From positions 744,001-808,000 of the forward strand of contig NZ_VCJR02000002.1 in NCBI RefSeq assembly GCF_009712425.2: a stretch of DNA of 64,000 nucleotides. The letters are read 5' to 3'. The notes beneath the pieces are model-generated. The model ran no database searches, was not told the DNA's origin, and saw only the letters and a program-made list of their open reading frames with translations. The stretch comes from Aquisalinus luteolus (GTDB lineage Bacteria; Pseudomonadota; Alphaproteobacteria; Caulobacterales; Parvularculaceae). The translations under genes were made by a program, and so were the position numbers. Positions within the stretch are counted from its first letter, which is position 1. Every line of letters begins with the position of its first letter. This document shows, one piece after another, positions 1-64,000 of the stretch.

Positions 1-1
1 C

Positions 2-811
2 TGGAAGAACCGCAAGGATGCCGCCCGCGAGTTGCTGTCCGCCTTTCAGGTCCTGATGGCGCAGGATACGCAGAATCAGGAACGCCTTGGCGACCTTCAT
101 GGTGGCGAGGTGCACATGTTCGGAAATCTGAAGATGACGGCAGCGCCATTGCCGGCGACGGAGGAGGAGCTGGCAAGGCTGAAGGCACAGATGGAAGGGC
201 ATTCGGTCTGGCTTGCAGCCAGTACCCATCCGGGTGAGGAGGAAATCGTTCTCAGTGCCCACGAGCGGGCCGTCGCCCGGTTCGACAGCCTGCTGACCAT
301 CATCGCACCGCGCCACCCCAAACGGGGCGCGGAAATTGCCGCCAAATGCGAGGCGATGGGGCTGAATGCCGCCCGCCGTTCAACGGGCGACCCGATCACG
401 GAAAAAACACAGATCTATATCGCCGATACGCTGGGCGAATTGGGGCTTTTCTATCGCCTGTGCGATATCGCGTTTGTCGGCGGGTCGATCACGGAGATCG
501 GCGGTCACAACCCGCTGGAGCCGGCCCTCTTGAAATGCGCCATCCTTTATGGCCCCCACATCTTCAATTTCGCCGACACCTATCGCGACATGCGCGCCTC
601 GGGCGGCACGGCGCTGGTGCGCAACGAGCGCGACCTGTCGGCCTCTATTGTCCGCCTGCTGATGGATACGATGACGCGCGAGGCGATGGCGGAAAATGCC
701 GAGAGCTGGGCCGTCTCCAACGCCGAGGAAGTGCTGGGCGATATCGTCGGCGCGCTGGCGCCTGTCATGCCGGGGGCATCGCCTGTCACGATCGAAGTTG
801 GTGCGAAATGA
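2..811 (+). CDS. waaA: 3-deoxy-D-manno-octulosonic acid (Kdo) transferase, C-terminal part (runs off left edge)
   Basis: The reading frame is open from base 2, so the N-terminal part lies outside the window and about 269 residues are visible. WaaA (KdtA) moves Kdo from CMP-Kdo to lipid IVA at the inner face of the cytoplasmic membrane. The visible part is the GT-B C-terminal domain, with the family signatures WLAASTHPGEEE, IIAPRHPKRG and the nucleotide-sugar pocket FVGGSITEIGGHNPLEPA. The stop codon overlaps the ATG of lpxK (ATGA), so the two are probably translationally coupled. The lipid A neighbourhood agrees with the call. The true start cannot be seen. Confidence 0.95.
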   Translation, partial: WKNRKDAARELLSAFQVLMAQDTQNQERLGDLHGGEVHMFGNLKMTAAPLPATEEELARLKAQMEGHSVWLAASTHPGEEEIVLSAHERAVARFDSLLTIIAPRHPKRGAEIAAKCEAMGLNAARRSTGDPITEKTQIYIADTLGELGLFYRLCDIAFVGGSITEIGGHNPLEPALLKCAILYGPHIFNFADTYRDMRASGGTALVRNERDLSASIVRLLMDTMTREAMAENAESWAVSNAEEVLGDIVGALAPVMPGASPVTIEVGAK

Positions 812-1833
812 CGGGTACGCCCGGTTTCTGGTGGCATCCGGACGGGGCAGGGCATCCTGTGGCGAAGCTTCTGGGGCCGATTGCCTCTCTCTATCAGACC
901 ATCGACAGAAAGAAACGGGCTTCCAGAATTCCCTATCGTGCCTCCGGGCCGGTAATCTGTGTAGGGAACGCCTCCATGGGCGGGGTCGGGAAGACGCCCT
1001 TTTCGATCCTTCTTTCCACATTGCTGGCAGAGTCCGGCCACAAGCCCGGCTTCCTGACACGGGGCTATGGCGGGTCGGAAAAAGGCCCGGTCGAGGTCAC
1101 CGCTAATCATACATACGCAGAGATGGGCGATGAGGCGCTGCTACTGGCCCATCATGGCCCGGTCATCGTCTCCCGCGACCGCGAAGCCGGGGCCCGCATG
1201 CTGTTCGCCTCGCAATCAGCCGATGTGCTGATCATGGATGACGGGTTCCAGAACCCGTCCCTGGTCAAGGATGTCTCGTTCCTACTCGTCGATGCCGAGA
1301 CCGGCTTCGGGAACGGCCTCGTCTTCCCGGCAGGCCCCCTGCGCGAGACACCCGAACAGGCAAAGGCTAGGGCGGATGCGGTGGTCGTCGTCACGCGCCA
1401 TGCGGAGGTGGAAATTCCTGCCGATCTTGCCGACTTCGCTGGCAGCCTGCCCCTGTTCAGGGCCTGGCTGGAACCGGTGGCGGCAGAACCGGGAAAGGTT
1501 GTTGCCTTCTGCGGCATAGGCCGGCCTGCAAAATTCTATGCGACGCTGGAACGGGCTGGATATACGCTTGCCGCCACACGCGATTTTCCGGACCATCATG
1601 CATGGAAAGCGGGCGACCTTTCTGAACTGCAAGCCCTTGCGGCGCAGCATGACGCACCATTGATCACCACGCAAAAGGATCATGTCCGCCTGCCCGTTGA
1701 CATTCGCGACAGTGTGAAGACGCTGTCGGTGCGTATGGCGGTTGACGATCCGGCACGGTTGGGCGAGTTGTTGGCGCCTCGACTGGGGGCGGCGGAAAAA
1801 GCAGGCAGGACTGACAGGGCAGGCAGCAGATGA
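808..1833 (+). CDS. lpxK: tetraacyldisaccharide 4'-kinase
   Basis: 341 residues, the usual length for LpxK, which phosphorylates the 4' position of the lipid A disaccharide at the inner membrane. A P-loop of LpxK type is seen at about residues 53-63 (GNASMGGVGKT), followed by the TRGYGG segment and the MDDGFQN motif. The longer open frame reaching back to 346 is spurious because it lies inside waaA. The ATG at 808 overlaps the waaA stop, and the lpxK stop overlaps the next start, giving a tightly coupled waaA-lpxK-acyltransferase operon. The C-terminal region has the FPDHHAW signature of the family. Confidence 0.96.
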   Translation: MTGTPGFWWHPDGAGHPVAKLLGPIASLYQTIDRKKRASRIPYRASGPVICVGNASMGGVGKTPFSILLSTLLAESGHKPGFLTRGYGGSEKGPVEVTANHTYAEMGDEALLLAHHGPVIVSRDREAGARMLFASQSADVLIMDDGFQNPSLVKDVSFLLVDAETGFGNGLVFPAGPLRETPEQAKARADAVVVVTRHAEVEIPADLADFAGSLPLFRAWLEPVAAEPGKVVAFCGIGRPAKFYATLERAGYTLAATRDFPDHHAWKAGDLSELQALAAQHDAPLITTQKDHVRLPVDIRDSVKTLSVRMAVDDPARLGELLAPRLGAAEKAGRTDRAGSR

Positions 1834-2831
1834 GCCAATCGACCAATTTTCCCGAGCCGGTAAACCCCGCCGATCCCATGCGCTGGGATGGCGAGGCAGA
1901 GCTGCCCGAACGCCGCACCAATATGGATATCACCCTCAAGCACCAGTTCGAGGCGACCATCATGCACGGCATGTTCTCGCTGATGGAATTAATGGGCGTG
2001 GACCGCGCCAGCGCCTTCATGGGCAGGTTGCTGCGTATCGCCGGGCCATTGCTGCGCCCGGTTCACAAGCGTGGGCTCAACAATCTGCGTCTCGTCTTCC
2101 CCTATAACAGCGATGACGAAAACGAAGCGATACTGAAAAAAGTCTGGGAAAATCTAGGACGCACCGTAGGGGAATATCCCCATCTTGAGTGTTTCCGCGC
2201 GTTCGAGGATGGTGGCCGCGTCGAGATCGAGGGGGAGGGCCTGCTGCGGTCCCTGATCGAGCAGGAGCGCCCGGTCATCTTCGTCACGTCCCATATGGCG
2301 AACTGGGAAGTGATTGGCACGGTGCTCTATCGGGCTGGTGTCAGGTTCGCCATCGTCTACCGCGCCGCCAATAATCCGATCGTCGATGAGCGCATCATCG
2401 ACCTGCGGGCCGGTGTCATGACCCGTCACCAGGCACCCAAGGGTAAGCGGGGCGGACGGGCGCTGCTGAATTTCATCAATTCCGGGCTTTCCCTGTGCAT
2501 GCTCGTCGACCAGAAGCTGAATGACGGCATCCGCGTGCCGTTCATGGGCCACGATGCGATGACGCCCTCTGCCGCTGCCCGCATGGCGCTTAAATATGAT
2601 GCGCCGGTCGTGCCCATCGGCATTCGCCGCCTCGATGGTGCCAGTTTCCGGGTCACCTTCCATGATCCGCTTGTCTTTTCCGCAAGCGGTGACACCCACC
2701 GTGATGCAGAAGCGCTGACGGCACAGATCAACGACGCGCTGGGCGAGATAATCAAGGCCAATCCCGGCCAGTGGCTGTGGCTGCACAGGCGCTGGCCGAA
2801 GGATGTGATGAAGGCCGCAGGTCTGGAGTAA
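1830..2831 (+). CDS. lipid A biosynthesis (lauroyl/myristoyl) acyltransferase, LpxL/HtrB family
   Basis: 333 residues. This family transfers a fatty acyl chain from acyl-ACP to Kdo2-lipid IVA. The catalytic H-x4-D/E motif is seen as H155-MANW-E160, followed by family-typical segments including MLVDQKLNDGI and VPFMG, which resemble the substrate-binding part of LpxL. The N-terminus carries about 30 polar residues ahead of the usual membrane-associating segment. It overlaps lpxK by four bases (ATGA). Whether it adds the first or second secondary acyl chain cannot be told from sequence; no second paralogue is in this window. Confidence 0.9.
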   Translation: MSQSTNFPEPVNPADPMRWDGEAELPERRTNMDITLKHQFEATIMHGMFSLMELMGVDRASAFMGRLLRIAGPLLRPVHKRGLNNLRLVFPYNSDDENEAILKKVWENLGRTVGEYPHLECFRAFEDGGRVEIEGEGLLRSLIEQERPVIFVTSHMANWEVIGTVLYRAGVRFAIVYRAANNPIVDERIIDLRAGVMTRHQAPKGKRGGRALLNFINSGLSLCMLVDQKLNDGIRVPFMGHDAMTPSAAARMALKYDAPVVPIGIRRLDGASFRVTFHDPLVFSASGDTHRDAEALTAQINDALGEIIKANPGQWLWLHRRWPKDVMKAAGLE

Positions 2832-2871
2832 TGTTCGGCAACTATTCCGGGGAGCTGTCCGTTAGTCGTAC

Positions 2872-3198
2872 ATGAAAATGCATCTGGAAGACATCGCCGC
2901 CCGTCTCGCCGAGAAGACCGATCTGCCGGTGCAGTACAGGGAATTCCTGCGCATTCCGGAAATGAGTGCCGGCCTTTACCGACTGAAGAAGGGCGAGAAG
3001 GATCCCCAGACCCCTCATCGTCAGGACGAGGCATATTATGTCATCAATGGCAGGGGGCAGTTTACCGTCGACGGAGAGACAGCCGCTGTCGGCCCAGGGG
3101 CATTCCTGTACGTTGCCCGCATGGTTGAGCATCGCTTCCATGACATCGAGGAAGACATGGACATCCTCGTCCTGTTCGCCCCCGCAGAAGTCGCCTGA
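2872..3198 (+). CDS. cupin-domain protein
   Basis: 108 residues forming a single small cupin barrel. The metal-site region reads TPHRQDEAYYVINGRG, with a His and a Glu in the typical first-motif spacing, and the second motif region contains VARMVEHRFHDI. These positions suggest a bound divalent metal. The substrate is unknown; this class includes small-molecule binders and isomerases. It starts 40 bases after the acyltransferase, so it may belong to the same transcript, though no strong ribosome site sits before its ATG. The call is at fold level only. Confidence 0.8.
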   Translation: MKMHLEDIAARLAEKTDLPVQYREFLRIPEMSAGLYRLKKGEKDPQTPHRQDEAYYVINGRGQFTVDGETAAVGPGAFLYVARMVEHRFHDIEEDMDILVLFAPAEVA

Positions 3199-3346
3199 CT
3201 TTATCGTCGCACTCTATCATTAAATTTGCCTCACCCACCTGCAAAGCGGGAACGGGAGAAACGGTTCACGGGTTCGTGAGTCGATAATGGCGCAGCGTCA
3301 TTCATCATACTACTGACATTTTAAAATGCTTATAAGGAGATGCCCC

Positions 3347-3679
3347 ATGAGTAACTATCTTCTATCCTCCGGCACAATCACCGGTGATCAGGTCGTCAAC
3401 GCCCAGGGCGAGGACCTTGGCCATGTCAAAGAGCTGATGATCAATCCCGATGACGGAAAGATCGAATATGCCGTACTTGATTTCGGTGGTTTCCTCGGCA
3501 TCGGCGACAAGTTTTTCGCCGTGCCCTTCACCCAATTCGGTGTCGATCGTGAGAAGCATCGCATGGTGTTGAATGTCGACAAGGAGCGTCTGAAGGAAGC
3601 ACCCGGTTTCGACAAGGACAACTGGCCTGATTTCGCCGATGCGGAGTTCACGAGTACCGTGAACACCTTTTACGGTTAA
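3347..3679 (+). CDS. PRC-barrel domain protein
   Basis: 110 residues. The start at 3347 is chosen because AAGGAGA lies seven bases upstream; an in-frame ATG at 3326 lacks this. The sequence has a PRC-barrel beta fold: an opening strand, then GEDLGHVKELMINPDDGKI, the YAVLDFGG strand, and FAVPFTQF. PRC-barrel proteins of this kind are often stress-linked in alphaproteobacteria, but no function can be assigned. It has its own intergenic region upstream and a strong hairpin terminator downstream, so it is likely a single-gene unit. Confidence 0.85.
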   Translation: MSNYLLSSGTITGDQVVNAQGEDLGHVKELMINPDDGKIEYAVLDFGGFLGIGDKFFAVPFTQFGVDREKHRMVLNVDKERLKEAPGFDKDNWPDFADAEFTSTVNTFYG

Positions 3680-3710
3680 TACGGATTATCCTCTTTCTTC
3701 CCTGAAGAAA

Positions 3711-3739
3711 AGCCGGCGGTATTTCCGCCGGCTTTTTGT
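3711..3739 (+). terminator. rho-independent terminator after the PRC-barrel gene
   Basis: A nine-base-pair GC-rich stem (AGCCGGCGG at 3711-3719 pairing with CCGCCGGCT at 3725-3733) with a short loop, followed by a T tract. On the reverse strand the hairpin is also followed by T-rich sequence, so it probably serves the convergent SDR gene as well. Confidence 0.85.
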
Positions 3740-3764
3740 TGAAGTGAAAAGGGTAGTTTTCAGC

Positions 3765-4667
3765 CTAGCTGATCGGTTTGCCGCCAGTGGCGCCGAATAT
3801 CTCTCCGGAGATATAGCTGGACTCCTGCGAGGCCAGGAAAACAAAGGTGGGGGCCAGTTCCGCCGGTTGCCCCGGCCGGCCCATGGGCGTGGTCTTGCCG
3901 AACTCTTCTACCTTGTCCTGCGTCTGGCCGCCGGATGGTTGCAGCGGTGTCCAGAACGGACCGGGGGCGATGGCGTTGACGCGGATGCCCTTGTCGAGGG
4001 CGCCCTGTGCCAGCGCTTCGGTAAAGCCCCTGATGGCGAATTTCGTGGTCGCATAATCGAGCAGGTAGGGTGCCGGGGAAAAGCCCTGATTGGACGTGAG
4101 GTTGATGATGGATGCGCCGGGCGGCATGATCTTCATCGCTGCCTTGCACAGCCAGAACATGGCGTATACGTTGGTTTTCATCGTTTCGTCGAACTGTTCA
4201 TGGGAAACGTCCTCGATGCCCGGCTGGCGTACCTGGTGACCTGCATTGCACACGAGGATATCGAGGCCGCCGAGCAGTTCCACCGTCTTCACGATCAACG
4301 CGGCGCACAGGTCGGGGTCGCGCAAGTCGCCGGGTATGGCGTGGATCGTCCCGCCCTCTGCCTCGGCCAGTTCGATCAGGCTGTCGGCATCTTCCTGTTC
4401 TTCCGGCAGGTGGTTGAAGACGACGCTGGCACCCTCGCGGATATAGGCGATGACGGCGGCGCGGCCGAGACCGGAATCACCGCCCGTGATCAGCGCCTTG
4501 CGCCCCTTCAGCCGCCCGAAACCCTGATAGCTTTCCTCGCCATGGTCCGGGCGCGGGTCCATCTTTTCGGTGAAGCCGGGCTTTTCCTGCGGCTGGCGCG
4601 GGAAAGGCGGCTGGGGATACTGGTCGCGCGGGTCGCGCATCTCGTACTGGTTTTTCGTCTCGGCCAT
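3765..4667 (-). CDS. SDR-family oxidoreductase, general-stress type with N-terminal extension
   Basis: 300 residues from the ATG at 4667, which has AAAGGAG just upstream. The Rossmann motif TGGDSGLG is at residues 61-68, the NAG motif at 141-143, and the catalytic Ser192, Tyr205 and Lys209 (YATTK) are all present. The roughly 50-residue proline-rich N-terminal extension is typical of the YhdF/YdaD-like stress-associated SDR subgroup. It should be an NAD(P)-dependent reductase or dehydrogenase in the cytoplasm; the substrate is unknown. It ends at a bidirectional terminator shared with the PRC-barrel gene. Confidence 0.9.
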   Translation of the reverse strand: MAETKNQYEMRDPRDQYPQPPFPRQPQEKPGFTEKMDPRPDHGEESYQGFGRLKGRKALITGGDSGLGRAAVIAYIREGASVVFNHLPEEQEDADSLIELAEAEGGTIHAIPGDLRDPDLCAALIVKTVELLGGLDILVCNAGHQVRQPGIEDVSHEQFDETMKTNVYAMFWLCKAAMKIMPPGASIINLTSNQGFSPAPYLLDYATTKFAIRGFTEALAQGALDKGIRVNAIAPGPFWTPLQPSGGQTQDKVEEFGKTTPMGRPGQPAELAPTFVFLASQESSYISGEIFGATGGKPIS

Positions 4668-4717
4668 GAATACTCCTTTACATGTCACAAGGGTGAACAC
4701 GATCGGACTGCATGGGT

Positions 4718-5077
4718 TCAGGAGATTAAGTCACCGACATAAACCAGCGCCCGGCCGGTACAGATTTCACTACCATCCGCATCCGTGCAGCGCGTCTCCA
4801 GATCGACAAGGTTCTTTTCAAGGCGCAACCGCGTGACAGTGACGCGAGCTGTAATTGGCATGTCGAGACGTGGCGTCGCGATCCAGTCTATTTCCTGTTT
4901 CAGATAGTTTGTGCCAGGTCCCGGCAGATGTACGCCCAGAAGATACGAAAAAAGGCTTGCGACGAGCGGCCTTGGCACGTGTCTATCTAGACACGACGCA
5001 CCGGTCAGGGCATGCCACTGATCGATCTCTGTCGTCGTGAAATGCCGCGTCACCTCTGCCGTGTCACCGATCTTCAT
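4718..5077 (-). CDS. MaoC-like hotdog protein, probable non-catalytic partner
   Basis: 119 residues with a hotdog-fold layout, resembling MaoC-like dehydratases. The family's catalytic D-x-N-P-x-H motif is absent: the equivalent region reads TGASCLDRHVP. The neighbouring gene, which overlaps it by four bases (ATGA), does carry the motif. Two-subunit hydratases in which only one subunit keeps the motif are known in acyl-CoA metabolism, so I infer a heteromeric enzyme. It is the last gene of the TetR-ligase-MaoC-MaoC unit. Confidence 0.75.
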   Translation of the reverse strand: MKIGDTAEVTRHFTTTEIDQWHALTGASCLDRHVPRPLVASLFSYLLGVHLPGPGTNYLKQEIDWIATPRLDMPITARVTVTRLRLEKNLVDLETRCTDADGSEICTGRALVYVGDLIS

Positions 5078-5439
5078 GATCTTTTATCCAGAACAAGCGT
5101 CAGCTTGCAGACGGTTTCACCATCACTGGTGCGCCGTGCGGTCAGCTCCAGCAGGTCGGGATTTTCTTCACGCCCCGCAAAGGCGATTTCATCGCCCAGT
5201 CGCGCCGGGGCAGGGAACATCAATGCCGTCTGCGCTATCCCGGCGTCACCCATGATTTGCTCGGCAAGGCCCTCAAGGATCGAATACAGGAACATGCCGT
5301 GGGCGACCGTCGTGCCGAATCGCGCCCGGCTGGCAAATGCCGGGTCCACATGGATCGGGTTGTCGTCGCCGCTGATGGCAGCAAAGCGGTCGAAATCTTC
5401 CTGCGTCAGGGTGCGGATGATCTGGATAGCTTCAGCCAT
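5074..5439 (-). CDS. MaoC-family (R)-specific enoyl-CoA hydratase-like protein
   Basis: 121 residues, single hotdog domain. The hydratase motif GDDNPIHVD is at residues 24-32, with Asp25 and His30 as the expected catalytic pair, followed by TVAHGMF, a typical MaoC segment. The enzyme would hydrate an enoyl-CoA or dehydrate a hydroxyacyl-CoA. It overlaps the acyl-CoA ligase gene by eight bases and the second MaoC-like gene by four, so the three proteins are probably made in balance and act on the same CoA thioester. Confidence 0.85.
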   Translation of the reverse strand: MAEAIQIIRTLTQEDFDRFAAISGDDNPIHVDPAFASRARFGTTVAHGMFLYSILEGLAEQIMGDAGIAQTALMFPAPARLGDEIAFAGREENPDLLELTARRTSDGETVCKLTLVLDKRS

Positions 5440-6931
5440 TCTGACCTGTGCCTGGCAGGAGATGCTTCTGGATCTTGCCCGCTGCGGTGCGCGGAAAATC
5501 CTGCACGACCGTGAAATGTTGCGGTACCTTGTAGGCTGCCAGGTTCTGTCGGCACCAGTCGCGAAAGGCGGTCTCGTCCAGCTTGCTGTCCTCCGCAGGC
5601 TGGATGAAGGCCTTGCCGACCTCGCCCCATTGCTTGTCAGGAATGCCGATCACAGCGGCATCGACGATGCCGGGATGGGCGCAGAGCACGTTCTCGACTT
5701 CCTTGGGATAAACATTCTCGCCGCCGGAGATATACATCTCCTTCGACCGCCCGGCGGCGTAGTAGAAGCCGTCCTCATCGATCCAGCCAAGATCGCCCGA
5801 TTTAAGCCAGCCATCCTCTGTAAACGCATCGCGCGTCGCTTCTTCGTCGCGCCAGTACCCGGGGGTGACCGCAGGCCCCCTGATCTGGAACTCGCCAACA
5901 TTGCCGTCTCCACTCTCAGCTCGGGCGATGCGCACGCGTGACAGCAGCTGTGGCTTGCCGATGGAGCCGATCTTTGCAGTCACGTCCTCGGGCTGCATCA
6001 GGAACAGCGTCGGGCCCGTCTCCGTCATGCCCATGCCGTTACAGACCATGATATCGCGTTCAGCATAGAGACGGACGAGATGGTCCGGCAGTGGTGCGCC
6101 GCCACAGCCCCAATGACGAACGGCTGAAAGGTCGGTGACGGGGAAGAAGGGATGGTCCGCCAGCGCCTGATAAACGGTCGGTACGGCAAAGATGGTCTGG
6201 AAACGACCGGCTGCCGCTAGTGATAGCACTGTGCCCGCATCAAAGCCCGGAATGATCAGCACACTGCCACCCTCGAACAGGGTCGGCAATGTGTGCAGGT
6301 TTATGCCTGCGGTGTGAAACAATGGCAGGAAATTCAGCGTCGTGTCACCGGCATTCAGGCCGATTGCCCGGCCGATATTCACACTGTTGGCCAGCGCCAT
6401 GCCATAGGTCTGGATCACTGCTTTCGGCCTGCCGGTCGTGCCCGACGTGAACAACAGGTACCAGCAGTCGGATGAGGTCCAGAACGGGCGGGGCGGCAGG
6501 GGGCTCGCAGCGGTCATGCGAGCCGCATAGCCATCCGCTGACGGATCGTCGAGGCCTATGAGCGGCAGGCCCGGTGCTGCTTGCCTGACTGTTTCCAGGT
6601 CCTCTGCACCACTCAGCACGATTTTCGGTTCCGTCAGCGCAAAGAGCCCGGCCATCTCCGCCGACGGCATGCGCCAGTTCAGTGGTACCAGGATCGCACC
6701 AAGCCGGGCGCAGGCAAACAGAACTTCGAAAAACGCGATGCGGTTGCGACAGGCGATCGCCACCCTGTCCCCTTCGCCGATGCCATTGTGCTTGAGGATA
6801 GAGGCGGCGCGTCCGGCCCTGTCCTGCAGGGCGCGATAGGTGACGCTGGCGCCAGTCTCCCATTCCTCCAGCGCGCATTTGTCGGGGCTCAGCTCTGCTG
6901 ATTTCTGCAAAAGATCCGGAATCTGGTCCAT
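5432..6931 (-). CDS. acyl-CoA ligase / AMP-dependent synthetase
   Basis: 499 residues, normal for the ANL superfamily. It activates a carboxylic acid to an acyl-adenylate and then an acyl-CoA. The AMP-binding core LLFTSGTTGRPKA is present, as are GMTETGP (adenine site) and the hinge region SGDLGWIDEDGF followed by GRSKEMYISGGENVYP. The C-terminal lysine motif reads PRTAAGKIQKH. Start at 6931 has GGAGTAAGG upstream and lies six bases from the TetR stop. The acid substrate is not predictable; the context suggests the product of one of the hydrolases encoded divergently. Confidence 0.92.
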   Translation of the reverse strand: MDQIPDLLQKSAELSPDKCALEEWETGASVTYRALQDRAGRAASILKHNGIGEGDRVAIACRNRIAFFEVLFACARLGAILVPLNWRMPSAEMAGLFALTEPKIVLSGAEDLETVRQAAPGLPLIGLDDPSADGYAARMTAASPLPPRPFWTSSDCWYLLFTSGTTGRPKAVIQTYGMALANSVNIGRAIGLNAGDTTLNFLPLFHTAGINLHTLPTLFEGGSVLIIPGFDAGTVLSLAAAGRFQTIFAVPTVYQALADHPFFPVTDLSAVRHWGCGGAPLPDHLVRLYAERDIMVCNGMGMTETGPTLFLMQPEDVTAKIGSIGKPQLLSRVRIARAESGDGNVGEFQIRGPAVTPGYWRDEEATRDAFTEDGWLKSGDLGWIDEDGFYYAAGRSKEMYISGGENVYPKEVENVLCAHPGIVDAAVIGIPDKQWGEVGKAFIQPAEDSKLDETAFRDWCRQNLAAYKVPQHFTVVQDFPRTAAGKIQKHLLPGTGQNG

Positions 6932-6937
6932 GGGCCC

Positions 6938-7594
6938 TTACTCCCGATCTCCCTTGTTGTCAGTCTTCCCGTCACCCTTGCGGCTGAGGCCGTTGACGAT
7001 CAGGTCGCCGACATTACTGGTCACGTCCTGCAGGTCAACGCTGTCGTCCCAGATGCCGTAGTGCTGGCCGAGAAAGACGCTGGCGCCGATCAGCGCCCAG
7101 GCGCGATGCTCGTTATTGCCGGGCTCGATCTCACCGCGACCCACAGCCTCGTCGAGGCGGCGCTGATAGGCCTGGCTGAAAGCCGCGTAATAGTCGCGAT
7201 AGGCTTCCGGCGCCACGAACTGCGCCTCGTTGACGATGCGGTAGAGGTTCTTGTGCTGGCGCACGAATTCGATGAAGGCCTGCAGGCCCATGCGTTCTGC
7301 TTCCAGCCGGCTCGGTGCCTCGGCGACGCGCTGGCCGATCCAGGAGCGGGTCAGCTTGCCCATATGCACGATAAGGGTGCGAAAGATCTCTTCCTTGCTT
7401 TTGAAGTGCACATAGAACGTGCCCATCGCAACGCCAGCGCGCTGGGTTATGCCGGTGATAGCGGCATCATGGAAGCCTTTTTCCCCGAATTCCTGCTCTG
7501 CGGCCTCCAGAATTCGCACCCATGTCTTCTGCCCACGAGCCGTTTTCGGGGCAGTATCAGGCAGGGTATGGACAAAATGTGATAGATGGTTCAT
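6938..7594 (-). CDS. TetR/AcrR-family transcriptional regulator
   Basis: 218 residues. The N-terminal helix-turn-helix (about residues 25-72) contains RILEAAEQEFGEKGF and GVAMGTFYVHFKSKEEIF, the classic TetR pattern. The C-terminal ligand domain is unassigned. It heads the minus-strand unit with the acyl-CoA ligase and two MaoC-like genes and faces the alpha/beta hydrolase and TonB receptor genes across a 108-base intergenic region with repeated half-sites. It likely represses both directions and responds to a CoA thioester or its precursor; this is inference. Confidence 0.92.
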   Translation of the reverse strand: MNHLSHFVHTLPDTAPKTARGQKTWVRILEAAEQEFGEKGFHDAAITGITQRAGVAMGTFYVHFKSKEEIFRTLIVHMGKLTRSWIGQRVAEAPSRLEAERMGLQAFIEFVRQHKNLYRIVNEAQFVAPEAYRDYYAAFSQAYQRRLDEAVGRGEIEPGNNEHRAWALIGASVFLGQHYGIWDDSVDLQDVTSNVGDLIVNGLSRKGDGKTDNKGDRE

Positions 7595-7638
7595 GTTTCA
7601 ATATGACGGCTGATTCATGTCTTGGTTTAGTATGACGG
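7590..7638. promoter_or_regulatory. repeated half-sites in the divergent TetR/hydrolase intergenic region (operator candidate)
   Basis: The element TTCATGT followed by TATGACGG occurs twice: 7590-7596 with 7602-7609, and 7614-7620 with 7631-7638. Within this, TCAT and ATGA half-sites lie eight bases apart in both orientations, giving overlapping inverted repeats. The location between a TetR gene and a divergent operon makes an operator role likely, but the repeat is imperfect and no binding consensus is known to me. Confidence 0.4.
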
Positions 7639-7702
7639 TGCCAGCCTCGGTGTTCGCTGACAATAAAAAAATCATTCAGCGCTGCGTATCGGGAGGTTAT
7701 TC

Positions 7703-8581
7703 ATGCAGGTCCATCACCTGCAATTACGGGACGGCGGTAAGCTTGCATGGCGTGAGGCTGGCACAGGTGTGCCCTTGCTGTTCATCCATGGCTGGTCTGT
7801 CGACGGCTCGCTCTTTTCCAGCCAGATGGCCGGGCTCTCCTCTGGATTTCGCGTCATCTGCCCTGACCTGCGAGGTCACGGCCTGTCCGATGCCAGCCCG
7901 CAAGCCAATGTGGATATGCTTGCCGACGATCTGCAGGAACTGATCGGGCATCTCGGCCTGCGCGATGTTATCGCCATCGGATGGTCGCTCGGGGCGATGG
8001 TGCTCTGGCGGATGCTCTCAGCCGGGCGGCTCCCGGCGATTGCCGGCCTTGTTACCGTCGACATGAGCCCGATGATACATAACACGCCAGATTGGCGCCT
8101 CGGCCTGATGGACGGGCGCGATTATGACAAGGCGACCAGTGCGACGACAGCAATGTCCGGCAACTGGCCGAAGATGGTGCTGCAATTCGTACCAAGAATA
8201 TTTTCAAGGGGCTTTGCTGACACCAATCCGCGTACCGTGAGCGATGTCGTACAAGTGGCCAGGGGCGGTGACGTCGCCAGCCTTGTGGCGATCTGGCATT
8301 CCATGGTCGATCAGGATTTCCGCGAGGACCTTGCGCGCATTCAGGTGCCTGCGCTCGTGGCTTATGGCGGCGAAAGCCAGCTCTATCATTCAGAGACCGC
8401 GCAGTTTGTTGCGCGTGAACTGCCTGTCAGCGATCTCATCGAATTCGCCCGGTCTGGACATACTCCGCATGTGGAGGAACCGGACCAGTTCAATAAAGCC
8501 ATAGAAGTCTTTGCTCGCGGGGTGAGCGCCCAAAAGACCGTAACTGCCAATAACCACAGCATAAAAATAGCTACATCGTAA
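7703..8581 (+). CDS. alpha/beta-fold hydrolase
   Basis: 292 residues with no signal peptide, so cytoplasmic. The oxyanion segment FIHGWS, the nucleophile elbow GWSLGA (Ser95) and the C-terminal His region SGHTPHVEEP (His253 or His256) give a complete triad layout; the RGHGLSD strand is typical of the family. The ATG follows GGAGGT. The gene sits first in the plus-strand unit facing the TetR regulator and is followed 13 bases later by a TonB receptor. An esterase, lactonase or C-C hydrolase are all possible. Confidence 0.88.
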   Translation: MQVHHLQLRDGGKLAWREAGTGVPLLFIHGWSVDGSLFSSQMAGLSSGFRVICPDLRGHGLSDASPQANVDMLADDLQELIGHLGLRDVIAIGWSLGAMVLWRMLSAGRLPAIAGLVTVDMSPMIHNTPDWRLGLMDGRDYDKATSATTAMSGNWPKMVLQFVPRIFSRGFADTNPRTVSDVVQVARGGDVASLVAIWHSMVDQDFREDLARIQVPALVAYGGESQLYHSETAQFVARELPVSDLIEFARSGHTPHVEEPDQFNKAIEVFARGVSAQKTVTANNHSIKIATS

Positions 8582-8594
8582 GGAGGGATTTCCC

Positions 8595-10952
8595 ATGAAT
8601 GGACTGAAAAAAACAAAACTGGCCCTGATGCTTGCCGCAGGTGTCTCCATGCTGCCGATCTCGGCGGTCATGATGACGCCTGCTGCCGCGCAGGAAGCGG
8701 CTGACGGTGAACAGGGCGGTGATGTCATCGTCGTGTCGGCCCGCCGCCGCGAGGAATCGCTGCAGGACGTGCCGCTCGCCGTTACCGCCGTATCGGGCGA
8801 GGATCTCGAGGCAGCAGGCGCTGTCGACATTACCAGCGTCCAGAAGCTGACGCCGAACGCGACCATTGAGGTCGCCCGCGGCTCCAATTCCACCCTTATT
8901 GCCTTCATCCGCGGTGTCGGCCAGCAGGACCCGCTCTGGGGTTTCGAGCCAGGCGTTGGGCTCTATGTCGATGACATTTATATTGCTCGTCCCCAGGGCG
9001 CCGTTCTCGACATTTTTGATATCGAGCGTATCGAGGTGCTGCGCGGCCCGCAGGGCACTCTCTATGGCCGCAACACCATCGGTGGCGCGATCAAATACGT
9101 CACCAGGCGCCTGAACATGCAAGAGCCGGAATTCAGTGCAAAGATCAACTACGGTTCCTATAACCAGTTCGACCAGATCCTGACCGGTTCCGTGCCGTTA
9201 TCCGACACTTTCGCCATTGGCGGTGCCATCGCCAATTACAGCCGCGACGGCTATGGCGAGAACGTATTCACCGGGGCAGACCACTACGATAAGGACATGA
9301 TCGCCTCCCGCCTGAGCGCCGAATGGGCGCCGACAGACGCGCTGTTCTTCCGCCTCGCCGGTGACTGGACACAGGATGATTCCAACGCCAAGCATGGCCA
9401 TCGCCTGTTGCCGGGTGTCTCCAATGGCGAGCCGGTCCTCGATGATATCTACGATACGCGCGGCGGTGCCGGCGACGACAACAGTGTCGAGACAGAGGGC
9501 TACTCCCTGACTGGCGAATGGACGGTCAACCCGTCCTGGACCATCAAATCGATCACCGCCTATCGCGAGGATTATACTGAAACACCGATCGACTTCGATG
9601 CCTTGCCGGTCAACGATTTCGATGTTCCGGCCTATTATGCCAACGACCAGTTCTCGCAGGAGATCCAGGCCCTGTTCGATCTCGGCGCAATTTCCGGTGT
9701 CGCTGGTGTCTACTATCTCGACGGCAGCTATGAAGGTGCCTTTGACACGGTGCTGGGTAATTTCGGCGTCAACGCGCCGACCTTTGGCGACGTATCAAAG
9801 ACCTCCATGTCCGCCTTCGCCGACATCACCTGGGACATCAATGACCTCTGGTCTCTGTCTTTCGGCGGTCGCTACACCGAAGACGAGACGGATGCATCCG
9901 TCGTTCGCCAGACCTATCTGGGCACGGATCCTAGCCCTTTCCTTGGCGGTCCGGACCGTGCACCTTTCGCGGAAAGCAGCAATTTCACCTCTTCGCGCAA
10001 GGATGACCGCTTCAGCCCGCGTATCTCGCTGAGCTATGAGCCGCGTTCGGACCTGACGTTGTATGCGTCCTATTCCGAAGGCTTCAAGTCCGGCGGCTTC
10101 GACCCGCGCGGCAATGCCGGCCCTGAATTCGTCGATGCCGACAATGACGGCCAGGCTGATGATCGCTCCGTCACCTATGACGTGATCACGCAGGGCTTCT
10201 CGCCCGAGATCGTCGACAGCTACGAGATCGGTGCCAAGGGCTCTCTCGCCGATGGCCGCATCGCCTATCAGGCGGCTGCCTTCTATTCGCTGTACACTGA
10301 CCAGCAGATCACGGTGCAGACGGCTGAGCCCGACCCTGTAACGGGCCTCGATACGTTCGTCTCTGCCGTCTTCAACGCCGGTGAGTCCGAGTATACCGGT
10401 CTCGAGCTGGAGAGTACGGTCTTCATCAACGACATTTTCAGCGCTGATGTGGTCCTCGGTTATATCGATGCCCAGATCAACGAGATCATCACCACGGTTG
10501 CTGACCCGAACACGGGTGATCCGGTGCAGGTCGATATCTCCGACAACTACGTCGTCCAGAACACGCCGGAACTGACCTGGCGTCTGGCGCTGAATGCCGA
10601 TGTGCCGATCCCGGCTGAATATGGCAGCCTGCGCCTGACGGCGGCGGCCTCCTATCGTGACGAGTACAATCTCTTCAACGTAGAGAATGAAGGCAGCGAG
10701 ACCGACCCGGCCCTTCCGGCAGGCACACCTGCGCTGGACCCGGATGCCTATACGCTGGTCGACCTGTCCGCGATCTGGGACCTGAACGAGCGCTGGCGCT
10801 TCAGCCTTTTCGGCCGCAACCTGACCGATGAGGAATACAAGGTTGCTGCATACAACTTCGCCGGTGCCGCCCAGCTGGGTGTCGACGGTGCCTATTCGGC
10901 CTTCTATGGCGCACCGCGCACCGTAACGGGCTCGATCGAATTCCGCTACTAA
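8595..10952 (+). CDS. TonB-dependent outer-membrane receptor
   Basis: 785 residues. A signal peptide ends around TPAAAQ, followed by the TonB-box-like DVIVVSARRR and a plug domain containing RGVGQQDP and the conserved plug end VLRGPQGTLYGRNTIGGAI. The rest is a 22-strand beta barrel with the usual C-terminal YGAPRTVTGSIEFRY ending in an aromatic residue. The ATG follows AAGGAGG. Sphingomonad and caulobacterial relatives often take up plant or aromatic substrates rather than iron. No Fur-like site is seen here; neighbours suggest import of the substrate hydrolysed by the adjacent enzymes. Confidence 0.93.
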   Translation: MNGLKKTKLALMLAAGVSMLPISAVMMTPAAAQEAADGEQGGDVIVVSARRREESLQDVPLAVTAVSGEDLEAAGAVDITSVQKLTPNATIEVARGSNSTLIAFIRGVGQQDPLWGFEPGVGLYVDDIYIARPQGAVLDIFDIERIEVLRGPQGTLYGRNTIGGAIKYVTRRLNMQEPEFSAKINYGSYNQFDQILTGSVPLSDTFAIGGAIANYSRDGYGENVFTGADHYDKDMIASRLSAEWAPTDALFFRLAGDWTQDDSNAKHGHRLLPGVSNGEPVLDDIYDTRGGAGDDNSVETEGYSLTGEWTVNPSWTIKSITAYREDYTETPIDFDALPVNDFDVPAYYANDQFSQEIQALFDLGAISGVAGVYYLDGSYEGAFDTVLGNFGVNAPTFGDVSKTSMSAFADITWDINDLWSLSFGGRYTEDETDASVVRQTYLGTDPSPFLGGPDRAPFAESSNFTSSRKDDRFSPRISLSYEPRSDLTLYASYSEGFKSGGFDPRGNAGPEFVDADNDGQADDRSVTYDVITQGFSPEIVDSYEIGAKGSLADGRIAYQAAAFYSLYTDQQITVQTAEPDPVTGLDTFVSAVFNAGESEYTGLELESTVFINDIFSADVVLGYIDAQINEIITTVADPNTGDPVQVDISDNYVVQNTPELTWRLALNADVPIPAEYGSLRLTAAASYRDEYNLFNVENEGSETDPALPAGTPALDPDAYTLVDLSAIWDLNERWRFSLFGRNLTDEEYKVAAYNFAGAAQLGVDGAYSAFYGAPRTVTGSIEFRY

Positions 10953-10962
10953 GGGGGAGAGA

Positions 10963-10995
10963 CGGGAGGGCGCATATCGTGCCCTCCCGCTTTTA
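10963..10995 (+). terminator. hairpin terminator after the TonB receptor
   Basis: A nine-base-pair stem, CGGGAGGGC at 10963-10971 with GCCCTCCCG at 10981-10989, followed by a CTTTTA tail. It may partly separate the receptor from the downstream hydrolase-MFS pair. Confidence 0.7.
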
Positions 10996-11071
10996 TATGT
11001 CCTTGTGCCTTGCGCGGGCGATGCTGACAGGGCATCACTGAACCCCTCAATGACGGGCACGGAGAATTTTC

Positions 11072-12007
11072 ATGAAAAAGATTTTGCTGATCGGACTGGT
11101 CATCGTTCTTGGCGTGATCGGCGCAGGAGGTTTCATCGTGCTGAAATCGATGCAGGGCACGCCGCCAAGCGCGCTGGAGCAGCAGTATCTCACAGACGCT
11201 GACCGCTATGTCGAGGTTGATGGCGCCCGCATCAGGCTGCGTGAGGAAGGCCCGGAAGACGCACCGGTCATCATCCTTTTGCACGGCTTTACCTTCTCGC
11301 TGGAAAGCTTCGACGCCTGGGCCGCCGACCTCAGCACCGATTATCGCGTCATCCGCTACGACCTGCTCGGCCACGGCCTGACGGGGCCTGACCCGATGGA
11401 GCGCTATTCACCGATCGAGCGGGCCGAATTCGTGCGCTCTGTCATGGACACGCTCGACATCGACACGGCCACCATCGGCGGCAACTCCCTCGGCGGGCTC
11501 GTCGCCTGGCGCTTTGCCGCGACCAACCCCAGCCGCGTCGACAGCCTGATCCTCGTGGATGCCGCAGCCTATTCGATCAACGGCGTGACCGACCAGCCGG
11601 CGGAAATCCCCGCCGCGATGAAGGGCTTCCTCCTGACCGTGCCGGAGGCCGGCGTGGATGCGACCATCAACCTCGTCTATGCTGACCCCGCGAAGGCTAG
11701 CGCCGAACGCCGCCAGCTGCTCGGCGACATGATGCGCCGCGAGGGCAATGGCGAGGCGTTCATCCGCCACCTTGAGGAATTCACCCTGCCGGAACCGGAA
11801 CGCGACCTTGCCCGCATTTCCGCGCCGACCCTGATCCTGTGGGGCGCCGAGGACCGGATGATCCCGGCCTCCCAGGGCCGCGCCATGGCGGATGCCATTC
11901 AGGGTGCGGAGATTGTCATCTACCCGGGCGTCGGCCACGCACCGCAGGAGGAAGCCCCGGCGGAAACCCTCGCCGATGTGCGCGCCTTCCTCAACCAGCA
12001 GGACTGA
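11072..12007 (+). CDS. membrane-anchored or exported alpha/beta hydrolase
   Basis: 311 residues. An uncleaved-looking N-terminal membrane segment (residues 3-24) suggests anchoring on the periplasmic side. The oxyanion segment is LLHGFT, the nucleophile elbow is GGNSLGG (Ser139), an acid residue sits in WGAEDRMIP, and the catalytic His289 is in GVGHAPQEE. It is six bases upstream of the MFS gene and downstream of a TonB receptor, so I infer that it cleaves the imported compound in the periplasm before inner-membrane transport. Confidence 0.88.
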   Translation: MKKILLIGLVIVLGVIGAGGFIVLKSMQGTPPSALEQQYLTDADRYVEVDGARIRLREEGPEDAPVIILLHGFTFSLESFDAWAADLSTDYRVIRYDLLGHGLTGPDPMERYSPIERAEFVRSVMDTLDIDTATIGGNSLGGLVAWRFAATNPSRVDSLILVDAAAYSINGVTDQPAEIPAAMKGFLLTVPEAGVDATINLVYADPAKASAERRQLLGDMMRREGNGEAFIRHLEEFTLPEPERDLARISAPTLILWGAEDRMIPASQGRAMADAIQGAEIVIYPGVGHAPQEEAPAETLADVRAFLNQQD

Positions 12008-12013
12008 TCCGAC

Positions 12014-13366
12014 ATGACCAATATCGACCCGCAACCGGAACAGCCAGCAGCACAGCCTGTCACGTCCGGCGCCTATCGCGCCTGGGTGCTGTTCATTCTC
12101 GTCGTCGTCTACACCTTCAACTTCATCGACCGGCAGATCACCGGCATCCTCGCCGTGCCGATCAAGGCCGACCTGAACCTTGCCGACTGGCAGCTGAGCC
12201 TGATGGGCGGGATGGCGTTTGCCCTGTTCTACACCTTCCTCGGCATTCCCATCGCCATGTTCGCCGATCGCACCAGCCGTACCTGGATCATGACCATCGC
12301 CCTGTCGATCTGGTCACTGATGACTGCCGTGTGCGGTTTTGCCCAGAATTTCTGGCACCTGTTTCTTGCCCGCCTCGGCGTGGGCGTGGGGGAGGCTGGC
12401 GGCGTCGCGCCTGCCTATTCGCTGATCTCGGACTATTTCCCGCCGCACCAGCGCGCGCGGGCCCTGTCGATCTATTCCTTCGGCATTCCCATCGGCTCGG
12501 CCCTCGGTATCATCCTTGGCGGTATCCTGACCGACATCATCGGCTGGCGCGCCGCCTTCATCATCGTCGGCCTCGCCGGTCTCGCCATCGCGCCGATCTT
12601 CCGCCTGACGATGAGGGAGCCTGTGCGCGGGCAGTACGATTCGCAGACGGCGGACAAGTCGCCCGCCAAGCTCTCGGCGGTCATCAGCCTGCTGAGGAAA
12701 AAATCGAGCTTCTGGACGCTCGCCTTCGGCGCGGCTTCGTCTTCCATGATGGGCTATGGCCTGATCTTCTGGCTGCCGTCCTTCTTCGTGCGCTCTTTCG
12801 GCGACCAGCTGCCGGAATTCATGGGCTTCCTGCCCGGCTTCCTGTTGCCGGCGGACCCGACGCCAATCTCTTATGCTGCCTATTTCTACGGCACGATCCT
12901 GTTCTTCGGTGGCATGATCGGCATCTGGCTCGGCGGGGCGCTGGCCGACCGGTTCGGCGGCAAGAACAAGGGCGCCTATGCGCTGATCCCGGCCTGGGCG
13001 TTCGTCGCGACCATCCCGTTCTTCCTCGTCGGCGTGCTGGTCGACAACCTCACCTTCGTCTTCATCTCCTTTGTCGGCCTGCAGGCGCTCAGCCTCGTCT
13101 GGCTGGGGCCGGTGCTGACGGCGTTCCAGCACCTGGTCGGGCCGAACATGCGCGCGACCGCCTCGGCGATCTTCCTGTTCATCAACAACCTCATCGGCAT
13201 CGGCCTTGGCAATTTCATCATCGGGCTGATCTCGGACGGCCTGCGCGAACGGTTCGGCGATGAGAGCCTGCGTTACGCCATCCTCTCCGGTTTCGGCTTC
13301 TATGTGCTGGCAGCGGTGCTCCTGTTCATCACCGCACCGAAGCTGAAACGCGACTGGGTGGGGTAG
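12014..13366 (+). CDS. MFS transporter
   Basis: 450 residues with about twelve hydrophobic segments. The first is preceded by a short polar N-terminus and contains FNFIDRQITG, a pattern common in spinster-like and hexuronate-type MFS carriers. The cytoplasmic loop 2-3 signature lies near FADRTSRTW and a second near GGALADRFGGKNKG. It is probably an importer or exporter of an organic acid produced by the neighbouring hydrolases. It ends at a strong bidirectional terminator. Confidence 0.9.
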   Translation: MTNIDPQPEQPAAQPVTSGAYRAWVLFILVVVYTFNFIDRQITGILAVPIKADLNLADWQLSLMGGMAFALFYTFLGIPIAMFADRTSRTWIMTIALSIWSLMTAVCGFAQNFWHLFLARLGVGVGEAGGVAPAYSLISDYFPPHQRARALSIYSFGIPIGSALGIILGGILTDIIGWRAAFIIVGLAGLAIAPIFRLTMREPVRGQYDSQTADKSPAKLSAVISLLRKKSSFWTLAFGAASSSMMGYGLIFWLPSFFVRSFGDQLPEFMGFLPGFLLPADPTPISYAAYFYGTILFFGGMIGIWLGGALADRFGGKNKGAYALIPAWAFVATIPFFLVGVLVDNLTFVFISFVGLQALSLVWLGPVLTAFQHLVGPNMRATASAIFLFINNLIGIGLGNFIIGLISDGLRERFGDESLRYAILSGFGFYVLAAVLLFITAPKLKRDWVG

Positions 13367-13372
13367 GAACGG

Positions 13373-13403
13373 AAAAAGCGGGCGCATCGGACGCCCGCTT
13401 TTT
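13373..13403 (+). terminator. bidirectional terminator between the MFS gene and the isomerase gene
   Basis: Twelve-base-pair stem, AAAAAGCGGGCG at 13373-13384 pairing with CGCCCGCTTTTT at 13392-13403, with T runs on both strands. It serves the MFS unit on the plus strand and the convergent isomerase on the minus strand. Confidence 0.9.
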
Positions 13404-13433
13404 GTTCGTATACTGTATGAGGCGTGAAGCCGA

Positions 13434-14072
13434 TCAGCCTTTCAGGCTCTTGATGTAGTCCTTGATCTCGCCGTCTTCGGCATTGGCGAAGAAATACTCA
13501 TCGAACTTCTCGCCCGCGATGGCGGATTTCAGCAGGTCCTGATCGATATTCTTCAGGATCGTCAGCATGTCCTGCGTCGCGACGGCTTTGACCTCGTTCA
13601 GGATGCCGCGGTTCTTGGCCATGATCGCGGCGCGCTCTTTCGGGTAGCCGACACCGCGCTCGACCTCGAACAGCTTGCGATAGCAGTCCTGCAGGTTCAG
13701 TTCCGCCGCCCAGCCAAAGCCCTTGGCGTATGGCATGGCGATGGCGTTGCCGTCATTGATCTGGCCGAACAGGAAGGCATCCGTCGGGTCGATGACGAGG
13801 CCGCAGACCACGTTCGGCATGGCGTTGCAGGCGAGCATGGACCCCATGCCCGTGCCGCAGCCGGACACGATGAAATCGGCGGCCTTGGTATTGATCAGGA
13901 TACCGGCAAGAATGCCGTTCATGATATAGGTCAGGGAGGCATCATCCTCCGGCCCGTACATGCCATAGTGAAAGACCTCGTGGCCCAGCGGCTCGCAGAC
14001 GGTGGTCAGCGCCTCATGGACGATGCTCGCCTTGGCGGCCTGGCTGTTTTCGATGATGAGAGCGACTTTCAT
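13434..14072 (-). CDS. RpiB/LacA/LacB-family sugar-phosphate isomerase
   Basis: 212 residues, longer than typical RpiB (about 150) because of a C-terminal helical extension (from about residue 145). The N-terminal Rossmann-like strand MKVALIIENSQAAK and the GCGTGMGSMLACN segment around residues 71-83 match the RpiB/LacAB pocket, including the conserved cysteine. It should isomerise an aldose and ketose phosphate; the longer members are not ribose-5-phosphate enzymes for certain. A near-perfect LacI-type palindrome lies 49 bases before its ATG, implying sugar-responsive repression. Confidence 0.88.
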   Translation of the reverse strand: MKVALIIENSQAAKASIVHEALTTVCEPLGHEVFHYGMYGPEDDASLTYIMNGILAGILINTKAADFIVSGCGTGMGSMLACNAMPNVVCGLVIDPTDAFLFGQINDGNAIAMPYAKGFGWAAELNLQDCYRKLFEVERGVGYPKERAAIMAKNRGILNEVKAVATQDMLTILKNIDQDLLKSAIAGEKFDEYFFANAEDGEIKDYIKSLKG

Positions 14073-14120
14073 GGGAAATTCCTGTCTGTTTCCGTGTGGT
14101 TTTCCGTTGGTTTCGGGCGC

Positions 14121-14138
14121 AATGTAACCGGTAACATT
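14121..14138 (-). promoter_or_regulatory. LacI/GntR-type operator upstream of the isomerase gene
   Basis: AATGTAACCGGTAACATT is palindromic at 16 of 18 positions. It differs by a single base within the core from the ATGTTACCGGTAACAT operator I know for the E. coli LacI-family gluconate repressor GntR. It lies 49 bases upstream of the ATG, where a repressor would block the promoter or early elongation. No LacI-family gene is in the window, so the regulator is encoded elsewhere. Confidence 0.65.
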
Positions 14139-14308
14139 CGCAATTTCAACGGATGGAAGGGGGATATTACGGGGGTTTTATGTGTGGGGAGAGATGTTTT
14201 ACCGGCCTTCCTCGACAATTTCGGCAGAATCCGCCTTACAGGCCTTGGCGAGACACTTCCTGCGCCAAGAGCGCCGCGAGCGAGATGCTCGAAGCGTCGA
14301 AAGAAACC

Positions 14309-14339
14309 CGCCTTCGCCAAGGCTACGGCGAGGCAAGGA
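14309..14339. repeat. dispersed extragenic repeat (GCCTTCGCCAAGGCTACGGC type)
   Basis: The string GCCTTCGCCAAGGCTACGGC, followed by GAGGCAAGG, is a familiar extragenic repeat in alphaproteobacterial genomes. It contains the short inverted repeat CCTTCGCCAAGG. It is not protein coding here. Confidence 0.5.
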
Positions 14340-14692
14340 GGGGGCCCGTGGAAGCGCTACCGGCTCCATAAGCAAAATTCATAAGTGTAGGTAGCCTCAC
14401 GCTCCGCCTTTTTGCTCAGGGGGGCGATGTTCTGGTGCGGGGCCGATACCCAGCTCTCCCGTCCGGGGCGCTAAACCCCGGAACACCGCTCCGGTGGACG
14501 ATGCGAAGCTTGCGCACACCCTCGATTGCCACCGGAAACCTGATGAGTGGCACCCGCCTTCAGGACAAGGCGAGGCAAGCCACCCCATCGGCCCGGTCCT
14601 GTGCCGGGCCTGCCGGGGAGAGTAGCGGCGGCGGTGGTGGCGGGGATAAGTTTTGGGGAGTGAGGAGTTTTTGGTTTGCAGGGCCCTCACCC

Positions 14693-14736
14693 AAAATCCG
14701 CCAAAGCGGATTTTGACCTCTCCCACAGGGAGAGGT
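14693..14736. repeat. double-hairpin extragenic palindrome
   Basis: Two adjacent perfect stems: AAAATCCGC (14693-14701) with GCGGATTTT (14706-14714), then ACCTCTCCC (14716-14724) with GGGAGAGGT (14728-14736). This arrangement is common in proteobacterial extragenic repeats. Confidence 0.7.
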
Positions 14737-14806
14737 GGGGCATCGCACGGATATCTGTAATTCGCGCCTTGCCTCTTCCCTTTTTGCTTATGGGGGGGAG
14801 TGGTCG

Positions 14807-14827
14807 GAAAATGCGCCAGCATTTTTC
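14807..14827. repeat. hairpin repeat with GAAAATGC arms
   Basis: GAAAATGC at 14807-14814 pairs with GCATTTTTC at 14819-14827 around a four-base loop. It is probably part of the same extragenic repeat family as the hairpins about 80 bases upstream. Confidence 0.5.
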
Positions 14828-14909
14828 GGGTGAGGGGTAAGGATGATGCATTGCTGCTCTTTACAGCTAGAAGTAATATTATGCAGGATCATTTTGGGGA
14901 ACACACCGC

Positions 14910-15134
14910 ATGACCGGTCTCATTCTGACAGTTATTATTTTTGCAGCGGTCATGTTTCTGCTCTTTGGCCCCCAGAAATTCAGCCTTATGCGGCGACAAC
15001 ATTGTTCCGAGTGCGGCACCATTTTGCCATTCCCGCGCAAGCCGGCATCGTTCCGGCAGGCGATGTGGGGCGGGTGGATCTGTCCGTCCTGCGGTACGGA
15101 AGTCGATGGCCGGGGCCGGAAGATAGAAAAGTGA
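14910..15134 (+). CDS. small membrane protein with a zinc ribbon
   Basis: 74 residues. A single hydrophobic helix (about residues 2-20) is followed by two CxxC pairs, CSEC near residue 32 and CPSC near residue 58, which should bind one zinc ion. GGGGAA lies about ten bases before the ATG. It is not a known family to me; the composition argues for a real protein rather than a chance frame, since the paired cysteines are correctly spaced. It stands between repeat blocks with no clear operon partner. Confidence 0.65.
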   Translation: MTGLILTVIIFAAVMFLLFGPQKFSLMRRQHCSECGTILPFPRKPASFRQAMWGGWICPSCGTEVDGRGRKIEK

Positions 15135-15151
15135 GCGTGTTCGTCGTGATC

Positions 15152-15233
15152 GTAGGGTGCATGAAGCCGAAGGCGTAATGCACCGGTGGTTGGCTCGGCA
15201 TGGTGCATTGCCCTGACGCTCCATGCACCCTAC
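15152..15233. repeat. inverted-repeat extragenic element A (GTAGGGTGCATG arms)
   Basis: The ends are a perfect 12-base inverted repeat, GTAGGGTGCATG at 15152-15163 and CATGCACCCTAC at 15222-15233. The arms extend to imperfect pairing of about 32 bases (inner ATGCACC and GGTGCAT). The element has the layout of a small mobile-derived repeat with no coding capacity. Confidence 0.75.
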
Positions 15234-15252
15234 GCGAGATGCCGCGTGAGAG

Positions 15253-15346
15253 CGTAGGGCGGGTAGAGCGAAGTGACACCCGCCGGTCCGAGACGCGGCG
15301 CCCTCATCGATGGCGGGTATCGCCTGACGGCTCCACCCGCCCTACG
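15253..15346. repeat. inverted-repeat extragenic element B (GTAGGGCGGGT arms)
   Basis: Left arm 15253-15284 and right arm 15312-15346 pair imperfectly over about 32 bases, with GTAGGGCGGGT and ACCCGCCCTAC at the tips and ACACCCGCC with GGCGGGTAT inside. It resembles element A in tip sequence (GTAGGG) and design and lies only 19 bases from it, directly beside the end of the dCTP deaminase gene. Confidence 0.75.
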
Positions 15347-15371
15347 GCGTGAAGTGCCATTTCTGCCGGAA

Positions 15372-16943
15372 TTATTTTTTGTCAGTGACGTCTGCTGACG
15401 AGTGTTGCTTAAGCTTTTGAGATAGTGCTGAAACTAATAAAACTTCAGCTTCGAAATAGGCTGGAAAATAAACCCTTATCATTGGTCGTTTATCGCCCAT
15501 GTGCCACTCTTGTGCTTTGCCAGATTTCTTACGCTTCCCCTTTTCAAACAAATCTCTGTATCTATATGGAGATATACCTGTAAAGGGTCTGAATTTCACT
15601 TTATTTGTGGGATCTTCTTCGTCCAAATCTATGGAATCTGAGTGTAATTCTTTTGCATAGCTTTTGGGATATGGTTCAATAAAGACCACTTCTTTTATGC
15701 CAGCGCCGACTATATGCTTGGCACATAAATGACAAGGAAATGTCGTTACGTACATCTTTGATCCTCTCAAAGATATTCCTTTGCGTGCGGCGTCGGTAAT
15801 AGCACACATTTCAGCATGTATAATTCGACCGAATTCAATCAAATCCATGACTTTAGACTCGGAGATGCCAGTCAAGGTTTCATTCTCTAAAAGCTTCTGC
15901 AATATATCTGTTGAAGCTTTTTCTTTTAGTAAGGCATCAGACAAATCCCCGTTGACACGTAATCTATCTATAATGTCCACGATGATTTCTTTTTTTATGC
16001 GGTCATTTGGGTCTTGTCCAAATGTGAAGTCGCGTGCGTCTGGTTTGTATTCTTCCCAGTAAGTTCCACCTCCGGCCTTTGGAACTTCATTGCATCCTAG
16101 TGTTTGTACCTCTGTGTATTCAGAAAAAATTGCCGCACCGACCTGTCGTGAAAGGTCGGAGGATCGGAGAGAGGCAGATTTTGCAGTGTACATGCCGTAT
16201 TCGTCACGAGTCGGGCTGATCTGATTGTTGCCAAAGAAAACGGATATGAAGCGATTTAAGGTCTTCTGACATGTTGATTTTGTCGTAGCATCAATGAAAA
16301 CATCACCTAAGGGAAATGCATCATTTACATTTTGTCCGTGTGCAGATTCTATCTCTCTTTCGTCTTTTTGAATTATGCTATAGGCTTCAGAATGAACCTC
16401 TTGTTCAGGTGTTAGGCCTCCAAGAGATTCCCGCTGCTTAGATTCAATGTTACGGAGCCGAGATTTTGGTGGTGCGTATGCTGATATAAGAATGAATTGC
16501 CGGCCGTAAACGCTACGCAGCAAATTTACTTCTTCAGGTCGTTTTAATTGCCTTATGATGTAAGCTTGCCGTTGCACTGGTGTTTCCGCCAAATTAATTT
16601 CTGGAGACACATTTACGCTAGCGGTTTTGTGTATTTCTTGTCTAAGAGATCGAATTGCGCTGATGGCTAATACTGACATGACATCGTCTCCGTATCGAGA
16701 GCGGAGATCGTTAGCGTATTCAATCTTTCCATTATAGGCAGATACATGACTCGATGTATCGATGCTTACCTCCGATGGAATTTCCTTCATGAGGTCAGTG
16801 AGTTTCAACAGCTCGCTTTTGTAGCCCATGGTGGACAACTCATCCTCGAGCTTGTCACTAACTAGGCCTAAGTCGACCCCTATAGGAGCTATTAATCCGA
16901 AAATTAGCTCGGGGAATTCCTGTTGTGGGAGCTCGAAATTCAT
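15372..16943 (-). CDS. anti-phage dCTP deaminase (P-loop-like plus zinc deaminase domains)
   Basis: 523 residues. The C-terminal half is a zinc-dependent nucleotide deaminase: HAE at residues 376-378 (His zinc ligand, catalytic Glu378) and PCHLC at 403-407 (Cys404, Cys407). The N-terminal half starts with a P-loop-like turn, GLIAPIG (16-22), without the usual Lys-Ser/Thr. This two-part design matches the defence dCTP deaminases reported to deplete dCTP during phage infection, rather than short housekeeping dCMP deaminases. The gene is clearly AT-richer than its neighbours and sits alone between repeats and ubiD, which suggests horizontal gain. The start has AAGGGATT upstream. Activity on dCTP is inferred from the family. 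Confidence 0.88.
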   Translation of the reverse strand: MNFELPQQEFPELIFGLIAPIGVDLGLVSDKLEDELSTMGYKSELLKLTDLMKEIPSEVSIDTSSHVSAYNGKIEYANDLRSRYGDDVMSVLAISAIRSLRQEIHKTASVNVSPEINLAETPVQRQAYIIRQLKRPEEVNLLRSVYGRQFILISAYAPPKSRLRNIESKQRESLGGLTPEQEVHSEAYSIIQKDEREIESAHGQNVNDAFPLGDVFIDATTKSTCQKTLNRFISVFFGNNQISPTRDEYGMYTAKSASLRSSDLSRQVGAAIFSEYTEVQTLGCNEVPKAGGGTYWEEYKPDARDFTFGQDPNDRIKKEIIVDIIDRLRVNGDLSDALLKEKASTDILQKLLENETLTGISESKVMDLIEFGRIIHAEMCAITDAARKGISLRGSKMYVTTFPCHLCAKHIVGAGIKEVVFIEPYPKSYAKELHSDSIDLDEEDPTNKVKFRPFTGISPYRYRDLFEKGKRKKSGKAQEWHMGDKRPMIRVYFPAYFEAEVLLVSALSQKLKQHSSADVTDKK

Positions 16944-17044
16944 AACAAATTGAATCCCTTAGCAAAAAGCGGTCGAAAACTTATTACATCTATAGACAGG
17001 AGAATCAATTTTTTTTAAAGTCTATTACCAATGGGAGGTTCCTT

Positions 17045-17209
17045 ATGTCAGCACAAAGAAAGCTTCAGCGAGGCTGGTTGCAACGTGACGCAGACGTCGC
17101 TTCGAGAAGGGTGATTTCAATTCTCCCAAAGATCGAAGTTTCTCGTAAAGCCAATCAGGTGCTGACTTCAAAAGAGATGAGACCGGCGGGAAAAGATAAT
17201 CAGAAGTGA
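17045..17209 (+). CDS. possible small basic protein next to the deaminase
   Basis: 54 residues starting at an ATG preceded by GGGAGG with good spacing. It is rich in Arg and Lys (MSAQRKLQRGWLQRDAD at the start) and has no recognisable domain, signal or membrane helix. It lies in the same AT-rich islet, divergent from the dCTP deaminase with about 100 bases between starts, and ends six bases from the ubiD stop on the other strand. It could be a truncated leftover of a transferred gene or a chance frame. Confidence 0.3.
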   Translation: MSAQRKLQRGWLQRDADVASRRVISILPKIEVSRKANQVLTSKEMRPAGKDNQK

Positions 17210-17214
17210 TATAA

Positions 17215-18771
17215 TCACCAAATCCCTTTCCCGGTCCCCGGCAACCCCAGCTCCCCCCACATCTCGTCCACCTTCTTGACGACATCCTCGTCCATGCGGA
17301 TTTCCTCGCCCCATTCGCGTTTGGTCTCCGGCTCCCACTTGTCGGTGGCGTCGAGCCCGATCTTGGAGCCTAACCCGCTTTCGGGGCTGGCGAAGTCGAG
17401 ATAGTCGATGGGGGTGTTCTCGATCACGGTGATGTCGCGGGCCGGGTCCATCTTGGTGCTGATCGCCCACATCACGTCGGCCCACGAGCGGGCGTTGATG
17501 TCGTCATCGACGACGATCACCCACTTTGTGTACATGAACTGGCGCAGGAAGCTCCACGCGCCCATCATCACCCGCTTGGCGTGGCCGGGATAGGCCTTCT
17601 TCATACTGATCACCGCGATCCTGTAAGAGCAGCCCTCCGGCGGCAGCCAGAAATCGGTGATCTCCGGGAATTGCTGCTGGAGGAGGGGGATGAACACCTC
17701 GTTCAGCGCCTCGCCCAGCACGCTCGGCTCGTCCGGCGGGCGGCCGGTGAAGGTCGACAGGTAAACCGGCTCGCGGCGCATGGTGATCGCGGTGACGGTG
17801 AAGACGGGGAAGCGCTCGACTGAATTGTAATAGCCGGTGTGGTCGCCATAGGGGCCCTCATCGGCATAATCGGTGAGGGAGACATGACCCTCCAGCACGA
17901 TCTCCGCCTCGGCGGGGACCTTCAGCGGCACGGTCTTGCAGTCGACCAGCTCAGCCTTCTTGCCACGGAGCAATCCGGCGAACTGGTATTCCGACAGCGT
18001 GTCGGGCACGGGGGTGACCGCGGCGAGGATGGTGCCGGGGTCGGCACCGAGCACGGCGGCGGCGGGCAGGGGCTCGGTCTTTTCCTTGCCCCAGCGGCGG
18101 TGATGCTGCGCCCCGCCGCGATGGGCGAGCCAGCGCATGATGGTCTGGGTCTTGTTCAGCCGCTGCATGCGATAGATGCCGAGGTTGAAATTGTCCTCGC
18201 GCTTGTCTGACGGGCCGCGGGTGACAATCAAGGGCCAGGTGATGAGCGGCGCCGGCTCGCCCGGCCAGCAGGTCTGGATGGGGAGCCGGGTGAGATCGAT
18301 GTCGTCGCCCTCCAGCACCACTTCCTGGCACGGCGCGGTGCCGAAGGATTTGCTGCCCGGCTTCATGGCGAGGACCTGGCGGGCGAGCGGCAGCAGGTCG
18401 AGCGCGTCCTTGAGGCCCGCCGGCGGCTCCGGCTGGCGCAGGAAGGCAAGCGTCTCGCCGACCTCGCGCAAATCCTTCGCCTCGGTGCGGATCTCGTTAC
18501 CCATGGTGACGGCGAGGGCGACGCGCTTGACCGTGCCGAACAGGTTGACGAGGACCGGGATCGGCGATGGCTCGCCATTGTCGAGCACCGGCTTTTCGAA
18601 CAGCACGGCGGGCCCGCCCTCGGCCAGCAGGCGGGTCTGGATCTCGGTCATCTCCAGCACTGTGGATACCGGGTGGCTGACGCGCACCAGCTCGCCCTCG
18701 CGCTCCAGCATGTCCATGAAGTCGCGCAAGCTGCGATAGGGGCCGTGTTTGGATGGTTTGCTGTCAGCCAT
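17215..18771 (-). CDS. ubiD: UbiD-family decarboxylase (4-hydroxy-3-polyprenylbenzoate decarboxylase)
   Basis: 518 residues, close to E. coli UbiD (497). It removes the carboxyl group of the polyprenyl-4-hydroxybenzoate intermediate in ubiquinone synthesis, using prenylated FMN. Diagnostic segments are [22 protein letters not shown] and [12 protein letters not shown]. The start at 18771 was chosen over an 85-codon upstream extension, because that extension reads through a palindromic repeat. No ubiX or other ubiquinone gene is nearby, so the cofactor must be made from elsewhere in the genome. Confidence 0.92.
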
Positions 18772-18866
18772 GATCTGCCTTCTTGTTAGATGGTTCATAT
18801 CTAACGGGTTTTGGCCGTGAGGGAAGGGGCGGGAGTGTCGCGTTTCCGGGTGCGGTGGGTGTTTCA

Positions 18867-18944
18867 CCGGCTCGAGATTGTCAAGGAGCGCAGCCCGGCT
18901 CCGCCGGCGGCCTTTCAGGCCGTCCTTGACTATCCCGATCCGGT
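18867..18944. repeat. imperfect inverted repeat upstream of ubiD
   Basis: CCGGCTCGAGATTGTCAAGG, extended by one A (18867-18887), pairs imperfectly with TCCTTGACTATCCCGATCCGG (18923-18943), including a perfect GTCAAGGA/TCCTTGAC core. The centre holds a GC-rich spacer (CGGCCTTTCAGGCCG). It fills the region between ubiD and the lipoprotein gene together with the next palindrome; this 359-base gap has no gene that I can support. Confidence 0.65.
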
Positions 18945-18960
18945 AAAACAATGGCTCACC

Positions 18961-18993
18961 AAGCCTGTAAGGCAGAATCTGCCTTACAGGCTT
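18961..18993. repeat. perfect 16-base palindrome with one-base centre
   Basis: AAGCCTGTAAGGCAGA (18961-18976) is followed by a single A and then its exact reverse complement (18978-18993). Such a near-zero-loop palindrome would form a cruciform rather than a terminator and has no T tract. A related string, CGCCTTACAGGCCTTGG, occurs near 14230, suggesting a dispersed family. Confidence 0.8.
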
Positions 18994-19130
18994 CGGTTGA
19001 CCAGATAGGGGACGTATCGCGAGCACGATTTTGCGGCGGCTCCCGAAATTTCCCTGACCCGTTTTCCGCTTCCATCACGCTTACCCCAGTGGAGAGAGTG
19101 CCTTTGCGCCACGAAACCGGGAGGGTCCCC

Positions 19131-20261
19131 ATGCGCCGACTTGCCGCCATCCTTGCCAGCCTCAGTGTTGCCATCGCCGCCTGCGGGGCGGACAGGGGCG
19201 ACGCGGCCCAACCTGCGGCACAGCAGGCCGCTCAAGGGGCCAGTAACCAGGGCAGCGGCAATCAGGGCAGCGGCAACAAGCTGCGGCTGAAGCCGGTCAG
19301 CATCATGGACCCTTCCGGTTTCGAACGGCCGATGCTGGCCGCAAGCTCCGTCATCCCGGCCGACTGGACGCCCGAGGGCGGGATCATCTGGCGCCAGGGC
19401 GAGTGCAATACAGGCTCGACCAATAACTGGCAGGCGACCGCGCCGGGCGAGGCGGCGGGCATCTTCCTGATGCCAAGTTTCGGCTGGCGGGCGAACACGA
19501 TGGGCATGCCCCTGCCGCAGGACTGCGTGCCCGCCGCGTTCCAGACGGCGGACGAGGCAGCGGCGCATCTGGCGCGGCAACTGCCGGGCGGGCGCGTCGT
19601 GCAGGTGCAGGCGGCGCCGGAGATGAAGCAGGCGGCGCAGATGATGACGAGCCAGGTCTATAATGGCGACCCGAACTCGCGCACCTGGTTCGATGCGACC
19701 AGCGCGCGGGTGGAATATACCTATCAGGGCGCGCCCTATGAGGCGATCGTCAGCCTGATGACGTTTCACATGATGATGACCATGCCGGGCTATGGCTTCG
19801 GGCCTGACAGCCAGTCGGCGGCGGGCGGCACCATGCTGGTCACGGCCTTTGCCGCGCGGAAGGGCACGCTGGAACAGCACATGCCGGTCTTCGACGCGTT
19901 CGTTGCCAATTACCGTCAGGACCCGGCCTATGCCCAGCGCATGGCCCAGCACCAGGCAAAGATGTCCGGCATCATGATCGAGGGCAGCCGCAAGCGCCAC
20001 CAGGCGATCATGGAGAGCTACAAGACGACCAGTTCTTCCTCCATCGACATCTGGCGCGGGTCCGACGATGACGCGATCCGGCGCAAGGAGATCGATGCGA
20101 TCCGCGGCGAGGACACGTTCTCCGCCGACACGCCGAGCGGCGAGATTTCCCTGCCGTCCGGCTATTCCAGCGCATGGCAGATGAATGACGGGTCTTTCGT
20201 GGTTACCGATGACCAGTTCTTCGACCCGATGGACGGCAAGCGGCTGTCGCCGGCATATTGA
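19131..20261 (+). CDS. predicted lipoprotein of unknown function
   Basis: 376 residues from the ATG at 19131, which follows GGGAGGG. The N-terminus is a lipoprotein signal: RR, a hydrophobic core, then IAAC with the lipidated Cys at residue 20. After it comes a low-complexity Gln/Gly/Asn/Ser linker (residues 27-48), then a folded region with no domain that I recognise. The C-terminal part contains PSGYSSAWQMNDGSF and TDDQFFDPMDGK, a pattern sometimes seen near the ends of secreted proteins. It stands alone; function not known. Confidence 0.8.
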   Translation: MRRLAAILASLSVAIAACGADRGDAAQPAAQQAAQGASNQGSGNQGSGNKLRLKPVSIMDPSGFERPMLAASSVIPADWTPEGGIIWRQGECNTGSTNNWQATAPGEAAGIFLMPSFGWRANTMGMPLPQDCVPAAFQTADEAAAHLARQLPGGRVVQVQAAPEMKQAAQMMTSQVYNGDPNSRTWFDATSARVEYTYQGAPYEAIVSLMTFHMMMTMPGYGFGPDSQSAAGGTMLVTAFAARKGTLEQHMPVFDAFVANYRQDPAYAQRMAQHQAKMSGIMIEGSRKRHQAIMESYKTTSSSSIDIWRGSDDDAIRRKEIDAIRGEDTFSADTPSGEISLPSGYSSAWQMNDGSFVVTDDQFFDPMDGKRLSPAY

Positions 20262-20462
20262 TTTCTTGCGGGCTCTTGCGTCCTATGGATTTTTTGCAGC
20301 AGGGATGACCCGTTTCGGGCGTTCCTTGCGCTTATCTGTATGGGCCCGGAGTAACAGGCTCACGGCAGGCGCGTCGCGCACCCAGAGTTCCAATTCCTCA
20401 ATGTTGGGACAGGATGGCGCGCCTGTCGTCCCTCTTTTTCCTGTTTCATTAACCTTTACGCA

Positions 20463-20492
20463 ATCGAACTGGCCACCTGCTTGCAAGGCAGG
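20463..20492 (-). other. tRNA-like remnant (anticodon arm and T-loop)
   Basis: On the minus strand, a 5-base stem CCTGC/GCAGG encloses CTTGCAA, an anticodon-type loop with T33, anticodon TGC (Ala) and A37. The T-loop-like GTTCGAT follows at a shortened distance: the T-stem is missing three bases and no D-arm or acceptor stem can be found. It is not an intact tRNA. Confidence 0.25.
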
Positions 20493-20498
20493 GGCTGC

Positions 20499-20645
20499 CT
20501 AATCGCGACCGGTTGTGTCCGGGGGTATCGCCTCACCGGGCAGCGGCTCGTCCGACAGCAGGCGTTCAAGCTTGTCGATGCGTTTGTGAAGGGAATGAAT
20601 GCCGGCCAGAATGCCCATGATGAGAAAGAACAGAAAGAATTCCAT
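20499..20645 (-). CDS. small single-span membrane protein
   Basis: 48 residues, missed by length-limited callers. The ATG at 20645 is preceded by AGGGGG with proper spacing. Residues 1-16 form a hydrophobic helix (MEFFLFFLIMGILAGI), then an amphipathic helix HSLHKRIDKLERLLSDEP and a polar tail. This helix-then-coil pattern is common in small inner-membrane proteins. No family known to me. It is divergent from the peptidase-like gene at 20758. Confidence 0.6.
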   Translation of the reverse strand: MEFFLFFLIMGILAGIHSLHKRIDKLERLLSDEPLPGEAIPPDTTGRD

Positions 20646-20757
20646 TTGCAGCCCCCTGTTGCTGTAAAGGTAATCGTGAAGACCTGAATTGCGCCGGGTC
20701 CTCGCCTCAAATGACTCGGGATGAGTAATGACCTGGGATGAGTAAAGAGGGTTTCTG

Positions 20758-22521
20758 ATGACACAGCAACGCCATGTTCGACATGTGTCGTTTGCGCGGA
20801 CAGTGCTGTTCGGTGCCGCCTTTGCGCTGGTCGTCAGCCTGCCTTTCCTGTTCTTCCAGGGCGAGGACGTGACTGCGCCCGTCATCTTTCCCGATCAGGC
20901 AATCGAGCCGGGTATGGTCGAGGCGGTCGCGTGCCCCTTCCGGCACCGTCGTGACCCGGGCGTGACCTGTTACCGGGCCTATGTGCCGCAGGACCATGAC
21001 GACCCGTCTTCGCGCACGATCTCCATCCTGGCGAGCGTGATCGAACCGCTGAACGGCGCGACGAAGGACGATCCGTTCATCTATCTCGAAGGCGGGCCGG
21101 GTTATGCATCCGTCTATAGCGAGTGGGAAGACTACGGACCATCGGGCAATGCGCGCTGGTTCTTCGAGCGGGTGCTCGACAGTGGACGGGCGGTGGTGCT
21201 GGTCGATACGCGCGGCCTTGGTCTGGCGCAGCCATCGCTCGATTGTCCCGGCCTCGACGATGCCCAGTGGGAGGAACTCAAGCGTCCGCCAACCAGGCGC
21301 TCCACGGCGGGCGAACGCGATGCGATGCAAGCCTGCCTTGAGGCACTGGCAGAGGCGGGGGTGACGGTCGATGACTATCATTCAGGCCAGCTTGGCCGTG
21401 ACCTGAAGATGTTGCGTGAGGGCCTGGCTATCGAGCAGTGGAATGCCTATGGCGTGTCCTACGGGGCGCAATCGCTGCTGGCCCTGCTGGCGGCTGACCG
21501 CGAGGGCGTGCGCACGGCGACCTTCGACTCGCCAAGCTATGGCCGTCTTGATTTCCTGCCGGGTGACCAGGCCGCTTTCGACCGGGCGGTGCAAATGGTG
21601 GCGGAATTCTGCGAGACGCGTTTTGCAGAACTTTATCAATCCGCTGATGATGAACCCGAGACGGTTTTCTTTATCGACGTCGACATCTACAGTCCGTGTA
21701 ATGGCGATACGCTGGAGCGGCTGGAGGCGCTGTTGATCCAGCTGGACGAGCGCCCGATCACCCTGCGCAACCAGCCTTTTGCCAACCCGGTCTACCTGAC
21801 CTCGCGCGAGGCGATCAGCCTGCTGCATGAAAAGCTCTACTTAGGTGATGGCTGGAAGGATTTCGCGTTCATGCTCAGCCATCTGCAGGAGGCGCGCCCC
21901 GGCTATTTTTCCTCCCTGTCCCAGAACAATATCGACTGGTACAATTCCCTGTCCTGGTCCTATCACGATGATAGCTTCTCCTTTCCGGTCTATCTGGCAA
22001 CAACGTGTACGGAAAGTGACACCGTCAGAAGGGCGCGCTGGTCGCCCTGGCCGCTGATGACGGAGGATGAGGCAGCGCTGCAAAGGGACGGCTGCGCCCT
22101 TGCCGGGGCAAGTTGGGACGGTCGTCGCTTCGATGCGTCGGATTATGTCGGTGTGCCCTCGCTGGTCGTGTCAGGCTGGCGCGATGTGATCACGCCGCCA
22201 TCCTATGGCGAGGAACTGGCGCGCGATATCGGCGGGCACTACCTGCTGAACAACGAGGAAGCCCACGGTGTCGTCTTCTGGGCATGGCAGGAATGCGAGC
22301 TCGACATGATGGTCGCGTTTCTCGATGACCCGTCGGGGATCGATGCCGATATCTGCCTCGACCGCTGCCGCGAACAGGCAGATCCCGTGCGCGACGAGGC
22401 GGCTGTGGGCGACCGGGTTTTCTGCCGGGAAGTCGCAGACACCGAAGCGCTCAGCCAGATGATGATGTATCTGGAGTCGGAGGATCATTCGGGGAACTGG
22501 TCGCAGGAATTGCTTCCCTGA
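20758..22521 (+). CDS. alpha/beta hydrolase, proline-iminopeptidase/TAP-like (S33) with signal anchor
   Basis: 587 residues. The N-terminal hydrophobic segment (residues 14-33) is a signal anchor or signal peptide. The oxyanion-type GGPG motif is at 112-115 and the nucleophile elbow GVSYGAQ gives Ser234. A C-terminal helical part and the His of NEEAHGVVFW complete the triad layout seen in tripeptidyl-aminopeptidase-like proteins. Many cysteines (for example Cys59, Cys71) suggest disulfides in the periplasm. Its last 71 bases overlap the end of the convergent CPBP protease gene. Peptidase activity is likely but the substrate is unknown. Confidence 0.85.
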   Translation: MTQQRHVRHVSFARTVLFGAAFALVVSLPFLFFQGEDVTAPVIFPDQAIEPGMVEAVACPFRHRRDPGVTCYRAYVPQDHDDPSSRTISILASVIEPLNGATKDDPFIYLEGGPGYASVYSEWEDYGPSGNARWFFERVLDSGRAVVLVDTRGLGLAQPSLDCPGLDDAQWEELKRPPTRRSTAGERDAMQACLEALAEAGVTVDDYHSGQLGRDLKMLREGLAIEQWNAYGVSYGAQSLLALLAADREGVRTATFDSPSYGRLDFLPGDQAAFDRAVQMVAEFCETRFAELYQSADDEPETVFFIDVDIYSPCNGDTLERLEALLIQLDERPITLRNQPFANPVYLTSREAISLLHEKLYLGDGWKDFAFMLSHLQEARPGYFSSLSQNNIDWYNSLSWSYHDDSFSFPVYLATTCTESDTVRRARWSPWPLMTEDEAALQRDGCALAGASWDGRRFDASDYVGVPSLVVSGWRDVITPPSYGEELARDIGGHYLLNNEEAHGVVFWAWQECELDMMVAFLDDPSGIDADICLDRCREQADPVRDEAAVGDRVFCREVADTEALSQMMMYLESEDHSGNWSQELLP

Positions 22522-23407
22522 CCGGGCTGATCGGCTTGGCCGGATTGTTGTTGCGCCACCACCAGATGATGGCGCAGCCGACTGCCATCACAATGAAGCC
22601 GCCAAGCCCCATGATGCCGTTCCAGACCCAGCCATCGCTGCTGGCGATAAACAGCAGCGATACACCGGCGACGGCATTGATTGCGCCATGGAAGGCGCCG
22701 GCAGCCCAGGTCAGGCCACGCTCGCGCATCAGCGCCACATAGGGTGTCAACAGTATACAGAATACTGTCATCAGTATCGGGCCCAGCACAGGCAGGCCGG
22801 GATAATTGTAGCCCATGACGATGATCGGTGCGTGCCAGATGCCCCAGATCAGCCCGGTGAGAAGGCACATCGGCCAGAAGCCGAGAAAGGCAAGGCGGGG
22901 CTGCAGCCAGCCGCGCCAGCCCAATTCCTCGGTAAAGGTGAGCAGGAAAGTATTGATCAGGATACCGAGCGGCAGGTTGACGGCGAACTGGATCATGACC
23001 AGCATTTCCATCGACATCGGAAGCTCTTCCAGGTCGATATTCTGGGCGGCGAGCCCTGCTTCCAGTTGCGCGGCCATGGAGGCTGCCGGGTCGGCAAAGC
23101 CGGGCCCTGCCAGGGCGGCGATCAGCGCGGCATAGGTGACGAGCACAATCGCGACGACCCAGCCGATCACTGACCAGGAGATGACTTTCAGGGGCGACCT
23201 GCCGCTGAGGCCGAGGGAGGAGAAGAATTTGTCCCGGTCATAGATCAGCGTCATGATCAGCGCGGCGATGGCGGGGCCCGTCATCATCACGAACAGATAG
23301 ATGCCTGCCGTAGGGCCGGCGCCTTCAAATCCCCCGGCGGTATAAAGCCGCCCGGCGACAGTCCAGCTTATTGCAAAGCTGATGATCAGAAACAGGATGA
23401 TCTGCAT
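22451..23407 (-). CDS. CPBP-family intramembrane glutamic endopeptidase
   Basis: 318 residues from the ATG at 23407, which has GGAGGGCGAGAT upstream. About eight hydrophobic segments are seen. The family motifs are EELGWRG (Glu160, Glu161, Arg165), WGIWHAP (His192) and a later AGAFHGAIN with another His. These line the membrane catalytic site of Rce1/CPBP proteases. Its tail overlaps the peptidase gene on the other strand by 71 bases. In bacteria this family handles maturation of prenylated or other peptides and sometimes immunity; no bacteriocin gene is nearby. Confidence 0.88.
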   Translation of the reverse strand: MQIILFLIISFAISWTVAGRLYTAGGFEGAGPTAGIYLFVMMTGPAIAALIMTLIYDRDKFFSSLGLSGRSPLKVISWSVIGWVVAIVLVTYAALIAALAGPGFADPAASMAAQLEAGLAAQNIDLEELPMSMEMLVMIQFAVNLPLGILINTFLLTFTEELGWRGWLQPRLAFLGFWPMCLLTGLIWGIWHAPIIVMGYNYPGLPVLGPILMTVFCILLTPYVALMRERGLTWAAGAFHGAINAVAGVSLLFIASSDGWVWNGIMGLGGFIVMAVGCAIIWWWRNNNPAKPISPVREAIPATSSPNDPPTPDTSSSG

Positions 23408-23473
23408 ATCTCGCCCTCCATAGCCCGGGGAGGATAACACGAATTTAGGGGATTGGCTAATTAGTTTTGAGCC

Positions 23474-24523
23474 CTATGGCTTTTCGGCCTTCAGCAGCTT
23501 CGCCTTGCGCTCTTTTCCCCAGCGATAGCCGGTCAGGCTGCCGTCCTTGCCGATGACGCGGTGGCAGGGGATGATGACCGCGATGTGGTTGGCGCCGCAG
23601 GCGGCGGCAACGGCGCGGGTCGCCGTCGGGCGGCCTATGGCGGTCGCAAGCTCGCCATAGGTGACGGTCTGTCCCGCTGGAATCCGGCGCAGGGCCTGCC
23701 AGACCTGTTCCTGAAAGGCGGTACCCTGAATATCGAGGGGCAGGCTCGCTGCCTCTTCGGGGCGTTCTATGGCGGCAAGGGCATCGTCGATCCATTGCCG
23801 GTAGGGCGAGCCGGGCTCTGCCTCTTCCAGCTGCGCCTTGCCGAAGCGCTGGGCGAGGGCGGCGACCAGCGCGTCATCATCATCGCCGAGCTGCACGGCG
23901 CAGAGGCCCTTTTCGGTCGCCGCGACGAGCGTGCGGCCCAGCCATGACGTGGCCATGGCATAGCGGATCACCTGCCCCTTGCCACCTGCCTTTGCGTCGC
24001 CCGGCGTCATGCCGAGGCGCTTGCCAGCCGATTCATAGGCCCGCGATGGCGCATTGAAGCCGGCATCGTAGAGCGCATCCGTGATCCGCCCCTCGCCTTG
24101 CAGGGCTGTCTTCAGCCGTTCGTCGCGCACCGCATCGGCATATTGGCGCGGGGTGATGCCGAGCTGGCCCTTGAACAGGCGGGAGAGATGGCCGGGGGTC
24201 AGCGCCTGTTGCGCGGCAAGGTCCGCAAGGCTGGGCGGTGTTTCTGCCTCCTCGATCATGCGGCAGATGGTCTGCACCATCGCGCTATCGCGGGCGGGTA
24301 GCCCCTCTCCATCCGGCTTGCAGCGCTTGCAGGGGCGCAGGCCCGCCGCCCGCGCCGCGCCGGGGGAGGGGAAATAGCGCACATTTTCCCTTTTGGGTGT
24401 CCTCGCCGGGCAGCCGGGGCGGCAATAGATGCCGGTGGAGGTGACGCCGAGCCAGAAATGGCCGTCCGCCGCCTTTGCCCGCGTCCTGACTGCTTCCCAC
24501 CTGCTGTCTTCCGTTTCGAACAT
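23474..24523 (-). CDS. ada: bifunctional transcriptional activator / O6-methylguanine-DNA methyltransferase
   Basis: 349 residues. The N-terminal zinc domain has Cys34, Cys38, Cys65 and Cys68, where the first cysteine accepts methyl from phosphotriesters. An AraC-type helix-turn-helix follows around residues 80-180 ([18 protein letters not shown]). The C-terminal methyltransferase carries the active-site PCHRV with Cys320. All parts of a self-activating Ada response protein are present. No alkA or alkB partner is adjacent. On the minus strand it precedes the CPBP gene by 66 bases but is likely separately regulated. Confidence 0.96.
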
Positions 24524-24772
24524 GTAACCCTGTGCCTTGAAAGTGCCCTGGAAAAAGCCACTCTATGCCCCGTGCGGAGGTGTTTGCTTCCCGATACGTG
24601 CTTTCAAACCTGACCTTGCATAACAGACGCGAGAGCAGGTGTTCGGTGATCTGGAATCGCCGCGAAGCCGTATTAACTATGTATTCTGCGTTGTGTGATA
24701 GGATTCCTGTTGCCGAATGTGACACTATATCTTAATCATTCGGGACGGGGTTGAAACGGGTTAGGGTAACAA

Positions 24773-25027
24773 ATGCTGGCGATCTTGCATCAGGTCATGG
24801 GGGGAATTCTCTTCCTCGCGGGGCTTGTCGTTCTGCCGCTTCCCATCCCCTTCGGTCTCATCATGATCGTCATCGGCCTGGCGCTGCTCGCGCCATACAT
24901 CCTGCCGGTGCAGTTTCTGATCCGGACCATCCGCCGCAAGAATGCCCTGATCAACGAGAAGCTGATCCGCTGGCGCAACAATTTGCCGCCGGTCATCCAG
25001 AAGACGATCGACAAGACCCATCCGTAA
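24773..25027 (+). CDS. small membrane protein, PGPGW-like two-helix type
   Basis: 84 residues. Two hydrophobic helices (about 2-20 and 25-48) are separated by the turn LPLPIPFG, reminiscent of putative transmembrane PGPGW proteins; a basic amphipathic tail follows (RTIRRKNALINEKLIRW). The function is unknown. The ribosome site is weak (GGGTTAGGG). It converges with the EAL gene, with 44 bases between stops. Confidence 0.7.
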   Translation: MLAILHQVMGGILFLAGLVVLPLPIPFGLIMIVIGLALLAPYILPVQFLIRTIRRKNALINEKLIRWRNNLPPVIQKTIDKTHP

Positions 25028-25071
25028 GGATGGCGTGATCGCCTCGACTTTCCAGATTTCAAATTTCCTGA

Positions 25072-26526
25072 CTAGTGTGCTGCGACCCAGTCGATGAAGG
25101 CCTGTTCGACCATCGGTCGTGCGATGAAATAGCCCTGCCCGGTGTCGCAGCCCCAGGCGGTCAGGTTGCGCAGGGAGGCATCGGTTTCGATGCCTTCGGC
25201 GACCAGGCGATAATCGAAACTCTTGCCAAGGCCAATGATCGACTGGACGAGCCGCTGTTTCTGCGGGTCCTTGTCCATGGGGCGGACGAAGGACTGGTCG
25301 ATCTTCAGCGTCGTCGCCGGCAGGTCGGCAAGATAACTCAGATTGGAATAACCGCTGCCGAAATCGTCGATGGCAATCTCGATACCTTCCCCGACCAGCC
25401 GGTCGAGGCGCGCCAGCATCTGGTGCTGGTTGTCATTCAGGATGCCTTCCGTGAACTCCAGCTCGAACGTGCCTCTTGTCACCGCGCCGCGTTGAAGGCG
25501 GTCGAGCAGGTGGTCGATGAAATCGGTCTCGTTCAGGTTGGCGGGGGAGATATTGGCCGACAGGCTGAGCGAAAGGCCGCGTGCCTGCCAGCGTGACAGG
25601 GCGTTGATGGCATGTTCCATGACGAACTGAGTCAGCGGCTGGATCAGAGCGGTCGCCTCGGCGAGCGGGATGAACTCCCCGGGCGAGACGGGCCCGAGAC
25701 GCGGATGCTGCCAGCGCATCAGCGCTTCAGCGCTGGTGACGCGGCCCGTGGCAAGGTCCATCTTGGGCTGGTAGTGCAGGGACAATTGGCTTGGCTCGTC
25801 ATAGAGCGCATGGCGCAGGTCCGTCAGCAGCATGAAGGAGCGCTGGAACGCTTCGTCCGTGTCGCGATCATACCAACGCATGGCGACATCCGTCTGCAGG
25901 CGGGAGGCCTGGGCGGCCGTCATGACCGCGCGCAGGGCTTCTGCCGGGTCGAAAGCCCGGCGCGAGGTCTCGAGCACGCCGATGCCGATACCCGCATTGA
26001 CTGGCAGGTCGCGGCAGGTGACCGGTGCCTCATAGGCTTTCTGGATCAGGGAAGCGAGATCATCGGGACTGATCGAGCCATCCGCAGGCAGGCAGAAGGC
26101 GAAACTCATGACACTGACATGATAGGCGCGGCTGCACGCATCGGGCAGGAGGGCGATCAGGCGCTCTGCGCATTCGATGACGAAATTGTCCGCAGCATCA
26201 TGGCCGAGGACGCGCAGGAGCTGGTTGTAGTGCCCGGCGGTGGACAGGGTGACCAGCATCAGCGGCCCGGCCTGTGCCAGCGCGTCGCGGTCGGGGAAAT
26301 CCTTCAGGAACTGGTGGCGCGACGGAAGCCGGGTGACGAGGTCATATTCGCCGAAAACGGCACGCGCCTGCGCCAGCTGGTCGGCAAGGACCTGCTGTTG
26401 TGCATGGACCGGATTACCGGTGCCCTTTTCAGGCTGGTGCTCTGCACTCTCTGCCGCCTCCTGGGCGGTGTCGAGCGGTTTAGGCTGGGCCACAAGAAAA
26501 CCCCTGATCTGATCCCGAAGAGGCAA
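25072..26526 (-). CDS. EAL-domain c-di-GMP phosphodiesterase with degenerate GGDEF domain
   Basis: 484 residues, cytoplasmic with no membrane segment. The N-terminal GGDEF-like domain (about 60-225) has lost its signature: the expected site reads VMSFAFCLP. The EAL domain (about 235-480) keeps the catalytic set: EALMRW, ANISPANL, ELEFTEGIL, AIDDFGSGYSN, LKIDQSFV and VAEGIET. It should hydrolyse c-di-GMP, with the dead GGDEF perhaps sensing GTP. A near-consensus CtrA site lies between it and the divergent lipoprotein gene. Target processes such as motility or attachment are inferred. Confidence 0.9.
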   Translation of the reverse strand: MPLRDQIRGFLVAQPKPLDTAQEAAESAEHQPEKGTGNPVHAQQQVLADQLAQARAVFGEYDLVTRLPSRHQFLKDFPDRDALAQAGPLMLVTLSTAGHYNQLLRVLGHDAADNFVIECAERLIALLPDACSRAYHVSVMSFAFCLPADGSISPDDLASLIQKAYEAPVTCRDLPVNAGIGIGVLETSRRAFDPAEALRAVMTAAQASRLQTDVAMRWYDRDTDEAFQRSFMLLTDLRHALYDEPSQLSLHYQPKMDLATGRVTSAEALMRWQHPRLGPVSPGEFIPLAEATALIQPLTQFVMEHAINALSRWQARGLSLSLSANISPANLNETDFIDHLLDRLQRGAVTRGTFELEFTEGILNDNQHQMLARLDRLVGEGIEIAIDDFGSGYSNLSYLADLPATTLKIDQSFVRPMDKDPQKQRLVQSIIGLGKSFDYRLVAEGIETDASLRNLTAWGCDTGQGYFIARPMVEQAFIDWVAAH

Positions 26527-26564
26527 CGGTATCAGAGCTGGCTTAATGAAGCTTTTATGGAGTG

Positions 26565-26580
26565 TTAGCCGTAGATTAAC
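26565..26580. promoter_or_regulatory. CtrA-box-like site between EAL gene and esterase lipoprotein gene
   Basis: TTAG-N7-TTAAC matches the alphaproteobacterial CtrA consensus TTAA-N7-TTAAC at all but one position. It sits in the divergent intergenic region, 39 bases from the EAL start and 46 from the lipoprotein start. Chance matches are possible. Confidence 0.4.
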
Positions 26581-26625
26581 CGAACACTACTTTATGACTT
26601 CATGTTCTTGAGAAGGAGTTTTTGG

Positions 26626-27498
26626 ATGGCGGTATCAGCTGTGAGGCATTTCATTTTTCTGGTGATGGCAGGATTTGCCCTGTCTGCCTGCTCGACGCTG
26701 CAGCTGTTCGACACGTTTGCACCAAAGGATGCGGGCGGCGTGCTGGCCGAGCGCGATATAGCCTATGGGCCGGGAGATCGCCAGAAACTCAATGTCTATA
26801 CGCCGAAGGATGGTGCCGATGGCGCACCGGTTCTGATGTTCATCTATGGCGGGTCGTGGAAGGAAGGCGACAAGGATCTCTATGACTTTGCCGGGCGTGC
26901 CTTCGCCGCGCAGGGGTTCGTGACGGTGATCGCCGACTATCGCCTGGTGCCGGATGTGCGTTTCCCTGCCTTTGTCGAGGATGGCGCGGCGGCGGTCGCG
27001 TGGATCGAGGAAAATATCGCGGACTTCGGCGGCGATGCGGAGCGCTTCTATCTCGCCGGTCACTCGGCAGGCGCCTATAATGCGGTGATGCTGGCCGTCG
27101 ATCCGCAATGGCTGGCGGCGGCGGGCGTCAGCGACGGGTTCGTCGACGGCGTGGCGGGGCTTGCGGGCCCTTATGATTTCTATCCTTGGGACACGGATGT
27201 GTCGCGCGAGGCGTTCAGGGGTGCTGACGATCCGGCCAATACGACCCAGCCGGTCGCGCTGATCACCGCCGATGCACCGCCTTTGCTATTGATGACGGGT
27301 ACGGACGATACCACCGTCAAGCCGCGCAATGTCGATGCGCTGGCGGCGAAGGCAGAAGCGCTGGGCGTGCCGGTGACGGTCAAGAAATATGAAGGCGTCG
27401 ACCATGTCGGCATCGCCGGGGCGCTGTCGCGACCCTTCCGGGACGAGGCGCCGGTGCTGGAAGACATCGTCACCTTCTTCAACAGTATAGCGGGTTAG
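26626..27498 (+). CDS. esterase-type alpha/beta hydrolase lipoprotein
   Basis: 290 residues from the ATG at 26626, which has AAGGAG seven bases upstream; an ATG at 26602 lacks it. A lipoprotein signal ends in LSAC. The hydrolase has the HSL/BD-FAE layout: oxyanion FIYGGSWKEG, nucleophile GHSAGAYNAV, acid region TGTDDTTV and C-terminal VDHVGI. This family includes carboxylesterases and feruloyl esterases. It is probably anchored to the inner or outer membrane facing the periplasm. The CtrA-like site upstream suggests cell-cycle linked expression, which is a guess. Confidence 0.88.
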   Translation: MAVSAVRHFIFLVMAGFALSACSTLQLFDTFAPKDAGGVLAERDIAYGPGDRQKLNVYTPKDGADGAPVLMFIYGGSWKEGDKDLYDFAGRAFAAQGFVTVIADYRLVPDVRFPAFVEDGAAAVAWIEENIADFGGDAERFYLAGHSAGAYNAVMLAVDPQWLAAAGVSDGFVDGVAGLAGPYDFYPWDTDVSREAFRGADDPANTTQPVALITADAPPLLLMTGTDDTTVKPRNVDALAAKAEALGVPVTVKKYEGVDHVGIAGALSRPFRDEAPVLEDIVTFFNSIAG

Positions 27499-27800
27499 AG
27501 CTCCCGCGCTTCGTCCACTGTATAGACCTGGGGCAGCAATGGCGGCAGGACGAAAGCAAGCGTGCCGAGGCCAATGGCAAAAACCCATGGCCGCGGCCCG
27601 CCGTCGAGCTCTCCGACCAAAGCGAAAGTCATCAGGCTGGCGATCAGGACCAGCCATGCGATAAAGGCGGTCTTGTAGGCCAGCTGCGTGGCGCACCCTT
27701 CACATGTGGTCAGCCGGAACCTCAACGGGCTGGCCAGCATGAACTTCCAGCGGGCGATTTTCATGCCGCATACGGGGCAGGCGCGGTTGATCCGTGTCAT
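27495..27800 (-). CDS. zinc-ribbon membrane protein
   Basis: 101 residues from the ATG at 27800, with GGAG six bases upstream. An N-terminal CPVC pair and a later CEGC pair form a zinc ribbon, then two membrane helices follow (about 48-66 and 74-93). This resembles small zinc-ribbon membrane proteins of unknown role found in several alphaproteobacteria. The last four bases overlap the convergent esterase gene stop. No function can be given. Confidence 0.75.
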   Translation of the reverse strand: MTRINRACPVCGMKIARWKFMLASPLRFRLTTCEGCATQLAYKTAFIAWLVLIASLMTFALVGELDGGPRPWVFAIGLGTLAFVLPPLLPQVYTVDEAREL

Positions 27801-27873
27801 CAATAACTCCATGGCTCCTGCACAGAGTATGGCTTTGATCAGACGGGCAAGGCAATGTCAGAAAGCCTGATGC

Positions 27874-28821
27874 CTAAAACGTCTCGCCGCCCTCATCCAG
27901 ATAGGTTTGCTCCTCGGCCGTCATCTCCCGGCCCAGCACCTCATTGCGGTGGGGGTAGCGACCGAAGGCCTCGATGATGTCGCGATGCCTGATTGCGAAA
28001 TCGACAGAGGTCGTGCCCGGCAGGCGGGTCCTGAACAGGTGCACGCTCTCATCCTGTGCGTCCATGTCCTCCGCATGCATCCAGGGCATGTAGTAGAAGG
28101 CGCGCTGGTCGCCGGTGACCGTCAGGTCGTGGCCGGCTTTCACCGCAGCGCGGGCAATCTCCAGCGCTTTCGCATCATTGGCAAAGGCGCGGGCCGAGCC
28201 GCGATATAGATTGCGCGAGAACTGGTCGAGCAGGATGATGAGGGCCAGCGCCCCGCCCGGGCTCGACTGCCAGTCATCATGCTCGCCCTTGCCCGCAGCC
28301 CGTTGCAGGGAGCCGAAGCGCTGCTCGATCTCGTCATCGATCTTCGGGTCTGCCTTGAAGCGTTCCTTCGGTTCCAGCTCCTCCATCCAGAAACTCAGCA
28401 CACTGTTGGCTTCGCCCGGTGCCGGGTCGGCAGGGCGCAGATCCAGCGTGACCTTGTCTGCATAGAAAGCGAGAGCCTTTTCGATCGGGTGAACGGCGTG
28501 AAACGGTTTCTCATAGGTCCAGACGGCGTTCTCGATCAGGCCGCTATCCGTGCGGACATGGAAATAGCGCGCCTCTCCCTTGTACGGGCACCAGGTGGTA
28601 TGGTCAGAGCGTTCCAGCACCGCCATGTCGGCATGCTCGCGCGGCACGTAATAGACAGGCTCGTAATCCGCTTCGGTCAGCATCAGCGGCTGGATCGTCG
28701 CGGCGATGACATGGCCGCCCGCGCTCCGTTCTCCGGAGATGGCATCGAAGCGCGAATTGACCGGCTCGATGGTGATCGGGTGGTCCGGCCCCGGCTCTTT
28801 ATGCGGTCTGTCTTCAGTCAT
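27874..28821 (-). CDS. DUF427-DUF924 fusion protein
   Basis: 315 residues. Residues 10-130 match the DUF427 beta-rich domain (YYVPREHADM, HTTWCPYKGEARYF), and residues 140-312 match the all-helical DUF924 domain (FWMEELEPKERF, LALIILLDQFSRN, YMPWMHAEDMDAQDES, RYPHRNEVLGREM). Both are conserved uncharacterised families and are usually separate proteins. The DUF924 helix bundle has a tetratricopeptide-like look. The fusion implies that the two act together on one pathway; the cellular role is unknown. Soluble, no signal. Confidence 0.88.
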   Translation of the reverse strand: MTEDRPHKEPGPDHPITIEPVNSRFDAISGERSAGGHVIAATIQPLMLTEADYEPVYYVPREHADMAVLERSDHTTWCPYKGEARYFHVRTDSGLIENAVWTYEKPFHAVHPIEKALAFYADKVTLDLRPADPAPGEANSVLSFWMEELEPKERFKADPKIDDEIEQRFGSLQRAAGKGEHDDWQSSPGGALALIILLDQFSRNLYRGSARAFANDAKALEIARAAVKAGHDLTVTGDQRAFYYMPWMHAEDMDAQDESVHLFRTRLPGTTSVDFAIRHRDIIEAFGRYPHRNEVLGREMTAEEQTYLDEGGETF

Positions 28822-28950
28822 GCATCCCTCGCCGGATTATCCTTAAACCAGAAGAAATAGCGTCGTAACACGTTTGAACAACGTGTGATGCCCTCACCCT
28901 TGCGCTTTTCAAGTCTCCTCAGTAAGTCCGTCCCTGAAAGAGGAATAGTA

Positions 28951-29910
28951 ATGAGCAGGACATTTTCCATCGGCCTGATCGGCGCGCGTGGCTTTACCGG
29001 GCGTGAATTGTTGAAGCTGATCGCCGGGCATCCGGCGTTCGAGCTGGCCTTCGCCTCCTCGCGCGAGCTGGCCGGCACGCCGGTCAGTGACATGGCACCG
29101 GAGATTTCCGGCGTGGACTTCGAGGCGCTGTCGCCGGATGAGGCCGCCGCCCGCAAGCCCGATGCCTGCGTACTCGCCCTTCCTGACGGCGCAGGCGCGG
29201 CCTTCGTCGCCGCGTTCGAGGCTGCCTCGCCGGAGACGGTGCTGGTCGATCTTTCCGCCGATTATCGCTTCGATGACAATTGGGCCTATGGCCTGCCGGA
29301 GCTTTATCGCCAGCGTGAGGGGCTGGCAGGGGCAAAGCGCATTGCCAATCCCGGCTGCTATGCGACAGCGGCGCAGCTGGCCCTTCATCCGGTAAACGCG
29401 ATCATCGAGGATTACCCGTCGGTCTTCGGTGTCTCCGGCTATTCCGGCGCAGGCACGACGCCGAGCCGCAAGAACGACACCGAGGCGCTTGCCGACAACC
29501 TGATGCCCTATGCCCTGAGCGGCCACAAGCATGAGCGCGAGGTGACCCGCCAGTTGCGCCGGCCGATCGCCTTCACGCCGCATGTGCACCCGGCCTTTTC
29601 CGGCATCCTCGTCACCGTTCATGCCCGCCTGCGCCAGCCGGTGTCGCTGGAAAAGGTGAGTGCCTTGTATGAAGAAGCCTATGCGGGCGAGCCGCTGGTG
29701 AAGGTACAGGACGCAGCACCGGAGCTGAAGGACGGTACTGGTATTCAGGGCGCGATCATCGGTGGGCTGACGGTCGTCGCGGACCAGCGCCGCCTCGTCG
29801 TGCTCTGTGCCGAGGATAACCTCCTGAAGGGCGCTGCCGTGCAGGCCGTCCAGAACCTCAATCTGGCGCTGGGGCTTGATGAACTGTCGGGCATCACAGC
29901 CGGTAACTGA
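28951..29910 (+). CDS. argC: N-acetyl-gamma-glutamyl-phosphate reductase
   Basis: 319 residues from the ATG at 28951, preceded by AAGAGGA. ArgC reduces N-acetylglutamyl phosphate to the semialdehyde with NADPH in arginine synthesis. The NADP loop GARGFTGREL (residues 11-20) and the active-site NPGCYATA (Cys136) are present. A longer frame from 28885 has no ribosome site. No other arginine gene is nearby. Confidence 0.95.
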   Translation: MSRTFSIGLIGARGFTGRELLKLIAGHPAFELAFASSRELAGTPVSDMAPEISGVDFEALSPDEAAARKPDACVLALPDGAGAAFVAAFEAASPETVLVDLSADYRFDDNWAYGLPELYRQREGLAGAKRIANPGCYATAAQLALHPVNAIIEDYPSVFGVSGYSGAGTTPSRKNDTEALADNLMPYALSGHKHEREVTRQLRRPIAFTPHVHPAFSGILVTVHARLRQPVSLEKVSALYEEAYAGEPLVKVQDAAPELKDGTGIQGAIIGGLTVVADQRRLVVLCAEDNLLKGAAVQAVQNLNLALGLDELSGITAGN

Positions 29911-30003
29911 TCAAACCAGGGTTAAAGGGCGCGCCAGCCGCCGCTTTTCCTTGCCGCGACCGTGCCTGCTTTCCTATAGTGAGCGGGCAGGAGAGACACC
30001 CAT

Positions 30004-31821
30004 ATGACACTCGCATTCGTCGGCGGCGCGGAAAACAACGACTTTCTGTTACAGGCAGCGATCTTTCTTGGCGCGACTGCCGTGGCCGTGCCGCTGTTCC
30101 GCAAGCTGAAACTCGGGACGATCCTGGGCTTCCTCGGCGCCGGTGTCCTGTTCGGGGAATACGGCCTCGGCCTCCTGTCGGTCGAGGAAGGGGTGTTCGA
30201 TGTCGCCGAGCTGGGCGTCGTTCTCTTTCTTTTCGTCATCGGACTAGAGCTGTCGCTGACGCGACTGTGGTCGCTGCGCAAGAATATCTTCGGTCTGGGC
30301 CTTGCCCAGATGCTGGTCACAGGCATTACCATTTCCCTGTTCCTGTGGATGACCGATATCCTGCCCGGCAATGCCGCGGCGATTGCCGGCTTCGCGCTCG
30401 CCTGTTCCTCGACCGCCTTTGCCCTGTCTCTCATGCAGGAGCGCAACGAGCTGAAGACGCCCTATGGGGTAAAGTCGTTTTCGATCCTGCTGTTCCAGGA
30501 CATTGCCGTCATCCCCTTGCTTGCTGCCATCCCGTTCGCGGTGGGCATGAGCGGGGTCAATCCCGGCGAAATGGCAGGCGATGTGATGAGCGGTGATATG
30601 GCCCGCGAGTTCGAATGGCAGCCACTTGCCTGGGCGCTCGTCGCCATCGGCATCGTCGTGCTGGTCGCGCGTTATGTGCTGAACCCGGTCTTCCGGCTGG
30701 TCGCCGCTTCCGGATCGCGCGAGGCGTTCACCGCGACGGCGCTGTTTGTGGTGGCGGCGACAGCGCTTCTTGTCGCGTCCGCCGGCCTGTCCATGGCCCT
30801 CGGGGCCTTCGTCGCCGGCGTGCTGCTCGCCGAAAGCTCCTACCGCCACCAGATCGAGGCAGACATAGAGCCGTTCCGCGAATTGCTGCTCGGCCTGTTC
30901 TTCATCGGTGTCGGCATGCAGCTCGACGTGCCGGTCATCATCGCCCAGTGGATGATCATCCTGGCCGCCGCGATCGGACTGATCGTGACGAAGACGGCCA
31001 TCATCTACGGCCTGTCGCGGCTGTTCGGCTCGCGCCATTCAGACGCCATGCGCTCCGGCCTGACCCTTTCGCAGGGCGGCGAGTTCGCGTTCGTGGTCCT
31101 GTCGCTTGGCGCGGGCGAGGGGCTGTTCGGCGCAGAGATCGCGACCGTGCTGTCGGCCATCGTGACCATCTCCATGGTCTTCACGCCGGTTCTCGCCATT
31201 CTTGGCGCGCGCATGGCGTCCGACCGTGACGAGGACGTCGACATGGACGGCATCGAGGAACTGACCGAGATGAACGAAACCGCCCTCATCGTCGGCTATG
31301 GCCGCATGGGCCAGATCGTCGCCCAGATCCTCAATGGCGCGGGTGTCGCCGTGACGGCCATCGACAATGACCCGGCCAAGATCGAACGGGCCCGCCGTTT
31401 CGGGGCCAAGGTCTATTTCGGCGATGCGACCAATATCCACCTGCTGCTGACCGCCGGGGCGAACTCCGCCGACATGGTGTTCCTGATGATGCGCGACCAG
31501 GCGATCATGGATGATACCGTCCGTGCCCTGAAGGCCCATTGCCCCAGCGTGCGCATCGTTGCCCGAGCCTATGACCGTATGCACGAGATCGACTTGCTCG
31601 ATCACAATATCGATTTCGTCATGCGCGAGACCTTCGAGTCGAGCATCATCATGGCGCAGAAAGGGCTGGAAAACCTTGGCTTCGGTGAGAACCGCGTGCG
31701 CGCGATGATCGCGGAGTTCCGCCAGCGCGACAAGGACCGCCTGATCGCGCAAAAGGCAGGTGGCCCGGAGGCCGGCAAGGAAAAGATGGTGCAGCCCTTC
31801 GAGGCCGCGGACCTGGAGTAA
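30004..31821 (+). CDS. CPA2-type cation/proton antiporter with RCK (TrkA-N) domain, KefC-like
   Basis: 605 residues. The first 400 carry about twelve membrane segments with the family segment FLGAGVLFGEYGLGL, HQIEADIEPFRELL and TLSQGGEFAFV. The cytosolic C-terminal TrkA-N domain binds NAD(H): ALIVGYGRMGQIVAQ, then an acidic residue in AIDNDPAKIER and YFGDATNIHLL. KefB and KefC homologues act in K+ efflux under thiol or electrophile stress. No kefF/kefG ancillary gene is seen. A TIR-domain gene follows after 33 bases on the same strand. Confidence 0.92.
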   Translation: MTLAFVGGAENNDFLLQAAIFLGATAVAVPLFRKLKLGTILGFLGAGVLFGEYGLGLLSVEEGVFDVAELGVVLFLFVIGLELSLTRLWSLRKNIFGLGLAQMLVTGITISLFLWMTDILPGNAAAIAGFALACSSTAFALSLMQERNELKTPYGVKSFSILLFQDIAVIPLLAAIPFAVGMSGVNPGEMAGDVMSGDMAREFEWQPLAWALVAIGIVVLVARYVLNPVFRLVAASGSREAFTATALFVVAATALLVASAGLSMALGAFVAGVLLAESSYRHQIEADIEPFRELLLGLFFIGVGMQLDVPVIIAQWMIILAAAIGLIVTKTAIIYGLSRLFGSRHSDAMRSGLTLSQGGEFAFVVLSLGAGEGLFGAEIATVLSAIVTISMVFTPVLAILGARMASDRDEDVDMDGIEELTEMNETALIVGYGRMGQIVAQILNGAGVAVTAIDNDPAKIERARRFGAKVYFGDATNIHLLLTAGANSADMVFLMMRDQAIMDDTVRALKAHCPSVRIVARAYDRMHEIDLLDHNIDFVMRETFESSIIMAQKGLENLGFGENRVRAMIAEFRQRDKDRLIAQKAGGPEAGKEKMVQPFEAADLE

Positions 31822-31854
31822 GTCAGTTTCTGTCGCTTTTGGGGGAGAGGGGTG

Positions 31855-32646
31855 ATGGACGAATTCAAGCTCAATACGGTTTTCATTTCTTATAATCGTA
31901 ATGATACGCGCCGGGTAGAACGCGTCCTGAAAGCGCTGGACAAGACGGGCATACCGTACTGGATCGATCGCTCCGGGATCGAGCCGAGTGACAACTGGGC
32001 AAGTACGATCACGCGAAACATCCGCTTTGCCGGGGCTTTCGTTCTTTTTCAGTCGAAGTCCTATTATACGCGGCAGGATTCTTTCCTGCACAAGGAGGTC
32101 GAGATCGCCGTCAATCTGTTGCGGGAGAAACATGCTGATGCGCGGTGGTTTTTTACCTATCAGCTGGACAAGGTTGAAGCGCCGAGGCGGTCGCAAGTGA
32201 TACTGGCTGAGCGGTTGAAGGTCCTTCTGGAGGATCCGGAACTGAATAAAGGGACGCTTCGGGTAACCAATGCATCAAAAGAAGGTGGCAAATTATTCGT
32301 GGCACGACGGCGGGACAATCAAGGTCTGACCCTTCCGCCTGATCCTCGAGTAAAGGGCTACTCCGATGCACCGATGAAACAAGTCTTTGCTCTGAGGGAG
32401 TTGAGCCAGGGCGAGACCGCCACTATCGATCTTGCAGCGGACAAATGGATTTTCGCCTTCGGCAATATCCGTGATACCGACACTAGTGGGAGAACATATT
32501 CCAAGTATGAGTTTCGCGGATCTAAGCTGATCGAGGTCGATTTGCCACCACGCCAGACGCGGCATTTCAAGGCTATCAGGACCCGCAAGACTGGTGGGTT
32601 CTGGAGCAAGCGGGAAAGTGAATACTACTTCACGATCGAGGAATAA
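31855..32646 (+). CDS. TIR-domain protein, putative NADase effector
   Basis: 263 residues. The TIR domain (about 6-120) has NTVFISYNRND at its start, a polar loop (EPSDNW) and the SFLHKEVEIAV helix in which Glu81 sits at the catalytic position of TIR NADases. A C-terminal part of about 110 residues is beta-rich (GETATIDLAADKWIFAF, PRQTRHFKAIRTRKT) and matches no domain I know. The ATG follows GGGGGAGAGG; a GTG three bases earlier is less likely. Codon use is slightly AT-richer than its neighbours. It may be a stand-alone immune effector, or linked to the upstream NAD-binding antiporter. Confidence 0.85.
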   Translation: MDEFKLNTVFISYNRNDTRRVERVLKALDKTGIPYWIDRSGIEPSDNWASTITRNIRFAGAFVLFQSKSYYTRQDSFLHKEVEIAVNLLREKHADARWFFTYQLDKVEAPRRSQVILAERLKVLLEDPELNKGTLRVTNASKEGGKLFVARRRDNQGLTLPPDPRVKGYSDAPMKQVFALRELSQGETATIDLAADKWIFAFGNIRDTDTSGRTYSKYEFRGSKLIEVDLPPRQTRHFKAIRTRKTGGFWSKRESEYYFTIEE

Positions 32647-32827
32647 GCGACCTTGCATGCAAGTGGACCTTAGAGTCAGCTTCCAAGAGTAATACCAATT
32701 TAGCCCATTCTAATACCCTTGCCGGTCACCCCGTCCCGGGTTACGCTTCCTGCAGAAGGGCGTCAGACCCTTGTTGTTACAGTACAGGGCACGGGGCGGC
32801 CGGGCCGCTTCGCCAAGGGAGGCGGAA

Positions 32828-34459
32828 TTGAAATTATCCCCCATGACTGCAGGGATTGATGACACCGGTGGCGGCGCATCGGCCAGCATGATTTCTGATG
32901 TAGAGGCCGCGCGGTTCCTCCAGCACGCGCAGATGACGTCCCGTCCGGAGGATATCGCGGCGGTACAGAAACTGGGGTTCGAGGGCTGGCTTGACGCAGA
33001 ATTCGCCCGCCCGCGCGGCCAGACAGGTGTCGAGTGGCTGACCGCCGAAGGCCATGACAAGGTCACGCCGGAGGGCGAGTATTTCTGGCCGCAATTCGGC
33101 GACTGGATGGCCTGGAACCAGATGCTGACCGGCGAGGACCAGATGCGCAAACGCGCCGCCTTCGCCCTGTCGCAGTTCTTCGTCGTCTCGCTCGATCCGA
33201 TCGACGGATTCTGGCCGCCATACATGATCGCCGCCTATTGGGACCTGTTGTGCAAGCATACCTTTGGCAATTTCCGCGACCTCCTGGAGCGAGTCTCCCT
33301 CAACGCGGCGATGGGGCTCTATCTCAATACCAAGGGCAATCTGAAAGAGGATGAGGCGACCGGCCGTCGCCCGGACGAGAACTATGCTCGCGAGATCATG
33401 CAGCTGTTCACCATCGGACTGTACGAGCTGAACGAGGATGGCACGCTGAAGCGCGATGAAAACGGCGAGCCGATCGAGACCTATACCCAGGACGACATCA
33501 CCAATCTGGCGCGCGTCTTCACCGGCTATGACTATAACCAGAAGAACGTGAAACGCAGGGATGTCGAGTGGCTCGACTATCCGGTGCCGAGTGTCGATTT
33601 CGCCCTCGATCCGATGGTGATCGACGTGGAAGAGCATTCCTTCCTGGAGGTCAATTTCCTCGGCAAGCATATCCCGGCCGGCACGCACCCGGCGCGCAAG
33701 TTCCCTTATGTCCATGACGTGCTGTTCAACCATCCCAATGTCGGGCCCTTCTTCGGGCGGCAGATGATCCAGCGGCTGGTGAAAAGCAATCCGAGCCCGG
33801 ACTATGTCGCCCGCGTCACGGCGGCATTCAACGATAATGGCGAGGGCGTGCGCGGCGATCTGAAGGCGGTTTGGAAGGCCGTCCTGCTCGATCCGGAAGC
33901 GCGCACTGTCTCCGGCGATGGCATGGATGGCAAGCTGCGCGAGCCGGTGCTGCGCTTTGCCCAATGGGCCCGCACTGTCGGCGTCGAGGCGGAGGAGGGC
34001 ACAGTCTATTGCTTCAACACTTCGCGCAGCGACAATGCGCTGGGCCAGAGCCCGCTGCGCTCGCCATCGGTGTTCAACTACTTCCGGCCCGGCTATGTGC
34101 CGCCGCAGACCGAGATGGCCAGGGCCGACGCGACCATGCCGGAATTCCAGCTGCATAACGAGACGTCGACCGCAGGCTATATCAACTTCCTGCACTGGAC
34201 GATCCGCTGGGGCGCACCCCAGATGCGGCCAACCTACGCTCCACTCCTGCCGATAGCGCATGATACGGAGGTGCTGGTCGACTGGCTCAACCTGCATCTT
34301 GCCGCCGGGCAGTTGTCCGATCAGACCTGCGCCGTTATCGGCACGGCGCTCGCTTCCAAGGGCGTCACCGAAGACAGCTCCGATGACGAAAAGAAAGACC
34401 TGCTCGCCAGTGCCTGTCTTCTCGTCATGGCAAGCCCTGAATACCTGATCCAGAAATAG
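32828..34459 (+). CDS. DUF1800 domain protein
   Basis: 543 residues. I chose the TTG at 32828 because AAGGGAGG lies five bases upstream; the ATG at 32843 has no site at proper distance. DUF1800 features are REIMQLFTIGLYELN and ARVFTGYDYN, with long helical stretches. In many marine and planctomycetal genomes DUF1800 and DUF1501 genes are adjacent, as here, suggesting one exported complex. No clear signal peptide is seen with this start. The next gene begins 11 bases downstream, so they are co-transcribed. Confidence 0.85.
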   Translation: MKLSPMTAGIDDTGGGASASMISDVEAARFLQHAQMTSRPEDIAAVQKLGFEGWLDAEFARPRGQTGVEWLTAEGHDKVTPEGEYFWPQFGDWMAWNQMLTGEDQMRKRAAFALSQFFVVSLDPIDGFWPPYMIAAYWDLLCKHTFGNFRDLLERVSLNAAMGLYLNTKGNLKEDEATGRRPDENYAREIMQLFTIGLYELNEDGTLKRDENGEPIETYTQDDITNLARVFTGYDYNQKNVKRRDVEWLDYPVPSVDFALDPMVIDVEEHSFLEVNFLGKHIPAGTHPARKFPYVHDVLFNHPNVGPFFGRQMIQRLVKSNPSPDYVARVTAAFNDNGEGVRGDLKAVWKAVLLDPEARTVSGDGMDGKLREPVLRFAQWARTVGVEAEEGTVYCFNTSRSDNALGQSPLRSPSVFNYFRPGYVPPQTEMARADATMPEFQLHNETSTAGYINFLHWTIRWGAPQMRPTYAPLLPIAHDTEVLVDWLNLHLAAGQLSDQTCAVIGTALASKGVTEDSSDDEKKDLLASACLLVMASPEYLIQK

Positions 34460-34470
34460 GGAGACAAACG

Positions 34471-35898
34471 ATGAGCAAGACAGATCATACCTCCCTCACG
34501 CGCCGGGCGCTGTTGCAGCGGGCCGGGCAGGTCGGGTTCATGGGCGCCGCGGGCCCTCTCGCCATGTCGCTGGCCGGTGTCGGCGAGGCGGCGGCGTTCG
34601 AAGCCAATGACTACAAGGCGCTGGTCTGCGTCTTCCTGTATGGCGGCAATGACTATGCCAACACGGTCGTGCCCTACGATATTCCGAACTATGACAAATA
34701 TGCGCATATCCGGGGCGGCGGGCCGGATCGCGGGCCGGGCGGTATCGCCATCGCCCGCAGCGCGCTGGAGCGCACGGCGCTGACGCCGGTTGGCGGCCCT
34801 GCACTGACCGACGACATGCAGTTCGCCCTCAACCCGAACATGCCGAACCTCGCCGGCCTGTTCAACAAGGGCCGCGCGGCAGTGCAGCTGAATGTCGGGC
34901 CACTCGTCACCCCACTGACGAAAGCGCAGTTCGAGGGCAATAATCGAGATCTCTATCCGCTGCCACCGAAGCTGTTCTCCCACAACGACCAGCAATCCGT
35001 CTGGCAGGCGCTGGGCAGTGAAGGCGCCACTATCGGCTGGGGCGGGCGCCTCGGCGACCTTGCCATGGATTCCAACCAGCAATCCCTGCTGACCTGTATC
35101 TCGGCGGCGGGCAATGCCGTCTTCGTTGCGGGGCGCGAGGCGCTGCAATACCAGATCAGCCCGTCCGGCGCGATCGACGTCAACATGCTGAGCGAGCCTG
35201 CCTATGCCAATGACGCCATCTCCTATGCCATGCGCCAGATCATCACGAAGGAAAGCAGCAACACGCTGGAGCGCGAATTCGTCAATGTCACCCGCCGCTC
35301 CATGGAGATGGAAGGGATCGTCAATGGCGCACTGGCCGATGTGAACCTGTCGACATCCTTCGATACGCGCGCAGGCGATAATCCGCTGGCGGACCAGATG
35401 AAGATCGTCGCCCGGCTGATCGGCGCACAGAAGGCGCTGGGCTCCAAACGCCAGGTCTTCTTCGTCTCCCTTGGCGGGTTCGACAATCACGACCGGCTGA
35501 TGGAAAACCACCCCACGCTGGTCGGCCAGGTCGACGAGGCGATCGGCTCCTTCTATGCCGCGACGGTCGAGATGGGCGTCGCCGACAAGGTGACGACCTT
35601 TACCGCATCCGATTTCGGACGGACACTGGCGCGCAATGCCGATGGTTCCGACCACGGCTGGGGCGGGCATCATTTCATTGTCGGCGGTGCGGTCAATGGT
35701 GGGCGCTATTACGGCACCGCGCCGCATATCTCTCTCGACACGGATGACCAGGTCGGTCAGGGCCGCCTGTTGCCGACGACGGCTGTCGATGAATATGCCG
35801 CGACGCTGGCCCGCTGGTTCGGCGCGAGCGACAGCGAACTGCCTGACGTGTTCCCGAATATCGGCAATTTCTCCAACACCAATATGGGCTTCGTATAA
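34471..35898 (+). CDS. DUF1501 domain protein with Tat-type signal
   Basis: 475 residues. A twin-arginine-type signal LTRRALLQRAG leads a hydrophobic segment and an Ala-rich end (GVGEAAAFE). DUF1501 proteins are related to the alkaline phosphatase/sulfatase superfamily; matching segments here include VFLYGGNDYANTVVPYD, SLGGFDNHDR and TFTASDFGRTLARN, with His-rich DHGWGGHH at the presumed metal site. The enzyme may be a phosphatase or sulfatase-like hydrolase; activity unproven. It lies in a three-gene unit with the DUF1800 gene before and a GH5 gene 11 bases after. Confidence 0.88.
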   Translation: MSKTDHTSLTRRALLQRAGQVGFMGAAGPLAMSLAGVGEAAAFEANDYKALVCVFLYGGNDYANTVVPYDIPNYDKYAHIRGGGPDRGPGGIAIARSALERTALTPVGGPALTDDMQFALNPNMPNLAGLFNKGRAAVQLNVGPLVTPLTKAQFEGNNRDLYPLPPKLFSHNDQQSVWQALGSEGATIGWGGRLGDLAMDSNQQSLLTCISAAGNAVFVAGREALQYQISPSGAIDVNMLSEPAYANDAISYAMRQIITKESSNTLEREFVNVTRRSMEMEGIVNGALADVNLSTSFDTRAGDNPLADQMKIVARLIGAQKALGSKRQVFFVSLGGFDNHDRLMENHPTLVGQVDEAIGSFYAATVEMGVADKVTTFTASDFGRTLARNADGSDHGWGGHHFIVGGAVNGGRYYGTAPHISLDTDDQVGQGRLLPTTAVDEYAATLARWFGASDSELPDVFPNIGNFSNTNMGFV

Positions 35899-35909
35899 GG
35901 AAACCTTCC

Positions 35910-36953
35910 ATGAATAATCTGCTGCGCGGCCTCGCCGTCCTGCCATTCATCGCCCTTGCACAGCCGGCCTTCGCCGATGTGCCCGGCATGTATGACGACC
36001 CGGATATGGTCGAAAACCCTGACATGACGCCGGTCGAGGACCATGGCCAGCTTTCGGTCGACGGCAACCGGATTGTCGATGAAAGTGGTGAGGCTGTCTC
36101 CCTCGCGGGGGTCTCCTGGTTCTGGTCGACCATCGGCTGGGGCGCGGAGAAATGGTACAACAAGGACGCCGTCGCGTATGTGGCGGAGGATTTCGATGCG
36201 TCCGTCGTGCGCGCCGCCATCGCCGCCGGCGAACGTGGCGGGTATGCGGAATATCCGGCAGAGCAGGTCCAGATGGCGCAGGCCGTGATCGATGGTGCGA
36301 TCGAGGCCGGCGTTTATGTCATCATCGACTGGCACTCCCATGACGCGGAAAAGCATCCCGAAGATGCGGTTGAGTTCTTTACCCTGATGGCCGAACAATA
36401 TGGCGACACGCCGAATGTCATCTACGAGATCTACAACGAGCCGCTGCAGGACACCGACTGGGAAACGGTCATCAAGCCCTATGCGCTTGAGGTGATCGAG
36501 GCGATCCGTGCCATCGATCCTGACAATCTCATCGTCGTCGGTACGCAAAGCTGGTCGCAGGATGTCGACGAGGCGACGGCCAGCCCGATCGAAGGCCATG
36601 ACAACATTGCGTATACGCTGCATTTCTATGCGGCGACCCATGGCCAGGACCTGCGCGACAAGGCGCAGACGGCACTGGACAATGGCTATGCCCTGTTCGT
36701 GACCGAGTGGGGTTCTGTCGATGCCTTTGGCAAGGGCGCGCCGGACCATGAGGCAACGAAAGTCTGGATGGATTTCCTCAAGGAGAACGAGCTTTCCATG
36801 GCCAACTGGTCGCTGCACGACAAGGATGAGGGCGCGTCCATCCTGAAGGATGGTGCCTCACCGACCGGTGGCTGGACCGAGGATGACTATACCGAGGCCG
36901 GGCTGCTGATCCGCGATATTGTACGCAACTGGGATGGTGATCCGGATAACTGA
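35910..36953 (+). CDS. secreted glycoside hydrolase family 5 cellulase-like protein
   Basis: 347 residues with a signal peptide ending at about residue 22 (QPAFA). The GH5 acid/base motif IYEIYNEP places Glu177, and the nucleophile motif FVTEWG gives Glu266; Trp in SWFWSTIGWG and HSHDAEKHP lie in the substrate cleft. It probably cuts beta-1,4-glucans outside the cytoplasm (subfamily GH5_2-like). The gene is 11 bases after DUF1501, so it shares an operon with the DUF pair. No carbohydrate-binding module is present. Confidence 0.92.
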   Translation: MNNLLRGLAVLPFIALAQPAFADVPGMYDDPDMVENPDMTPVEDHGQLSVDGNRIVDESGEAVSLAGVSWFWSTIGWGAEKWYNKDAVAYVAEDFDASVVRAAIAAGERGGYAEYPAEQVQMAQAVIDGAIEAGVYVIIDWHSHDAEKHPEDAVEFFTLMAEQYGDTPNVIYEIYNEPLQDTDWETVIKPYALEVIEAIRAIDPDNLIVVGTQSWSQDVDEATASPIEGHDNIAYTLHFYAATHGQDLRDKAQTALDNGYALFVTEWGSVDAFGKGAPDHEATKVWMDFLKENELSMANWSLHDKDEGASILKDGASPTGGWTEDDYTEAGLLIRDIVRNWDGDPDN

Positions 36954-37042
36954 GTCGGGTGAGCTGAATTTCCGCTCTTTCCGCGCCACGGGCCTTGCGA
37001 CTTCTGTCAACTCTGCTGTAGCAGGGGCAAAAGGAACCTGCC

Positions 37043-37612
37043 ATGCTCGGCCCGCTTGCCCTTATCCTGACCAGTGCCGGTCTGTCGACCGACGCCTTTG
37101 CGGCATCGCTTGCGCGGGGCGTTTCCGCACGGCAGGCCAGTATCGCTGCGGCGTTGCGCACCGGGGCGCTCTTTGGCACGACGGAAGGGCTGATGTGTCT
37201 GGCAGGCTGGGCGCTGGCGGCGGGGTTCGCCGGGTTGGTGACTGCGATCGATCACTGGATCGCCCTCGGGCTGCTGGTTTTTATCGGTATCGGGATGATC
37301 CGCAACGGGATGGGGGATGCCGAAGCTGACGTAGAAGTTTTCATAAGGGGCGCTTCATTGCGCAGCACGATCCTCACCGCCATCGGTACCAGCATTGATT
37401 CAGCTGCAGTCGGTGTCGCCTTTGCCATGTCCGGAACCGGTGCAATTGCAGCGCTGGTGGTGGGGCTGGCCAGCTTTACCTTCAGCACCGCTGGTTTTGC
37501 ATTGGGGCCGTTCGTCGGCGGACGGCTTGGGAACTATGCCGAAATAGCAGGCGGTTTGATTCTCATTACAATCGGCCTGTCGATCTTCATCAGCCATATG
37601 AGCGGTGGCTGA
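37043..37612 (+). CDS. mntP: MntP-family manganese efflux pump
   Basis: 189 residues, six membrane helices in two repeated halves. Acidic metal-site residues are in STDAFAASLARG (helix 1) and TSIDSAAVGVAF (helix 4), a hallmark of MntP. It exports Mn2+ from the cytoplasm. AAAGGAACC precedes the ATG by about five bases. No manganese riboswitch (yybP-ykoY) or MntR-type site is recognised in the short leader. Confidence 0.9.
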   Translation: MLGPLALILTSAGLSTDAFAASLARGVSARQASIAAALRTGALFGTTEGLMCLAGWALAAGFAGLVTAIDHWIALGLLVFIGIGMIRNGMGDAEADVEVFIRGASLRSTILTAIGTSIDSAAVGVAFAMSGTGAIAALVVGLASFTFSTAGFALGPFVGGRLGNYAEIAGGLILITIGLSIFISHMSGG

Positions 37613-37617
37613 ACCTT

Positions 37618-38076
37618 TCAGCGCCGCATTCTTTCCAACGTCTCGTGCAGCACGGAGAGAAAACGCGAGCGGTCCGCCTTCGAGAAAGGTGGCGGGCCGC
37701 CGATATTCTCCCCCACCGACCCGGCACGCAGATCCTGCATGATCGCGCGGGTGGCAAGCGCCCCGCCGATCATGTCCGGCGTGAAAGGCTTGCCGTTCGG
37801 CGCGATGGCGACGGCACCAGCCTTCAGGCATCTGTCAGCCAGCGGAATATCCGCCGTGATGACGACCGACGCGCTGTTTGCTTGCTCGGCGATATGGTCA
37901 TCCGCCGCGTCGAACCCGTCCGACACGACGACCCGGCTGATCAGCGGGTCTTGCGGCAGACGCATGTAGGCATTGGACACCACCACCACCGGCACGCCAT
38001 GGCGACCCGCCACGCGGAAGATCTCGTCCTTCACCGGGCAGGCATCTGCATCAACAAAAACGGTTAAATCTGACAT
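37618..38076 (-). CDS. YaiI/YqxD family protein (DUF188)
   Basis: 152 residues from the ATG at 38076. FVDADACPVKDEI at the start and NAYMRLP, VVVSDGFDAADDHIAE, ITADIPLADRC and GPPPFSKADRSRF match the DUF188 family. The three Asp positions suggest a PIN-like nuclease fold but function is unproven. The long upstream extension of this frame has no ribosome site. It converges with mntP, leaving five bases between stops. Confidence 0.9.
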   Translation of the reverse strand: MSDLTVFVDADACPVKDEIFRVAGRHGVPVVVVSNAYMRLPQDPLISRVVVSDGFDAADDHIAEQANSASVVITADIPLADRCLKAGAVAIAPNGKPFTPDMIGGALATRAIMQDLRAGSVGENIGGPPPFSKADRSRFLSVLHETLERMRR

Positions 38077-38236
38077 GACTGTACCGTGGCGTGACTTTGC
38101 GTCCCGGCCAAGTGTTTTCGCCCAGCCGGGTGTTTTTACCCTGCCAGGCGTTTTGCGTGAAAGGAATCGCCGATGGCCGGGACTGTTGTAACAGGGCTGG
38201 ATGCACCGGCCCGTTATCAGGAACGGAGGTCCGATC

Positions 38237-38476
38237 ATGGGACGCAAGAAATTCATCCTCGCCGCACTGGCCATCATCGTTGTCGCAGCGTGGCTGGCAA
38301 TGGGCGCAGCAATCATCATCAAGCCGGAGAAAGCTGTCTTTATTACGATCGTCACGGCCACTGCCGTGCTGACCGAGGTAGCGATCTGGATTACCGCTGG
38401 CGTGCTTGGCGTTGCGGTCTTTCAGGCGCGCCGCCGCATCTGGCAATTCGTTACATCGCCGTTCGCCCGCAGCTAG
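38237..38476 (+). CDS. small two-helix membrane protein
   Basis: 79 residues from the ATG at 38237, preceded by GGAGG. Two membrane helices (about 5-26 and 35-58) and a short basic tail (ARRRIWQF). No recognisable family. It stands alone between divergent and convergent genes, so the regulation cannot be read. Confidence 0.6.
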   Translation: MGRKKFILAALAIIVVAAWLAMGAAIIIKPEKAVFITIVTATAVLTEVAIWITAGVLGVAVFQARRRIWQFVTSPFARS

Positions 38477-38493
38477 GGCGGCAAGGGCGCCGG

Positions 38494-39075
38494 TCAGCGC
38501 ATACCCGCCCTCGGCTGGTCGGCGTCCTGCTCTTTCATCGCAAGAAGGCTCGCCAGTTGCTGGCGGGCCTTTTTCTGTGAGCGCAGTGAAAACAGGATAA
38601 TGGCGGGGGTCGCGAAGCAAAAAAATACGATGGGAAGAAGGGTCCTTGCCGGTGCCTCTCCAGTGGAGAGCGCGTCGAGAGCGATCAGACCCGTGAATAT
38701 CTGGGCAGCACAGCAAACACCGATACCGGCGCTGGCGGCCCGCACCTTGCCCCTGGCCTCGGCAATGGCGTTTTCAATATGCGGTGCGAGTGCCTCATCG
38801 CCAATGCCCAGATGAGGCAGGCGAGACCATAGTGCCAACACACCGCCAGCCACAGCAAAGACAATTGTTGCAAGGGCGGGTAACCACTCTCCCCTGACCA
38901 GCAGCCACAAGCCAAACACACAGGCAGTGGCGCAGACCATCAACTCCATCAACAAAAAGATACGCATACGCCATATCGTCAAGCGCAAGCGGGCGACGGA
39001 AATAACGGGCCTCTCTGTGTCAGGCTCCTGCCAGAGGAGTTCCAGCTCCGAGAAATCCTTTTCGTGGTCAGTCAT
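38494..39075 (-). CDS. membrane protein encoded with an ECF sigma factor
   Basis: 193 residues with four hydrophobic segments after a short N-terminal cytosolic part containing FSELELLWQEP. The gene begins inside the end of the sigma factor gene (GGAGG lies five bases before the ATG at 39075), so they are translationally coupled. It has no zinc anti-sigma motif (HxxxCxxC), but by position it could be a non-standard anti-sigma factor or membrane sensor. Not related to any family I know with certainty. Confidence 0.75.
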   Translation of the reverse strand: MTDHEKDFSELELLWQEPDTERPVISVARLRLTIWRMRIFLLMELMVCATACVFGLWLLVRGEWLPALATIVFAVAGGVLALWSRLPHLGIGDEALAPHIENAIAEARGKVRAASAGIGVCCAAQIFTGLIALDALSTGEAPARTLLPIVFFCFATPAIILFSLRSQKKARQQLASLLAMKEQDADQPRAGMR

Positions 39076-39568
39076 CATCACCTCCGAGAACTTGCCTGAG
39101 TGCGGCCTTGGCGCGGGTCAGGCGAATGGAAACAGTGTTGGCGGTCAGTCCCGTGATTGCGGCGATCTCGGCAGGGCCAAACCCTTCCAGGGTCAACGAT
39201 ACCGGCTGGCGCAAGGGCAGGGGCAAGGCGCGCACGGCGTGTTGAAGGCGGCGGCGGCGATCATTTCTTTCCGCCTCATCGAACGGTGACGGGTCGCTGC
39301 CGGGAAGCTCTGCATCAAGCTCGCTCATGCCCGGCCGAGACGCTTCGCGGGCGACATGGCTGACAGAACGGTTATGGGCGATGCGGGCGATGTAGGTTTT
39401 CAACCCTGCCTCGCCGCGAAAATTCGGCAGTGCCCGCCATATCGCAAGCAGGATATCCTGATAGAGATCACGCCGCAGGTCTTCGCGTGCCTCATATGTC
39501 GCCGTGATCCGCCAGATCATGGGGCCATGTTCATCTATCAGCGCTTCAAATTTCCGGTCGCGTTCCAG
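39068..39568 (-). CDS. ECF-type RNA polymerase sigma factor
   Basis: 166 residues if started at the CTG at 39568. The usual ATG at 39520 gives 150 residues, but the frame upstream encodes ERDRKFEALIDEHGP, which fits sigma region 2.1, so translation probably starts earlier; the only candidate with a site (AAGAGGG eight bases before) is this CTG, and a TAG blocks the frame further up. Region 2 (DLYQDILLAIWRALPNFRGEA) and region 4 (LEGFGPAEIAAITGLTANTVSIRL) are clear. It is coupled to a four-helix membrane gene. Confidence 0.85.
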   Translation of the reverse strand: MERDRKFEALIDEHGPMIWRITATYEAREDLRRDLYQDILLAIWRALPNFRGEAGLKTYIARIAHNRSVSHVAREASRPGMSELDAELPGSDPSPFDEAERNDRRRRLQHAVRALPLPLRQPVSLTLEGFGPAEIAAITGLTANTVSIRLTRAKAALRQVLGGDDD

Positions 39569-39758
39569 TTTGTTCGCCCTCTTGTCAGTAGTAGATAGTC
39601 TGCCTGCCGCGCTGACTCTTTCAAAATTGTCCGAAAAAATTTTAGCGCCGGACTACACAATCGCCCGGAAAGCGTTACAACACCCAAAAAGGTGAATCGA
39701 CTGTCATGTTGCTTTGCGGCACCGCCGTGGTACATGAGCAGTCAGAAGGAGACAGCTT

Positions 39759-40466
39759 ATGCCCAGCAAGATTTACGGGTCGGCGGCCGAGGCGCTCGAC
39801 GGCCTGACATTCGACGGGATGACCGTCATGGCCGGCGGCTTCGGCCTGTGCGGTATACCGGAGAACCTGATCGTCGCCCTGCGTGATTCAGGGGCCAAGG
39901 ACATCACCGCCATTTCCAACAATGCCGGTGTCGACGATTTCGGCCTCGGCCTGCTGCTTCAGACGCGCCAGATCAAGAAGATGGTCTCGTCCTATGTCGG
40001 CGAGAACAAGACCTTCGAGAAACAGTATCTGGGCGGCGAACTGGAGCTGGAATTCAACCCGCAGGGCACGCTGGCAGAGCGCATCCGCGCTGGCGGCGCA
40101 GGCATTCCCGGCTTCTATACCAAGACCGGCGTCGGCACGATGATCGCCGAGGGCAAAGAGCACAAGGAGTTCGACGGCGAGACCTATATCATGGAGACCG
40201 GGCTGACCGCCGATGTCTCCCTCGTGAAAGCCTGGAAAGGCGACGAGCAGGGCAATCTCGTCTTCCGCAAGACTGCACGCAACTTCAACCCGATGATGGC
40301 GACCGCCGGCAAGGTGACGATTGCCGAGGTTGAGGAGATCGTGCCGCTCGGCGGGCTCGATCCCGACCACATCCATACGCCCGGCATTTTCGTGCAGCGC
40401 ATCGTCAAGGGCGAGTTCGAGAAACGCGTTGAACAGCGCACCGTGCGCCAGCGGGAGAGTGCATAA
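39759..40466 (+). CDS. scoA: 3-oxoacid CoA-transferase subunit A
   Basis: 235 residues, normal for the alpha subunit of succinyl-CoA:3-ketoacid (SCOT-type) CoA transferase. Family motifs [27 protein letters not shown] and [13 protein letters not shown] are present. It transfers CoA from succinyl-CoA to acetoacetate in ketone body or fatty-acid catabolism. The stop (TAA) shares its last base with the start of subunit B. AGAAGGAGA lies upstream of the ATG. Confidence 0.95.
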
Positions 40467-41119
40467 TGTCAGAGACCGAACAAAAAGGCTGGGACCGCAA
40501 CCAGATGGCCGAACGGGCCGCCAAGGAGCTCGGCGACGGGTTCTATGTCAATCTCGGCATCGGCATTCCGACGCTGGTCGCCAACTATATCTCCGACGAT
40601 ATCGATGTGACGCTGCAATCGGAAAACGGCATGCTCGGCATGGGGCCTTTTCCGTATGAGGATGAAGTCGATCCGGACCTGATCAATGCCGGCAAGCAGA
40701 CGATCACCGAGCTGAAGCGGACATCCTATTTTTCCTCCGCTGACAGTTTTGGCATGATCCGCGGCGGGCATATCAACCTGTCGATCCTCGGTGCGATGGA
40801 AGTGTCAGAGCATGGCGATCTCGCCAACTGGATGATCCCGGGCAAGATGGTCAAGGGCATGGGCGGCGCGATGGATCTCGTCGCCGGCGTGAAGAAAGTC
40901 GTCGTACTGATGGATCATACCTCCAAGTCCGGCTCATCGAAGCTGCTCAAGGAATGCTCTCTGCCGCTGACCGGCGTGAAATGCGTCGACCGCATCATCA
41001 CCAATCTCGGCGTCTTCGACGTGAACAAGGAAGAGGGTGGCCTCACCGTCGTCGAGCTTGCCCCCGGCGTCACGCTGGATGAGGTAAAGGAAGCGACCGA
41101 GGCGAAGATCGCCGGATAA
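40466..41119 (+). CDS. scoB: 3-oxoacid CoA-transferase subunit B
   Basis: 217 residues. The catalytic glutamate Glu53 is in [10 protein letters not shown], typical of the beta subunit, along with [14 protein letters not shown] and the C-terminal LGVFDVNK. With subunit A it forms the active enzyme on acetoacetyl-CoA. Its start overlaps the subunit A stop by one base. A strong terminator follows. Confidence 0.95.
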
Positions 41120-41151
41120 TCCGCGTCAGCTGAAGCGCACTCTGTATCAAT

Positions 41152-41186
41152 AAAAAGGCCGCAGGCATCCAGCTTGCGGCCTTTTT
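41152..41186 (+). terminator. rho-independent terminator after the CoA-transferase operon
   Basis: AAAAAGGCCGCA (41152-41163) pairs with TGCGGCCTTTTT (41175-41186) around an eleven-base loop, ending in a T tract. Confidence 0.9.
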
Positions 41187-41277
41187 GGTCGATCTCTCGC
41201 AACGCCTTTACTGGCGCGCGCGGTTGCAATGCCATTTGGGCTTGCCTATCGTTTCCCGGGAGAGAGGGAGACTTGTC

Positions 41278-44202
41278 ATGCTGTCATTTAGCCGTGTCGC
41301 CGGAACTGTCGGTGTTATCTGTTCGATTGTTCTGGGCAGTACAGGCGTGGCGACAGCACAGCCGGACGAATGCCCGGCCCTGTCCCTCGCCAGCGATACC
41401 GTCTCCCCTTATACGCAGCTGGGCACGTTCGGCCTGCCGTCGCGGATGGATGGCCAGATACTGGCGGCGTTTATCGACACTGAAACAGGCGAAGCCGTCG
41501 TCACCCCCTATATTGCGCCAAGCGGGGTCATGGTGCCGCCGCATCCGGTCACGCCATTCGAAGGCGGAAATGCAGAGCTGGTCCTGACTGACAGCGATGT
41601 CCTGTGCGCACCGAGGGAGGTCTCGATCGCGCCCCTGCCGGACAGCGCTGGCGCGACCCGCAAGATGCTCTCCAACCTGCAGGACAGTCTTGAGAACACC
41701 GCTGCCTTGCTGGGGGTGGATGTAAACGATCTTCAGGACCCGGACTTCAAGGGCGACAACGAGCTGGAGGACTGGCTGGCCGTCTATGGCCGCTGGCTGG
41801 CATGGGACGGTCAGGACTCGCTGATGGCAAGGCTGCAGGCCCTTGAAGCCAGTGATGACGAGGCGGGGCTGAAGCTGCTCGATGCGGTCGTCGCGAAAGC
41901 GGGCTTTGTCACCGAAAGCGGCGATTTTGCCAATCGTACTGAAAAGGCAGCCGCCGCACAGAGAGAAAAGTTCGGCTATCTCAACCTGCTGGCGCCGCCG
42001 GTGCGGTTCACGGCGGATGATCGCAGCCCCGCGACGAGGCTAGCCGTCGCAACGCCGGGCGTTGCTACCGGGACTTCGGGCGTATCGGCGAGCACAGCCA
42101 TGCTGATGATGCAATCCACGCCATCCTCAGCGCCGGTAACGATCAATGGTGAGGCCTTTGGTGAGGCATTGAAACCGCGCAATGCGGCCGAACTGTCGGA
42201 CATGATGAATACACAGTTCGACAGCGAGATCAGCGGCAAGCCGGAGGTCGGCAAGTATCGTGACATGGCCGGGCTGGTGCTGGGCTCAGGTGGCGCAGCG
42301 ATCAAGACCGCTTCTGGCGGCACGCCCATTGGTGCCATTGGCGATGGCTATATCGTTCTTAGTGAGGCCCTCTTCGTTCAGGCCCAGCTGGAAAAGGTCT
42401 GGGCCGGTCTTTACCCGGCCGAGTTCGGCGAAATGGAAATCGACTACGGTCCTGTGAACCTGCGCCTGCGCGATGGCGAGGATATGGGCAGTGTACGCGC
42501 CATCAATGTGACCTTGCAGGCAAGGGGCATGGAGTTGTCGAAAATCGCGGCCGATATCGCCCTGACGAAGCTGCCCATTGGCGATGCCCTCAGCCGGTCT
42601 GCGCGGCCCTATGCCCAGAAACTCGCAGGCAGCTCCGCCATGGCGGGTGCCGGCACGGTTGCGCTCAACAGCGCCCAGGTCAATGCAGTCGCCGGCAAGA
42701 TGGTTCGTAACCAGCAGGTTGTGGAGGCGACCGCCAACACGGTTGACGGCATTGCCAAGACCGGCACCAGTTTCTATGGCATCAACAACATGCCGGACCT
42801 CGTCACGATCGAGCCTTTTGACTATCCCCCGGTCAACATCATGACGAGTGGTTTTTATACGCTGACAGTCGATGACCCTTCAGTCGTCAGTCTCGGGCTT
42901 CTGAGCCAGGGTAGTGTTCCGTACACAGGTATAAAAGAGGGATCTGTAAGCCTGACAGCGATGAGCAATCCCGGCAGGTTCGCCAACAGTGCCATCTCCG
43001 CGTCTGTGCCGATTTTTGTCGGAGAGGATGAGACGAGTATTTCGATCTCGCCGGATCGCACCGTTGCAATACCGGGCGACGAAGTACGGTTCTCCGTGCT
43101 CGTCTATGACGAAGATGGCGATGTCGACATCGATATTACCCTGTCGCCGGCACGTCACAGTTACAGGCTGCGTGAAATCAACAGGACCGACAACCTGCCC
43201 GGTGGTGCTGCCTCGGCAGTATACGATCTCGTAGTTGAGACAGTGGATGATAAAGATGCATTTCCTGTCACTGCCATGGCACGGATGAGTGCGAAGCCGG
43301 ACCAGGTCGCCTCTGCGACGATCGAACGGGCGCGGATCGAACCTGTCGCCTGTGTGCCCTGGGGCGTGGCCCACCAGTTCAGGACCAATGTGCCGGAGGC
43401 GCTTGCTAGCATTGAGTGGCAGGTCAGCGGTATTGGCAGTGTCGAGCGCGACGGGACCTATACCGCACAAGGCAGCGGCCCGAAGAAACGTTCGCGCATC
43501 ACAGCGATTGACGCGGACACAGGCGAGGAGCTTGACAGTCTTTATTTCGATGTCGGCTGCACATGCTCATGGACATATTCCGTAGCCGGTCAGACTTCCT
43601 CCGGCACTATCGCCCATATCAGGACGTTCTCCGAAGGGGGGGAGCCCGCCTATGTCATTGACATGACGCAGGATGATTCCGACGGAACGGAAATATTCAG
43701 TACCGTGCAGATGATGGGGCGTGGCCGTCCATTCGATGGCGTAGCTGAGCCGTTCGAGTTCGGGTGCCGCAATGGCATTGCCACGAATGACGTGACAGGC
43801 AGTGTACAGGCGATACGAACGCGCGACGGGGTTTCGTACATATCGGGCGCAGACCTGCCATGCCCGCGTCGGCAAACCCAGGCAGAGCGCGTAGAGGGCG
43901 GGCATTGCCCCGATGTGCCGGGCCCGTCGATTACCCTGACACCGCTGGCAGGCGGCGAAATGGTCAGGGGGCGCGTCACCGGTCAGTCAACGGAGTTTGA
44001 TGGCGGCGCACTGGAATGCCGCATCAGCCAGTCATTCATGTTGTCTTTCACCGCTGCCCGCTCGCCCATGGACATGTCCGGCATGGAAGAGCTGGCCCGC
44101 CAGGCCGAAGCCGATCCGTCAAGCATCGATCCGATGGCGATGATGCAGCAGATGATGAAGATGACCAGTGGTGGCGATATGTGCGCCCCAGATGATTATT
44201 GA
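41278..44202 (+). CDS. large secreted protein of unknown function
   Basis: 974 residues from the ATG at 41278, preceded by GGGAG. A signal peptide ends near GVATAQ. Residues from about 545 to 720 hold beta-sandwich-like Ig-type repeats (FTLTVDDPSVV-like strands, SISISPDRTVAIPGDEVRFSV). A middle helical section contains a long Ala/Gln-rich stretch and the C-terminus is Met-rich (MAMMQQMMKM). Six or more cysteines suggest disulfides. It has its own promoter region between terminators. No catalytic signature is visible and I do not recognise a family; adhesin- or assembly-type roles are guesses. Confidence 0.75.
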   Translation: MLSFSRVAGTVGVICSIVLGSTGVATAQPDECPALSLASDTVSPYTQLGTFGLPSRMDGQILAAFIDTETGEAVVTPYIAPSGVMVPPHPVTPFEGGNAELVLTDSDVLCAPREVSIAPLPDSAGATRKMLSNLQDSLENTAALLGVDVNDLQDPDFKGDNELEDWLAVYGRWLAWDGQDSLMARLQALEASDDEAGLKLLDAVVAKAGFVTESGDFANRTEKAAAAQREKFGYLNLLAPPVRFTADDRSPATRLAVATPGVATGTSGVSASTAMLMMQSTPSSAPVTINGEAFGEALKPRNAAELSDMMNTQFDSEISGKPEVGKYRDMAGLVLGSGGAAIKTASGGTPIGAIGDGYIVLSEALFVQAQLEKVWAGLYPAEFGEMEIDYGPVNLRLRDGEDMGSVRAINVTLQARGMELSKIAADIALTKLPIGDALSRSARPYAQKLAGSSAMAGAGTVALNSAQVNAVAGKMVRNQQVVEATANTVDGIAKTGTSFYGINNMPDLVTIEPFDYPPVNIMTSGFYTLTVDDPSVVSLGLLSQGSVPYTGIKEGSVSLTAMSNPGRFANSAISASVPIFVGEDETSISISPDRTVAIPGDEVRFSVLVYDEDGDVDIDITLSPARHSYRLREINRTDNLPGGAASAVYDLVVETVDDKDAFPVTAMARMSAKPDQVASATIERARIEPVACVPWGVAHQFRTNVPEALASIEWQVSGIGSVERDGTYTAQGSGPKKRSRITAIDADTGEELDSLYFDVGCTCSWTYSVAGQTSSGTIAHIRTFSEGGEPAYVIDMTQDDSDGTEIFSTVQMMGRGRPFDGVAEPFEFGCRNGIATNDVTGSVQAIRTRDGVSYISGADLPCPRRQTQAERVEGGHCPDVPGPSITLTPLAGGEMVRGRVTGQSTEFDGGALECRISQSFMLSFTAARSPMDMSGMEELARQAEADPSSIDPMAMMQQMMKMTSGGDMCAPDDY

Positions 44203-44277
44203 CGGCATTCAGTTCCTTCGGGGCCTCCGTCACATAGGCTTGATTGCTTGCCTGGTACTCTGGCCCGGTTCTTTAGC

Positions 44278-44319
44278 CGGTAACGGGCCCCTTGATGCGG
44301 GCACGCCGTCCCGTTACCG
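44278..44319. repeat. ten-base inverted repeat before the iron-uptake unit
   Basis: CGGTAACGGG (44278-44287) and CCCGTTACCG (44310-44319) are perfect complements around a 22-base spacer, without a T tract. It may end the upstream transcript or bind a regulator. Confidence 0.45.
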
Positions 44320-44331
44320 CGAACATAATAT

Positions 44332-44346
44332 TGAGAATAATTATCA
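44332..44346 (+). promoter_or_regulatory. Fur box 1
   Basis: TGAGAATAATTATCA matches the 7-1-7 Fur consensus TGATAATNATTATCA with a single mismatch. It lies about 90 bases before the receptor start in AT-rich DNA, where iron-loaded Fur would repress transcription. Confidence 0.75.
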
Positions 44347-44354
44347 AATTAACT

Positions 44355-44369
44355 TGCAATTGATTATCA
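44355..44369 (+). promoter_or_regulatory. Fur box 2 (weaker)
   Basis: TGCAATTGATTATCA has a perfect right half (ATTATCA) and a partial left half of the Fur consensus. Its centre is 23 bases from the centre of the first box, about two helical turns, suiting cooperative binding. Confidence 0.55.
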
Positions 44370-44433
44370 AAAGCGGCTAAGGCTCCCCGCAACGAAAGTA
44401 AATGGCCGTAATGGCCAGTTTGTGAGGGGTATC

Positions 44434-46491
44434 GTGACCAAGTCCGCCTGGCTGGCATCCGCCGCCATTTCCGCCATGTCATCCGCCATAGTTCTTCAGG
44501 CCGCGCCTGCTCTTGCGCAAGAGGCCGCGCAGGAAAGTGCGAGCGAAGACACCATCGTCGTCGTTGGCGAGACGACCAATGTCGATATCAATGCCGACCA
44601 GATCGAGCGGCTGCAGGCAAACGATCTTGCCGATATCTTCCGTGAGACACCATCCGTGTCCGTCGGCGGCTCTCTCGGTATCGCCCAGAAGGTCTATATC
44701 CGCGGCCTTGAAGACACGCTGCTGAACATCACCGTCGATGGCGCGCCGCAGACAGGCACGCTGTTCCACCATATCGGGCGCGTGTCGATAGAGCCTGAAC
44801 TGCTGCGCCAGGTCGAGGTGCAGGCAGGCGCCGGGGAGGCAACCGCAGGCTTCGGGGCCATAGGCGGCGCGATCCGCTTCCAGACCAAGGACGCGGCAGA
44901 CCTGCTGGATCCGGGCCAGCGTTTCGGTGCCCTGCTCAAGGCCGGTGCCTTCAGCAATGAAGGCTACAAGGCAAGCGCCACGGCCTATGGTCGGCTGAAC
45001 GAAAATTGGGGCCTGCTCGGCTCTTACGTGCATGTCGACCGCGACAACATGGAAGATGGTGACGGCAACACGCTATATGGGACGTCAGCGGAACAATCGC
45101 TTGCCTTCGTCAAGCTGAGCGGCGAGATCAGCCCGAACCAGCGCCTCTCGATCAGCCATGAATATCGCAAGGAAGAGGGCGAGTTCGGCCAGCGCCCGAA
45201 CTGGCCGACGCTGGAAGGCGATATCCTCTATCCGATAGAGGCGTAGCGGCGCACGACCGTTGCCAATTATCAGTATGCACCGGGTGGCATGCTCGATATC
45301 GAGCTGACCGGCTATCACACAAAGTCTTCCATCACGCAGGATGTATTCAATCGATGGGGCCCGTACAGTGCAGAGATCGAGAGCTGGGGTTTTGATGCGC
45401 GCAACACATCGCGCATCGCGGCCCACGAGATCGTCTATGGCATCGAGCACCGCAACGACACGGTGATGAGCGAATACGATGAAGGCACAGACCTGTCCTA
45501 CTGGGCATGGGACCCGGAGATCGGGCGCTTCGAGGAAGAGGGGAAGGTCTGGGGTGCCTATGTGCAGGACCACTGGCAGGTCACTGCGCCCCTGCTTATC
45601 AGTGTCGGTGCCCGCTATGATTCCTATGCGCTCGACCAGGTCACCTATGGCGACGACACCGAAAGCGACGGGTTCTCCGGCAATGCCGGCCTTGTCTATG
45701 CGCTGACGCCGGATCTTGCCTTCTCTGCCGGCTATGCCGAGGCGATGCGCGGCAAGGAAGTGGGCGATGCCTTCACACTGGAACGCCGCCCGGGCCGGAT
45801 CACCCTCGCGCCGGATCTCGATGCCGAGCGTGTCGGCAATGCCGAGGCGGGCCTCGTCTATGACAATGGCACGCTGCGCGCCGGTGCCTCCGTCTATCAG
45901 ATGGAGATCAGGGACGTGATCATGGACCAGCTGGGCGGTGGCCCGGCGCCGCAGGATGCAACCTATTACGAGAATGTAGGCACGCTTGAGGCTGGCGGCA
46001 TCGAATTGCGCGTCGGCTATAGCTGGGATGCTCTGCGTGCGGACCTGTTCTACACGACTTATGATTCAGAGCTGAATGGCAACACGGTCGAAGGCTATGA
46101 GCAGATCGGCCTTGCCAACGCTTCCGGCGATGCATGGAACTTCAGTCTGGGCTGGACGCCGGTGCCGGACCTGGAGCTCGCCTGGAACCTGAAGCATGTG
46201 CAGGACTTGAACGATATCGTCGTCCTGCATCGCGGGGTCGAGATCGGCTGGATCGACGAGCTGCAGACCGTCGACAAGCCGGGTTATACGGTCAATGATA
46301 TCTACCTGCACTGGACCCCGGCGGAATATGACGGGTTCCGGCTCAGCTTCGCGGTCCAGAACCTGTTCGATGTCGCCTATCGCGACCATGCTTCCGTTGC
46401 CGATTATAACCATATTCCCGATTGGGAAGGCGTTGCGGGTGTGCGCGAGGCGGGCCGCGATGTGCGCCTGACTGTCGCCTATGATTTCTGA
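44434..46491 (+). pseudogene. TonB-dependent iron/heme-type receptor interrupted by an in-frame TAG
   Basis: Reading through one TAG (45244-45246, codon 271) gives a full 685-residue receptor: signal peptide ending PALAQ, TonB-box region TIVVVGET, plug with YIRGLEDTLLNITVDG and GAGEATAGFGAIGGAI, barrel, and a C-terminal VRLTVAYDF. Both halves are in the same frame and the residues after the stop (RRTTVANYQY) are normal barrel sequence, so only one base (CAG to TAG would suffice) separates it from an intact gene. GTG 44434 follows GAGGGGT; GTG 44422 is an alternative. Tandem Fur boxes upstream and the PepSY gene six bases downstream indicate iron uptake. It is either a recent pseudogene, a base error or an amber readthrough. 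Confidence 0.85.
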
Positions 46492-46496
46492 TCGCG

Positions 46497-47654
46497 ATGG
46501 CGGGTACCCCTGATAATATGAAGAGGGGAGGGCGCAGTTTCAGGCTGCGCCCGCTTCTTGTTTTCTGGCATCGCTGGTTCGGGCTTCTGTCTGCGGTATG
46601 GCTGGTGCTGATGGCGGTTACCGGATCCCTGATCGTCTTTTACGATGAGGGTGATGCGCTGCTGAACCCGGACCTGCGCCGCGTCACGCCGGGTGCGGAA
46701 TGGCGCCCTGCCGATGAGTGGGTTGCCGCAGCCCGCGAGGCATTCCCGGATGGCTATGCCAGCATCATCGATATCCCCGAGCGGGCGGATGAAAGCGTCT
46801 ATATGGTCGTGTCCGACCTGCCCGGCGCCCAAAACGAAAACCTGTCAGACAGCGCCGCTGTCTTCGTCGATCCCTATACGGCGCAAGTGCTGGGCTATCG
46901 CTGGCTTGATCATGCCGGTTTCGGGCGTCGTTATGTCATGGATATTCTCTACCGCCTGCATATCGACCTTTATCTCGGCGACTGGATGATGTGGTTCCTG
47001 GGGCTCGTTGCCCTGCTGTGGATGATCGACCATATCCCGGCGGCTATATTGTCTTTCCCGGTGCTGAAGAAATGGGCGGCAAGCTTCACCATCCGGCGGG
47101 GCGTGAAGGGTCACAAGCGCGTCTTCGACCTGCACCGGGCGAGCGGCGTGTGGCTGCTGCCGGTGACCTTCATGCTTGCTGTGTCGGGGCTGTATTTCAA
47201 CTGGTACGAGACGGTGACCCATACGGTCGATGCCGTCTCGCCCGTCACGGAGCGCTATATCTTTCATGCGCCGGCGCTTGACGAGCCGGTCTACCAGCCG
47301 CCTGTCGGCTTTACCGCCGCGATCGACAGCATCGATGGCGAGGTCGACATGATCCGCCTGTTTCCGTGGAGCGGGCTGTACGAGGCGCGGGTCTATGACG
47401 AGCGCGATATCGACATGTATGGCCGCCGCATGGTCGTTGTCGACGGAGTGGAGGGCGGTATCGTCAGTGACCGGCATGTCACGGAGAACTCCGCCGGCGG
47501 CGTGTTTCTCGCCTGGCAATATCCGCTGCACTCGGGCAAGGCTTTCGGCTGGCCGGGCCGGTTGCTCATCTTCTTTTCCGGCATTGCCCTGACCACGATC
47601 TGCGTGACCGGCGTCATGATCTGGTGGCGCAAATGGCGCGCGCGGAACTCATGA
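46497..47654 (+). CDS. PepSY-associated transmembrane protein (iron-uptake reductase type)
   Basis: 385 residues. Four membrane helices in the PepSY_TM layout: the first contains FWHRWFGLLSAVWLV, the second pair lies at WMMWFLGLVALLWM and DLHRASGVWLLPVTFML, and the last is near the end (FFSGIALTTICVTGVMIWW). Conserved His residues in and near the helices may bind heme. A periplasmic PepSY-like region lies between the helices. Family members sit beside siderophore receptors and help reduce or release ferric iron. It starts six bases after the receptor stop, so the two are co-regulated by Fur. Confidence 0.88.
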   Translation: MAGTPDNMKRGGRSFRLRPLLVFWHRWFGLLSAVWLVLMAVTGSLIVFYDEGDALLNPDLRRVTPGAEWRPADEWVAAAREAFPDGYASIIDIPERADESVYMVVSDLPGAQNENLSDSAAVFVDPYTAQVLGYRWLDHAGFGRRYVMDILYRLHIDLYLGDWMMWFLGLVALLWMIDHIPAAILSFPVLKKWAASFTIRRGVKGHKRVFDLHRASGVWLLPVTFMLAVSGLYFNWYETVTHTVDAVSPVTERYIFHAPALDEPVYQPPVGFTAAIDSIDGEVDMIRLFPWSGLYEARVYDERDIDMYGRRMVVVDGVEGGIVSDRHVTENSAGGVFLAWQYPLHSGKAFGWPGRLLIFFSGIALTTICVTGVMIWWRKWRARNS

Positions 47655-47685
47655 AAAAAGCCCGGGCGATGACCCGGGCTTTTTT
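47654..47685 (+). terminator. bidirectional terminator after the iron-uptake unit
   Basis: AAAAAAGCCCGGG (47654-47666) pairs with CCCGGGCTTTTTT (47673-47685). T runs on both strands serve the PepSY gene and the convergent AbgT gene. Confidence 0.92.
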
Positions 47686-47702
47686 GTGTCTGTGATCCTG
47701 CC

Positions 47703-49322
47703 TTACGGTGCTGCTGTCGGCAGGGTGTAGGTCATGTCGGCACCGGGGCCGAGCGGCCAGCCGACCCAGACCCAGAAGAAGGTCAGCGCAATGCCGCCGA
47801 TCATCAGCCAGATCGAATAGGGGATCATCATCGCCGTCAGCGAGCCGAGGCCGAAATCCTTCTGCCAGCGCTGACAGAAGATCAGGATCAGCGGGAAATA
47901 GACCATCAGCGGGGTGATGATGTTTGTCGCCGAGTCGCCGACACGGTAGGCGGCTGTCGCCCCCTCCGGCGAGATGCCGAGCAGCATCAGCATCGGCACC
48001 AGCACCGGCGCAAGCAGCGCCCATTTGGCGGATGCCGACCCGACGAACAGATTGATCAGGCCGGTGAAGAGAACGATCAGCACAAGGAGCACCGGCATCG
48101 GCAGGCCCGTAGACTGGATCGCATTGGCACCATGGACAGCGGAAATGAGGCCGAGATTCGACCAGTTGAACATGGCAACGAAGTGCGCCGCTGCGAAGGC
48201 GAGGACGAGGTAATAACCCAGATCCTTCATCGCATCGGCCATCATTTCCACGAGGTCGCGGTGGTTCTTGATCGTGCCTGCGGCAGCGCCATAGGCCCAG
48301 CCGGCGGCAAGAAACAGGATGAAGAAGGCGGCAACGAGCGAGCTGAAGAACGGGTTCCAGTTACTGATCGGGTTACAATCGCCTGCGGCTGCGACATCGG
48401 CCGGGCAGGCCGTCTCGTCGATCAGCGGTGTTGTCGGGGCGAAGGTGAAGATGAGCCACAGGACGATGACGGCCATTACGGCGAAACCGGCAAATGATAG
48501 CCCCTTTTTCTGGTCTGAGGTCAGCGGTTTGTCTTCATCGCCGAGCGTCTTGGCCGCATCGCCGCCGCCCTGATATTTGCCGAGGCGCGGCTCGATCATC
48601 ACGTCGGTGACGAACCAGATGATCGGCAGGAACAGGATCGTCATGCCCTGGATGAAGTATGTGTTGCCGGCAATGTTGGCGATCCAGTTCGGGTCGAGGG
48701 AGGAGCCTTCGACCGCCGCCTCGGTGATGCCGAACAGGAGGGCGTCGAGCTGGCCCGGCGCGATATTGGCCGAAAACCCGCCGGACACACCGGCAAAGGC
48801 TGCTGCAATGCCAGCCAGCGGATGACGACCGGCGGCGGCGAACAACACACCTGCCAGCGGGATCAGCACGACATAGCCTGCGTCAGCGGCGTGGTTGCCG
48901 ATCATGGCAACGAGGGCGACGACCGGCGTCAGCAAAAATTTCGGGGCGTTGCGCACGGCGGCGCGCATGGCACTGGCGAACAGGCCCGAGCGCTCGGCGA
49001 CACCGGCGCCCAGCATGACGACCAGCACATAGCCAAGCGGGTGGAAGTGGGTGAACGTCTCCGGCATATCCACCCAGAGGCGGCGGATATTGTCGCCGGA
49101 CAGAAGCGCGACGGCGCTGATGACGACCGGGTTGCCGTCTTCGCCGACCAGCGTCGGGTGGGTCGCCGAAACGCCCAGCGCCCAGCATATGAGCGAGATG
49201 ACAATCAGCGCGCCGATCAAGTAGAAGAAGATGAAGACCGGGTCGGGCAGCTTGTTGCCGGTCTTTTCGACCCAGCCAAGAAAGCCTTTTTGTGTCGGTG
49301 CGGCGGTCGGTGCGTCAGCCAT
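47703..49322 (-). CDS. AbgT-family transporter
   Basis: 539 residues from the ATG at 49322, with AAAGGG upstream. AbgT/YdaH transporters carry p-aminobenzoyl-glutamate or export sulfonamide-like folate antimetabolites. About eleven helices are seen, with WVEKTGNKLPDP at the start and family segments GAGVAERSGLF, MIGNHAADAGYVVLIPL and GFSANIAPGQLDALL. Near the end SATNIITPLMVYFPL matches the second hairpin region. No abgA or abgB peptidase is nearby. Confidence 0.92.
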   Translation of the reverse strand: MADAPTAAPTQKGFLGWVEKTGNKLPDPVFIFFYLIGALIVISLICWALGVSATHPTLVGEDGNPVVISAVALLSGDNIRRLWVDMPETFTHFHPLGYVLVVMLGAGVAERSGLFASAMRAAVRNAPKFLLTPVVALVAMIGNHAADAGYVVLIPLAGVLFAAAGRHPLAGIAAAFAGVSGGFSANIAPGQLDALLFGITEAAVEGSSLDPNWIANIAGNTYFIQGMTILFLPIIWFVTDVMIEPRLGKYQGGGDAAKTLGDEDKPLTSDQKKGLSFAGFAVMAVIVLWLIFTFAPTTPLIDETACPADVAAAGDCNPISNWNPFFSSLVAAFFILFLAAGWAYGAAAGTIKNHRDLVEMMADAMKDLGYYLVLAFAAAHFVAMFNWSNLGLISAVHGANAIQSTGLPMPVLLVLIVLFTGLINLFVGSASAKWALLAPVLVPMLMLLGISPEGATAAYRVGDSATNIITPLMVYFPLILIFCQRWQKDFGLGSLTAMMIPYSIWLMIGGIALTFFWVWVGWPLGPGADMTYTLPTAAP

Positions 49323-49535
49323 GGATGTCTGCCCTTTCGTCATTCTGGTCATTTGGCCGGAAATGGCGCGTGAGCGACATTTTTGTCTGTCCTTGGCCCT
49401 ATTGGCAAGGAAAACAGGTAGCTGCGAGATTTAATCCTCCAGCGCGCCAATCCCCATGAACTTGTCGGCGCGTCAGGGTGTCTCTCAGCACACCCTGTAA
49501 CGCCCCTCAAACACCTCAAGTACTGGAGTACACCC

Positions 49536-50048
49536 ATGACCGACACCGACATGACCCGCAAGCACCCGGAAAAGCAGTTCTGGGACGAGCTGGACGATGT
49601 CCAGGCGGTGATGCTCGGCCTGTTGTGCAACCGGGACCATATGCAGCCCATGGCGGCCTTCCCTGACCCGGAGAACGGCAAGGTATGGTTCTTTTCAAAA
49701 AAGACCAATGATCTCGTCAGCGAATGCGGGGCGGAATGCACCGCCCATTTTACCTTCGTTTCCGATGATTACGACTATTACGCCTCCGCCAAGGGCCGGC
49801 TGCGCCGGTCCGGCAATGTCGACAAGGTCGAGGAATACTGGAACCCGGTCGTTGCCGCCTGGTACGAGCATGGCAAGGACGATCCCGATATCGCCCTGAT
49901 GGAAATGACGCTGGAAGATGCCGCCGTGTGGAGCACCACCGGCAATGCCCTGAAATTCGGCTGGGAGATCGCCAAGGCCAATATCAAGGACGAGAAGCAG
50001 CCCGACCTCGGCGAACGCAACCACGTGGTCTTTACCCGGGCTGCCTGA
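49536..50048 (+). CDS. pyridoxamine 5'-phosphate oxidase-like / general stress protein
   Basis: 170 residues. The split-barrel FMN-binding fold typical of the general stress protein 26 group is suggested by VWFFSKKTNDLVSE, CTAHFTFVSDDYDYYASAKGRL and the C-terminal GNALKFGWEIAKANI. It likely binds flavin or F420-like cofactor and reduces small molecules, but no enzyme activity is predictable. It is transcribed away from AbgT with a 213-base intergenic region. Confidence 0.88.
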   Translation: MTDTDMTRKHPEKQFWDELDDVQAVMLGLLCNRDHMQPMAAFPDPENGKVWFFSKKTNDLVSECGAECTAHFTFVSDDYDYYASAKGRLRRSGNVDKVEEYWNPVVAAWYEHGKDDPDIALMEMTLEDAAVWSTTGNALKFGWEIAKANIKDEKQPDLGERNHVVFTRAA

Positions 50049-50077
50049 GCAGTACCGAGTTGGTGAGCGGACTGGTG

Positions 50078-50707
50078 TCAGTCGCAGCCGCCCCCGGTGC
50101 TGGATGATGTCCTGAAGTCTGCTGGTGACTGAACGCAGTCGAACTCTTCCAGCGCTGCAGCATGGGCCCTGGCTTCCTCGACATAATGGGCAGAGCCCAT
50201 CAGGGCGTGCTTGTCCTCGCCTTCCTTAAGGTCACGGAATTTCCTTGCGGGCATGCCGGCCCACATCTCGCCCTTCGGAACGGTTTTCCCGGGGGCGAGA
50301 AAGGCACCGGCTGCGAGATAGCCGCCGCTCTCCACCACAGACCGGTCGAGCATGGTCGCGCCCATGCCGACGAAGCCGCCATCCTCGACCGTGCAGCCAT
50401 GCAGCATGCATTTGTGGCCGATCAGCACATTCTCGCCGATGATGACCGGCGTGCCGCCCCAGTCCGGTGCATCGACATGGATGATGGTGCCGTCCTGTAC
50501 ATTCGATCCGGCACCGATCTCGATCCGGTTGGTATCGGCGCGCAGGACGCAGCCATACCAGACGCTCGCCTTCGGGCCGACATGCACGTCACCGACCAGA
50601 ACCGCGCCGGGGGCGATGAAGGCGGAGGCATGGATCTGCGGCGTCTTGCCGTGAAACGGCAGGATCAGCGGCTGCAGGCGGCCATTACTGTCAACGGTAT
50701 CGGTCAT
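50078..50707 (-). CDS. gamma-class carbonic anhydrase family protein
   Basis: 209 residues forming a left-handed beta helix with hexapeptide repeats (VLVGDVHVGPKASVW and later IIGENVLIGHKCML). Zinc ligands His77, His98 and His103 fit the gamma-CA/YrdA pattern. Family members hydrate CO2 or act as ferripyochelin-binding-like proteins; activity is not certain. The C-terminus is longer than usual with a Cys-containing tail. The start at 50707 gives a typical N-terminus. Confidence 0.92.
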   Translation of the reverse strand: MTDTVDSNGRLQPLILPFHGKTPQIHASAFIAPGAVLVGDVHVGPKASVWYGCVLRADTNRIEIGAGSNVQDGTIIHVDAPDWGGTPVIIGENVLIGHKCMLHGCTVEDGGFVGMGATMLDRSVVESGGYLAAGAFLAPGKTVPKGEMWAGMPARKFRDLKEGEDKHALMGSAHYVEEARAHAAALEEFDCVQSPADFRTSSSTGGGCD

Positions 50708-50797
50708 GATCAGGGCTTTCGGCGTTGCTTATCGGGAGTCTAGCGAAATCTCCCCCGAAGCGTCGAGGCCGATGCGCAGGGCTGCGCCGTATACAAT

Positions 50798-50830
50798 AGC
50801 GGCTCCCACAGCGTTCGCCGGGGAGCCGCT
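50798..50830 (-). terminator. hairpin downstream of the small lipoprotein gene
   Basis: AGCGGCTCCC (50798-50807) pairs with GGGAGCCGCT (50821-50830), a perfect ten-base stem. In the minus direction it is followed by ATTGTAT, a weak T tract, just past the stop of the lipoprotein gene. Confidence 0.6.
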
Positions 50831-50852
50831 TGAAGCAGATGAAGGCCACGCT

Positions 50853-51281
50853 TTATTGCGCTGCCATTTCCTCTTCGTCCTTCCACTCGTAAATGCCAGT
50901 GATCAGGCAGCGGGACGGCTTCATGCCGACACCGTCATTGCCGAAGGCCGAGTCGTATGCGATCAGGTTGTCCCCGCGCGACAGGCAGCCGCCGCGGTTC
51001 TCGATCTGCAGGGACAGGGCGTTGCCAAGGCCGAAACAGCTCGCGGTTTCGAGCAGGTAGCGGTCACGCACCCCGGTGCGCACCACGACGGCGCGGTCGT
51101 TTACGGTCGAGAATGAATCGATCTGGCCGGCGAAGCAGACATTGTTGACCTGCTCGCCCTTGCGCGCCTCGACCATGGCGGTGCGCTCCTGCTGCGCCTC
51201 GGATGGCGCGCTGGAGCACGCGGCGAGCAGCGGGAGTGCGGCAAGACTGGCGGTGAGAGCACTGATCTTCAAAACAGACAT
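50853..51281 (-). CDS. small lipoprotein, DUF6491-like
   Basis: 142 residues from the ATG at 51281, preceded by GGAGGAA. The lipoprotein signal ends in LLAAC. A mature domain with four well-spaced cysteines (CFAGQIDSF, SCFGLGNAL, GGCLSRGD, RCLITGIYEW) resembles DUF6491 proteins of alphaproteobacteria. Disulfide bonds are likely. Function is unknown. It is divergent from the ABC ATPase gene. Confidence 0.75.
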   Translation of the reverse strand: MSVLKISALTASLAALPLLAACSSAPSEAQQERTAMVEARKGEQVNNVCFAGQIDSFSTVNDRAVVVRTGVRDRYLLETASCFGLGNALSLQIENRGGCLSRGDNLIAYDSAFGNDGVGMKPSRCLITGIYEWKDEEEMAAQ

Positions 51282-51419
51282 AGGTTCCTCCTTGTCGTTG
51301 CTAACCATAAAACGGACTTACGGTCAGGATAGTTGCATCATAGCCTATATCCGGGTCATATAGCGCTTCTTTTCGACAGAACGCATGCTTGTGATCGCAT
51401 GCCGGAGGCCCCTGAAGAC

Positions 51420-53282
51420 ATGTCTGTATCGCGTACCCCGGATAGCCCCATCCTCGAACTGAATAACCTGACCGTCGATTTCGAGACGCCTGACGGCGTG
51501 GTCAATGCGGTGAAAGGCGTGTCACTGGCCATCAGGGCCGGGGAATGCGTCGGCATCGTCGGCGAATCCGGCTCGGGCAAGAGCCAGACTTGCCTGTCTG
51601 CCCTGGGCCTTGTCGCCGATAACGGGCGCGTCTCCGGAGAGGCGCTCTATCATGGCGAGGATCTGTTGAAGATGAAGGCTGGCAAGCGTCGCCAGATCCT
51701 TGGCGACCGGATCACCATGATCTTCCAGGACCCGCTGACGTCGCTGACGCCGCACATGACCATCGGCGACCAGATGGGCGAGGTGCTGGCCCTTCACAAG
51801 AAGATCACCGGCGAGAAGGCACGCCAGCGCTCCATCGAGTTGCTGGAGCGGGTGCGCATCCCCGAGGCGGCGCGGCGCCTGAAGCAATATCCGCATGAAT
51901 TGTCCGGCGGCATGCGCCAGCGTGTCATGATCGCCATGTCGCTGCTGGGCGATCCTGAACTGCTGATCGCCGACGAACCGACCACCGCCCTCGACGTGAC
52001 GGTGCAGGCCCAGATCCTCGACATCATGGCCGACCTGAAGACCGAGCAGAACATGGGCATTGCCATCATCACCCACGACATGGGCGTTGTCGCACGTATG
52101 TGCGACCGGGTAATGGTGATGAAGAATGGCGAGTTCGTGGAGGCCGGCACGGCTGACGAGATCTTCTATAATCCGCAGAAGGATTATACCAAGATGCTTC
52201 TGGATGCGATGCCACGCATCGACCAGCCGGACCGCCATGGCCGCCCGGCTATCCGCCCTGTCCCGGCTGACGCGGAAACGATCCTCGAGGTCGATGAGGT
52301 CAAGGTGCATTACCCGGTTACCGTCGGGTCCGGCCTGTTCCCGAAGAAAAAGCCGCTGCGCGCCGTCGATGGCGTGACCTTCAACCTGAAGCGCGGCGAG
52401 ACACTGGGCGTCGTCGGCGAATCCGGCTGCGGCAAGTCAACGCTGGCCCGCGCGATCCTGCAATTCGCGCCGATCAAGAAAGACAAGAAATCCGAAAAGC
52501 CGGTCGTCTGGCTGGGCAAGGACCTGACCTCCCAGTCGAAGGCGAAGATCCGTTCGCTGCGCAAGGATTTCCAGATCATCTTCCAGGACCCGCTCGCCGC
52601 CCTCGACCCGCGCATGACCATCGGCGCGTCCATCGCCGAGCCGCTGAAGACCCACAAGAGCAATCTGGGTACGAAGGAAATCAACGCCCGGGTTCGGTCA
52701 TTGCTGGAGCGGGTCGGCTTGCCGGGGGCGTTCCTCAACCGCTATCCGCACGAATTGTCCGGCGGCCAGAACCAGCGCGTCGGCATTGCCCGTGCCATGA
52801 TCCTGGAGCCGGAGATGGTCATCTGCGACGAGGCTGTCTCGGCGCTCGATGTTTCTGTTCAGGCGCAGATCATCGACCTCCTGATCGACCTGCAGCATGA
52901 TTTCGGCACGTCGCTGATCTTCATCTCCCATGACCTGTCGGTGGTGCGCGAAGTCTCCCACAGGGTGATGGTTCTCTACCTTGGCCAGATCGTCGAACTC
53001 GCCGATCGCGACACGATCTATGAGGATGCCCGCCACCCTTACACCAAGGCATTGATCTCCGCTGTCCCTACGCCGGACCCGAAGATCGAACGCTCCAAGC
53101 CGCGGGTGAAGCTGGAAGGCGACCTGCCATCGCCGCTCGACACCCGTGCGCCCCTGCGCTTCCTCAAGTCGAAAGTGATCGACGATCCGGATGCGGTGCA
53201 ATACCGCCCCAAACTGATCGAGGTCTCGCCCGGTCACTGGGTTGCCGAGCATGATCCGGTGGAAGAGGCGACCGCCGCCTGA
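51420..53282 (+). CDS. ABC transporter ATP-binding protein with two ATPase domains (oligopeptide type, YejF-like)
   Basis: 620 residues from the ATG at 51420. Two nucleotide-binding domains are fused: Walker A GESGSGKS (residues 48-55) and GESGCGKS in the second half; signature sequences LSGGMRQR and LSGGQNQR; Walker B LLIADEPTTALD and MVICDEAVSALD. The C-terminal oligopeptide-binding region after domain two has the HPYTKALISAVPTPDP pattern. This architecture matches YejF and other dipeptide/microcin C ATPases. No permease or substrate-binding gene is next to it, so it must pair with components encoded elsewhere. Confidence 0.92.
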   Translation: MSVSRTPDSPILELNNLTVDFETPDGVVNAVKGVSLAIRAGECVGIVGESGSGKSQTCLSALGLVADNGRVSGEALYHGEDLLKMKAGKRRQILGDRITMIFQDPLTSLTPHMTIGDQMGEVLALHKKITGEKARQRSIELLERVRIPEAARRLKQYPHELSGGMRQRVMIAMSLLGDPELLIADEPTTALDVTVQAQILDIMADLKTEQNMGIAIITHDMGVVARMCDRVMVMKNGEFVEAGTADEIFYNPQKDYTKMLLDAMPRIDQPDRHGRPAIRPVPADAETILEVDEVKVHYPVTVGSGLFPKKKPLRAVDGVTFNLKRGETLGVVGESGCGKSTLARAILQFAPIKKDKKSEKPVVWLGKDLTSQSKAKIRSLRKDFQIIFQDPLAALDPRMTIGASIAEPLKTHKSNLGTKEINARVRSLLERVGLPGAFLNRYPHELSGGQNQRVGIARAMILEPEMVICDEAVSALDVSVQAQIIDLLIDLQHDFGTSLIFISHDLSVVREVSHRVMVLYLGQIVELADRDTIYEDARHPYTKALISAVPTPDPKIERSKPRVKLEGDLPSPLDTRAPLRFLKSKVIDDPDAVQYRPKLIEVSPGHWVAEHDPVEEATAA

Positions 53283-53463
53283 TTAGTGTTGCCGGACTGG
53301 CATGTGCTGATTGGTCTTTTCAGTCGTTCGTCGTACGAATGGCTCGACTGTGTTGCCGAATTGCCGTTGCGACACCGAAACGAATACAGTTTTAGCTTGA
53401 CAAGCAAGCCCCTGTTAATATGTGTGATTATATAACAATGGCTTGCGCTGTCTTCCGCAAAGG

Positions 53464-53478
53464 TTAAGATGGTGTTAA
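53464..53478. promoter_or_regulatory. CtrA-box-like site before the ZIP gene
   Basis: TTAA-N7-TTAA (followed by G where CtrA prefers C) lies about 90 bases upstream of the ZIP start. It is a 15-base match to half of an AT-rich consensus, so chance is possible. Confidence 0.3.
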
Positions 53479-53567
53479 GGGAACCACCGGCACCAGGCTG
53501 ACCATAGCGCAGGCTGACTCGCCCGGGGAAATGAATTGGGGATGCAGTCGGCTGCAGTTTACCGTCT

Positions 53568-54380
53568 ATGGTATTGGCGTATCTCGTCGAATGGAATTCG
53601 CCCGCATTGATTGCGAGCCTTATCGCTGCTCTCGTGGCGACGCTGGGCCTGTTCTGTGTCTGGCTGAATGCATCCTTTGCCGAAAAATATTCAGGCTATT
53701 TCTCCGCCTTTGCCGCCGGCGTGCTGGTGATGACGGCACTGCGGCTGTTTCCCGAGGGGCTCGCCATGACCGACAAGGCGCCGTACTGGGCACTTGGCGG
53801 TTACCTGTCCCTCTACATGATCAATGCGCTGCTGCGACACGAGCCGAATGCCGGCATCGCCGTTGCGCCGCTACTTGGCATCGGCCTGCACTCTTTTCTG
53901 GATGGCATAGAATACGGCATCCTCTACGAGCACGACATTTTCATCGGCTTGATGGCCTCCATGGGGCTGATCCTGCATGAATTTGCCGAGGGCATGATAC
54001 TGTTTGCCATCCTGCGCGGCAGCGGCATGAAGCCGGGTCTGGCGGTCATCGTCGCTTTCTTTGGTGCGGCCCTGACGACGCCGGTCGGTGCCATCATCTC
54101 CGTCGAATATCTGAATGATGCCTCGCCGGATATTCTGGGCATCCTCGTTTCAATCGCTTCCGGTGCGCTGCTCTATGTCGGCGCCACGCACCTGACCGTA
54201 CATATCACCAATACGAACCGGTTTGCGTCGGTGATCGTCTACGTGCTCGGTGTCATCGTGGCGATGGGGCTGAGCTTTGCGCATCATGACCTGCATGACG
54301 GTGCCGATACGGGGCATGAAAACGGGATACATTCCGGTGTTCAAGATACCGAGGCGCGTCAGTATCCGAAAGACAGATGA
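53568..54380 (+). CDS. ZIP-family metal transporter
   Basis: 270 residues, about seven helices. The metal-site helices are seen: GIGLHSFLDGIEYG (His108, Asp112) and LILHEFAEGMILF (His137, Glu138, Glu141), matching the ZIP helices 4 and 5. The tail is His-rich (HHDLHDGADTGHE), probably cytosolic or periplasmic metal binding. Zinc, iron or manganese are possible cargoes. No obvious ribosome site precedes the ATG, so the start is less certain. Confidence 0.82.
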   Translation: MVLAYLVEWNSPALIASLIAALVATLGLFCVWLNASFAEKYSGYFSAFAAGVLVMTALRLFPEGLAMTDKAPYWALGGYLSLYMINALLRHEPNAGIAVAPLLGIGLHSFLDGIEYGILYEHDIFIGLMASMGLILHEFAEGMILFAILRGSGMKPGLAVIVAFFGAALTTPVGAIISVEYLNDASPDILGILVSIASGALLYVGATHLTVHITNTNRFASVIVYVLGVIVAMGLSFAHHDLHDGADTGHENGIHSGVQDTEARQYPKDR

Positions 54381-54385
54381 AAGAA

Positions 54386-54411
54386 CGCCGCCGGTGCGGA
54401 TTCCGGCGGCG
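54386..54411 (+). terminator. stem-loop after the ZIP gene
   Basis: CGCCGCCGG (54386-54394) pairs with CCGGCGGCG (54403-54411). There is no T tract, so termination would be factor-assisted. Confidence 0.35.
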
Positions 54412-54505
54412 CTCAGGTCGGGAGAGATGAAAGCGTCATTCGGGATCAGCTTTCAGGTGGTGTTGAGGTTTGGCTCTCCGATACTCAACTTATGCGCGAA
54501 AAAGT

Positions 54506-54520
54506 TTAATAGAGATTTAA
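54506..54520. promoter_or_regulatory. CtrA-box-like site before queC
   Basis: TTAA-TAGAGAT-TTAA fits TTAA-N7-TTAA(C) except for the last base, in an AT-rich stretch about 112 bases before queC. Weak evidence. Confidence 0.25.
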
Positions 54521-54631
54521 TCACACCTGGAGGTTGAGTAATTGCGGTAAAAAACTTTGCCTCCTGCGTTGGCATCGCAATGTTTTTTGCAGTAAGGGAG
54601 CGTCTTCCCAATCTATGGAGAGTTCAACGCC

Positions 54632-55351
54632 ATGAAACTGGCAGAAGACAGGGCATTGGTACTTTTCTCCGGCGGACAGGATTCTGCGACCTGTCTGGCC
54701 TGGACCCTGTCGCGCTATGCCCATGTGGAAACCGTCGGCTTTGCCTATGGCCAGCGCCACCATGTCGAGTTGACCGCGCGCCTTGATATGCGCCGGGAGA
54801 TCGCGAGCCATTTCGAGGGCTGGGGCGTGAAGCTGGGGGAGGATCACCTCGTCGACCTGGAGGCCCTGTCAGCACTGGGCGAGACGGCGATGACCGGCGA
54901 TGTGGAATTCCAGATGGCCGAAAGCGGCCTGCCCAATACATTCGTGCCCGGACGGAATCTCGCCTTCCTGGTCATGGCGGCGGCGCTTGCCTATCGCCGC
55001 AACATGGGCACGCTGGTCGGCGGCATGTGTGAGACGGATTTCTCAGGCTATCCAGACTGCCGCGCCGATACGCTGGAGGCGCAGATGCAGGCGCTGCGCC
55101 TTGGCATGGATGCCGGCTTCGTCCTGAAGACGCCACTGATGCACCTGACCAAGGGCGAGACCTGGGGTCTGGCCGAACAGGAAGGCGGCACCGAACTGGT
55201 CGACCTGATCGTGGAGCACAGCCACACCTGCTATCGCGGCGACCGGCAGCATCGCCACGACTGGGGCTATGGCTGCGGCACATGCCCGGCCTGCGAGCTG
55301 CGGGAGAAGGGCTGGAACGCGTACAAGGCTGCGCAAGGCCAGTCCGCATGA
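54632..55351 (+). CDS. queC: 7-cyano-7-deazaguanine synthase
   Basis: 239 residues. QueC converts 7-carboxy-7-deazaguanine to preQ0 with ATP and ammonia. The PP-loop SGGQDS (residues 13-18), SHTCYRG with Cys200, and the zinc-binding [10 protein letters not shown] (Cys215, Cys218, Cys221) are all present. GGAGAG lies nine bases before the ATG. Its stop overlaps the queE start by four bases. This and the two following genes form a queuosine/preQ0 operon. A preQ1 riboswitch is not clearly present in the leader. Confidence 0.95.
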
Positions 55352-55998
55352 GCCGCATCTATTCGGTCAAGGAGATGTATTTCACCCTGCAGGGCGAAGG
55401 CGCGCAGACGGGCCGCGCCGCCGTGTTCCTGCGCTTTGCCGGCTGTAACCTGTGGACCGGGCGTGAGCAGGACAGGGGCCACGCCGTCTGCGATTTCTGC
55501 GATACAGACTTCGTGGGAACGGACGGGCCGGGCGGCGGCAAGTTCGAGACGCCGGCTGTGCTCGCCGAGACCGTGCGCCGGGCCTGGGATGTCGAGGCGG
55601 CACCGGGGGAGGGCATACCTTACGTTATCTGCACTGGCGGAGAACCGCTGCTGCAGCTCGATGCTCCGCTGATCGAGGCCTTGCACGCGGCGGGACTTCA
55701 GATCGGAGTAGAGACCAACGGCACGGTCGCAGCGCCCGCCGGGCTCGACTGGATCTGTGTCAGTCCCAAGGCCGACTCACCGCTGGTCCAGACATCGGGC
55801 GACGAACTCAAGCTCGTCTACTTTCAGGAAAAGGCACAGCCCGAGCGGTTCGCCGCGCTCGGGTTCTCGCATTTTTTCCTGCAGCCTATGGACGGGCCGC
55901 AGATTTCGCGCCATACAGCCGCCGCTATCGATTATTGCCGCCGCCATCCGCAATGGCGGCTGAGCCTGCAGACCCACAAGCTGACCGGGATCCCCTGA
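55348..55998 (+). CDS. queE: 7-carboxy-7-deazaguanine synthase (radical SAM)
   Basis: 216 residues from the ATG that overlaps the queC stop (ATGA). It rearranges 6-carboxytetrahydropterin using S-adenosylmethionine and a [4Fe-4S] cluster. The cluster motif is C-x14-C-x2-C: Cys33, Cys48 and Cys51, the extended form known in many QueE proteins. FTLQGEG at the start and [19 protein letters not shown] and CVSPK complete the family set. A longer frame upstream lies inside queC and is not used. Confidence 0.95.
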
Positions 55999-56035
55999 CG
56001 CGCTTTTGCGGGCCGAACCAAAGAAGACGACTGAC

Positions 56036-56401
56036 ATGATGCGTATCGCCAAATCCGTGACCTTCGACGCGGCTCATTACCTGTCCCTCGCTTCAGACGA
56101 GCGGCCTTATTCGCGCATGCATGGTCATTCCTTCCGACTGACGGTGGAGCTGGAAGGCGAACCCGATCCGGTCACCGGCTGGGTCGAGGATTTCGGCGAC
56201 ATCAACGACGCCCTGTCGGACATTCATGAACAGCTCGACCATCGCCTGCTGAACGAGATCGAGGGCCTGTCCGTGCCGACGCTGGAGAATATCTGCATGT
56301 GGGTCGCTGACAAGCTGAAGGCCCGTTTCGCCGGGCTGGCCCGCGTGGTGGTCGAACGCCCGTCCAATGGCGAGGCCTGCACCTACACGATCAGACACTG
56401 A
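56036..56401 (+). CDS. queD: 6-carboxytetrahydropterin synthase-like protein (QueD family), catalytic Cys replaced
   Basis: 121 residues. Zinc ligands are His14 (FDAAHYL), His29 and His31 (MHGHSF), and the Asp-His pair is in QLDHRLLN. The catalytic cysteine that usually precedes HGH by four residues (as in KCGRLHGH of E. coli) is replaced by Tyr25 (PYSRMHGH). The operon with queC and queE argues that it still makes 6-carboxytetrahydropterin, possibly with another nucleophile. The start ATG ATG at 56036 or 56039 follows a weak AGAAGA site. Operon order here is queC-queE-queD. Confidence 0.88.
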   Translation: MMRIAKSVTFDAAHYLSLASDERPYSRMHGHSFRLTVELEGEPDPVTGWVEDFGDINDALSDIHEQLDHRLLNEIEGLSVPTLENICMWVADKLKARFAGLARVVVERPSNGEACTYTIRH

Positions 56402-56428
56402 ACCAGGCATGAACAAGCTCCAGGCATG

Positions 56429-56457
56429 AAAAAGCCGCCCCGAAGGGCGGCCTTTCC
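56429..56457 (-). terminator. bidirectional terminator between queD and the lipoprotein gene
   Basis: GCCGCCC (56434-56440) pairs with GGGCGGC (56445-56451). In the minus direction it is followed by TTTTTC; in the plus direction by CTTTCC. It best serves the minus-strand lipoprotein gene. Confidence 0.8.
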
Positions 56458-56477
56458 TCGATTATGCAGTCAGCCTG

Positions 56478-57080
56478 CTAGCTGATGAAGCGGGCGACCT
56501 TGTTGGCGGTGAAATAGAACCCGCGGTCGACATCCTGCCAGATGGCCGGGCGGCCGATACTGTCATTCAGGTCACCCTGATAGGTCTCGCTCAAATTAGC
56601 CAGCGTCCGGCCGTTCTCGCTCAGCGTGATCGCGACGGATGACTTGCCAGCATAGACCGACTCCTGGCTCAGGCTCGGCTGTTCGGAAATATCGGCCATG
56701 GTCGGCTGGTTCGCCGCCAGGTCGGTTATTCTCGCGCTGACGGTCAGCACACCGTCGCCGGGGCTGGCGACGATCTTCTTGGTCTTGCCGATCTCGCGCT
56801 TGAGCACGCGCTCCAGGTCGTCAGCCTTGGCTTTCAGGTCGCGTTCACGAACCGGACGGTCGGTGCCGCCAAAGCGGGCGCTGGACAGGCCGGATGTGCG
56901 CTCCGCGATCGAAGCGTCATAGCTGACGTCGGCGATATAGACTTTCTGGTATTCAGCGAACCGGCTGTCGCTGGTAATCGATACCTGGTCAAACTGGGCC
57001 GGTCCGGTCGTGCTGGCGCAGGCGCCTGCCAGAGCCAGTAGCGGTAGTGCGGCCAAGAGGCCGATATTCAGTTTAGTCAT
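56478..57080 (-). CDS. lipoprotein, DUF3313-like
   Basis: 200 residues from the ATG at 57080, preceded by GGAGG five bases before. The lipoprotein signal ends in LAGAC. The mature part, with FAEYQKVYIADVSYD near the start and ARITDLAANQP and GQ-poor strands after it, resembles DUF3313 proteins that sit in the outer membrane of several proteobacteria. Function is unknown. It converges with queD and ends at a terminator. Confidence 0.75.
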   Translation of the reverse strand: MTKLNIGLLAALPLLALAGACASTTGPAQFDQVSITSDSRFAEYQKVYIADVSYDASIAERTSGLSSARFGGTDRPVRERDLKAKADDLERVLKREIGKTKKIVASPGDGVLTVSARITDLAANQPTMADISEQPSLSQESVYAGKSSVAITLSENGRTLANLSETYQGDLNDSIGRPAIWQDVDRGFYFTANKVARFIS

Positions 57081-57130
57081 GGCAACCTCCAACTCCTCAT
57101 CCCTCCGGGACAAGAATAACGCTGGATGCG

Positions 57131-57307
57131 CTATTTTGCAAAAGCCTGCTGCAGCACAGGTTCGTGATGAACCACCTGTTCAGCTTTCGCCTCGCGCAGG
57201 ACCCGCATCGGGCCGAGGCCGCCATCGAGGACGAAAGACAGGGCAGCATTGTTCTGCTTCGTTTCGGCAGTGCCGGGAAGATAGGTAAAACGCCCTTTGT
57301 AGGTCAT
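57131..57307 (-). CDS. small protein of unknown function
   Basis: 58 residues from the ATG at 57307, with GGAG six bases upstream. It contains MTYKGRFTYLPG near the start and a short helical end (LREAKAEQVVHHEPVLQQAF). No recognised family. Between the downstream lipoprotein gene and this one are 50 bases, so they may be co-transcribed. AT-rich sequence with TTAAC half-sites lies about 90 bases before its start. Confidence 0.5.
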   Translation of the reverse strand: MTYKGRFTYLPGTAETKQNNAALSFVLDGGLGPMRVLREAKAEQVVHHEPVLQQAFAK

Positions 57308-57420
57308 GGTATCAACTCCTTGTTGAACCAAATATGGGACCGGGCACCATGCTGGAACATGACAGTCCGATTAAGCCCGGGAAAGCTTTCTACCATTTAA
57401 CCTGTGCTAAAAGGTTAACG

Positions 57421-57461
57421 AAAAAGCCCGGCCAAACCGCTGTATCGCGGGGCCGGGCTTT
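57421..57461 (-). terminator. terminator of the F0 ATP synthase operon
   Basis: AAAGCCCGGCC (57423-57433) pairs with GGCCGGGCTTT (57451-57461). In the minus direction the stem is followed by TTTTTC. It lies about 60 bases past the atpF stop. Confidence 0.85.
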
Positions 57462-57517
57462 CATTCCTTAACGATCTTGTAGTGTCAGTCGGGCTTCATG
57501 CCGGGATTTGCCCGCGG

Positions 57518-58141
57518 TCAGTTCAGGCGCTCACGCACATTGGAGATCGCCCGGTCGACGAGGGCGGCCCCTGCCTGGGTGTCGAGACGGTCGCGCACAA
57601 TCTGCTCTGCCGCCGTGACGGCCACATCTGCGGTCCGGTTGCGGACTTCGGCAATGGCATGGGCTTCGGCGCGGGCGATCTTGTCCTCGGCAGCCCTGGT
57701 GCGGCGCTCCAGTTGCTCGTCGAGCTTCTGGCGGGTCTCTTCTGCCATGCGCTTGGCGTCGCGCTTGGCCTGGTCGATGATCCCTTGCGCCTCTTCCTCG
57801 GCCTCGCGCTGGCGACGCTGATACTTGGCCAGCAGCTCTTGGGCTTCTTCACGCAGGTCGCGGGCCTGCTCGAGCTCGGAGGCAATGGTCTTGCCGCGGC
57901 GATCGAGCATGCCGCCGACCATCTTGTGCACGCCCGTGACCCAGAAGAGCAGGACGACGCACAGGAAGGGCAAGAGGGTCCACAGATAGGTGTCGAGCCA
58001 GATCGGTACCGATTCGTACTCGCCATAGCCATTGGCATCGACGGCCAGCTCTTCCTGGATGACCTCGCTGGCAGTCGGCTCTTGCGTTTCGCCCGTATCG
58101 TTCTGCGGGGCTTCTTCATATTGCAGCAGCATCATCATCAA
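57518..58141 (-). CDS. atpF: F0F1 ATP synthase subunit b
   Basis: 207 residues. One membrane helix (TYLWTLLPFLCVVLLFWV, about 51-68) follows a polar N-terminal segment of about 50 residues that is longer than usual. A long coiled coil follows, with many Glu, Arg and Ala, forming the stator stalk that reaches the F1 head. It is the last gene of the atpI-atpB-atpE-atpF'-atpF group. Several ATG codons begin the frame; the first is used here. The subunit b' gene stop is three bases before its start. Confidence 0.92.
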   Translation of the reverse strand: MMMMLLQYEEAPQNDTGETQEPTASEVIQEELAVDANGYGEYESVPIWLDTYLWTLLPFLCVVLLFWVTGVHKMVGGMLDRRGKTIASELEQARDLREEAQELLAKYQRRQREAEEEAQGIIDQAKRDAKRMAEETRQKLDEQLERRTRAAEDKIARAEAHAIAEVRNRTADVAVTAAEQIVRDRLDTQAGAALVDRAISNVRERLN

Positions 58142-58144
58142 CCC

Positions 58145-58693
58145 TTACGAAGCTTGCGCGGCTTCAATGGCATTCTTGACGGCAGCATCGTCGGGCTGCT
58201 CGTCGATCAGCAGCTGCACGACAGCCTTGGTCGTTTCCACGGCCGCTTCGCTGACCTTTGCTTCCGCTGCGGCCTGCATCTCTGCGATACGGGCTTCGGC
58301 GGCGGCGATCTGCTGGTTCAGCTTCTCGTCCATGTCGGCCTGCATGCCGGCGATTTCCTCGTCGAGGGAGGCGCGTGTCTCCGCAGCGATGGAGGCTGCC
58401 TTGGCACGGGCATCGGCCAGCGCCTTGCGATAGGCTTCCTCAGCCTCTTCCGCCTCGCGCTTGAACTCGGCCGCCTTGTCGTAATCATCGGCGATGCGGT
58501 TGCGCCGCTCTTCGATGATGCCGCCCAGTTTCGGCAGGAACACCTTGTCCATCAGCCAGTAAAGCACGCCGAAGGTGACGGCGAGCCAGAACAGCTGGCT
58601 TGGAAATGTAGTGACATCCATCTGCGGGAGGCCGCTTGAACTTTCAGCGGCCTCTCCCGGTGCGAATGCCAAGATCATGAGAATCGGCGTCAT
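58145..58693 (-). CDS. atpF': F0F1 ATP synthase subunit b'
   Basis: 182 residues. The membrane helix (TFPSQLFWLAVTFGVLYWLM, about 29-48) precedes a segment KVFLPKLGGIIEERRNRIADD, the b' signature, and a long Ala/Glu-rich coiled coil. It forms a heterodimer with subunit b, as in other alphaproteobacteria and cyanobacteria. It lies between atpE and atpF. Confidence 0.93.
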   Translation of the reverse strand: MTPILMILAFAPGEAAESSSGLPQMDVTTFPSQLFWLAVTFGVLYWLMDKVFLPKLGGIIEERRNRIADDYDKAAEFKREAEEAEEAYRKALADARAKAASIAAETRASLDEEIAGMQADMDEKLNQQIAAAEARIAEMQAAAEAKVSEAAVETTKAVVQLLIDEQPDDAAVKNAIEAAQAS

Positions 58694-58732
58694 GCCAACT
58701 CCCCTTTCAGCTTTGTGTTGGGATCGCCTGTC

Positions 58733-58960
58733 TTAGACGACGAACAGGATGATGATCGCAACGACGAAGGCCAGCAGGCCCGTGAATTCCGTCAGCGCGA
58801 AGCCGAGCAGCAGGGTCTGCTGGTTGCCGGCGGCGGCGGACGGGTTGCGGAAGGCACCTGTCAGGAACGAGCTGAAGATCATGCCGAGGCCGATGCCGGC
58901 ACCGGCGAGCGGGAGGGCTGCGATGCCTGCACCGATCATTTTTGCTGCTTCTACGTCCAT
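58733..58960 (-). CDS. atpE: F0F1 ATP synthase subunit c
   Basis: 75 residues in a two-helix hairpin. The polar loop AFRNPSA (residues 36-42) and the ion-binding glutamate Glu58 in GFALTEFTGLL are present, so it is a proton-type c ring. It is 99 bases from atpB, long enough for a ribosome-level control; AGGAGAA precedes the ATG. Confidence 0.96.
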   Translation of the reverse strand: MDVEAAKMIGAGIAALPLAGAGIGLGMIFSSFLTGAFRNPSAAAGNQQTLLLGFALTEFTGLLAFVVAIIILFVV

Positions 58961-59059
58961 TTTTCTTCTCCTAAATGGTTCAAACTAGCGTTTTCAAGTG
59001 GACCGTTACTCCTGGTTCCGCGGCTGGCCCGGCATCCGCGCAGGAAACTGTTTTACCCG

Positions 59060-59872
59060 TCAGTGGCTCGGGTGCAGCGCGTCGTTCAGGTAGACGCTGC
59101 TGAGGATGGCGAAGACATAAGCCTGCAGAAACGCAACCAGCAGTTCGAGCAGGAAGATGGCGATATTGCCGAGGAACGGGAAGATGGCGAGCCAGCCGAC
59201 CATCGGACCGGCAGCGAGCAGTGCCGTGATGAAGCCGGCGAAGATCTTCAGGATCATGTGCCCGGCCAGCATGTTGGCGAACAGACGAATGGCCAGCGAG
59301 ATCGGACGCGACACGAAGGAGACGATTTCGATCAGCGGGATCAGCCACAGCAGCCACCATGGCACACCGGACGGCACGAACAGTTTCAGGAAGCCGAGGC
59401 CGTTCTTGTAGAAGCCATAGACCAGCAGGATGGTGATGGTGACCATGGCCAGCGCGAAGGTGACGATGATGTGGCTGGTCGGCGTGAAGGTGTGCAGCGC
59501 GTGCGGAGAGCCGGGAATGGTCGGCCACAGGCCCAGCAGGTTGCACGAGAAGATGAACATGAACAGCGTGAAGATATACGGGAAGAACTTCATGCCTTCC
59601 GAACCGCAGGCATCGCGCAGCATGTCGGCGATGAACTGGTAGAGCGCTTCACCGGCGGACTGCATCTTGCCCGGCACCATCTGCGCGCGGTTGGTCGCGG
59701 CGAACATGAAGACGCTGACTGCGACGACGCTAATCAGCATCCACAGGCTGGCATTGGTGAAGGAGATGTTCATGCCGGCGAGGTCGAGATGGATGATATC
59801 CAGAATCTCGAACTGCTCCATCGGCCCGGCCAGGGTGGCGAGTGCCGCCGTCATCGTCGTCATTGCTGTCAT
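59060..59872 (-). CDS. atpB: F0F1 ATP synthase subunit a
   Basis: 270 residues, five or six helices. The essential arginine is in SLAIRLFANMLAGH, and later segments SVYLNDALHPSH match the C-terminal end of the family. Together with the c ring it forms the proton half-channels. The next upstream gene in the operon (atpI-like) ends 70 bases before its start. Confidence 0.95.
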   Translation of the reverse strand: MTAMTTMTAALATLAGPMEQFEILDIIHLDLAGMNISFTNASLWMLISVVAVSVFMFAATNRAQMVPGKMQSAGEALYQFIADMLRDACGSEGMKFFPYIFTLFMFIFSCNLLGLWPTIPGSPHALHTFTPTSHIIVTFALAMVTITILLVYGFYKNGLGFLKLFVPSGVPWWLLWLIPLIEIVSFVSRPISLAIRLFANMLAGHMILKIFAGFITALLAAGPMVGWLAIFPFLGNIAIFLLELLVAFLQAYVFAILSSVYLNDALHPSH

Positions 59873-59942
59873 ACCAGCCCCAAGTTACAGCGCCCGGCTT
59901 GGCGGGCTTGTCGCGCGCGGCGCGCAATCGTCAGCGCGCCTC

Positions 59943-60272
59943 TTATTCGTCTTTGCTCTCTTCTTCAAGAGCGGCGTTCATTTCATTCATCGCCCGGGAC
60001 ACATTCAGGATACCGGCGGCAAAGCCGATTGCCAGTCCCCCGAGCATGAACCACGGCTTGGTGCCGATCAACTGATCGATGCCGTAGCCGATGGCGCCGG
60101 CGACGAGAAGTGCCGCCAGCATTTCCGTACCGATACGGAAAGCCTGACCCAGCGCAGACCGTTCACCACGTTGCAGGTCCTCTACCGCATCGTCCTTCCG
60201 GCGGGACTTTTCCAGCCGCTCGCCGAAATCATCGATCGAGGGCAGATCGTCGTCTTCATGCCTGGAGTCCAA
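59943..60272 (-). CDS. atpI: AtpI-like ATP synthase assembly protein
   Basis: 109 residues. A polar N-terminal part (SRHEDDDLPSIDDFGERLEK) leads to two membrane helices (about 50-68 and 72-90) with GYGIDQLIGTKPW between. This matches the AtpI/AtpZ group that helps assemble the c ring or binds Mg. It opens the F0 operon on the minus strand. Confidence 0.88.
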   Translation of the reverse strand: MDSRHEDDDLPSIDDFGERLEKSRRKDDAVEDLQRGERSALGQAFRIGTEMLAALLVAGAIGYGIDQLIGTKPWFMLGGLAIGFAAGILNVSRAMNEMNAALEEESKDE

Positions 60273-60441
60273 GGGTGTGCTCCTGCTGACCGCGTACGGG
60301 TAGCGTCAAATCGCGCGGTTTATAGCACGGCAAGGTTTGGGGTCAAGCACTCTATGCTTCCGCAAGTTATTGAAAAATATGGATATTTTTAAAAACTTCG
60401 CACGCTGTACGCCCGGCACCCGCATATGGGTGCTGCAATGC

Positions 60442-60476
60442 GAAAAAACCGCCGTGCCGGAGGGGTTTCCGGCACG
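60442..60476 (-). terminator. terminator after the single-helix protein gene
   Basis: CGTGCCGGA (60453-60461) pairs with TCCGGCACG (60468-60476). In the minus direction the stem is followed by GCGGTTTTTT, so it ends the gene at 60508. Confidence 0.85.
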
Positions 60477-60507
60477 CCTCAGGCATCGATTTGACCGTGG
60501 AAAAGCC

Positions 60508-60948
60508 TCAGATCAGGCTGTGCCGATCGCCGGTACGGCGAGGGCGGCGATGTGCCTCGTGGCCGTTGGTGCGGCCTGTCATGGAACCTGTTGCCGAGCC
60601 TGACATCGACTGGCTGACATGGCGCGACGCGCTTTTGCGGGCCAGCGGCAGTTCCCGCCCGATCGGACGCGAAGGCGCTGCATATTTTGCTGCAAAGCGG
60701 CCGGCATCGCGCGGCATGGCGGTTTCGCGCATGCCATACGCCATCTGCGGGCTGCTGCCCTTGCCCTTTGCCGAGCCCTTCGCAGATGCGCTTTCCTGCA
60801 ATTCGCGCATGGCACGCGATGCGTTGTTCAGCGTGGTGCCGAGTGCCAGCAGGCCCCCAAGCAGCAAGATGATGATAAAAGCACTGATGACCCCAAAATT
60901 CGCCTGAAGATCGGCGATCAGCTGCTGCGCAACTTCAGCTTCCGACAT
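60508..60948 (-). CDS. single-span membrane protein with a basic disordered tail
   Basis: 146 residues from the ATG at 60948 (GGGG four bases upstream). One helix (VISAFIIILLLGGLLALG) follows a short N-terminus with EAEVAQQLIADLQ, and the rest is a basic, Ser/Arg-rich, probably disordered tail with several MRET, RHV and ARKSAS stretches. I do not recognise a family. A terminator just downstream on the same strand supports that the frame is transcribed. Confidence 0.5.
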   Translation of the reverse strand: MSEAEVAQQLIADLQANFGVISAFIIILLLGGLLALGTTLNNASRAMRELQESASAKGSAKGKGSSPQMAYGMRETAMPRDAGRFAAKYAAPSRPIGRELPLARKSASRHVSQSMSGSATGSMTGRTNGHEAHRRPRRTGDRHSLI

Positions 60949-61091
60949 AACCCCATTCACTCCCAAGATACCCTACGCAATTGGCTGGTATGATAGCCCT
61001 CAGCCCGGCAATAAGCCACATAAAACCTAGAAGGGCAAGCAAACAACAGCAATAAATCAAGAAAGCCAAAAGTTTTGAGATAAATGGCTAA

Positions 61092-61107
61092 TGGCTATTG
61101 CGATGCA
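61092..61107 (+). promoter_or_regulatory. sigma-54-like promoter element before amtB
   Basis: TGGCTATTGCGATGCA has the invariant GG and GC of -24/-12 promoters at the correct spacing (GG-N10-GC) and matches TGGC and TGCA ends. It is 81 bases before the amtB ATG. Nitrogen control of amtB by sigma-54 is common, but the middle does not match the consensus well. Confidence 0.35.
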
Positions 61108-61187
61108 GCACATTTTCGGACAAGATGCCTCGTCGATATCAAAAAATGCGGCCCATGAGGGCTGCCTTTTATTGAGGGGTTTAAGTT

Positions 61188-62519
61188 ATGAAAAAGATCT
61201 ATCTCGCAGGGGCGATGGGCGCCCTGGCGTTGACCACCGGAGGCGCAGCCTTTGCGCAGGAAGGTGTCTCGGCGGAAACAGCCTTTGTCTTCAACACGCT
61301 GCTATTCATGATCATGGGCATGGTCGTGATGTTCATGGCAGCGGGTTTCTGCATGCTCGAGGCAGGCATGGTCCGTTCCAAGAACGCGGCCACGATCTGT
61401 CTGAAGAACATCACACTTTATTCCATCGCCACCGTCATGGTCTGGGTCGTCGGTTACGGCATCATCTATGGCGACAATCCGACCGGCTTCTTCGGCTGGG
61501 CAGGCTTCTTCTGGGGCCCTGATGATTCTGCCGCACTGGACACCGGCTATTCCTCGCATTCCGACTGGTTCTTCCAGATGGTGTTCGTTGCAACGGCTGC
61601 TTCCATCGTTTCCGGTACGGTTGCAGAGCGCATTCGCATCATGCCGTTCTTCCTGTTCACCGTGGCGCTGACCGGCTTCATCTATCCGGTCCAGGCCTCC
61701 TGGGAATGGGGTGGCGGTTTCCTCGATTCCAACTACGCCTTCTCCGACTTTGCCGGTTCCACACTGGTTCACGCGACAGGTGGCTGGGCTGCTCTTGCCG
61801 GTGCCATCGCCCTCGGCCCGCGCCGTGGCAAGTATGGTCCGAATGGCGAGATCAACAAGTTCGCCGGTTCCTCCCTGCCGCTCGCGACACTGGGTGTCTT
61901 CATCCTGTGGCTCGGCTGGTTCGGCTTTAACGGCGGCTCCCAGCTGGCTCTCGGCTCGCAGGGCGACGCGATTGCTGTCTCGCAGATCTTCGTCAACACC
62001 AACATGGCTGCCGCAACCGGCGTCATCACCGTCGTCCTTCTCTGCATCCTGCTGAAAGGCAAGGTCGATGTAGGTATGGCGCTGAACGGTGCTATCGGCG
62101 GTCTGGTTGTCATTACGGCCGAGCCGCTCGCACCGACCATTCCGATGGCGGCCCTGTGGGGCGTTATTGGTGGCGTTGCGATCTTCTTCGTTACCCCGCT
62201 GCTTGAAGCCATGCGTATCGACGACGTCGTCGGTGCCATCCCGGCTCACCTTGCCTGCGGCATCATCGGCACGATGGTCGTTCCGTTCTCCTATCTTGGT
62301 GTAGAAGACGGCCCGACCTTCCTCGGCCAGGCAGTCGGTGTCGGCTCGAATGCGATCTTCGTCTTCGGTACGTCGATCGTGCTGTGGTACCTCCTGCGCT
62401 TCACCATCGGCATCCGCGCCGGTGCGAAGGAAGAGGACGAAGGCCTCGATGCGTCCGAAACCGGCGGTTCCGCCTATCCGGATTTCGTGCCGAAAGAAGT
62501 ACCGGCGCTCGGCGAATAA
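61188..62519 (+). CDS. amtB: ammonium transporter
   Basis: 443 residues. A signal peptide (ending GGAAFAQ) is followed by eleven helices. The twin histidines of the pore are His195 (STLVHATGGW) and His354 (AIPAHLACG), and the Phe gate region FWGPDDSAALDTG is seen. It lets ammonia pass across the inner membrane. No glnK lies beside it within the window. AGGGG precedes the ATG and a sigma-54-like site lies upstream. Confidence 0.95.
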   Translation: MKKIYLAGAMGALALTTGGAAFAQEGVSAETAFVFNTLLFMIMGMVVMFMAAGFCMLEAGMVRSKNAATICLKNITLYSIATVMVWVVGYGIIYGDNPTGFFGWAGFFWGPDDSAALDTGYSSHSDWFFQMVFVATAASIVSGTVAERIRIMPFFLFTVALTGFIYPVQASWEWGGGFLDSNYAFSDFAGSTLVHATGGWAALAGAIALGPRRGKYGPNGEINKFAGSSLPLATLGVFILWLGWFGFNGGSQLALGSQGDAIAVSQIFVNTNMAAATGVITVVLLCILLKGKVDVGMALNGAIGGLVVITAEPLAPTIPMAALWGVIGGVAIFFVTPLLEAMRIDDVVGAIPAHLACGIIGTMVVPFSYLGVEDGPTFLGQAVGVGSNAIFVFGTSIVLWYLLRFTIGIRAGAKEEDEGLDASETGGSAYPDFVPKEVPALGE

Positions 62520-62590
62520 GCTGACGCCAAGCATACGGCAGCACTGCCTGAGCCACTTCGGTGAGGGGGGAGAGAGTGCTCCGCAAACAG

Positions 62591-62618
62591 ACGGCCCGCT
62601 TATGCGGGCCGTTTTTTG
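62591..62618 (+). terminator. terminator after amtB
   Basis: ACGGCCCGC (62591-62599) pairs with GCGGGCCGT (62604-62612), followed by a run of T. Confidence 0.9.
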
Positions 62619-62703
62619 TTGTGTCGGTGGCCGGGGGTAATGCAGTTATCCCCGCCTGTCAGGCATCGGCTATCTTGACCCAGGCGTCCCGCCCGTAAGA
62701 GAA

Positions 62704-62730
62704 CCGCCATGGCCGCCGGAGCCATGGCGG
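62704..62730. repeat. perfect ten-base hairpin
   Basis: CCGCCATGGC (62704-62713) pairs with GCCATGGCGG (62721-62730) around CGCCGGA. No T tract follows. Confidence 0.6.
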
Positions 62731-62863
62731 GGCGGCGGGACCGGCGCAGCATGGCCCCCGTCCGTGGCACCCGGAGCGCACGGGCAGGGCGGCGAGTGAA
62801 TGGTTGGCACGCGGAGCCTTTGCTTCGTGCCATTCCCGAGCCCTTGATGCCTGTAAGCCGCCG

Positions 62864-62918
62864 CGTGCGGGGCAACAGCCCTACATTTGCCTATAAGAGA
62901 TATCTCGTGCCCCGCACG
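62864..62918. repeat. eleven-base inverted repeat with AT-rich loop
   Basis: CGTGCGGGGCA (62864-62874) pairs with TGCCCCGCACG (62908-62918) around a 33-base spacer that contains CTATAAGAGATATCTC. It may be an RNA stem or a binding site. Confidence 0.5.
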
Positions 62919-62978
62919 GTTTCTCTCCCCGCTATCCCTCCGGACCGTCAGGTTGCGGAGCTTGTCGTGCTGGCCAAT

Positions 62979-63005
62979 AAAAAAGCCCGGCAGTTCGCCG
63001 GGCTT
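62979..63005 (-). terminator. terminator of smc
   Basis: AAGCCCGGC (62983-62991) pairs with GCCGGGCTT (62997-63005). In the minus direction it is followed by TTTTTTATTGG. It lies 23 bases past the smc stop. Confidence 0.9.
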
Positions 63006-63027
63006 CTGAGTGGAATTGTTTCTTGCC

Positions 63028-64000
63028 TTACTCCGCCGCGACCATTTCCTCGGCGCGGTTGAGATCCACCGAGACGAGCTGGGACACGCCGCGCTCGATC
63101 ATCGTCACCCCATAGAGCCGGTCCATGCGCGACATGGTCAGGGCGTGGTGGGTGATGATGATGAACTTGGTCTCCGTGTCTTTTGCCATCTGGTCCAGCA
63201 TCGCGCAGAAGCGGTCGACATTGGCGTCGTCGAGGGGCGCATCGACCTCGTCGAGGACGCAGACCGGCGCCGGGTTCGACATGAACACGGCAAAGATCAG
63301 CGCGGTCGCCGTCAGGGCCTGTTCTCCGCCCGACATCAGCGACATGGAGGACAGTTTCTTGCCCGGCGGCGAGGCGAATATCTCAAGGCCGGCTTCCAGC
63401 GGATCGTCTGAATCCACCAGGCGCAGTTCGGCGCTGCCGCCACCGAAGAGGCGTACAAAGAGCGTCTGGAAGTGCTCGTTGACGGTATTGAAGGCATCGA
63501 GCAGGCGCTGGCGGCCTTCCTTGTTCAGGTTGCCGATGGCGGAGCGCAGCTTGCGGATCGCCTGTTCGCAATCCTCGCGCTCGACTGTCATGTCCTTAAG
63601 GCGCTGGTCGATCTCTTCCATCTCGACATCGGCGCGCAGGTTCACGCCGCCGAGATTCTCGCGCTCGCGCTTGTAGCGTTCAAGCTTGCGGTCGATCTCC
63701 TCGCGGGAGGGCAGGTCGGTGCCGTCCTTGTGTTCGGCAATCTCCAGCAGCTTTTCGGGTTCTGCCTCGCAGTTCTCCCGGGCAAGCTCTGTGGCGGAGC
63801 CGACACGCTCACGCGCCGCTTCCAGCTTGGCTTCCCGGCGGGCGCGTTCCTCGCGGGCGTTGACGGCTTCTGCTTCTGCTTCCTTCAGTGTACGGTCGGC
63901 GGTCCCGGCGGCTGACTGTGCTTCGGCAAAGGCATCGGCGGCATTGCGGCGGCGGGATTCGGCCGCTTCCAGTTCGGTGAACAGGCTCTTGCGCTTTTCT
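63028..64000 (-). CDS. smc: chromosome segregation protein SMC, C-terminal part (runs off right edge)
   Basis: The frame is open to the right edge; about 323 C-terminal residues are visible. The edge-side part is a Glu/Arg-rich coiled coil ([15 protein letters not shown]), followed by [14 protein letters not shown] and then the ATPase C-lobe: signature [15 protein letters not shown] and Walker [17 protein letters not shown], with a His loop in [18 protein letters not shown] with ScpA and ScpB loads at the origin and keeps chromosomes apart. An ATG inside the frame at 63645 is not the start. Confidence 0.95.

Follow-up and report, generated by a model that had tools for sequence, protein, structure and literature searches.

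The locus and its setting

Within the window (the whole 64,000-nucleotide stretch of Aquisalinus luteolus DNA analysed here), an AT-rich islet carries the gene for an anti-phage dCTP deaminase and, divergent from it, a second predicted gene at 17045-17209 on the plus strand, absent from the listing in the preliminary description of this DNA. The features of the islet are as follows.

15372-16943, minus strand: anti-phage dCTP deaminase, 523 aa, ATG start (NCBIfam NF041025, PADLOC dCTPase, Pfam dCMP_cyt_deam_1)
15504-16217, minus strand: C-terminal zinc (d)CMP/dCTP-deaminase domain, residues 243-480 (VIA-align)
15723-15737, minus strand: PCHLC zinc motif, residues 403-407; P403, C404, H405 and C407 invariant in 71 rows
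15810-15818, minus strand: HAE catalytic motif, residues 376-378, invariant in the 71-row alignment
16233-16907, minus strand: predicted N-terminal adenylate-kinase-like domain (P-loop kinase fold), residues 13-237 (AF2 model, VIA-align)
16869-16898, minus strand: residues 16-25, GLIAPIGVDL, a degenerate P-loop of the kind usual in subtype I, no Lys-Ser/Thr
16944-17044, no strand: region between the two divergent start codons, 101 nt, with one weak promoter-like site at 16993-17021 (plus strand)
17033-17038, plus strand: Shine-Dalgarno GGGAGG, 6 nt before the small gene's ATG (read from the sequence)
17045-17209, plus strand: predicted divergent small protein gene, 54 aa and stop (profile search, clade counterparts, alignment, AF2 helix)
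17210-17217, no strand: islet edge, the small gene's stop lying 5 nt from the ubiD stop codon at 17215-17217 (read from the sequence)

The end point given previously for the islet, 17214, includes 271 bases beyond the deaminase start. The islet had been placed between extragenic repeats and ubiD, and this setting holds: ubiD (17215-19026, minus strand; three Pfam UbiD domains) adjoins it on one side and repeated DNA lies on the other. The repeated DNA (15150-15371) has at least two match rows elsewhere in the genome and at least 11 in the sister genome G004 (both strands, at most 40 candidates per genome scored); 14224-14838 has more repeat copies than this. The islet had also been called AT-richer than its surroundings, and its GC content is indeed 0.419 for 15372-17214 (0.420 for the deaminase gene) versus 0.609 for the rest of the window, where other 1843-base stretches, taken at 100-base steps, go no lower than 0.564.

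Other repeats occur nearby. Close to the 5' end of the ubiD ORF, at about 18842-19009 of the window, lies a repeat of some 145 bp, for which this genome gives 53 additional match rows and G004 gives 10 (both strands counted). The Rfam Whalefall-1 RNA model matches at 14683-14738 on the minus strand with 42.3 bits (gathering 37). With 150 candidates scored per genome, Whalefall-1 has at least eight matches in this genome (three over the cut-off), at least 13 in G004 (five over) and none in the four other congeners; several matches form close opposite-facing pairs, so that the element behaves as a dispersed paired repeat.

A comparison with sister genomes for an empty site had been proposed, and no clean empty site was found in G004, the nearest relative (89% identity in ubiD). 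When the G004 contig is read as circular, the corresponding ubiD end is joined there by a different AT-rich stretch, about 1.4 kb long (junction from contig 1 end to base 450, L073/L065), and the ORF beside ubiD there (L065, 110-445) has no Pfam match. Judging from these two genomes and the circular reading of the G004 contig, the site at the ubiD end may accept foreign DNA repeatedly. In the four other congeners ubiD alone aligned in the stretches compared, two of them short contigs, so these alignments define neither a target duplication nor an exact insertion point. Gene order around the islet differs in G004, where the copies of ubiD and of an RpiB-like gene (window 13434-14072, minus strand) lie far apart.

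Identity and structure of the deaminase

Judged by its profile matches and predicted fold, the islet's deaminase belongs to an established class of defence genes, and the preliminary description read it correctly. Its 523-residue length and the HAE (376-378) and PCHLC (403-407) motifs are as described for the ORF at 15372-16943 (minus strand), and H376, A377, E378, P403, C404, H405 and C407 do not vary among 71 aligned rows. The two best profiles for the protein are NF041025 (anti-phage dCTP deaminase equivalog; 474.2 bits versus a curated cut-off of 400, with positions 1-437 of 437 covered) and PADLOC dCTPase (540 bits), and Pfam recognises the (d)CMP deaminase zinc region, dCMP_cyt_deam_1. 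In this profile search, which had been suggested as a check, the anti-phage model is best and the housekeeping-type dCMP deaminase TIGR02571 (ComEB) stays below its cut-off, with 51.7 bits versus 219.45. Depletion of dCTP is an established phage defence of the dCTP deaminase family.

The two-domain design behind the original family call, a P-loop-like domain followed by a zinc deaminase, agrees with an AF2 model built on 71 homologues (mean pLDDT 93.6), which has a kinase-like and a dCMP-deaminase domain. Residues 13-237 align with the adenylate-kinase-related 3h0k (VIA-align Z 16.4, rmsd 2.1, 168 residues aligned), and residues 243-480 align with human dCMP deaminase 2w4l (Z 18.4) and with PBCV-1 dCMP/dCTP deaminase 7fh4 (Z 16.1).

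The P-loop had been singled out for lacking the usual Lys-Ser/Thr. The absence is real, but as a peculiarity of this protein the observation does not stand: none of the 101 proteins in the deaminase tree carries GxxxxGK[ST] in its N-terminal 150 residues, and lysine occupies none of the last three P-loop positions in the 97 of these whose loop could be located. A P-loop without lysine is therefore a family trait and implies nothing special about the window's deaminase. One E. coli plasmid member outside the 101-protein set has the loop GAIGSGVKTL, whose lysine is displaced by one position from the standard spacing. Two subtypes, I and II, make up the family, and the tree separates them (SH-aLRT 99); it omits L129, L135, L138 and L145, in which the deaminase is cut or broken, and L012 and L056, two of the 14 subtype II loci. 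Subtype II has GSGxS-like loops and a DxRC...CxN cysteine pattern in 12 of 12 rows, whereas subtype I, to which the window's protein belongs, has mostly GPIGVDL-type loops and lacks these cysteines in 11 aligned rows.

Distribution of the deaminase

The deaminase gene is absent from all five congeners searched, and matches at E ≤ 1e-30 occur in 12 of 398 genomes of the order, the own genome included. In one genome of the same order (G543) the deaminase locus is identical to that of Hellea balneolensis (Alphaproteobacteria, Maricaulales; loci L048/L143). This patchy presence supports gain of the deaminase by transfer. The recent gain proposed earlier does not follow from composition: in 60 of 74 loci the GC content of the deaminase gene falls short of the flanking DNA by 0.05 or more, so low GC is common to the lineage and by itself neither shows nor dates a recent gain.

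A single-protein scan of viral contigs with the deaminase, which detects close relatives only, gave no match. In phage records, among the matches listed of 1,236, two cover at least 80% of the query, both in short metagenomic 'Bacteriophage sp.' records, and the remaining 18 are confined to deaminase residues 296-477. The homologous loci compared below draw on the best 80 of 481 relatives, and the sample therefore leans towards the window's kin.

The divergent small gene

When a six-row HMM of its nearest group, built with the window excluded, was run on the 644 small ORFs of the window, the window's 54-aa ORF ranked first (E 2.1e-4, 17.1 bits; next 0.1). In a larger ORF set it scored E 0.0025 at first and 7.5e-4 after one iteration, a weak family match. 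G10, W11, D15 and A19 are common to all nine rows of the nearest group. An AF2 model of the small protein, made from nine sequences (mean pLDDT 71), predicts a single helix at residues 11-36 with a loose tail and no helix-turn-helix. A minus-strand ORF at 17043-17285, which starts inside ubiD, was set aside for the plus-strand gene because the latter has relatives.

Six small proteins compared with Pfam, NCBIfam and PADLOC matched no model over its cut-off. The matches below cut-off are DUF802 in Pfam (E 0.06) and the RNA-binding YhbY in NCBIfam, which one small-protein group resembles at E 0.0064 (17 versus 78.5 bits); PADLOC gave nothing. The small proteins of 15 Rhizobium-type loci, compared with PHROGs, matched seven families with one member each (best E 0.0074).

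Selection in relatives indicates that the small ORF is a protein gene, the window copy having no relative close enough for a codon test of its own. Over 36 pairs of relatives, aligned as proteins and selected for amino-acid identity of 45% or more, pN/pS is 0.17-0.65, and in each pair it is the third codon position that holds most of the differences. Many of the pairs have a locus in common, however, and their synonymous sites are close to saturation; the cleanest, L087/L088 (85% identity), has pS 0.58 and pN 0.10.

Pairing of the two genes

An initial tblastn search of the 54-aa ORF against 92 homologous loci gave weak matches (best E 0.029), about nine of them at the same place and in the same orientation, and a list of divergent ORFs contained one upstream of the deaminase in most loci. 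Profile HMMs from five small-ORF groups were then run on all 7,706 ORFs of 25-130 aa in 93 loci, the window included. Members at E < 1e-3 occur in 47 of the 93 loci; the seeds were chosen by eye with motifs seen in the ORF list, and the independent part of this result consists of the non-seed members and of genomes G945 and G950. Among the 7,706 ORFs, one off-position match at E < 0.01 came up before iteration (L131, E 0.0068), and iteration left none. By sequence the small proteins fall into several groups, which the profiles do not link with one another. A motif count (22 of 72 versus 25 of 3,934 background ORFs) is given no weight, since it was made once the sequences had been seen.

Position was scored separately by a mechanical rule, which accepts a divergent ORF of 40-95 aa that begins with ATG 30-130 nt upstream of the deaminase and is preceded by a Shine-Dalgarno-like tetramer. 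With four of the 93 loci omitted for having less than 400 nt upstream, the rule is positive in 63 of 89 subtype I loci versus 4.0 ± 2.0 in dinucleotide shuffles (200 rounds, maximum 9). Applied to other genes of the same loci, it is positive in 8 of 234, or 6 of 146 with open upstream DNA. The rule finds nothing in the 14 subtype II loci, and the five small-gene profiles, run on 131 small upstream-divergent ORFs of these loci, reach a best E of 0.059. In basal subtype I (14 rows, one too short) the rule is positive in one of 13 testable rows (L141).

The window's deaminase falls in a clade of 75 rows (SH-aLRT 97), of which 72 have enough upstream DNA; in L133, L137 and L149 this DNA and the deaminase N-terminus are missing. 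Counterparts of the small gene occur in 70 of the 72 testable rows (69 of 71 distinct), 20 of them recognised by position alone. The profiles account for 47 and the rule for these 20, giving 67; a further three come from direct comparison, namely L125, which matches the L122 copy at E 3.5e-8, and the identical loci L048 and L143, which match the L051 copy at E 1.8e-10. The two exceptions, L093 and L132, have an intact deaminase and an ABC-ATPase-like frame in the slot (by eye), so the small gene is not strictly needed there. Conversely, in L135, L138 and L145 the deaminase frame is shifted or stopped internally and the divergent small ORF is still open.

Several individual loci are of separate interest. 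In the Pararhizobium gei plasmid record, the slot holds a hypothetical protein that RefSeq annotates as divergent to the deaminase and that the four profiles run on it did not recognise. On a Zymomonas plasmid (L155, 2600-2896, minus strand), the slot divergent to the dCTP deaminase is filled not by the usual small gene but by a 99-aa ORF in which a SWIM zinc finger is recognised (E 2.4e-5, over the cut-off). On an E. coli plasmid (L157, 2712-2897, plus strand), a 61-aa hypothetical gene is annotated immediately upstream of a subtype II deaminase and in the same orientation, a place in which the RNA AvcI (see below) might be expected.

Linkage extends to whole genomes. The 15-row Rhizobium-type profile gives exactly one match per genome in 15 of 15 whole genomes, always at the deaminase-side small ORF as placed by contig ranges, and 14 of these genomes supplied rows to the profile. 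Among 247 genomes of the Rhizobium-type family, with at most 24 candidates per genome scored, the profile matches in at least seven, and the deaminase occurs at E ≤ 1e-30 in 15. Six of the seven matches adjoin the deaminase, including those in G945 and G950, both outside the profile; the seventh (G954) covers 23 positions at E 5e-4 in a genome without the deaminase. Nine deaminase-bearing genomes gave no match to this one profile at the same scoring depth. Distances between small proteins and between deaminases are correlated over 47 loci (Mantel r 0.79, with none of 2000 permutations as high), a correlation that shared descent of the pair alone can explain.

Proposed function of the module

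With its divergent small gene the islet becomes a two-gene module, and it is this gene that deserves following up. The preferred reading, to which a probability of roughly 0.5 is assigned, is that of a dCTP-depletion module in which a small helical protein restrains the deaminase. The pairing itself is observed; the more specific proposal that the small protein is an inhibitor of the enzyme is advanced at somewhat under even odds. The broadest version is held yet more tentatively: one Alphaproteobacteria-wide deaminase lineage would be controlled by a dedicated divergent small protein, rather than by an AvcI-type RNA, and infection would lift the inhibition.

In the proposed mechanism, the deaminase would combine a kinase-like sensing or regulatory domain with the zinc deaminase domain. 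Upon phage infection it would turn dCTP, and probably dCMP too, into a dU form, and this conversion would starve phage replication. The small gene occupies the place beside the enzyme that in Vibrio and E. coli relatives belongs to the inhibitory RNA AvcI. In healthy cells the small protein most likely would bind the deaminase via its helix and hold the enzyme off; during infection the small protein or its synthesis would be lost, freeing the deaminase. The predicted single helix without a helix-turn-helix would fit a binding peptide better than a repressor. We infer that the module works in this host.

Inhibition is the simplest reading of the slot, the pairing, the co-inheritance and the three loci that keep the small ORF beside a broken deaminase. 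Against it stand L093 and L132, with an intact deaminase and no small gene, and the divergent layout, which is unusual for an antitoxin, as antitoxins are normally co-transcribed with their toxins. The same loci bear on an unlikely alternative, in which the small protein would act as phage sensor or activator, detecting an infection cue and switching the deaminase on. Linkage to the effector would suit such a role, as would a sequence that changes fast around short conserved cores, but the protein is very small with one predicted helix, the partner in the known relative (AvcID) is an inhibitor, L093 and L132 retain an intact deaminase without the small gene, and three loci retain the small gene with a broken one. 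That the small gene is a passenger without a role beside an ordinary single-gene dCTP deaminase system is improbable. The profile libraries do model the deaminase as a single protein, and by the same rule the small gene is missing from subtype II and nearly so from basal subtype I; within the clade, however, pairing is near-universal, the two genes are co-inherited, and the 15 genomes searched contain no further small-protein match.

The region between the genes bears on the remaining alternatives. Spacings of about 100 nt between divergent genes are typical of regulator/target pairs, and the 101 nt found here would accommodate a small protein acting as transcriptional regulator of the divergent promoter. 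A short intergenic stretch also looks conserved in the Rhizobium-type group (by eye, with no statistic). This role is nonetheless doubtful, a step below the sensor in plausibility: a DNA-binding fold is not predicted, and in the other aligned groups the intergenic region is poorly conserved, with no clear operator. The promoter scan of 16944-17044 found one site versus 0.5 expected by chance, which is not evidence of a promoter. AvcI lies upstream of avcD, and the 271 upstream bases could instead be an AvcI-like inhibitory RNA on the deaminase strand, the small ORF being incidental. Their length would suit such an RNA, as AvcI, which is adjacent to avcD (excerpts of PMC12409362), has a transcript of just under 300 nt and a functional minimum of about 171 (excerpts of PMC10511110). 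Set against this are the codon-level selection in relatives on the opposite-strand ORF and the predicted folding of 16944-17214, which does not stand out on the deaminase strand (z -1.5) or on the other (z -1.4). Within 14000-18500 Rfam gives a single match at E ≤ 1, and it falls outside the islet, a result that bears on AvcI only if Rfam models it. An RNA of this kind is given little credence, and the restraining small protein remains the preferred reading.

Comparison with known systems

The deaminase resembles the proteins behind NF041025 and PADLOC dCTPase in its full-length match over cut-off, its HAE/PCxxC motifs and its kinase-like and deaminase domains. It differs in subtype, with a GPIGVDL-type rather than a GSGxS loop and without the DxRC...CxN cysteines present in all 12 subtype II rows, and its locus adds a divergent small gene outside the Pfam, NCBIfam and PADLOC cut-offs (six proteins tried). 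The fold of residues 243-480 is shared with the human and T4 dCMP deaminases and the PBCV-1 dCMP/dCTP deaminase (Z 15.7-18.4), whose solved chains consist of the deaminase domain alone (140-173 residues). The fold of residues 13-237 is shared with the Sulfolobus adenylate-kinase-related 3h0k/3lw7 (Z 16.4), whereas the window's P-loop lacks GxxxxGK[ST]. Like protein (type II-like) toxin-antitoxin systems, the locus has an adjacent small gene with protein-level selection in relatives (pN/pS 0.17-0.65, 36 pairs); unlike them, its genes are divergent and do not form one operon.

Among the matches listed from the open-licence PMC literature (titles and abstract openings; the two 2022 founding papers fall outside this scope), no protein partner of dCTP deaminases is described. 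The excerpts of PMC10511110 and PMC12409362 explain how such a deaminase is kept silent before infection for one branch only, the RNA-controlled AvcID: in Vibrio and E. coli, the RNA AvcI from the neighbouring locus inhibits AvcD until a phage stops host transcription. If the preferred reading is correct, a conserved protein partner would explain regulation in a second branch, the dCTP deaminase would be redrawn as a two-gene system in Alphaproteobacteria, and annotation tools would have a new component to seek; the small gene and the deaminase are two short genes, directly testable in the laboratory. The closest comparison is thus with AvcID, to which the effector is homologous by family and in which a small regulatory locus likewise adjoins the enzyme. 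In 16944-17214 no special RNA structure was found, and the neighbour is predicted to be protein-coding and lies on the opposite strand. On the preferred reading, the islet would be a version of such a system that is regulated by a protein, where the known one has an RNA antitoxin.
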